A stretch of 32,592 nt of DNA from Rhizobium sp. Q54 (GTDB lineage Bacteria; Pseudomonadota; Alphaproteobacteria; UBA828): assembly GCA_945892755.1 (NCBI GenBank), contig CAMDDO010000035.1:1-32592 (forward strand), given 5' to 3'. Below are positions 1-32,592 of the stretch, one piece after another. A program made the position numbers and the translations under genes. Numbering within the stretch: the stretch's first letter is position 1; each line of letters opens with the position of its first letter. The notes below the pieces were generated by a model. The model was given only the letters and a program-made list of their open reading frames with translations. It was not told the origin of the DNA and did not search any database.

Positions 1-402
1 CAAGACCAGCCGTGCCCGCGCGCCATCGGCCTTGATGCTCGCCAGATCGACGATCGAGATACCGCGCAGCACTTCATGCCAAGAGAGAGATTTGAGCGGC
101 TTGCCGATAAAGGCGCGAAGCGGCACCGGTAGGCGAGCCGTGGTTTCGGCATCGCTCGGCGGCGGCGGCGGTTCGGCGGGCGCCGGCTCATCGAGGCGCG
201 CGATTGTCTCCGCGAGCCCGCTCTCGGGTGCGCCCGCGACATCGAGCGCCGCGAACAGCGTGCCGCCAACGCGATCGAGGAGCCGTGCCTCGCCGCGACA
301 CCGGCCGCACAAAGCGAGATGCGAGGCGATCAAGGCCGAGAACGGCCTTGGCAGGGCGCCGGTTGAATAGGACAGTAGAAGTTCGCTGGTCGGATGTGCC
401 AT
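1..402 (-). CDS. ChrR-type zinc-binding anti-sigma factor (partial, 3' end outside window)
   Basis: This is the N-terminal 134 residues of a cytoplasmic anti-sigma factor; the gene runs off the left edge. The start ATG (402-400) lies 4 bp after the stop of the ECF sigma gene, so the two are co-transcribed. The protein opens MAHPTSELLLSYSTGALPRP and carries a zinc-finger-like SHLALCGRC motif at about residues 32-40 (H-x3-C-x2-C), the hallmark of the ChrR/ZAS anti-sigma domain. A Pro-rich linker (about residues 73-81) follows. The sequence then enters what should be the C-terminal cupin domain (LPVPLRAFIGKPLKSLSWHE). In Rhodobacter, ChrR holds RpoE inactive until singlet oxygen or organic peroxide triggers release. 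A similar role here is inferred from family and pairing. The identification is firm; the inducing signal is not visible. Confidence 0.85.
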   Translation of the reverse strand, partial: MAHPTSELLLSYSTGALPRPFSALIASHLALCGRCRGEARLLDRVGGTLFAALDVAGAPESGLAETIARLDEPAPAEPPPPPSDAETTARLPVPLRAFIGKPLKSLSWHEVLRGISIVDLASIKADGARARLVL

Positions 403-406
403 CGCT

Positions 407-979
407 CTATTCGCTTGTCTTTAGTGCATCGCGCAGGCGTTCGAGCGCGAGCCGCGTGCGCGACTTGACCGTACCGAGCGGCAGATCGAGACGCTTGGCC
501 AGATCGCGCTGCGACACGCCCTCATAATACGCGACGCGCAGCACTTCGGATTGCTCGGCCGGCAAGTCATCGAGCGCGCGACGCACGCGATCGGCGGCGC
601 GATCGGCGTCGATGCGGCTCTCGTGTAACGGATCTTCGCCAGACTCATTTCCGGGTTCTTCGGTCGCTGACGCCCACGGGGCCGCGCGTCGCAAATCGTC
701 AAGCATTCGATTGCGCGCGATGGCGTAGATCCAGGTCGCGGCGTTCGCTTTGCCGGGGTCGAAGCTGTCGGCGCGGCGCCACACCGAAAGCATGACCTCC
801 TGCACCAGCTCCTCGGCGCTCGCGTTGGACGCCCCCATACGCCGGCCATACGCCCTCACGCGTGGCGCGAAGTGACGGAACAAGTCGCTGAACGCGTTCC
901 GATCGCGCTGCTCGCCAATGCGGCGAAGCAACGCCTCCGGCGCAACAGCAAAAGATGTTCCAGCTTCGGTGGTGACCAC
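407..979 (-). CDS. rpoE: ECF RNA polymerase sigma factor (RpoE/ECF11-like)
   Basis: A group IV sigma factor of 190 aa when started at GTG 979. Region 2 spans about residues 25-98, with ELVQEVMLSVW at 57-67 and an ATWIYAIARNRMLDDLRR recognition segment. Region 4 spans about 130-185, with DLPAEQSEVLRVAYYEGVSQ and LDLPLGTVKSR forming the -35-binding helix-turn-helix. The frame stays open upstream to ATG 1099, but I prefer GTG 979. AGAGG lies about 7 nt upstream, the homology begins right after it, and a candidate promoter (1065-1039) lies inside the longer frame. The anti-sigma gene follows after 4 bp. Together they should form a sigma/anti-sigma switch for oxidative or photo-oxidative stress. 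The gene symbol is by analogy to the Rhodobacter rpoE-chrR pair. Confidence 0.87.
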   Translation of the reverse strand: MVTTEAGTSFAVAPEALLRRIGEQRDRNAFSDLFRHFAPRVRAYGRRMGASNASAEELVQEVMLSVWRRADSFDPGKANAATWIYAIARNRMLDDLRRAAPWASATEEPGNESGEDPLHESRIDADRAADRVRRALDDLPAEQSEVLRVAYYEGVSQRDLAKRLDLPLGTVKSRTRLALERLRDALKTSE

Positions 980-1038
980 GCCTCCGCCTCTGGCCGCGCG
1001 CCAAGCTTGTGCGCAGGGGGCCGGTAGCTTGACGCCAT

Positions 1039-1065
1039 GATTAGACGGCGCGAGAGCAGCCATCA
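1039..1065 (-). promoter_or_regulatory. candidate ECF-sigma autoregulatory promoter upstream of the sigma gene
   Basis: On the minus strand, TGATG (1065-1061) and TAATC (1043-1039) are separated by 17 bp. This resembles the TGATC-N17/18-TAA promoters recognised by RpoE of Rhodobacter. It would start transcription roughly 50-60 nt before the GTG at 979, which supports that start over the upstream ATGs. It was found by eye and the motif is short, so confidence is low. Confidence 0.3.
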
Positions 1066-1104
1066 ACCGAAATGCGCACTTGGGCCAACGCGGCGGCAAA
1101 AGAT

Positions 1105-1130
1105 CGGGCCTCGCCCAAAGGCGAGGCCCG
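1105..1130 (-). terminator. rho-independent-type terminator after the fasciclin gene
   Basis: An 11-bp perfect GC-rich stem (1105-1115 with 1120-1130) has a 4-nt loop. On the minus strand it is followed by a short T-rich stretch (GATCTTTTGCC). It sits 23 bp beyond the stop of the fasciclin gene and separates that unit from the sigma/anti-sigma pair. Confidence 0.7.
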
Positions 1131-1152
1131 TCGTTTGCGTGATCTGCCTTGA

Positions 1153-1638
1153 TCAGGAGCTGGGGAGGAGCACCCGATTGATCACATGGATGACACCGTT
1201 GTCGGTCACGATGTCAGCCTTGGTTACCATCGAATCATTGATGCGCACGCCGTTCATGCCGTTGACCTTGATGGCGCCGCCCTGAACCGTCGTGGCGCTC
1301 ATTTGCTTTCCGGCGACGTCATTCGCCATGACCTTGCCGGGCAACACGTGATAGGTCAGCACCGCGACCAGCTTGTCCTTGTTCTCGGGCTTGAGCAGGT
1401 CTTCGACCGTGCCCGCCGGCAGCTTCGCGAAGGCTTCGTCGGTCGGCGCGAAGACCGTGAACGGCCCGTCGCCCTTGAGAGTTTCGACCAGGCCGGCGGC
1501 CTTGACCGCTGCGACCAGGGTTTTGAACGAGCCCGCTGATACGGCCGTATCCACGATGTCGGCCGCGCGTGCGCCGGAGAAGCCGAAGGCGAGAGGCGCC
1601 GCGATTGCTGCGGCGGCGAGAAGGCGTACGTATTTCAT
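1153..1638 (-). CDS. secreted fasciclin (FAS1) domain protein
   Basis: The product is 161 aa when started at ATG 1638, which has GAGG 6 nt upstream. The frame is open to 1743, but that extension lacks a signal-like sequence at its start. Residues 1-25 form a signal peptide (MKYVRLL, an Ala-rich core, ARA cleavage site). One FAS1 domain follows (about 28-160), with the typical [14 protein letters not shown] at 61-74, the YHVLPGK segment near 100 and a [14 protein letters not shown]-terminus. FAS1 proteins of this size are periplasmic or extracellular and often linked to adhesion or stress. Genes for them are frequently found beside ECF sigma/ChrR modules, so this is a plausible target of the adjacent sigma factor (inference). 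It transcribes towards the sigma gene but is separated by a terminator. Confidence 0.9.
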
Positions 1639-1764
1639 GTCCATCCTCATGGGTTTGACGTTGTCTTGAGGCCAGGCGCCAGCGCGCGGGAGGCGGCCTC
1701 CATCCGGACCACCCGGATGTTTGTATCCGTCTAGAAGCGGCATGATGCTTGCTTCTGGTCTTGG

Positions 1765-1791
1765 ATACGCGAAGCCACACGAGGCGGATCA
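1765..1791 (-). promoter_or_regulatory. candidate ECF-type promoter for the fasciclin gene
   Basis: On the minus strand, TGATCC (1791-1786) is followed after 18 bp by TAT (1767-1765). The -35 half is an exact match to the Rhodobacter RpoE-type element and the -10 half is weak. A second TGATC lies at 1809-1805 without a matching -10. This is suggestive only, but it lies upstream of a gene whose family is commonly under such sigma factors. Confidence 0.25.
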
Positions 1792-1884
1792 CTGCCGCGA
1801 GGTCGATCACGTTCCTTTGAACAGGACCTAGGCGACACGGGAGCTAGGGCTTAAGCTTGCCACGGGCGATAAATGGAGCGGGCC

Positions 1885-3585
1885 ATGACCACTGCCGCCA
1901 CGCATCCTTGGATGAAATCCTATCCCGAAGACGTGGACTGGCACGCGCCGGTCCCGGCCGCGCCGCTCTATGACTTGCTTGACCAGGCGGTCAAGAAATT
2001 CAGCGATCGGCCGGCGATCGAATTCATGGGCCGCCGCTACAACTACGCTGAACTCGGCAAATTGACCGATCGCGCGGCGAAGGGATTGCAGTCGCTCGGG
2101 GTGACCAAGGGCACCAAGGTCGGCCTGATGCTGCCGAACTGTCCGGCCTTCGTGATCGGCTATTACGGCGCGCTCAAGGCCGGCGCGACCGTGGTGAATA
2201 TCAACCCGCTCTACGCCGAAGGGGAAATCAAGGAGCTAATCGGCGACGCGGACATCGACGTCATCATCACGCTCGATCTCTCCGCGCTCTATGACAAAGC
2301 AGCCAAGATGCTCGGTACGACGCGCCTGAAACGGCTCGTGGTCTGCTCGCTCTCGGAGCAATTGCCGCTGCTCAAGGGTCTCTTGTTCAGGATCGCCCGC
2401 CGCAAAGCGATCGCGCAAACTCCTCGTAACGAGCGCCATACAGCGTTCGCTACGCTGCTGGCGAACGACGGCGCCCCGGTCCGGCATTCCTGCGACCCGA
2501 AGAAGGACATCGCGGTTCTGCAATATACCGGCGGCACGACCGGCCTGCCCAAGGCGGCGATGCTGACCCACGCGAACGTCTACGGCAACGCACATCAATC
2601 GCTGCGCCACTTTCCGCTGACCAAACCGGGCGCCGAGATCATGCTTGGCGTGTTGCCGCTGTTCCACGTCTTCGCCATGACGGTGTGCATGAATTTCAGC
2701 ATTCTCGCTGGCGCGCTGGTGGTGCTGCTGCCGCGCTTCGAGATCGACAAGGTGCTGAAGACGATCGAGCGCAAGCGCCCGACCTTTTTTCCCGCCGTGC
2801 CGACCATGTTCATCGCGCTCAACAATCACCCCGACGTGATCAGCAAGAAGCGCGACCTTTCGTCGATCAACATCTGCCTCTCGGGCGGCGCCGCCTTGCC
2901 GCGCGAGGTGCAGGAAACCTTCGAAAAACTCTCGGGCTGCAAGATCGCCGAGGGCTACGGCCTGTCCGAGACCTCGCCGGTGGCGTGCTGCAACCCGACG
3001 ACAGCGCCGTCGCGCTCGGGCTCGCTGGGCCTGCCCGTGCCTGGCACGATCATCGAAATCACGTCGATCGACGAACCTGAGCGCGTCTTGGCGCAGGGCG
3101 AGCGCGGCGAGATTTGTATCACCGGCCCACAGGTCATGCTCGGCTATTGGAAACGCTCGGAAGAGAGCGAGCGAGCGCTTTTGGGCGGCCGCTTCCATAC
3201 TGGCGATGTCGGCTATATCGACCCGGATGGATTCGTATTCCTGATCGATCGCCTGAAAGAAATCATCCTCAGTGGCGGCTATAATGTTTATCCGCGCCAT
3301 GTCGAGGAGGCGATCTACAAGCACCCGGCGGTCAAGGAGGTCACGGTCATCGGCGTGCCTGATACTTATCGGCAGGAATCAGCCAAAGCGTTCGTCAAAC
3401 TGGCTGATGGGCAATCCCTCACTGCCGAGGCGTTGCTTGAGTTTCTGAAGGACAAGCTGTCGCCCATCGAAATGCCGAAGCATGTCGAGTTTCGCAAGGA
3501 ATTGCCGAAGACGATGATCGGCAAGCTCTCGAAGAAAGAGCTGATCGCCGAGGAACGAAAGAAGAGTCAGACCAAGGCGAGCTGA
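1885..3585 (+). CDS. fadD: long-chain fatty acid--CoA ligase
   Basis: An adenylate-forming enzyme of 566 aa that activates fatty acids with ATP and CoA, feeding the beta-oxidation genes downstream. Visible motifs are the P-loop-like YTGGTTGLPKAAMLTH (about 214-229), the A5 motif EGYGLSETSP (about 355), and the hinge block GDVGYIDPDGFVFLIDRLKE followed by SGGYNVYP (about 440-472). A C-terminal GKLSKK carries the catalytic lysine near 545. An ATG also exists in frame at 1873, but ATG 1885 has GGAG 6 nt upstream and is preferred. Length is normal for FadD. The thiolase gene begins 33 bp downstream, so this is probably the first gene of the operon. Confidence 0.93.
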   Translation: MTTAATHPWMKSYPEDVDWHAPVPAAPLYDLLDQAVKKFSDRPAIEFMGRRYNYAELGKLTDRAAKGLQSLGVTKGTKVGLMLPNCPAFVIGYYGALKAGATVVNINPLYAEGEIKELIGDADIDVIITLDLSALYDKAAKMLGTTRLKRLVVCSLSEQLPLLKGLLFRIARRKAIAQTPRNERHTAFATLLANDGAPVRHSCDPKKDIAVLQYTGGTTGLPKAAMLTHANVYGNAHQSLRHFPLTKPGAEIMLGVLPLFHVFAMTVCMNFSILAGALVVLLPRFEIDKVLKTIERKRPTFFPAVPTMFIALNNHPDVISKKRDLSSINICLSGGAALPREVQETFEKLSGCKIAEGYGLSETSPVACCNPTTAPSRSGSLGLPVPGTIIEITSIDEPERVLAQGERGEICITGPQVMLGYWKRSEESERALLGGRFHTGDVGYIDPDGFVFLIDRLKEIILSGGYNVYPRHVEEAIYKHPAVKEVTVIGVPDTYRQESAKAFVKLADGQSLTAEALLEFLKDKLSPIEMPKHVEFRKELPKTMIGKLSKKELIAEERKKSQTKAS

Positions 3586-3618
3586 TCGCGCGCCACGGAT
3601 TAGAGAGGAATTCATTCG

Positions 3619-4755
3619 ATGAGCGCCATTTGCATTGCGGGCTATGCCCGCTCGCCCTTCACCTTCGCCAACAAGGGCGCGCTGATCCATGTGCGCCCCG
3701 ATGATTTGGGCGGCGCGGTGGTGCGCGATCTAGTCAAAAGCCTTGGCGTCGATCCGGCGGAGATCGAGGACGTGATCGTCGGTTGCGCATTTCCGGAGGG
3801 CGAACAGGGTTTCAATGTCGCGCGTCTGATCGGACTTCTGGCCGGCATTCCGCCCTCGGCCGCCGGCGCCACCATCAATCGCTTCTGCGGCTCCTCGATG
3901 CAGGCGATTCATATCGCGGCCGGCGCGATTGCCATGGGCGCAGGCGAGGCGTTTGTCTGCGCCGGCATCGAATCGATGACGCGCGTGCCGCTCGGCGGCT
4001 TCAATCCGATGCCAAACCCCGAGCTTTATGAGCGTATGCCCGAGGTCTTCATGTCGATGGGCGAGACCGCCGAGGTGCTCGCGCGCAAATATCAGATCAC
4101 GCGCAATGACCAAGAGGCCTTCGCGGTCGCGAGTCACAAGAAGGCCGCCGAAGCGCAGTCCCGCGGCGGGCTTGAGGCCGAGATCGTGCCGATCGACGGC
4201 AATGATGGCCCGGTCAAACTCGATGGCTGCATCCGCCCCAACACCAGCGCCGAGATCTTGAAAACACTGGCGCCGGCCTTCGATGCCGAAGGCACCGTGA
4301 CCGCCGGCACGTCCTCGCCACTCACCGATGGCGCCTCCGCGGTGTTCGTGTGTTCGGAGGATTATGCCAAGCGCAAGGGCCTCAAAGTGCTCGCTCGAAT
4401 TCGGAGCACGGCGGTCGCCGGCTGCCCGCCGGAACTCATGGGCATCGGCCCCGTGCTCGCCAGCAGAAAGGCGCTCGCGCGTGCGGGCCTTAAGCTCGAT
4501 GACATCGATCTGATCGAAATCAACGAGGCGTTCGCAGTTCAGGTGCTCGCCTGTGTCCATGATCTCGGCCTCGATCAGGCAAAGCTCAATCTCGATGGCG
4601 GCGCGATCGCGCTCGGCCATCCCTTGGGCGCCACCGGCGCGCGCATCACCGGCAAGGCGGCCTCGCTCCTGCAGCGCGAAGGCAAACGTTATGCGCTGGC
4701 CACCCAATGTATCGGCGGCGGCCAAGGCATCGCGACTGTACTCGAGGCCGCATGA
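3619..4755 (+). CDS. fadA: acetyl-CoA acyltransferase (3-ketoacyl-CoA thiolase)
   Basis: A thiolase of 378 aa catalysing the last step of beta-oxidation, cleavage of 3-ketoacyl-CoA by CoA. The nucleophilic cysteine is at about residue 91 in RFCGSSMQAIHIAA. The GGAIALGHPLGATGAR signature carries the catalytic His near 334, and CIGGGQGIA near 365 carries the second catalytic Cys. The start ATG has AGAGGA about 9 nt upstream. Its stop codon overlaps the next start (ATGA at 4752-4755), so translation of the next gene is likely coupled. All catalytic residues are present. Confidence 0.94.
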   Translation: MSAICIAGYARSPFTFANKGALIHVRPDDLGGAVVRDLVKSLGVDPAEIEDVIVGCAFPEGEQGFNVARLIGLLAGIPPSAAGATINRFCGSSMQAIHIAAGAIAMGAGEAFVCAGIESMTRVPLGGFNPMPNPELYERMPEVFMSMGETAEVLARKYQITRNDQEAFAVASHKKAAEAQSRGGLEAEIVPIDGNDGPVKLDGCIRPNTSAEILKTLAPAFDAEGTVTAGTSSPLTDGASAVFVCSEDYAKRKGLKVLARIRSTAVAGCPPELMGIGPVLASRKALARAGLKLDDIDLIEINEAFAVQVLACVHDLGLDQAKLNLDGGAIALGHPLGATGARITGKAASLLQREGKRYALATQCIGGGQGIATVLEAA

Positions 4756-7079
4756 GCGAGATCAACAAAGTCGCGGTGATCGGCGCTGGCGTTATGGGCG
4801 CCGCGATCGCGGCTCACATCGCCAATGCTGGGCATGAGGTGGTGCTGCTCGATATCGTGCCCGAGAGCGGACGCCGGAACGCGCTCGCCGAGGGCGCGGT
4901 CGAACGCATGCTCAAGACCGATCCAGCCCCGTTCATGGCCAAGAGTTTCGCCAAACGGATCATCGGCGGCAATCTCGAGGATGATCTGAAACGGCTCAAG
5001 GACGCCGATTGGATCATCGAGGCGGTCACCGAGCGGCTCGACATCAAACGCGCGGTCTATCAAAAAATCGAAGGCGCGCGACGCGATGGTTCGATCGTGT
5101 CGTCCAACACGTCAACCATCAGGCTGCGCACGCTGATCGAAGGTCAGCCCGAGCGCTTCACGCGTGACTTCATGATCACGCACTTCTTCAACCCGCCGCG
5201 CTATATGCGCCTCTTGGAGTTGGTCCCGGGGCCCGCAACCCGCAAGGATGCGATCGAGACCGTGCGCCTCTTTTGCGATGTCGCGCTCGGCAAGGGCGTG
5301 ATCGAGGCCAATGACACGCCGGGCTTCATCGCCAATCGCATCGGCACGTTTTGGATTCAATGCGCGCTCAACGAAGCGCTCGATGGCGGCATACCGGTCG
5401 AGGAAGCCGATGCGGCGCTGAGCCGACCCTTCGGCATACCGAAGACCGGCGTGTTCGCGCTGATGGATTTAGTCGGCATCGATTTGATGCCGCTGGTCGG
5501 CCGCAGCCTTGCCGGCGCGGTGCCCGAGGGCGATGGCTTTCGCGCCATTCACCGCGAGCCCGACACGATGACGCGCATGATCGCCGATGGCTTGATCGGC
5601 CGCAAAGGCAAGGGCGGCTTTTATCGCCTGGCTGAAATCGACGGCAAACGCGTCAAGCAGGCGATCGATCTGAAGACGCTGCAATACGCGGCCGCGCGCC
5701 GCGTGCGGCTGGATAGCGTCGAGGCGTCGAAGGGCGGCAATCTGCGTGCGCTCCTCGAATATAAGGACCGCGGCGGCGCCTATGCCTGGCGCGTCATGTC
5801 GAAGACTCTCACCTATGCCGCCGCGCTCGTGCCCGAGATCGCGAACTCGCCCCAGGCGGTCGATGACGCGATGCGGCTTGGCTATAACTGGACGCGCGGG
5901 CCGTTCGAGTTGATCGACCGCATCGGCGCTGCCTGGTTCGCGGAGAAGCTCAAGGCCGAAGGCGCCGCCGTGCCGCCGCTCGTCGCAAAAGCGAGCGACG
6001 CCGGCGGGTTCTACAAGGTTGCAGGCGGCAGACGCACGGTGTTGTGGCCGGCAGGTGCCTATAGGCCGGTCGAACGCGGCCAAGGCGTGTTGCAGCTTGC
6101 CGATGTGAAATTGGCTGGCAAGCCGATCGCGCGCAATGGTTCGGCGAGCCTGTGGGACGTTGGCGATGGCATCGTCGCGCTCGAATTTCACACCAAGATG
6201 AACGCGCTCGATGCCGATAGCCTCACGCTTGCGGTGCGCGCGATCGACATGGTGCGCGAGCGTTTCAAGGCGCTCGTGATTTACAACGAGGGCGAGAATT
6301 TTTCGGCCGGTGTCAATCTTGGTCTCGCCTTGTTCGCGGTCAATCTGGCCGCCTGGCCGCTGATCGAGGACCTGGTGAAGAAAGGTCAAGACACGTTTCA
6401 TGCCTTGAAATACGCGCCTTTCCCCGTGGTCGGCGCGCCGTCCGGCCTCGCGCTCGGCGGCGGTTGCGAAGTGCTCTTGCATTGCGACGCGGTGCAGGCC
6501 CATGCCGAGAGCTATATCGGCCTGGTCGAGGTCGGAGTCGGCCTGATCCCCGGTTGGGGCGGCTGCCGCGCCATGCTCGCCCGTGGTCTCACGCAGAAGC
6601 GCGGCTTTGGCGGCGCCATGCCGGCGATCTCCAGAGTGTTCGAGACGATTGGCACGGCCAAGGTTTCGCGTTCGGCCTATGAGGCGATCGAACTCGGCTA
6701 TTTGCGCGAGGGCGATGGCATCACGGCCAATCGCGATCGTTTGTTATCGGACGCCAAGGCCAAGGCGCTCAGCCTGGTTGCCGGCTATAAGCCGCCCGAA
6801 CCGCCGACGTTCAAGCTACCCGGCAAGACCGCGCGGATTGCCCTCGCGCTCGCGGTCAAGGGTTTCGCGCTCGCCGGCAAAATCACCGCGCACGACCAAG
6901 TCGTGGTCAAGGAACTCGCCAACATTCTGTCGGGTGGTGAAACCGATACGCCCGATCAGATCAGCGACGACGTGCTGGCGCGATTGGAACGCGAGGCCTT
7001 CATGCGACTGATCCGCGAGCCGAAAACCTTGGCGCGCATGGAACACATGCTCGCCACCGGCAAGCCACTGAGGAATTAA
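4752..7079 (+). CDS. fadN: bifunctional 3-hydroxyacyl-CoA dehydrogenase / enoyl-CoA hydratase (FadN-type domain order)
   Basis: A 775-aa enzyme performing hydration and NAD-dependent oxidation in beta-oxidation. The dehydrogenase comes first: the Rossmann motif VIGAGVMGAAIAAHIANAG (GxGxxG at 11-16), TPGFIANRIG near 190, and a second 3HCDH C-terminal segment near 370-410. The crotonase domain occupies the C-terminal third, with the ENFSAGVNL oxyanion segment near 515, LALGGGCE near 570 and LVEVGVGLIPGWGG near 593; both hydratase glutamates are present. This order is the reverse of FadB/FadJ and matches Bacillus FadN (YusL). It overlaps the thiolase stop by 4 nt and precedes an acyl-CoA dehydrogenase, reproducing the fadN-fadA-fadE gene set. 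Confidence 0.92.
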   Translation: MSEINKVAVIGAGVMGAAIAAHIANAGHEVVLLDIVPESGRRNALAEGAVERMLKTDPAPFMAKSFAKRIIGGNLEDDLKRLKDADWIIEAVTERLDIKRAVYQKIEGARRDGSIVSSNTSTIRLRTLIEGQPERFTRDFMITHFFNPPRYMRLLELVPGPATRKDAIETVRLFCDVALGKGVIEANDTPGFIANRIGTFWIQCALNEALDGGIPVEEADAALSRPFGIPKTGVFALMDLVGIDLMPLVGRSLAGAVPEGDGFRAIHREPDTMTRMIADGLIGRKGKGGFYRLAEIDGKRVKQAIDLKTLQYAAARRVRLDSVEASKGGNLRALLEYKDRGGAYAWRVMSKTLTYAAALVPEIANSPQAVDDAMRLGYNWTRGPFELIDRIGAAWFAEKLKAEGAAVPPLVAKASDAGGFYKVAGGRRTVLWPAGAYRPVERGQGVLQLADVKLAGKPIARNGSASLWDVGDGIVALEFHTKMNALDADSLTLAVRAIDMVRERFKALVIYNEGENFSAGVNLGLALFAVNLAAWPLIEDLVKKGQDTFHALKYAPFPVVGAPSGLALGGGCEVLLHCDAVQAHAESYIGLVEVGVGLIPGWGGCRAMLARGLTQKRGFGGAMPAISRVFETIGTAKVSRSAYEAIELGYLREGDGITANRDRLLSDAKAKALSLVAGYKPPEPPTFKLPGKTARIALALAVKGFALAGKITAHDQVVVKELANILSGGETDTPDQISDDVLARLEREAFMRLIREPKTLARMEHMLATGKPLRN

Positions 7080-7099
7080 GCGTCAAGAAGGAACAGATC

Positions 7100-8881
7100 A
7101 TGCAGGTCTACAAGGCGCCGCTCAACGACATGCGCTTCGTGCTGCTCGACCTACTCGATGCCGGTCAGCTCGCCCAACTGCCCGGCTTCGAAGAGGCGAC
7201 GCCCGACACGATCACGAGCATTCTCGAGGAAGGCGCCAAGCTCTGCGAAAACGTCTTGCTGCCACTCAATCGCTCGGGCGATGAGCATGGTTGCACCTAT
7301 GAGAACGGCGTCGTGCGCACGCCACCCGGCTTCAAAGACGCTTATAAGGCGTTTGTCGAGGCCGGATGGCTCGCCATGTCGGCCAATCCGGAGCATGGCG
7401 GTCAGGGCCTGCCCGAGCTGGTCAATTTCGTCTTCGAGGAGATGGTGTGTTCCTCCAACCTTGCGTTCGGCAATTACCCGTTGCTCTCAAAGGGCGCGAC
7501 CGCGTTGATCGAGGTGCACGCGACACCCGAGCTGAAATCGCGCTATGTGCCACGCCTGATCGAGGGCCGCTGGTCGGGCACGATGTGTTTGACTGAGCCG
7601 CAATGCGGCACCGATCTCGGTTTGATTCGCACCCGTGCCGTACCGACCGATGGCGGCTCCTATCGCATCACCGGGACCAAGATCTTCATCACCGCCGGCG
7701 AGCATGATCTATCGGAGAACATCATCCACCTCGTGCTCGCCAAATTACCCGACGCGCCATCGGGCACGCGCGGCATCAGCCTCTTTCTCGTGCCAAAATT
7801 CATGCCGCGCGCCGATGGCTCGCTCGGGCCGCGCAATGGCGTGACGTGCGCGGGGATCGAAAAGAAAATGGGCATCCACGCCTCGGCGACCTGCGTGCTC
7901 AATTTCGACGAGGCCGAAGGCTGGTTGATCGGCGAGCCGCACCAAGGCCTCAAATGCATGTTCACGATGATGAACGCGGCCCGCCTCGGCGTCGGCCTGC
8001 AAGGCCTCGGCATTGGCGAGGCGGCCTATCAAAGCGCGGTTGCCTATGCCAAAGATCGCCGCCAAGGCCGCTCGCTCAAGGGCGCGGCCGAGCCAAGCGC
8101 TTCGGCCGACCCGATCATCGTGCACCCCGATGTCCGCCGCATGTTGCTGACCCAACGTGCGCTCAACGAAGGCGCGCGTGCGCTCGGCTATTTCGTCGCG
8201 CTCAATCTCGACATAGCGCGCAAACACCCCGATGCGGCACGGCGCGAGGAGGCCGATGATTTCGTGCAGCTCATGACGCCGGTCGTAAAGGCGTTCTTCA
8301 CCGATTGCGGTTCGCTTGCCGCCAATCTCGCGGTGCAGATCCATGGCGGCCACGGCTATATCCGCGAGCACGGCATCGAGCAGTTTGTGCGCGATTCGCG
8401 CATCCCCCAACTTTATGAGGGTACCAACGGCATTCAGGCGCTCGATTTGGTCGGCCGCAAGCTCGGCCAACATAATGGTCGCCTATTGCGCCGCTTCTTC
8501 CATCCCGTGACCGCCTTTGTCGAGGAACACAAGGGCGATGAACGCATGGCGGAATTTATCGAGCCGCTCGCCAAAGGCCTCGATCGACTGCGCAACGCAT
8601 CGCTGACCATCGCCGGTCGCGGCCTCGCCGACCCCGAAGAGGCCGGCGCCGCGGCCACCGAGTACCTCAAACTATTCGCCCTGGTCGCGGTCGGCTATAT
8701 GTGGGCCCGCATGGCCAAGCTCGCGCTCGCCAAGAACGGCGGCGACAATGGTTTTCACGCGACCAAGTTGAAGACCGCGCGCTTTTACATGGCGCGCCTG
8801 ATGCCCGAAACCAGTTCGCTCTTCGCGCAATTGATGGCCGGTAAGCGTACGCTGATGGAGATGGGCGCGGACGAATTCTGA
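7100..8881 (+). CDS. fadE: acyl-CoA dehydrogenase (large, FadE/DmdC-like)
   Basis: A 593-aa FAD-dependent acyl-CoA dehydrogenase for the first step of beta-oxidation. It has the extended N-terminus (MQVYKAPLNDMRFVLLDLL) and extra C-terminal domain of the roughly 600-aa class, which includes 3-methylmercaptopropionyl-CoA dehydrogenase DmdC and many FadE proteins. Visible features are the middle-domain MCLTEPQCGTDLG near 157, TGTKIFITAGEHD near 190, and YEGTNGIQALDLVGRKL near 438-454, whose Glu is the expected catalytic base. AAGGA lies 8 nt before the ATG. The stop overlaps the following SDR start by one base (TGATG). DmdC-type sulfur chemistry cannot be excluded, but the fadAN context favours general fatty acids. 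Confidence 0.9.
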   Translation: MQVYKAPLNDMRFVLLDLLDAGQLAQLPGFEEATPDTITSILEEGAKLCENVLLPLNRSGDEHGCTYENGVVRTPPGFKDAYKAFVEAGWLAMSANPEHGGQGLPELVNFVFEEMVCSSNLAFGNYPLLSKGATALIEVHATPELKSRYVPRLIEGRWSGTMCLTEPQCGTDLGLIRTRAVPTDGGSYRITGTKIFITAGEHDLSENIIHLVLAKLPDAPSGTRGISLFLVPKFMPRADGSLGPRNGVTCAGIEKKMGIHASATCVLNFDEAEGWLIGEPHQGLKCMFTMMNAARLGVGLQGLGIGEAAYQSAVAYAKDRRQGRSLKGAAEPSASADPIIVHPDVRRMLLTQRALNEGARALGYFVALNLDIARKHPDAARREEADDFVQLMTPVVKAFFTDCGSLAANLAVQIHGGHGYIREHGIEQFVRDSRIPQLYEGTNGIQALDLVGRKLGQHNGRLLRRFFHPVTAFVEEHKGDERMAEFIEPLAKGLDRLRNASLTIAGRGLADPEEAGAAATEYLKLFALVAVGYMWARMAKLALAKNGGDNGFHATKLKTARFYMARLMPETSSLFAQLMAGKRTLMEMGADEF

Positions 8882-9702
8882 TGACCTCGCTCAAGGGCAA
8901 GACCCTCTTCATAACGGGCGCGAGTCGCGGCATCGGAGAAGCGATCGGGCTTCGCGCCGCGCGCGATGGCGCGAACATCGTGATCGCCGCCAAGACCGAG
9001 ACGGCGCACGCCAAACTGCCAGGCAACATCCACAGCGCCGCTCAGGCCATGGAGAGAGCGGGCGGTCAGGCCCTGCCCGTGGTGATGGATATTCGCGACG
9101 AGACCCAGATCGCCCAGGCGGTCGAGGCCGCTGTCGTACGCTTCGGTGGCATCGACATTCTGGTCAACAATGCGAGCGCGATTAGCCTGACCGGCACGGC
9201 CGAAACGCCGTTGAAGCGCTTCGATTTGATGATGGGTGTCAATGTCCGCGGCAGTTTCGCCTGCGCCCAGGCCTGTTTGCCGCATCTCAAGCGCGCGGCC
9301 AACCCGCATGTCTTGACCATCGCCCCGCCGCTCAACATCAAGGCGCACTGGTTCGCACCCCACGTCGCCTACACCATCGCGAAATATGGCATGAGCCTGT
9401 TGGTGCTGGGCCAGGCGGAGGAGTTCAAGCCCTTCGGCATCGCGGTCAACGCGCTTTGGCCGCGTACCGTGATCGCGACCGCTGCGCTTCAGATGATCCC
9501 CGGCGTCGATCCCAAAGCGGCCCGAACCCCCGCGATCATGGCCGATGCCGCGCACGCGATTCTGAGCCGACCGGCGCGGGGTCAGACAGGTCAGTTCCTG
9601 ATCGATGATGAGGTCTTGCGGTCTGTCGGCGTGACCGATCTCAAGGCCTATGCGGTCGACCCGAGCCGAACGCTGCTTCCCGACCTGTTCCTTGATCCCT
9701 GA
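8881..9702 (+). CDS. SDR-family oxidoreductase, HSDL2-like, last gene of the fad operon
   Basis: A short-chain dehydrogenase of 273 aa. The cofactor motif TGASRGIG is at 12-19, NNASAISL follows near 99, and the catalytic YTIAK is at 164-168. Overall sequence resembles the N-terminal SDR domain of HSDL2 and its bacterial homologues, which sit with lipid genes; the substrate is unknown. In that subfamily the segment before the Tyr normally reads SPPLN, while here it is IAPPLNI with Ala at 148. The usual serine therefore appears to be replaced (the codon is GCC). The gene starts on the last base of the fadE stop, so it is certainly in the operon. A hairpin at 9709-9734 follows immediately. Confidence 0.85.
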   Translation: MTSLKGKTLFITGASRGIGEAIGLRAARDGANIVIAAKTETAHAKLPGNIHSAAQAMERAGGQALPVVMDIRDETQIAQAVEAAVVRFGGIDILVNNASAISLTGTAETPLKRFDLMMGVNVRGSFACAQACLPHLKRAANPHVLTIAPPLNIKAHWFAPHVAYTIAKYGMSLLVLGQAEEFKPFGIAVNALWPRTVIATAALQMIPGVDPKAARTPAIMADAAHAILSRPARGQTGQFLIDDEVLRSVGVTDLKAYAVDPSRTLLPDLFLDP

Positions 9703-9708
9703 TATGAA

Positions 9709-9734
9709 GAGGCCTGCCGCAACGGGCAGGCCTC
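9709..9734. terminator. hairpin between convergent genes, probable bidirectional terminator
   Basis: A perfect 10-bp stem (9709-9718 with 9725-9734) with a 6-nt loop lies between the stop of the SDR gene (9702) and the stop of the convergent DUF4864 gene (9761). There is no clear T-run on the plus side and only a weak one (TTCATAT) on the minus side. It probably serves both convergent transcripts. Confidence 0.55.
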
Positions 9735-9760
9735 GCGGATCGCACGGAGCCGGTCGAGGC

Positions 9761-10249
9761 TCAGGTCGCCGTGCCGTCGCCGGCAATCAGCTTGTAGAGC
9801 AGGCAACCCGAGATCAGCCATGCGCCATCGGTTTGCCGCTCTACCGTATAGACGGCAAAGACCGGCAGACCGTCGGGACCGGTGACCAAGGCCGGTTGCA
9901 GGATGCCCGGCTGATTGGCCAGTTCGACCGGCGCGCGGAACTCGACTTTCTTCGAGCGGTAGACCGGAAGGTACTGGGCGCGAACCAGCTCAAGGAACTG
10001 CTCGGGCGTACCCATGATTTCCTTGATGCCGGGCGCGGTAAAGGAGAACGCCAAGACCGCGTCGTCGCGCTTGAAGGCCTCGATCTGGGCATTGATCACG
10101 TCCCGGATCTTGTCGATCTCGGGTGTCGGCGGCAGCGAATCCGCGCGGGCGCCGCCGCTGAGGGCCACAAAGCCGAGGCTGACCGCGAGCAAGGCGCCGG
10201 CGGCAAGCGAAACCATGCGTTTCGCGTAAGACGAGGTCCGGAACATCAT
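9761..10249 (-). CDS. DUF4864 domain secreted protein
   Basis: A 162-aa protein of unknown function with an N-terminal signal peptide or membrane anchor (basic start, LAAGALLAVSLGFVALSGGARA, to about residue 37). The C-terminal domain carries the DUF4864 pattern: IRDVINAQIEAFKRDDAVLAFSFTAPGIKEIMGTPEQFLELV, where a helix, an AFSFTAP segment and an F-x-x-x-V helix are conserved in alphaproteobacteria. The fold resembles SnoaL/NTF2-like sheets, but no catalytic residues are known. ATG 10249 has GGAGG 6 nt upstream and is chosen over the open frame to 10291. It faces the fad operon tail to tail and diverges from the CoA-transferase pair. Confidence 0.75.
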   Translation of the reverse strand: MMFRTSSYAKRMVSLAAGALLAVSLGFVALSGGARADSLPPTPEIDKIRDVINAQIEAFKRDDAVLAFSFTAPGIKEIMGTPEQFLELVRAQYLPVYRSKKVEFRAPVELANQPGILQPALVTGPDGLPVFAVYTVERQTDGAWLISGCLLYKLIAGDGTAT

Positions 10250-10362
10250 GGCAAACCTCCAACCTTCCTTGCGTAATAACTTGGGCCCCAACGCCTTCGA
10301 TCACCAATTACATTTTGCTATGGTAACGTGACTTTGCGATTAATGTTGTCGGTTAATGACCC

Positions 10363-11199
10363 GTGAACGCGACCATGGTTAGCAAGAATTTACTTTCGTT
10401 GCAGGCGCTTGCGGCGCGCGTGCCCGACGGTGCGATGCTCGCCGTGCCGCCCGATTATAGCTGCGTTGCGCTGGCTGCAACGCTCGCGCTGATCCGCCGT
10501 GGCGTGCGACGGCTGCACCTTTTGGCCGTGCCGCAAAGCGGCATGCAGGCCGACCTCTTGATCGGCGCGGGCTGCGTCGCGACCATCGAGTGCGCGGCGG
10601 TGACGCTTGGTGAGCTCGGCCCGGCGCCACGCTTCACCGAAGCGGTCAAATCGGGCCGCGTGTGCATCAAGGATTCGACCTGCCCGGCGATTCACGCTGC
10701 GCTTCAGGCGTCGGAGAAGGGCCTGCCCTTCCTGCCGAGCCGCGGCATCATCGGCAGCGATCTGTTGCGCGTCAGGCCCGACTGGGCGCTGATCGATAAC
10801 CCGTTCCCGCCGCACGATCCACTCGTCGCGTTGCCGGCCTTGAAGCCCGATATCGCGCTGTTCCATGCGCCGTTTGCCGACCGCCATGGCAATGTCTGGA
10901 TCGGCCGGCGCCGCGAGCTCATGACCATGGCACATGCCGCCAAGGAGAGCCTCGTTACGGTCGAAGAGGTCCGCGACATCGATTTGATGGCCGATGAGAT
11001 CTTCGCGGCGGGCGCGTTGTCCTCGCTCTATGTCGGGGCAATCGCCGAGGCGAAGAATGGCGCCTGGCCGCTGGCTTTGCCCGGCGTCTATGAGGCCGAC
11101 GAGGCGGCGCTGCGCCGCTATGCGGAGTTGGCATCGAGCGAAGCGGGCTTTGCCCACTATCTCAGCGAGGCGAATGCCGCGCGCCACGCTGCCGAATGA
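10363..11199 (+). CDS. CoA-transferase family I subunit A (GctA/IpdA-like)
   Basis: A 278-aa alpha subunit of a two-component class I CoA-transferase or CoA-ester hydrolase. Recognisable parts are the GAMLAVPPDYSCVALAATLA glycine/alanine-rich N-terminal fold, GLPFLPSRGIIGSDLL near 125, and FADRHGNVWIGRR near 170, which is typical of the GctA/IpdA branch. The start is GTG 10363 or ATG 10375; neither has a clear Shine-Dalgarno sequence. Its TGA overlaps the beta-subunit ATG (ATGA). In mycobacteria IpdAB opens the last steroid ring; in clostridia GctAB transfers CoA to glutaconate. I cannot tell which applies. Loss of the usual glutamates in both subunits (see findings) leans towards a hydrolase-like role. 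Confidence 0.8.
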   Translation: MNATMVSKNLLSLQALAARVPDGAMLAVPPDYSCVALAATLALIRRGVRRLHLLAVPQSGMQADLLIGAGCVATIECAAVTLGELGPAPRFTEAVKSGRVCIKDSTCPAIHAALQASEKGLPFLPSRGIIGSDLLRVRPDWALIDNPFPPHDPLVALPALKPDIALFHAPFADRHGNVWIGRRRELMTMAHAAKESLVTVEEVRDIDLMADEIFAAGALSSLYVGAIAEAKNGAWPLALPGVYEADEAALRRYAELASSEAGFAHYLSEANAARHAAE

Positions 11200-11927
11200 G
11201 CGCCTATTCCCGTACCGAGCTCTTGATCGCGGTCATCGCGCGCCTGCTTGGCGGCGTCGGGCACGTCGCGGTCGGCGCTTCATCGCCGATCCCGGGCGCG
11301 GCGGCGTTCCTGGCTCAGGCACGCAGCGGCGGCGACACCATGCGCGTCACGGTGCTCGGCAGCCGGCGTCACAATGATTTCACCGATGGCGGACGCGAGC
11401 TGTTCGATTGCGCCGCGCAAGGGCGCATCGATGCGTTTTTCCTCGGCGGCGGACAGATTGACGGACACGGCAATGTCAATCTGGTCGGGCTCGGCGACTA
11501 CCCGAATCTCGACGTTCGCTTTCCCGGCTCGTTCGGCTCGGCCTATCTCTATTTCCTTGTGCCGCGTGTGATTCTGTTTCGCGAGGAGCACAGCCCGCGC
11601 GTGCTGGTGCCGAAGGTCGACTTCATCAGCGCGCCGGGCGTGAGCGCGCCAGAGGTCCACCGGCCGGGCGGACCCTACGGGTTGGTGACCGGCCGCGCGC
11701 TGTTCCGTTTCGACAAGTCACGCGCGCGCTTTGGGCTCGCGAGCCTTCACCCGGGCGAGACTGTCGCGAGCATCAAGGCCGCGACCGGGTTCGAATTCGA
11801 CCTCGCGCCCGACATCGGCGAGACACCCGCGCCCGATGGCGCCACGCTCTCGCTCATTCGCGGCCCGGTGCGCGACGCGATCGCGGAGGTCTATCCTCGC
11901 TTCGCCGCCAATCTGCGCTCCGACTGA
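11196..11927 (+). CDS. CoA-transferase family I subunit B (GctB/IpdB-like)
   Basis: A 243-aa beta subunit, translationally coupled to subunit A through a 4-nt ATGA overlap. Matching segments are GGGQIDGHGNVNLVGLGDYP (about 84-103), the RFPGSFGSAY turn (about 109-118) and SLHPGETVASIKAATGFEFD near 184. The C-terminus ends LSLIRGPVRDAIAEVYPRF, as in IpdB. True CoA-transferases have a catalytic glutamate in an S/Y-E-x-G context after the first third; at that place this protein reads VTVLGSRRH with no Glu. The stop lies 1 nt from the stop of the convergent ABC-F gene, and I see no terminator between them. Confidence 0.8.
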   Translation: MSAYSRTELLIAVIARLLGGVGHVAVGASSPIPGAAAFLAQARSGGDTMRVTVLGSRRHNDFTDGGRELFDCAAQGRIDAFFLGGGQIDGHGNVNLVGLGDYPNLDVRFPGSFGSAYLYFLVPRVILFREEHSPRVLVPKVDFISAPGVSAPEVHRPGGPYGLVTGRALFRFDKSRARFGLASLHPGETVASIKAATGFEFDLAPDIGETPAPDGATLSLIRGPVRDAIAEVYPRFAANLRSD

Positions 11928-11928
11928 T

Positions 11929-13806
11929 TTACGGCGCTTGTGCGGCCTCGAGCGCGTCGGCCGAGGCGAGCCACGCGGCTTCGGCCACGGCGATCTCGCG
12001 CGCGAGCGTGCCGAGACGCTGACTGAGCTCGCTCACTTTGGTTTTGTCGCCGGCATAAAGCGCCGGATCAGCCAGTTTGGCCTCAAGCGACGCACGCTCG
12101 GCATTGAGCGCTTCGAGGCGCGTTTCGGCGGCCTTCAGCTTGATGCGGAGCGGCGCGAGCTGGGTGCGCATTTTGGCGGCCTGCCGGCGGCGCTCTTTGT
12201 CGCCGAGGCCCGGACGCGCTGAGTCCTTGCCATTGGACTCAACCGACGCGCCGCCAAGCACGCGCGCGCGATAGGCATCAAGGTCGCCGCCAAAAGGCTT
12301 GACGGTGCCGTCGGCGACCAGCCAGAGCGAATCCGCGACCAGCCCGATCAAATGCTCGTCATGGCTGATCAGCACAACCGCGCCGCGATAGGCGCCGATC
12401 GCTTCAACCAATGATTCGCGCGCTTCCATATCCAGGTGATTGGTCGGCTCATCGAGGATGAGAAGATTGGGCGCGGCATAACTAACGAGCGCGAGATTGA
12501 GCCGCGCACGCTCGCCGCCCGAGAGCGAGCGCACCGGCACATCGGCCAAGGGCCCGCTGAACGCGAAGCCACCAAGGCGCGTGCGAATCCGCTCGGGCGC
12601 CGCACCACGCATGAGACGAGCCAAATGCTCGAAGGGCGTATGGTCGGGGTCGAGCGCCTCGAGCTGATGCTGGGCAAAATGACCGGGGATCAATTTCGAC
12701 GAGCGCCGCACCTCGCCCGCGAGCGGCGCCAGCTCGCCCGCGAGGAAGCGCGCGAGGGTGGATTTGCCATTGCCATTAGCGCCAAGGAGCGCGATTCGGT
12801 CCTCCGGACCTATCGAGAACGAGACGTCGCCAAGCACCGTGCGCGCGCCATAGCCGAGGCCGACGTCCTCGCACGCGATCAAGGGCGGCGCGACATCCTT
12901 GACCGCGGGAAAGACGAAATTGACGGGCGGATCACCGATTTCGGGCACGATCGGCTCGAGCTTGGCGAGCGCCTTGACGCGGCTCTGCGCCTGCGTCGCC
13001 TTGCTGGCATTGGCGCTGAAGCGCGCCACGAAGGCCTGCAAATGGGCGCGCCGTTCGGCGATTCGCGCGGCCTCGGCGGCGCGCGCATCGAGACGCTCGC
13101 GCCGCACACGCTCGAAGCGTTCGAAATTGCCGGGATAGAGCGTCAATTTGCCGTTTTCGAGATGGAGGATCGCGTCGGCCACCGCATCGAGGAAATGCCG
13201 ATCATGGCTGACGAGGACCAGCGTGCGCGTGAAGCGCTTCAAATAGGCCTCGAGCCAGATCGAGGCTTCGAGGTCGAGATGATTGGTCGGCTCGTCGAGG
13301 AACAGCAAGTCGGGATCGGCGAACAGCGCGGCCGCGAGTGCCACGCGCATGCGCCAACCGCCTGAGAGGGAATCGAGCGGCACGGCCTGCATCGCGGCGT
13401 CGAGCCCGAGGCCGGCCAGGATCGAGGCCGCGCGCGAGGGCGCGCCCGCCGCGTTGATCTCATCAAGGCGATTGGCCGCCTCCGCCGCGCGCAGTGGATC
13501 GTGCGTGGTCGCCTGTTCGTGGAGGAGCGCCGCGCGCTCGATATCGGCGGCCAGCACGGTCTCAAGCGCATTGCCGGGGCCGGACGGCGCGTCTTGCGCG
13601 ACCAAGGTAAAGCGCGTCCGATTGGGCCGGGAGATCTCGCCGCCATCGGGCTCGATCAGCCCGGCGAAGGCGCGCAAGAGCGTGGTTTTGCCCGCGCCGT
13701 TGCGGCCGACGAGACCGACGCGCTGGCGCGCGCCGATTTGCGTGCTCGCCTGGTTAAGAATCAGGCGGCCACCAAGACGAATATCGAGCGAACGGATTGA
13801 AAGCAT
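11929..13806 (-). CDS. ABC-F family ATP-binding protein (YheS/Uup-like)
   Basis: A soluble tandem ABC ATPase of 625 aa with no membrane segments, acting on ribosomes in translation quality control as other ABC-F proteins do. Cassette 1 has Walker A GRNGAGKTT (34-42), signature LSGGWRMRVALA and Walker B LLFLDEPTNHLD. Cassette 2 has GANGNGKST (about 338-346), signature LSGGERARLNLA and LLILDEPTNHLDME. An inter-domain helical linker rich in Arg/Ala lies between them. The last 100 residues form a charged coiled coil. Domain layout and length fit the YheS/Uup branch rather than EttA. It shares no overlap with guaA (52 bp gap). Confidence 0.9.
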   Translation of the reverse strand: MLSIRSLDIRLGGRLILNQASTQIGARQRVGLVGRNGAGKTTLLRAFAGLIEPDGGEISRPNRTRFTLVAQDAPSGPGNALETVLAADIERAALLHEQATTHDPLRAAEAANRLDEINAAGAPSRAASILAGLGLDAAMQAVPLDSLSGGWRMRVALAAALFADPDLLFLDEPTNHLDLEASIWLEAYLKRFTRTLVLVSHDRHFLDAVADAILHLENGKLTLYPGNFERFERVRRERLDARAAEAARIAERRAHLQAFVARFSANASKATQAQSRVKALAKLEPIVPEIGDPPVNFVFPAVKDVAPPLIACEDVGLGYGARTVLGDVSFSIGPEDRIALLGANGNGKSTLARFLAGELAPLAGEVRRSSKLIPGHFAQHQLEALDPDHTPFEHLARLMRGAAPERIRTRLGGFAFSGPLADVPVRSLSGGERARLNLALVSYAAPNLLILDEPTNHLDMEARESLVEAIGAYRGAVVLISHDEHLIGLVADSLWLVADGTVKPFGGDLDAYRARVLGGASVESNGKDSARPGLGDKERRRQAAKMRTQLAPLRIKLKAAETRLEALNAERASLEAKLADPALYAGDKTKVSELSQRLGTLAREIAVAEAAWLASADALEAAQAP

Positions 13807-13858
13807 GGGGCGCGCTCATAGCACGCCGGGCGGCGGGCGCGAAAGGGCGGCTAGGCTT

Positions 13859-15403
13859 CTACTCCCACTCGATCGTGCCAGGTGGTTTCGAGGTCACGTC
13901 GTAGACCACGCGGTTGATGCCGCGCACCTCATTCACGATGCGGTTGGCGACACGGCCCAAAAACGCCATGTCGAAGGGATAAAAATCGGCGGTCATGCCA
14001 TCGGTCGAGGTCACGGCGCGAAGCGCGCAAACCCGCTCATAGGTGCGCGCATCGCCCATCACACCCACGGTGCGCACCGGCAGCAGGACCGCGAAGGCCT
14101 GCCAGATCGCTTCATAGAGCCCGGCATTCCGGATTTCCTCGAGGAAGATCAGATCGGCCTTGCGCAAGACTTCGAGCGCGTCCCGCGTAATCGCGCCCGG
14201 CACGCGAATGGCAAGGCCCGGCCCAGGAAACGGATGCCGGCCAATGAGTGAGTCGGGCATGCCAAGCTCGCGGCCAAGCTCACGCACTTCGTCCTTGAAC
14301 AATTCGCGCAACGGCTCGACCAGTTTGAGGCGCATGCGCTCGGGCAGGCCCCCGACATTGTGATGCGACTTGATCACCGCGCTCGGGCCCTTGACCGAGA
14401 CCGATTCGATGACGTCGGGATAGAGCGTGCCCTGCGCCAGGAAATCGACATTGCCGGCGCGCTTGGCCACGCGCTCGAACACCTCGATGAAGGTATTGCC
14501 GATGATGCGGCGCTTGGTTTCTGGGTCGCTGACGCCCGCGAGCTTCGAGAGGAATTCGTCGGACGCGTCCTCGTGGATCAACGGAATATTGTACCGATCG
14601 CGAAACAGCGTGGCGACTTGCTCGGCCTCGCCCGCGCGCAACAATCCGGTATCGACCAGCACGCATATCAGTTGTTTGCCGATCGCCTCGTGAATGAGCA
14701 CGGCCGCGACCGAGGAATCGACGCCGCCCGAGAGACCGCAAATCACATGGCCGGCACCCACCTGCGCGCGGATCGCCTGAACAGCGCGGGTCTTGAAGGC
14801 GGCCATGGTCCAATCACCGGCGCAGCCCGCGACCTTGCGCACGAAATTCTTGATCAACGCCGCGCCATGCGGCGTGTGCACCACTTCGAGGTGGAATTGC
14901 ACGCCATAAAAATGGCGCTTGTCGTCCGCGATCGCGGCAAAGGGCGAGCCCTCGGTGGTCGCGACCGCGCGAAAGCCCGCGGGCAGCGCGATCACCCGGT
15001 CGCCATGGCTCATCCAAACCTGCTCGCGCGCACCCTTTTGCCAGACGCCGTCAAACAGCGCGCAATCGGCCGTCACGTCGACAAAGGCACGGCCGAATTC
15101 GCGATGCTCCGAAGGCTCCACCTTACCGCCCAGCATGCTGCACATCAGCTGCTCGCCATAACAAATGCCGAGCACCGGCAGGCCGAGCTTGAACACCGAG
15201 GCATCGGGCACGATCGATTCGGCTTCGGTGACGGAGGCCGGACCGCCCGAGAGAATGATCGCGCGCGCGCCGAACGCCGCGATTTCGATGGCTTTTATGT
15301 TGCCCGGTTTGATCTCGCAATAGGCGCCGGCCTCGCGCACGCGCCGCGCGATGAGCTGCGAATATTGAGCGCCGAAATCAAGGATCAGAACGCGATCGGT
15401 CAT
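13859..15403 (-). CDS. guaA: GMP synthase (glutamine-hydrolysing)
   Basis: A full-length, 514-aa two-domain enzyme that aminates XMP to GMP. The glutaminase domain has nucleophile Cys81 in GICYGEQ and the His171/Glu173 pair. The segment reads [11 protein letters not shown], whereas nearly all GuaA proteins read FHPEV, so Pro is Leu here. The ATP pyrophosphatase domain begins with the PP-loop GLSGGVDSS (223-231). The C-terminal dimerisation domain ends with the standard [18 protein letters not shown]. The ATG at 15403 has no obvious Shine-Dalgarno sequence; a stable hairpin lies just upstream (15413-15434). It is the last purine gene of the minus-strand cluster after guaB and the TPR gene. Confidence 0.96.
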
Positions 15404-15412
15404 GGCAGGGAG

Positions 15413-15434
15413 GGCTCGGGTTATGGCCCGAGCC
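15413..15434 (+). terminator. intrinsic-terminator-like hairpin in the guaA leader, pointing antisense
   Basis: An 8-bp perfect GC stem (15413-15420 with 15427-15434) has a 6-nt loop and is followed on the plus strand by TTTTAT. It sits 10-31 nt upstream of the guaA ATG, between the TPR gene and guaA, which are both on the minus strand. In the sense direction it is a leader hairpin without a U-tract. In the antisense direction it is a proper terminator shape. Its role is unknown. Confidence 0.45.
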
Positions 15435-15473
15435 TTTTATACCGACCAACCGTCAGCGACAAGAAAGCTCGGC

Positions 15474-15974
15474 CTACCAAGTCAGACTGTCGAGCGACGA
15501 CTGCTTGTCGGTCTCCTTGTAGCGCTGCACGGACTTGACCAACATGCGGCTCTCATTGCAGCCGCTGGGACAGAGTTTCTTCAACGCCGAAAGATGCTCT
15601 TCGGCCTTGGCGAGATTGCCGACCATCAAATAGGCCTCGCCGATATATTCATGCGCGCCTTTGTGGTCGGGGTCGAGCGCCAGCGCCTTGGCATAGTTCT
15701 CGAACGCCGCGTCGAGTTCGCCGTTTCTACGCTGCGTATAGGCCAGCATGTTGAGCGCATCGGCGTCGGTCGGGTTGGCCTTGACCGCCTTTTCGAACAG
15801 AGCCTCGGCGTCCTCGAACTTGCCCTCTTTCACCAGATCCTGCCCGGCCTTGTAGGCGTCAACGGGTGATTCGGTCTTCTTGCTGGTGCTCGCCGCATCG
15901 GCCGAGACAAGCGGCATCGCCGCAAGCGCGCAAACCGTGAACGCCACTGGCACGATCTTCAGAAATTTGAGCAT
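15474..15974 (-). CDS. secreted tetratricopeptide-repeat protein
   Basis: A 166-aa exported TPR protein. Residues 1-28 form a signal peptide (MLKFLKIVPVAFTVCALAA, cleavage near SADAA). It is followed by about three TPR units, including AYKAGQDLVKEGKFEDAEAL, NPTDADALNMLAYTQRRNGE and DPDHKGAHEYIGEAYLMVGN (about residues 38-140). A C-terminal helix contains two cysteines (LKKLCPSGCNESRML). ATG 15974 has AGGGGA 6-7 nt upstream; the open frame to 16109 is not supported. It lies between guaB and guaA on the same strand, where other alphaproteobacteria often have an rRNA methyltransferase gene. Function is unknown; TPRs suggest a periplasmic scaffold. Confidence 0.85.
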   Translation of the reverse strand: MLKFLKIVPVAFTVCALAAMPLVSADAASTSKKTESPVDAYKAGQDLVKEGKFEDAEALFEKAVKANPTDADALNMLAYTQRRNGELDAAFENYAKALALDPDHKGAHEYIGEAYLMVGNLAKAEEHLSALKKLCPSGCNESRMLVKSVQRYKETDKQSSLDSLTW

Positions 15975-16133
15975 GGGGCATCCCCTAGGAGTTGAACCCT
16001 CGGTGCGACGTCGCGCCACCGAGCGCGGTCCAAAAAACCGCGACCGCGACACTATCGCAAGAAATACGTCCCAAACCGGGCCGGCGGATGACGCATGGCG
16101 CTGCTTCACGCGATTTTGAACGGCGCAGCAAGA

Positions 16134-17666
<1,533 letters not shown>

Positions 17667-18398
17667 TCAACCAGGCGCGTCGGGCGCCTCGCCCGTGCCT
17701 CGATAACCGAGCGCGACGACATAGGTTTCAGCCGAATCGACCCGACTCGAGGGCGGCTTGGCATGCTTGACGGTGCGAAAGGCGCGTTTCAGGCGCTCCA
17801 ACAACAGCCGCTCGGTGCCGCCCTTGAGCACCTTGGCGACGAACGCGCCGCCCGGCGTCAACAGGGCCTCCCCGATATCGAGCGCGGCCTCGCATAGCGC
17901 CATGACCCGCAGATGGTCGGTTGCGGCGTGGCCGGTCGCCGGGGCGGCCATGTCGCTCAGCACAAGATCGGCCCGCGCCTGGCCGAGCGCGGCCTGAATC
18001 GGCGCGATGGTGGCAAGGTCGAGCGCGTCGGCCTGGAGGAAGGTCACGCCCTCGAGCGCGTCGATTGGATTGACATCGACCGCGACCACCTTGCCGCCGC
18101 CCGGTCTGCTTGCCTTTACGCGTTGCGCGGCGATCTGCGACCAACCGCCGGGCGCCGCGCCAAGATCGACGACCTTGGCGCCACGACGCAGCAGACCGAA
18201 GCGCGCGTCGAGTTCGATCAGCTTATAGGCGGCGCGCGAGCGATAGCCCTCTTCCCGCGCGGCCTGGACATAGGGGTCGTTGAGTTGGCGCTCGAGCCAA
18301 CGCCGCGACGATAGGCTCTTGGTCTTTTTCTCGACCCGCACGGCGCCGCGTCGGCGCTTGACCGCACCGGCGCCGGCGACCCGTCGGTCCCCAACCAT
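17667..18398 (-). CDS. rlmE: 23S rRNA (uridine-2'-O-)-methyltransferase RlmE (FtsJ/RrmJ)
   Basis: A 243-aa SAM-dependent methyltransferase that modifies U2552 in the A-loop of 23S rRNA. The complete K-D-K-E tetrad is visible: Lys59 (RAAYKLIE), Asp149 (DLVLSDMAAP), Lys189 (FVAKVLKGG) and Glu224 (DSAETYVVALG). The SAM motif VVDLGAAPGGWSQ lies at 77-88. A basic N-terminal extension of about 30 residues (RRRGAVRVEKKTKSLSSR) is longer than in E. coli and common in alphaproteobacteria. Its ATG overlaps the stop of the upstream phosphatase gene by one base (TGATG), so it is translated with it. Confidence 0.95.
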   Translation of the reverse strand: MVGDRRVAGAGAVKRRRGAVRVEKKTKSLSSRRWLERQLNDPYVQAAREEGYRSRAAYKLIELDARFGLLRRGAKVVDLGAAPGGWSQIAAQRVKASRPGGGKVVAVDVNPIDALEGVTFLQADALDLATIAPIQAALGQARADLVLSDMAAPATGHAATDHLRVMALCEAALDIGEALLTPGGAFVAKVLKGGTERLLLERLKRAFRTVKHAKPPSSRVDSAETYVVALGYRGTGEAPDAPG

Positions 18399-19420
18399 CA
18401 GACGAGCACGTTGTCAGCGCGCATCATGCCGAGCAGAAGACCCTCACGCAGGCCGCGATCCGCCACCGTGATGCCCCCGACCGGACAGGCGCGCATGATC
18501 GCTTCCAAGATGGCGCAGCCGGCGATTACGACGTCGCCGCGCCCAGGGCCGATGCAGGGGTGCGCGGACCGCGCAGCGAAATCCTTCGCGACCAGATCGT
18601 CGACCACGGCGCGCACGGCCACGAAATCAAGCGCGATGCCGTCGACCTTCGAGCGATCATAACGCGGCAGTTTGAGATGGACGCCGGCGATGGTGGTGAC
18701 CGTGCCGGAGGTGCCAAGCAATTGCACGTCTTTGCCGCTCGCGGCCTCCACCAGGCCATGCCGGAGAGCAAAAGGGGCCAGCTCCGCCATGATCAGTTCC
18801 GTCATCACGCCATAATTGCTAGGCCCGATCTGGTTTCCGCCATAGCGCTCGGCGAGCGTGACAACGCCATAGCCGATCGAGGTCCAGCCTTCGACTTCGG
18901 GCGGGGCATTGTCCCTGAGCTTGACCCAGATCAGCTCGGTCGAGCCGCCGCCGATATCGAACAACAAGGCCCGCGCCGCCGAGCGAGACAACAGCGGCAC
19001 GCATGAATCGAGCGCCAGCATCGCCTCCTCGCCGGTCGAGATGATTTCGATCTCGAGCCCGGTTTCGCGCGCCGCGCGAGCCAGGAACGCGTCGCAGTTC
19101 GCGGCCCGACGACAGGCCTCGGTCGCGACGGCTCGGTAACGAGTGGCGCCCCGCCGGCGGATCTTGCTTGCGCAAATCTTGAGCGCCGCGATCGTACGGT
19201 CCATGGCCGCGTCGGCGAGATAGCCGTTTTCCCCGACCCCCTCGCCCAGGCGAACAATGCGCGAGAACGCGTCAACCACGCTGAAACCCTGGCCCTCAGG
19301 CCTGGCGACGAGGAGCCGGCAATTGTTCGTGCCGAGGTCAAGCGCGGCATAGGTTTGCGCCCGCTGCTTCCCGGCGTGGGGTGGCTGCCTCTGGCTATGC
19401 GCTTGGGCGGCTGGTTGCAT
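18398..19420 (-). CDS. ppx: Ppx/GppA family phosphatase
   Basis: A 340-aa exopolyphosphatase / pppGpp phosphohydrolase of the ASKHA fold. Motifs are YAALDLGTNNCRLLVA near 24-39, TEACRRAANCDAFL near 104, the ISTGEEAMLAL segment near 128, and the phosphate-binding LLFDIGGGSTELIWV near 150. It lacks the C-terminal HD-like domain of E. coli Ppx and so is a short form. Enzyme preference, polyphosphate or pppGpp, cannot be read from the sequence. Its link to guaB/guaA, whose pathway makes the guanine nucleotides behind (p)ppGpp, is interesting but common in this class. It is the first gene of the minus-strand unit with rlmE. Confidence 0.88.
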   Translation of the reverse strand: MQPAAQAHSQRQPPHAGKQRAQTYAALDLGTNNCRLLVARPEGQGFSVVDAFSRIVRLGEGVGENGYLADAAMDRTIAALKICASKIRRRGATRYRAVATEACRRAANCDAFLARAARETGLEIEIISTGEEAMLALDSCVPLLSRSAARALLFDIGGGSTELIWVKLRDNAPPEVEGWTSIGYGVVTLAERYGGNQIGPSNYGVMTELIMAELAPFALRHGLVEAASGKDVQLLGTSGTVTTIAGVHLKLPRYDRSKVDGIALDFVAVRAVVDDLVAKDFAARSAHPCIGPGRGDVVIAGCAILEAIMRACPVGGITVADRGLREGLLLGMMRADNVLV

Positions 19421-19531
19421 CGGGTTGTTTGGAGACTCTTGACGCTGGTGCGAAGCTATTCAGGATCATGTCAAATTCGATTCAGCAAGAAAATTCAATT
19501 TTATGGGCTATAAGGGCGGCCGGTGGAACGG

Positions 19532-19560
19532 TTGACAAGGCCACGCGGATTCCTTAGGTG
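19532..19560 (+). promoter_or_regulatory. sigma-70-type promoter of tRNA-Gln
   Basis: An exact TTGACA (19532-19537), a 17-bp spacer and a poor -10 TAGGTG (19555-19560) lie 18 bp before the tRNA. A strong -35 with a GC-rich discriminator is usual for stringently controlled tRNA promoters. Confidence 0.5.
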
Positions 19561-19577
19561 ACGGACAGCCGCCCGGC

Positions 19578-19651
19578 TGGGGGATCGTCTAGCGGTAGGA
19601 CTGCGGACTCTGACTCCGCCAACCCTGGTTCGAATCCAGGTCCCCCAACCA
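19578..19651 (+). tRNA. tRNA-Gln (anticodon CUG)
   Basis: A complete 74-nt tRNA including an encoded CCA. The acceptor stem TGGGGGA pairs with TCCCCCA. The D-arm is GTC/GAC with a TAGCGGTAG loop. The anticodon stem GCGGA/TCCGC encloses the loop CTCTGAC, giving anticodon CTG. The T-arm CCTGG/CCAGG encloses TTCGAAT. All stems are perfect and it reads CAG codons. Confidence 0.96.
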
Positions 19652-19713
19652 TCAAGTATCGTTTGGCGAAGCGAGAATGTTTCGCGCCGCCGCTTACCAC
19701 AGGCTTAGGCCCG

Positions 19714-20259
19714 TTATGTCCGCCGGTTGAGCCGTCCCGACGACTGAAGTTCTTGCTCGAGGTCGGGCCAACCATAGGCTTCCTGCGCGAGATTGGTGCC
19801 GAACATACGTTCGGTCCGCACGCCGATTTGCCTTGCCCCCATTGCGGCATAAAAAAATCGCGCGGGATTCTCGGCGAGCACCCAAACAATGGCGGTGCGG
19901 CGCCCGGCATGCAGGAGGCGCGCGAACGCCGAGCCGAGCAGGCCACGGCCATTTCCTTGGCCCTGAAAGCCGGGCAGGACGTAGAGCGTGTAGATTTCCG
20001 CATCATAGGGCAGCCCGGCATTGCGCGCCTCACCCACCTCGGCATAGCCGATGACGCCATGGCGCGGCAGCTCCGCCACCAGCGTCACGGCCCCGCCGCG
20101 CCGAAGGCCGAGCGCGTGGCGCTGGCGCGCGGTCTCGCGCCGCTCATCGAGGCCAAGCAGCGCATGATCGGGGATGATGCCCGCATAGGTATCGCGCCAG
20201 GTCTCGACATGGACCCGCGCGATGGCGGGGGCATCGCGCTGCGTGGCGAGCCGGATCAT
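19714..20259 (-). CDS. GNAT family N-acetyltransferase
   Basis: A 181-aa acetyl-CoA-dependent transferase. The N-terminus IRLATQRDAPAIARVHVETW is the usual first strand and helix of GNAT proteins of the YafP/RimI-like type. The acetyl-CoA pyrophosphate loop is in YVLPGFQGQGNGRGLLGSAF (about 99-118), followed by a WVLAENPARFFYAAMGAR core strand and helix. The substrate is unknown. Its ATG overlaps the TGA of the upstream cytochrome c gene (ATGA, 20259-20256), so the two are co-translated. It ends 62 bp from the tRNA-Gln gene, convergent to it. Confidence 0.88.
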   Translation of the reverse strand: MIRLATQRDAPAIARVHVETWRDTYAGIIPDHALLGLDERRETARQRHALGLRRGGAVTLVAELPRHGVIGYAEVGEARNAGLPYDAEIYTLYVLPGFQGQGNGRGLLGSAFARLLHAGRRTAIVWVLAENPARFFYAAMGARQIGVRTERMFGTNLAQEAYGWPDLEQELQSSGRLNRRT

Positions 20260-20594
20260 TTTTCCGGCTCTTTCAGGCTGACGATGTAGGCCGCGAGATC
20301 GGCAACCTCTAATCGAGGCAGCACGATCCCTTTCATCGCCTCCTTGTGCGGGTCGGCAAGAAATGTTTGCACGCCGGCCTCGGTCGTGCCCTGCCGATTG
20401 GCGATCGAGACGAAGGTTGGGGCTGAATCGGCCGCCGCGCCTTGGCTGTCCGGTCCTATCACGTGGCAACTCGCGCACCACTTCTCGGCCAGCGCGCGAC
20501 CAGCCTTTGCGTCGGCCGCGAACGAGGGCGTCGCCGCCGCACCGATCGCCGCCGCTACCGACAGCGCAACCAAAGATCGCCTATTCACCGACAT
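20256..20594 (-). CDS. small periplasmic class I cytochrome c
   Basis: A 112-aa exported monohaem cytochrome. The signal peptide runs to about residue 27 (VNRRSLVALSVAAAIGAAATPSFA). The haem-binding CASCH has Cys40, Cys43 and axial His44, and the likely Met ligand is Met87 in DPHKEAMKG. The closing helix LEVADLAAYIVSLK is typical of cytochrome c class I. ATG 20594 starts right at the signal peptide; the frame is open to 20744 without a sensible N-terminus. It probably shuttles electrons in the periplasm; the partner is not in this window. It diverges from the EamA gene. Confidence 0.9.
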   Translation of the reverse strand: MSVNRRSLVALSVAAAIGAAATPSFAADAKAGRALAEKWCASCHVIGPDSQGAAADSAPTFVSIANRQGTTEAGVQTFLADPHKEAMKGIVLPRLEVADLAAYIVSLKEPEK

Positions 20595-20728
20595 GGGCCT
20601 CGACACCCTTGAAAGCGAACGGAAGTCTAGCACAGCCGGCGCCGCGCGCGTGTCTTTCGATATCGGCGCCGACCGTGCTATGTCGAGATACCGCCTTCGC
20701 CGAACCCCGATAGGACCCCGGCTCGACT

Positions 20729-21688
20729 TTGTCCGCGCCTGCACCCTCTTCGCCTTCGGCGCATCTCGGCGCCCATCATCCGGAGTCCTTGCCGCTCCAG
20801 GGCTTCGTGATGCTGGCGCTGTTGAGCGTCATTTGGGGCATCAATTGGCCGATCATCAAATTCGCGCTCACCGAGGTGCCGGTCTTCAGTTTTCGCGCGA
20901 TTTGCTTGATCGGCGGCGGGCTCGGGCTTCTCGCGCTGGCGCGCATCGGCGGCTATTCGATTCGCCTGCCACGCCACACGATCGGGGTTTCGATCATCTC
21001 GGCGTTCTTCAACGTCACCGGCTGGCATGTCATGTCAGGCTTCGCGGTGGCGGCGATCTCCTCCGGCCATGCCGCCATCATCGGCTACACCATGCCGGTA
21101 TGGGGCGTGTTGCTCGGCGCGCTCGTCTTGCGTGAACGCCTGACCTGGCGGCGCGTGCTGAGCTTGACGTTAGGCATGGCCGGGCTCGCGGTCCTCGCTC
21201 ATGACGAGTTGAGCGAGATCAACGGGGTGCCCTATGGTGCCCTGCTGATGGCGGGCGCCGCCCTTTCATGGGGCATCGGCACGATCATCATGAAAAAGGT
21301 CTCATGGGGTGCGCCGATCGCGGTGGTCGTCGCCTGGCAATGCCTGATCGGCGCGGTGCCGATCGTCGGCGGCGCGCTGATCTTCGATTGGAGCGAAATC
21401 CATTGGCCGAGCCTATGGCCGCTCCTGGCCGTCATCTACAATCTGATCTTCGCCTTCGTCATCGGCCATTATCTCTACTACAAGGTCGTCAGCATTTTTC
21501 CAGTCGGTGTCGCTACCATAGGTACCCTTGCGATTCCAGTCATTGGGCTGCTCAGCGGTGCCTTCGCGCTCGGCGAGCCAATCGGCGCGCCGGAGATCAG
21601 CGCACTGGTTCTGGTGGTCTGCGCCCTCGCGTTGCCCATCGTCACGCAGCCAAGAGGCTTCAGCCTCGCCCGACTGCGCGCCCGTTAG
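20729..21688 (+). CDS. EamA-family (DMT superfamily) inner-membrane transporter
   Basis: A 319-aa integral membrane protein with about 10 hydrophobic segments in two EamA repeats. Repeat 1 begins VMLALLSVIWGINWPIIKFAL near 27 and repeat 2 begins YGALLMAGAALSWGIGTIIM near 171. Conserved family features include INWPIIKF and the helix TMPVWGVLLGALVLRERLTW. The likely role is export of a metabolite; the substrate is unknown. The start is uncertain. TTG 20729 gives a 27-residue lead-in like relatives, while GTG 20807/ATG 20810 have an AGGG upstream but would start inside the first helix. The TAG stop uses the first base of the inserted element at 21688. Confidence 0.85.
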   Translation: MSAPAPSSPSAHLGAHHPESLPLQGFVMLALLSVIWGINWPIIKFALTEVPVFSFRAICLIGGGLGLLALARIGGYSIRLPRHTIGVSIISAFFNVTGWHVMSGFAVAAISSGHAAIIGYTMPVWGVLLGALVLRERLTWRRVLSLTLGMAGLAVLAHDELSEINGVPYGALLMAGAALSWGIGTIIMKKVSWGAPIAVVVAWQCLIGAVPIVGGALIFDWSEIHWPSLWPLLAVIYNLIFAFVIGHYLYYKVVSIFPVGVATIGTLAIPVIGLLSGAFALGEPIGAPEISALVLVVCALALPIVTQPRGFSLARLRAR

Positions 21689-21988
21689 AGCCTGTTTGGG
21701 AATTCCTCATGAGCCGCGCTACGTGTCGAAAATCGCCCTATGCCAGGAGAAGCCCGAAGGGCGTATCAGGGAATACGGTCGAGGGCTTCGACGCCGCAGA
21801 GGGCGATTTCCGCCGCAGCCCGGCGGGACGCGCCGATTTCGGGCTTCTGGTTCGTCGCCGGGCCTTGACGATGCGCCCGGCATCGCCGGCGGCCCGGCTT
21901 CTGCCATTCGCACCGAAATCGGCAGCGTCGTGCCACTTGGCGCGCGCGGCGCGCACGACGCGGCCATGATGAATTCCCGAACAGGCTC
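21688..21988. mobile_element. 301-bp non-coding MITE-like element with TTA target duplication
   Basis: Imperfect terminal inverted repeats of about 30 bp (21688-21718 and 21959-21988; 28 matches, 2 mismatches, 1 one-base indel) begin GAGCCTGTT. They are flanked by direct TTA at 21685-21687 and 21989-21991. A 3-bp TNA duplication with GAG ends fits the IS1031 group of the IS5 family, so a transposase elsewhere in the genome probably moves it (inference). No transposase is encoded. The interior holds two nested stem-loops: 21730-21809 (outer arms of 10 bp, with 7- and 5-bp inner arms) and 21832-21923 (outer arms of 11 bp, then 8- and 6-bp arms). The element separates the EamA and ELM1 genes and explains this whole gene-free stretch. 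Confidence 0.82.
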
Positions 21989-21996
21989 TTAGAAGG

Positions 21997-22986
21997 ATGA
22001 CGGCGACGACCGACGCGGAGCAACCGCAGACGACCTGGGTCTTGACCGAGGGCGCGGCCGGCATGGTCAACCAATGCCTCGCCCTGACCGATGCGCTCGG
22101 CGTCGAACCAGTCATTAAGCGCGCACGCCCGGTCGGGCTCTGGGCCTGCATGCCGCCATGGCTATTGAGTCCGCCGTTAGACGTGCTCGCGTCGGGATCG
22201 GACGCGCTCATGCCGCCCTATCCCGATCTGTTGATCGCGTGCGGCCGGAAGAGCATCGGTCTCGCGCTCGCGCTGCGCCGCGCGAGCGGCGGACGTTGCT
22301 TCGTGGTCTATGTGCAAGACCCGCGGATGAACCCGGCGCGCTTCGACCTCGTGGTCGCGCCTCGCCACGATCAGGTCCGAGGCCCGAATGTCGTGCTCAC
22401 ACGCGGCGCGCCGAATCGGGTCACGCCAGCCTCGCTCGACGCGGCAAAGCAACGCTTCGCTCCACTTTTCGCCGGTCTGCCGCGCCCGCTGGTGGCCGTT
22501 TTGCTTGGCGGGCGGACCAAACATCATCGCTTCGCCCCGGCCGAGGCCGAGGCGCTCGGCCGCCGCTTGGCGGCATTCGCCAAGCAGGAGAGCGCCGGCC
22601 TGGCGATCACCGCGTCGCGGCGAACGCCCTCGGCCAGCCTTGCCGCCTTTCAAGCCGGGTTGGGTGACACGCCGCGCTACTTTTATGACGGTGTCGGCGA
22701 GAACCCCTATTTCGGCCTGCTCGCTAATGCCGACGCGATCATCGTGACCGCCGATTCGGTCAATATGATCTCGGACGCCTGTTCGACCGGACGGCCCGTG
22801 CTCGTTGCCACGCTCGACGATCCTCCGGCCAAGCGCTTCCGGAATTTTCTCGACGGCTTGCGCGAAGACGGCATGATCCGCTGGTTCGAGGGTCGCTTTG
22901 AGCGCTACGCCTATACGCCTCTTGGCGATGCCGCCGTGGCCGCCGCCGAATTGCGCCGTCGCCTGGAGCCAAGCCGAGCGCGCTAA
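21997..22986 (+). CDS. mitochondrial fission ELM1 family protein (DUF1022)
   Basis: A 329-aa protein of the ELM1/DUF1022 family, found in alphaproteobacteria and plants, with a glycosyltransferase-B-like fold suggested for it. Recognisable segments are WVLTEGAAGMVNQCLALTDALG at the N-terminus, CFVVYVQDPRMNPARFDLVV near 104, VAVLLGGRTKHHRF near 168, and NADAIIVTADSVNMISDACSTGRPV near 245, the strongest family block. The bacterial function is not established. ATG 21997 has AGAAGG directly against it with no spacer, a poor site. Before the insertion of the upstream element this start lay 4 nt after the EamA stop, so it was probably translated by coupling. Confidence 0.85.
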   Translation: MTATTDAEQPQTTWVLTEGAAGMVNQCLALTDALGVEPVIKRARPVGLWACMPPWLLSPPLDVLASGSDALMPPYPDLLIACGRKSIGLALALRRASGGRCFVVYVQDPRMNPARFDLVVAPRHDQVRGPNVVLTRGAPNRVTPASLDAAKQRFAPLFAGLPRPLVAVLLGGRTKHHRFAPAEAEALGRRLAAFAKQESAGLAITASRRTPSASLAAFQAGLGDTPRYFYDGVGENPYFGLLANADAIIVTADSVNMISDACSTGRPVLVATLDDPPAKRFRNFLDGLREDGMIRWFEGRFERYAYTPLGDAAVAAAELRRRLEPSRAR

Positions 22987-23078
22987 GCTCCCTTGTCAGC
23001 GGCATGTCCGGCTCCCTATTGTCTTGCCCGCACGGCGATTGATCGTGCCCGCCCGGGCCCGCTTCCGGAGATTTTCTG

Positions 23079-24044
23079 ATGCCAACCACACACCGCTCGA
23101 AACTCCTCATCATTGGTTCCGGCCCGGCCGGCTACACCGCCGCGATCTACGCCGCGCGCGCCAATCTGAAACCGATTCTGGTGCAGGGTCTCGAGACTGG
23201 CGGCCAGCTGATGATCACGACCGACGTCGAGAACTACCCGGGCTTCGCCGAAGTGGTCCAGGGCCCTTGGCTGATGGAACAGATGCAGGCGCAGGCCGCC
23301 CATGTCGGCACAAGGCTGATCGCCGATCTGATCACGCGGGTGGATTTCTCAGGGCGACCGTTTGTCTGTCTCGGCGATTCGGGCGATAGCTATGTCAGCG
23401 ACGCCGTGATCATCGCGACCGGCGCACAGGCGCGCTGGCTCGGGATCGAGAGCGAGGAGCGCCTCAAGGGCTTCGGCGTATCGGCCTGCGCGACGTGTGA
23501 CGGCTTCTTTTTCCGCGACAAGGAGGTCGCCGTGATCGGCGGCGGCAACACCGCGGTCGAGGAGGCGCTCTATCTCACACACCACGCGCGCAAGGTGACG
23601 GTCGTGCACAGGCGCGATGCCTTCAAGGCAGAGAAAATCCTGCAGGATCGGCTGTTCAAGAACCCGAAAGTAAACGTGGTCTGGAACCATGTGGCCGATG
23701 AAATTCTAGGCGGCAGCGAGCCAAAGGGCGTTTCGGGCTTGAGGCTGAAGAACGTCAAGACCGGCGCGACCACGACCCTCGCGCTCGACGGCGTATTCAT
23801 CGCGATCGGCCACACGCCCAATACCGCGCTCTTCAAGGGCCAAATCGAGATGGATGGCGAAGGCTATGTCCACACCGTACCCGGCAGTACCGTGACCAGC
23901 CTAGCCGGCGTGTTCGCGGCGGGCGACGTACAGGACAAGATATTCCGTCAGGCCGTCACCGCGGCCGGAACCGGCTGCATGGCCGCGCTCGAAGCCGAAA
24001 AATATCTCGCTACCGCCGACGCGAAGGCAGAGGCGGCCGAATAA
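23079..24044 (+). CDS. trxB: thioredoxin-disulfide reductase
   Basis: A cytoplasmic NADPH-dependent flavoprotein of 321 aa that reduces thioredoxin. The FAD-binding GSGPAG is at 13-18 in LLIIGSGPAGYTAAIYAARA. The redox-active CATC (Cys137, Cys140) lies in SACATCDGFFFRDK. The NADPH-binding VIGGGNTAVEEALYL is near 154, and the second FAD motif GVFAAGDVQDKIFRQAV is near 283. GGAG lies 8 nt before the ATG. A lysR gene follows 19 bp after the stop, an arrangement common in alphaproteobacteria, so both are probably co-transcribed. Confidence 0.96.
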   Translation: MPTTHRSKLLIIGSGPAGYTAAIYAARANLKPILVQGLETGGQLMITTDVENYPGFAEVVQGPWLMEQMQAQAAHVGTRLIADLITRVDFSGRPFVCLGDSGDSYVSDAVIIATGAQARWLGIESEERLKGFGVSACATCDGFFFRDKEVAVIGGGNTAVEEALYLTHHARKVTVVHRRDAFKAEKILQDRLFKNPKVNVVWNHVADEILGGSEPKGVSGLRLKNVKTGATTTLALDGVFIAIGHTPNTALFKGQIEMDGEGYVHTVPGSTVTSLAGVFAAGDVQDKIFRQAVTAAGTGCMAALEAEKYLATADAKAEAAE

Positions 24045-24063
24045 GCCGAAAAGGCGCCGCGCG

Positions 24064-24954
24064 ATGGATTGGGACAAACTCCGCATCTTCCATGCTGTGG
24101 CCGAAGCCGGCAGCTTTACCTCGGCTGGCAAAGAACTAAACATGAGTCAGTCGGCGGTCAGCCGACAAATCGCCGCGCTTGAGCAAGATCTCGCCGTTAC
24201 CCTTTTCCATCGTCATTCACGCGGCTTGATCTTGACCGAACCGGGCGAGACGCTGCGCGAAACCGCGCGCGAGGTGTTCGCCAAGCTCGCCATGACCGAG
24301 GCCGCGCTCAGCGAAAGCCGCGATCGGCCGAGCGGCCGATTGACCATCACGACGACGGTCGCGTTCGCGTCGATTTGGCTGACGCCACGCTTGCGCGAAT
24401 TCCATCGCCTCTACCCCGAGATCAGCTTGACGCTCCTGACCTCCGATGCCGCGCTCGACCTAAGCATGCGCGAGGCCGACGTGGGAATCAGGATCGGCGC
24501 GCCGACCGAACCTGATCTGGTCCGCCGGCACCTGATGACAATTCACAGTCATATCTACGCTTCGCCAGCCTATCTGGCCGAGGCCGGCCCACTCGACCGG
24601 CCGGCCGACCTCGCCCGCCACAGACTTATCGTCTATGGTCAGGGGCCGCTCACAGCTGTGGCGAATCCGAATTGGCTGATCGAACTTTCCGGTAACCCGC
24701 TGGCACGGAATCGCATCGTGCTCGAGGCCAACAACGTCTATTGCATGCTTCAGGCAGTCGAGAGCGGGCTGGGCATCGCCTCACTGCCGGACTATGCGGT
24801 CGCGGAACACACCTCGCTCGTGCGGGTTCTGCCGGATCTGCAAAGTCCATCCTTGGAATGCTATTTCGTCTATGCTGAGGAAATGCGCCATTCGGCGCGG
24901 CTGACCGTGTTTCGCGACTATCTTCTAAAACAGGTCGCGCGCTATCAATTTTGA
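24064..24954 (+). CDS. LysR-family transcriptional regulator
   Basis: A 296-aa LTTR. The N-terminal winged helix-turn-helix is clear (MDWDKLRIFHAVAEAGSFTS, then MSQSAVSRQIAALEQDLAVTLFHR, residues 1-52). A linker helix and the periplasmic-binding-like effector domain follow (about 90-296: GRLTITTTVAFASIWLTPRL, DVGIRIGAP, VESGLGIASLPDYAV). The effector is unknown. It is the 3' gene of a trxB-lysR pair, not divergently placed as LTTRs often are. A perfect T-N11-A dyad lies 30 bp downstream of its stop, ahead of the candidate small RNA, and is a natural target to consider. Confidence 0.92.
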   Translation: MDWDKLRIFHAVAEAGSFTSAGKELNMSQSAVSRQIAALEQDLAVTLFHRHSRGLILTEPGETLRETAREVFAKLAMTEAALSESRDRPSGRLTITTTVAFASIWLTPRLREFHRLYPEISLTLLTSDAALDLSMREADVGIRIGAPTEPDLVRRHLMTIHSHIYASPAYLAEAGPLDRPADLARHRLIVYGQGPLTAVANPNWLIELSGNPLARNRIVLEANNVYCMLQAVESGLGIASLPDYAVAEHTSLVRVLPDLQSPSLECYFVYAEEMRHSARLTVFRDYLLKQVARYQF

Positions 24955-24984
24955 TGGATCGTTCTCCTAATGAGCCGGCCATCA

Positions 24985-25001
24985 CATGCAATTTTTGCAT
25001 G
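24985..25001. promoter_or_regulatory. LysR-type T-N11-A palindromic operator candidate
   Basis: Perfect 7-bp arms CATGCAA and TTGCATG are separated by TTT, with a T (24987) and an A (24999) 11 bases apart. This is the classic LTTR recognition-site form. It lies about 45-60 bp upstream of a possible -10 (TAGATTAT at 25041-25048) for the structured RNA candidate, a spacing typical for LTTR activation. Binding is inferred. Confidence 0.4.
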
Positions 25002-25052
25002 GCTGGAATGCATAAGCCTCTATGGAAATCAGCCGGTGCCTAGATTATTTTC

Positions 25053-25245
25053 CGCAGTGCAACATGACGGTTGCGCACTCCCTCCCCCCAGCGCGCCGTC
25101 ATGTTCGGGTCCTGTCCGGTGCCTTTGGCCCGCAGGACCCGGCCTTGGGCTCGATGCCCAAGGTTGGATCTTCGGATCCAACGTCTCCCAGACGTGAAGC
25201 CTCCCTGTATACTGGCCGGGCCCTTAGGGGCCCGGCCTCTTTTTC
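25053..25245 (+). ncRNA. candidate structured small RNA (six hairpins ending in a terminator)
   Basis: Six consecutive stem-loops fill about 190 nt without a plausible gene. H1 is 25061-25105: a 10-bp outer stem, a 4-bp GCGC inner stem and a 14-nt pyrimidine loop ACTCCCTCCCCCCA. H2 is 25107-25140: 8 + 3 + 3 bp, nearly continuous. H3 is 25143-25163: 8 bp. H4 is 25164-25181: 7 bp with a TTCG tetraloop. H5 is 25182-25194: 5 bp with a CCC loop. After a single-stranded CCTCCC segment comes a 10-bp GC terminator stem with TCTTTTT. Stable tetraloops and unpaired C-rich anti-Shine-Dalgarno-like segments resemble trans-acting sRNAs of alphaproteobacteria. It shows no tmRNA, SRP or RNase P signature that I recognise. 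The 5' end is a guess from TAGATTAT at 25041. It could instead be a long 3' UTR of lysR. Confidence 0.5.
25214..25245 (+). terminator. strong rho-independent terminator
   Basis: A 10-bp all-GC stem (25214-25223 with 25228-25237), loop TTAG, is followed by TCTTTTTCCC. The U-tract is on the plus strand only, so it ends plus-strand transcription (the RNA candidate and/or lysR), not the convergent HAD gene, which stops at 25266. Confidence 0.9.
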
Positions 25246-25265
25246 CCACGTCCCGTGCCGACCGC

Positions 25266-25922
25266 TCACGCGGCCAGCAGATCGGGTAGGTGACACATGT
25301 CTTGCAAAGGCTTCGCGCCTGCAGCAATCAGGCGCTTCAAACGGCCCTGGTCTGGTTCCGATGTAGACGCATAACCATAAACCTCCATGCCGGCGGCCCG
25401 CGCCGCCTGAACCCCGGCCAAACTATCCTCGACCACGACGCAATGCTCCGGCGCGACCTGCATTTGCCGTGCCGCCAGTAGGAACAGATCGGGCGCCGGT
25501 TTGCCTCGAGCGACCTGGACCGCACTGAACAGACGGCCCTCGAACGCGGGCAGCAAGCCGGTCAGACCGAGCGTCAGTCGCATTTTCTCGGGCTCGCCGC
25601 TCGAGGCGACGCAGACGGGCATTGCCAGGGTCGCGACGGTCTCAGCGACCCCCGCCACCGCCTCGACAGCGTGGCGCAGGGCGACAAACAGGCGGTCCTG
25701 ATAGCCAGACAAAAAGTCATCGGCCAAGCGCAGACCGCGTTCGCGCGCGACCCAGTCCACCACGCTTTTCATCGAGAGCCCGCGGAACGTCGCGGCCACC
25801 TCCTCGATCGACAAGGCAAGCCCGGCCGCTTCGAGCGACCGGGCCAGCACCTGATTGCCGATCGGCTCGCTGTCGACCAGAACGCCGTCGCAATCGAAGA
25901 TGACGAGACGCTTCCGGCTCAC
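25266..25922 (-). CDS. HAD-IA family hydrolase (beta-phosphoglucomutase / phosphoglycolate phosphatase-like)
   Basis: A 218-aa HAD phosphatase or phosphomutase. Motif I is [12 protein letters not shown], with nucleophile Asp10 and Asp12. A helical cap follows. Motif II is [12 protein letters not shown], motif III is the Lys in [14 protein letters not shown], and motif IV is [18 protein letters not shown]. It starts at GTG 25922, overlapping the msrP stop by 4 nt (GTGA), so it is co-translated with msrP. The frame is open much further upstream, but homology begins at this GTG. The substrate cannot be told from sequence. Confidence 0.9.
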
Positions 25923-26899
25923 ACGAACAGGCGTTCGTTTTCGAGCCCGGCATAGAGCCCCGCCACGAACTCGCCATAGCCGTTGTAAAGCAAAGTCGGG
26001 CGGGTTTCGTCGAGACCGAGGACTCGTTCGGTCGCCTGGCTCCAGCGCGGATGCGGTACTTCGGGGTTCACATTCGCCCAGAAGCCATATTCCGATTCCA
26101 CCAATTTGGTCCAAAACGAGACGGGATAGCTCTCCTCGAAGCTGAAGCGCACGATGCCTTTGACGTGCTTGAAGCCATATTTCCACGGCACGGCGAGCCT
26201 GAGCGGCGCACCGTTCTGTTTCGGGATCGGCTTGCCGTAATAGCCGGTCGCGATGAAGGCGAGTTCGTTGGTCGCTTCCGCGATGGTCAGGCTGTCCGTA
26301 TAAGGCCAGGGATACCAGAACTGGCGCTGACCGCTCGCAACGTCGGGATTTTGGAACGTGGTCATCACCAGATACTTGGCCGAGCCGAGCGGTTTGGCGA
26401 GCTCGACCAGCGCCTTGAGCGGGAAGCCGCTATAGGGCACGGCGATCGACCAGGCCTCGACGCAGCGATGGCGATAGAGCCGCTCTTCGAGCGGCATCTG
26501 ACGCAACAGATCGTCGATCGCGATGGTGAGCGGCTTTTCGACCAGCCCGGCGATCTCCACGGTCCATGGGCGGATCGGCAGAGCCTGCGCGTCCTTCCAA
26601 ACACCCTTAGTCGAGCCGAATTCATAGTAATTGTTGTAGCGGGTGGCGACCTCTTCCGGCGTGATCGGGCGGTCGAGCGCGTAGCGCTCATTGCGCTTGA
26701 CCGGATAGAGCGATGCCGAGGGATCGACCTCTTCCTTGGCGTCTTCGCTGTGCGCCCCGATCGACCCGAGGGCGCTCGCGCCCGCGAGCGCGACGCCAAA
26801 ACCAGCCGCTTTCAGCACGGCCCGCCGGTTCCAGAAAACCGCTTCCGGGGTCGCCGCCGATTCGGGCAATTCCCAGCCGCGTCTGCGTTTGATCAGCAT
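25919..26899 (-). CDS. msrP: protein-methionine-sulfoxide reductase catalytic subunit MsrP
   Basis: A periplasmic molybdopterin enzyme of 326 aa (YedY) that repairs oxidised methionines in envelope proteins. It has a twin-arginine type signal ([21 protein letters not shown], Arg25-Arg26). Cys146 in [19 protein letters not shown] is the molybdenum ligand. Other family blocks are [14 protein letters not shown] and [20 protein letters not shown] lies about 9 nt before the ATG. Its usual haem-membrane partner msrQ is not next to it; the downstream gene is an HAD hydrolase overlapping by 4 nt. Electron supply would need an unlinked MsrQ or another donor. Confidence 0.94.
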
Positions 26900-27051
26900 G
26901 ATGTCGGACCTCCGCGTCCCGTCGCGCCATGGCGAAGCCGGCGCGTGCTGTGCCTTGAGATAAGGCGACGGTCGATCACCGGCAAATCAAGCCCGCGTGA
27001 CGGGTTATTGAACGGAGCGCGCCTGCGCGTCTCGAACCCGGCGAAACCGCT

Positions 27052-30569
<3,518 letters not shown>

Positions 30570-30607
30570 GCCGGGCGCCCGGGTCATGCCGATCGGCGCG
30601 GCCGCGC

Positions 30608-30961
30608 TCAGGGCTCGAGCGTATAATTCTCGAGCGAGCAGAGGTCGACGCCGACCTCTTCCATCAGCGAGCCATCGGCGACCACGAAACGAATGTCGTA
30701 GAGGCAAGTCCTGTCGCTCCCCGCGACGCTGATCTCGGCGGCGGCGCCGGCCGCGACGCGATCGGCATCGAGCAAATCGTCGCCCCAGCTGTCTTCGAGG
30801 CTCGGACTGACATAGAGCGCGGTGAGATCGTAGTCGGAGGCATTGCGCAGCTTGAAGGTCAACGCCGTGCCAGCGGCCGCGACGCTCGGCAAGACGGCGA
30901 CGCAAGCGAGCGCCGCCGCGCTGAGCGTCGTGCTCCACAATTTCGTGTCTGATTTCTTCAT
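30608..30961 (-). CDS. small secreted protein of a conserved family with unknown role
   Basis: A 117-aa exported protein with a signal peptide (MKKSDTKLW, hydrophobic core, SVAAAG, to about residue 30). The mature part has LTFKLRNASDYDLTALYVSPS, then SWGDDLL, then CLYDIRFVVADGSLM, ending VDLCSLENYTLEP. This layout of a short beta-rich domain with ALYVSPS, WGDD and two Cys is familiar from small alphaproteobacterial proteins sometimes mislabelled argininosuccinate lyase. No enzyme activity is likely. ATG 30961 has AGGA 8 nt upstream and is preferred over ATG 30991. It is convergent with uvrB and transcribed alone. Confidence 0.75.
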   Translation of the reverse strand: MKKSDTKLWSTTLSAAALACVAVLPSVAAAGTALTFKLRNASDYDLTALYVSPSLEDSWGDDLLDADRVAAGAAAEISVAGSDRTCLYDIRFVVADGSLMEEVGVDLCSLENYTLEP

Positions 30962-31145
30962 GGCGGGATTCCTGTTGGCGGCGAGCACCATTGGCCTCGT
31001 TTCCGAGGATTGGCACCGTTCTAGCCGCTCTCGATTGCCTAAAGGTTAAGCTCGGGCAACCAAATTGGTGTGGTCGCGCCGCCGGCTTGAGTGCCGGTCG
31101 CTAAGTCGTCAGGATGCGCCCGATCGATCCGAGGCCCGACCGTTC

Positions 31146-31925
31146 ATGACCCTGTCCACCACGGAAAGCCTGCCCAAAGTCGCCTTGGTTACCGGCGGTG
31201 CGCGCCGCATCGGCCGCGCCATCGTCGAGACGCTTGCGAATCTCGGCTTCGCGGTCGCCATTCACCACCACCGCTCGGCCGATGAGGCCAAGACGCTGGT
31301 CGAGGCGATTCGAACGAAGGGCGGTCGGGCGATCGCGCTGAAGGCCGACCTCTCGGACGAATCCGCCGTTGCGTCCCTCGTCCCGCAAGCCGAGCAGGCG
31401 CTGGGACCGCTTGGCCTCCTCGTCAACAACGCCTCGTTCTTCGAATACGACGCCGCGCTTAGTGCGACACGCGAAAGTTGGGACCGCCACATCGAGACCA
31501 ATTTGCGCGCACCGTTCGTGCTTATCCAGGCGTTCGCGCGCCGTCTACCCGCCGGCGCCGAGGGGGTCGTGGTCAATCTGATCGATCAGCGCGTCTGGAA
31601 CCTGACGCCGCACTTCCTGTCCTATACGGTCAGCAAGGCGGGTCTCTGGACCCTGACCCAGACGCTTGCCCTGGCGCTGGCGCCACGCATCCGCGTCAAC
31701 GCGATCGGCCCGGGGCCGACGCTGCCGAGCGCGCGGCAAACGCCGGCCCAGTTCGCGGCGCAGTGCGCGCGCATGCCGCTCAAACGCGGCGCGAGTACCG
31801 ATGAAGTGGCGCGCGCGGTGCGCTTCATCCTCGAGGCGCCATCGATGACCGGCCAGATGATCGCGCTCGACGGTGGGCAACACCTCGGCTGGTCGCCAAG
31901 CGCCGATGAGCGGATCGAAGAGTAA
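31146..31925 (+). CDS. folM: SDR-family pteridine reductase-like protein (FolM/PTR1-type)
   Basis: A 259-aa short-chain dehydrogenase. The cofactor motif reads TGGARRIG (16-23), the TGxxxRxG form typical of pteridine reductases rather than the ordinary TGxxxGIG. The active site is Asp147-x12-Tyr160-x3-Lys164 (NLIDQRVW ... YTVSK). Aspartate in place of serine is as in PTR1/FolM. The C-terminus has IRVNAIGPGPTLPS. It likely reduces dihydrofolate or dihydropterin with NADPH. ATG 31146 is chosen; an earlier ATG in frame (31065) adds unrelated residues. folB follows after 4 bp, which supports a pterin role. Confidence 0.82.
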   Translation: MTLSTTESLPKVALVTGGARRIGRAIVETLANLGFAVAIHHHRSADEAKTLVEAIRTKGGRAIALKADLSDESAVASLVPQAEQALGPLGLLVNNASFFEYDAALSATRESWDRHIETNLRAPFVLIQAFARRLPAGAEGVVVNLIDQRVWNLTPHFLSYTVSKAGLWTLTQTLALALAPRIRVNAIGPGPTLPSARQTPAQFAAQCARMPLKRGASTDEVARAVRFILEAPSMTGQMIALDGGQHLGWSPSADERIEE

Positions 31926-31929
31926 GGCG

Positions 31930-32349
31930 ATGCGCAAGCCCGCCAAACGCCCGCGCCCATCAAGCCGCGCGGCCGCGCCGATGGCTCTCGGCGTGCGCCA
32001 CGTCTTCGTGCGCGATCTCGTGCTCAAATGCCAGATCGGCGTGCACGCCCATGAGCGCGGCGGCGTGCAGCGCGTGCGGGTCAGCGTCGATCTCGAAGTC
32101 GCCGATGACCAGCCGGTGGAGGACGACATCCGCAATGTCGTCTCCTATGAAGACATCGTAACCGTGGTCAAGAGACAGATTACGGGCGACCATATCAACC
32201 TGGTCGAGACGCTCGCCGAACGGATCGCGGCGGCGTTGCTCAAGGATCGGCGCGTGCTCAAGGCGCGCGTCAGGGTCGAGAAGCTCGACGTCTTCGCCGA
32301 AGCTTCCGGGGTCGGAGTCGAGATCGTGCGGGCGCGCCGCGCACGCTGA
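31930..32349 (+). CDS. folB: dihydroneopterin aldolase
   Basis: A 139-aa FolB-fold enzyme converting dihydroneopterin to 6-hydroxymethyl-dihydropterin in folate synthesis. Features are VFVRDLVLKCQIGVHAHERG near 25-44, where the Glu after AH is the expected catalytic or pterin-binding residue; the strand QRVRVSVDLEV; VSYEDIVTVVKRQI; NLVETLAERIAAALL; and the closing VRVEKLDVF with its Lys. ATG 31930 has GAAGAG and AAGG sequences just upstream. An in-frame ATG at 31906 overlaps the SDR gene and has none. The basic N-terminal extension (RKPAKRPRPSSR) is unusual for FolB and may not be part of the fold. Confidence 0.9.
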   Translation: MRKPAKRPRPSSRAAAPMALGVRHVFVRDLVLKCQIGVHAHERGGVQRVRVSVDLEVADDQPVEDDIRNVVSYEDIVTVVKRQITGDHINLVETLAERIAAALLKDRRVLKARVRVEKLDVFAEASGVGVEIVRARRAR

Positions 32350-32538
32350 TGTTGAGATTGTTCACATAAGGCTGGGCGGCTCTGTGACCACCAAGCTACC
32401 CATGCGGGCAAACTCAACGCCGCCTAAAAACGTGTTTATTTTCACCCGCATTCCCCGAGTAACCCGCTGAGTTTGCTGTCCTGATGGCGGTATTTGTCAT
32501 ATAATTCATTGTGTTACAGGCGGAGAGGGACGGGTTTC
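32350..32538. other. gene-free stretch with two inverted repeats ahead of a transposase start
   Basis: No gene is visible. An inverted repeat GCAAACTCA (32408-32416) / TGAGTTTGC (32468-32476) and another TGCGGG / CCCGCA (about 32403 and 32445) surround an AT-rich stretch. A TATAAT (32500-32505) may be the -10 for the gene at 32539. The left end of an insertion sequence probably lies here, but its other end is outside the window. Confidence 0.4.
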
Positions 32539-32592
32539 ATGGATCACCCAGAGGGTGCGGGTTCCGGGCGGGGTGATCGGGTGGATTTCGAC
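32539..32592 (+). CDS. N-terminus of a probable IS1380-family transposase (partial)
   Basis: Eighteen codons run off the right edge: MDHPEGAGSGRGDRVDFD. GGAGAGGGA lies about 9 nt upstream of the ATG, a good ribosome site. A short disordered start leading to a VDFD segment is how many IS1380 transposases begin, just before their DRRVRLEF strand. Too little is present for certainty. If correct, an insertion sequence sits directly downstream of folB. Confidence 0.4.
   Translation, partial: MDHPEGAGSGRGDRVDFD

Follow-up and report, generated by a model that had tools for sequence, protein, structure and literature searches.

Six consecutive hairpins lie between a lysR gene and a convergent HAD gene in a 32,592-nt contig of Rhizobium sp. 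Q54 (hereafter the window, meaning this whole stretch), raising the question of whether they form a discrete small RNA (sRNA), the tail of the lysR mRNA or a mere terminator. The preliminary description of this DNA had listed six stem-loops, among them a stem with a 14-nt C-rich loop, a TTCG-capped stem and a perfect GC terminator with a plus-strand U-tract, all of which were recovered in place in our fold. With RNAfold, the plus strand of 25053–25245 reached −111.5 kcal/mol against −72.95 ± 4.5 kcal/mol for 200 dinucleotide-preserving shuffles, none of which was as stable as the native sequence (z = −8.57). The opposite strand folds well too (z = −7.4), because any hairpin array would give such a fold, and it carries no U-tract at that end. 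The six hairpins follow in series within 25058–25244 of the plus strand (Table 1), the last being a perfect 10-bp G+C terminator whose stem (25214–25237, 10 of 10 pairs G-C) is followed by TCTTTTT. This terminator, P6, was the only one detected on either strand of 24900–25320, and it begins 260 nt past the lysR stop, the distance originally reported. Open reading frames overlap the element, and conservation there tracks RNA structure.

Table 1. Coordinates of the genes, promoter elements and RNA features of the trxB-lysR-sRNA locus in the window.
Feature	Position	Strand	Basis and remarks
trxB, thioredoxin-disulfide reductase	23079–24044	+	TIGR01292, 409 bits (cut-off 343)
lysR, LsrB/VtlR ortholog	24064–24954	+	Best PDB match 9hh1, trxB neighbour; proposed activator of the sRNA
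LysR dyad ATGC-N7-GCAT	24986–25000	+	Conserved class-wide; de novo motif
Predicted LsrB site GCATGGCTGGAAT	24997–25009	+	Exact fit to the published consensus GCAT-N3-TG-N3-T
−35 region	25021–25026	+	TGG at class-conserved 25023–25025; column consensus of 75 promoters
−10 hexamer TTATTT	25045–25050	+	Class-conserved position; T/A/T at +49, +50 and +53 from the half-site
Predicted sRNA	25058–25244	+	About 187 nt; start ±3 nt, from box spacing, promoter columns, terminator and fold
Hairpin P1	25061–25105	+	C-rich loop ACTCCCTCCCCCCA at 25077–25090, an anti-SD segment varying within the family
Hairpin P2	25106–25141	+	Pairing kept though stem letters vary among genera
Hairpin P3	25143–25163	+	Fold and family comparison
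Hairpin P4	25164–25181	+	TTCG cap; fold and family comparison
Hairpin P5	25181–25195	+	CUCCCA at 25185–25190, motif M1 of Brucella AbcR
Linker P5-P6	25196–25213	+	Single-stranded GAAGCCUCCCUGUAUACU with anti-SD GCCUCCCUG at 25199–25207; deeply conserved
P6 intrinsic terminator and U-tract	25214–25244	+	Terminator scan

The setting had been taken for a plain gene-free gap. The interval 24955–25057 carries a predicted promoter with an LsrB box, and the locus itself is the lsrB/vtlR locus, which carries the AbcR sRNAs in Rhizobiales. The lysR product matched the Agrobacterium tumefaciens LsrB structure 9hh1 in the PDB with an E value of 9e-81, compared with 5e-36 for the second-best entry, and the trxB-lysR gene order was found again in relatives. 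In Agrobacterium, AbcR1 and AbcR2 lie directly downstream of vtlR/lsrB, itself behind trxB (PMC7486931). An LsrB-type regulator beyond Rhizobiales conflicts with a 2025 paper in which LsrB was called unique to that order on the basis of a small comparison (PMC11975290). Cysteines 144, 236, 244 and 273 of A. tumefaciens LsrB correspond to V, V, S and V in the window protein; since all four are replaced, the signal of the window LysR may differ, the thiol redox sensing proposed for LsrB may be absent from it and redox control cannot be assumed. Behind the HAD gene lies msrP, encoding the catalytic subunit of methionine sulfoxide reductase (25919–26899, minus strand), and an msrP-like gene stands near trxB-lsrB-sRNA in relatives too (for example at loci L003, L004, L006 and L013), making this a redox-repair neighbourhood.

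In the Sinorhizobium meliloti AbcR1 promoter, the sequence GCAT-N3-TG-N3-T at −61 to −49 is required for activation by LsrB, according to the account of that promoter in PMC8844928. The window carries GCATGGCTGGAAT at the corresponding place, and transposing the published spacing therefore predicts a transcription start at about 25058. The exact 13-mer consensus occurred in 23 of 85 loci, against 1.15 expected. An expectation-maximization (EM) search of the lysR-sRNA intergenic regions, run without being given the published consensus, returned AGcCATGC-N6/7-GCATg with a log-likelihood of 821, compared with 105–116 for shuffled sequences, and ATGC-N7-GCAT was present in 66 of 84 such regions, compared with 0.94 expected. 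When 75 promoters were aligned on this box, G at +8 and T at +12 were conserved, corresponding in the published LsrB site to the G in TG and to the final T, together with TGG at +26 to +28 (−35) and T/A/T at +49, +50 and +53 (−10); the window promoter fits every conserved column. A 5′ hairpin of the form TTGC-N-GCAA, where present in these intergenic regions, begins at a near-fixed distance. The conserved promoter at fixed spacing therefore favours an independent transcript over a lysR tail, consistent with the discrete alphaproteobacterial sRNA that the preliminary description had proposed, and lysR read-through into the P6 terminator likely occurs as well.

A DNA search found the 3′ part of the element in 28 of 60 related genomes, and the core TACGUCUCCCAGACGUGAAGCCUCCCUGUUnnACU with its terminator is almost identical letter by letter across families. 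The CUCCCA-loop hairpin, the GCCUCCCUG linker and the terminator hardly vary among the 193 alphaproteobacterial genomes, of 385 scanned, that matched R1, a covariance model built for the core whose training sequences came from the same genome set. Genomes with the exact-pattern core include Azospirillum, Inquilinus, Reyranella, Roseomonas, Belnapia, Kiloniella, Nisaea, Tistlia, Magnetovibrio, Minwuia and Caedibacter. Besides the linker columns, which are invariant or nearly so, the two helices of this 3′ module show the compensatory changes by which the RNA was originally to be judged: in 91 aligned matches, 96% of cells in P5 and P6 are standard pairs and two-sided changes occur at 16 of 17 pairs (10 of 10 in P6, 6 of 7 in P5), a substantial number even though fitting the alignment to the model favours the structure. 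None of 500 shuffles reached any of five covariation measures, and sliding the partners by one column lowered the pairing to about 41%.

The core is also tied to its regulator gene. Among the matches listed, 107 genomes had both the LysR gene and R1, and in 97 of them the core lies at most 6 kb downstream of the lsrB-type gene on the same strand, with no case of the other orientation; again among the matches listed, the core lies within 1 kb of the LysR gene in 86 LysR genomes, mostly at 141–340 nt. Where an lsrB locus had no R1 match among those listed, a diverged version was often present instead, with hairpins that have CUCCC loops, with CCUCCCUGU and with a terminator; some of these loci hold tandem copies, each with its own box. 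The f43 genomes provide an example (L218, L219 and L220), in which tandem CUCCC-hairpin copies behind lsrB have separate upstream boxes, recalling the tandem AbcR1/AbcR2. Core copies unlinked to lsrB, without lysR, exist as well. The small genomes G254, G264 and G034 have several R1-type cores away from lsrB, six of them in G254 on contigs C20, C29, C36 and C63, which suggests expansion as free-standing sRNA genes.

The 5′ half is far more changeable. In the window's family (21 genomes, with the core in 14), P1–P4 recur in the same order with differing stem letters, and genera g6 and g3 have an additional hairpin between P4 and P5. In a comparison of helix arms, which is biased in that the arms were taken from folds and is supportive only, own arms were 95% paired in P2 against 49% for swapped arms and 97% against 72% in P3, with little contrast in P1 and P4; the P1–P4 evidence comes from this one family, in which full-length MAFFT/RNAalifold alignments misaligned P1–P3 and their pair counts there are unreliable. 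The C-rich P1 loop is retained in the three genomes of the window's own genus, reads CCTCCC in most of g6 and g3 and is replaced by a short loop in genus g5. The number of anti-SD modules therefore varies while the 3′ core stays fixed. Of the two candidate anti-Shine-Dalgarno segments named at the outset, the linker (25200–25205) is deeply conserved, and the loop (25078–25089) is real but family-variable, a lineage-specific extra; that list had missed the conserved CUCCCA of the P5 loop (25185–25190).

We then compared the element with known sRNA families. As the preliminary description had found by eye, no family could be assigned, in that nothing at the site reached an Rfam gathering threshold in a covariance search; the window's only match at that level is a tRNA-Gln (anticodon ctg) at 19578–19651 on the plus strand. 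At E values up to 10, the best match at the site was SorX with 27 bits, followed by other C-rich sRNAs and by ar8/MmgR with 24.7 bits. The ar15 model, which describes AbcR (RF02345, gathering score 40 bits), gave no window match up to an E value of 10 and none over its cut-off in 385 genomes of the class, so most of the class escapes the model or its prefilter. We therefore rejected a filing under ar15 by model score, and with that failure the case for kinship with AbcR is one of locus, promoter and anatomy.

In these three respects the likeness is close. AbcR carries motif M1 CUCCCA in its first hairpin, an anti-SD segment between hairpins and a terminator, from a gene downstream of trxB-vtlR. 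Like AbcR1 and AbcR2 of Sinorhizobium, Agrobacterium and Brucella, the window element lies just downstream of trxB-lsrB/vtlR on the same strand, has the LsrB box at −61 to −49 of its predicted start, as in AbcR1, and shows CUCCCA in a hairpin loop, a second C-rich anti-SD segment between hairpins and then the terminator. The rhizobial AbcR RNAs silence genes for nutrient uptake by masking the ribosome-binding sites. The CUCCC-type motifs of AbcR, in the loop and between the hairpins, base-pair with messages encoding transport proteins or enzymes of metabolism, and binding-protein mRNAs are probable targets in the window's genome too. By contrast, the predicted RNA of about 187 nt has the extra hairpins P1–P4, the ar15 model being 112 positions long, its linker is GCCUCCCUG rather than GUUCCC/UUCCCCUC, and there is one copy instead of an AbcR1/AbcR2 pair. 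The element thus looks like an unannotated relative of AbcR, possibly by common ancestry, judged from locus, promoter and anatomy rather than sequence and by comparison with AbcR as the literature describes it.

By sequence, the nearest Rfam family is SorX of Rhodobacter (RF02784), which shares the CCUCCCUGU linker followed by the GGCCGGGC terminator and represses the ABC-transporter mRNA potA. The window's 27 bits lie under the SorX cut-off of 46.6, and the lsrB-linked locus of a relative (L231:2811–2878) exceeds it with 51 bits, hinting that SorX and the window's sRNA family may be related. SorX itself is released from the 3′ UTR of an OmpR-type regulator gene by cleavage of the mRNA (PMC9438474), and the same kind of origin could be proposed here: the sRNA would be cut from the lysR mRNA, with a mature form of 60–75 nt consisting of P5, linker and P6 and with the 5′ hairpins as precursor. 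The 3′ module is indeed the most conserved part, and the terminator scan found none between lysR and the element. However, the upstream gene here is of LysR type and is followed by a class-conserved promoter in which LsrB box, −35 element and −10 element keep constant distances; such a promoter would be needless for a purely processed RNA, and we consider such a 3′ UTR origin unlikely, although it is the most credible of the alternatives.

The weak RF00519 match led us to the ar8 family (MmgR/SisA-D), which has a similar weak C-rich hairpin, a single-stranded CCUCCCU core, a terminator and anti-SD action, so that the element could be a diverged ar8 member placed behind lsrB by chance. Its 24.7 bits are below the gathering score of 41, R1 in turn gave strong ar8 loci at most 34 bits compared with 76.7 for the window, and in several genomes a strong ar8 gene occurs at one place and an R1 gene at another. 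No comparable 5′ hairpin array is found in ar8, and the window's own genome has a weak, sub-threshold ar8/MmgR-like match elsewhere (G000, C32:33716–33794, minus strand, 28.6 bits). Given these poor mutual scores and different loci, we rejected the filing under ar8 and regard membership in that family as quite improbable. NfeR1 of S. meliloti also has several anti-SD motifs per RNA and ABC-transporter targets, as PMC8844928 describes; by contrast, the Rfam scan of the element returned no NfeR1-type family, and NfeR1 is not known to be linked to lsrB. A literature text search of 5.39 million papers for the core sequence verbatim found no relevant paper printing those letters. The element is best called a class-wide variant of anti-SD sRNAs that Rfam does not detect above threshold.

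To look for possible targets, we searched the window's own genome for the complementary pattern AGGGAGGC at 2–8 nt before ATG, which occurred 14 times, against none for the reversed pattern. The genes so marked include three ABC binding proteins, two of Peripla_BP_6 type (the second on contig C86) and one of SBP_bac_1 type, together with xanthine-dehydrogenase-type, LigB, thiolase, FAA-hydrolase and similar catabolic genes. A GGGAG Shine-Dalgarno sequence preceded 9 of 13 Peripla_BP_6 genes compared with 79 of 381 sampled genes in this genome (p = 3e-4), with a single rule applied to heuristic gene starts and a background of 40 stretches of up to 20 kb; with hand-picked starts, the count was 11 of 13. 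Genes preceded by TGGGAGA, which is complementary to the P5 loop, were not visibly enriched in binding proteins as judged from N-termini in the same genome, and the control pattern AAGGAGGC there marked mostly non-genes and no evident binding protein. The GGGAG excess at binding-protein genes fits an AbcR-like uptake regulon, a correlation rather than proof. The C-rich segments might instead make the RNA a sponge for G-rich RNAs or other sRNAs, as CUCCC does join sRNA-sRNA pairing in Caulobacter, where CrfA, a sponge rich in G and A, captures sRNAs of the ar8 family (PMC12559287); in that pair, however, the C-rich partner is the mRNA repressor and not the sponge, making this role here very improbable. 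Least probable of all is that the array merely terminates or stabilizes the trxB-lysR transcript, for although it holds the sole terminator found after lysR, the invariant letters lie in loops and linker and not in stems alone, the promoter is conserved and unlinked core copies occur without lysR.

Taking these observations together, we propose that the element is an independently transcribed, LsrB/VtlR-activated, trans-acting sRNA of about 187 nt that performs the role of AbcR1 in Alphaproteobacteria outside the rhizobia, a reading to which we assign a probability of roughly 0.82. LsrB would bind the dyad at 24986–25009 and bring RNA polymerase to the −35 and −10 elements at about 25021–25050, with transcription beginning near 25058 and stopping at the P6 terminator. 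The resulting sRNA, with whatever need for Hfq it may have, would expose up to three CUCCC segments, one in each of the P1 and P5 loops and one in the linker, and every one of them would pair with a GGGAG-type Shine-Dalgarno sequence and block ribosome binding. Through such pairing, messages for high-affinity ABC-transporter binding proteins and for some catabolic enzymes would decay more readily.

LsrB/VtlR and AbcR form a regulatory pair in bacteria that live in symbiosis with plants or infect animals, and our findings extend it to roughly one in two of the alphaproteobacterial genomes sampled, among them Azospirillum, Roseomonas, Reyranella, Kiloniella and Caedibacter. Further work can draw on the R1 covariance model, the promoter motif and a set of targets open to testing. 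We tentatively raise the further idea, which we hold to be somewhat short of even odds, that the circuit of LsrB/VtlR and an anti-SD sRNA is ancestral to Alphaproteobacteria, with rhizobial AbcR, rhodobacterial SorX and possibly ar8 descending from one CUCCC sRNA. If this is true, the circuit would be a founding nutrient-uptake brake of the class, missed by annotation since its loops persist whereas its stems change, as do the numbers of hairpins and of anti-SD segments.
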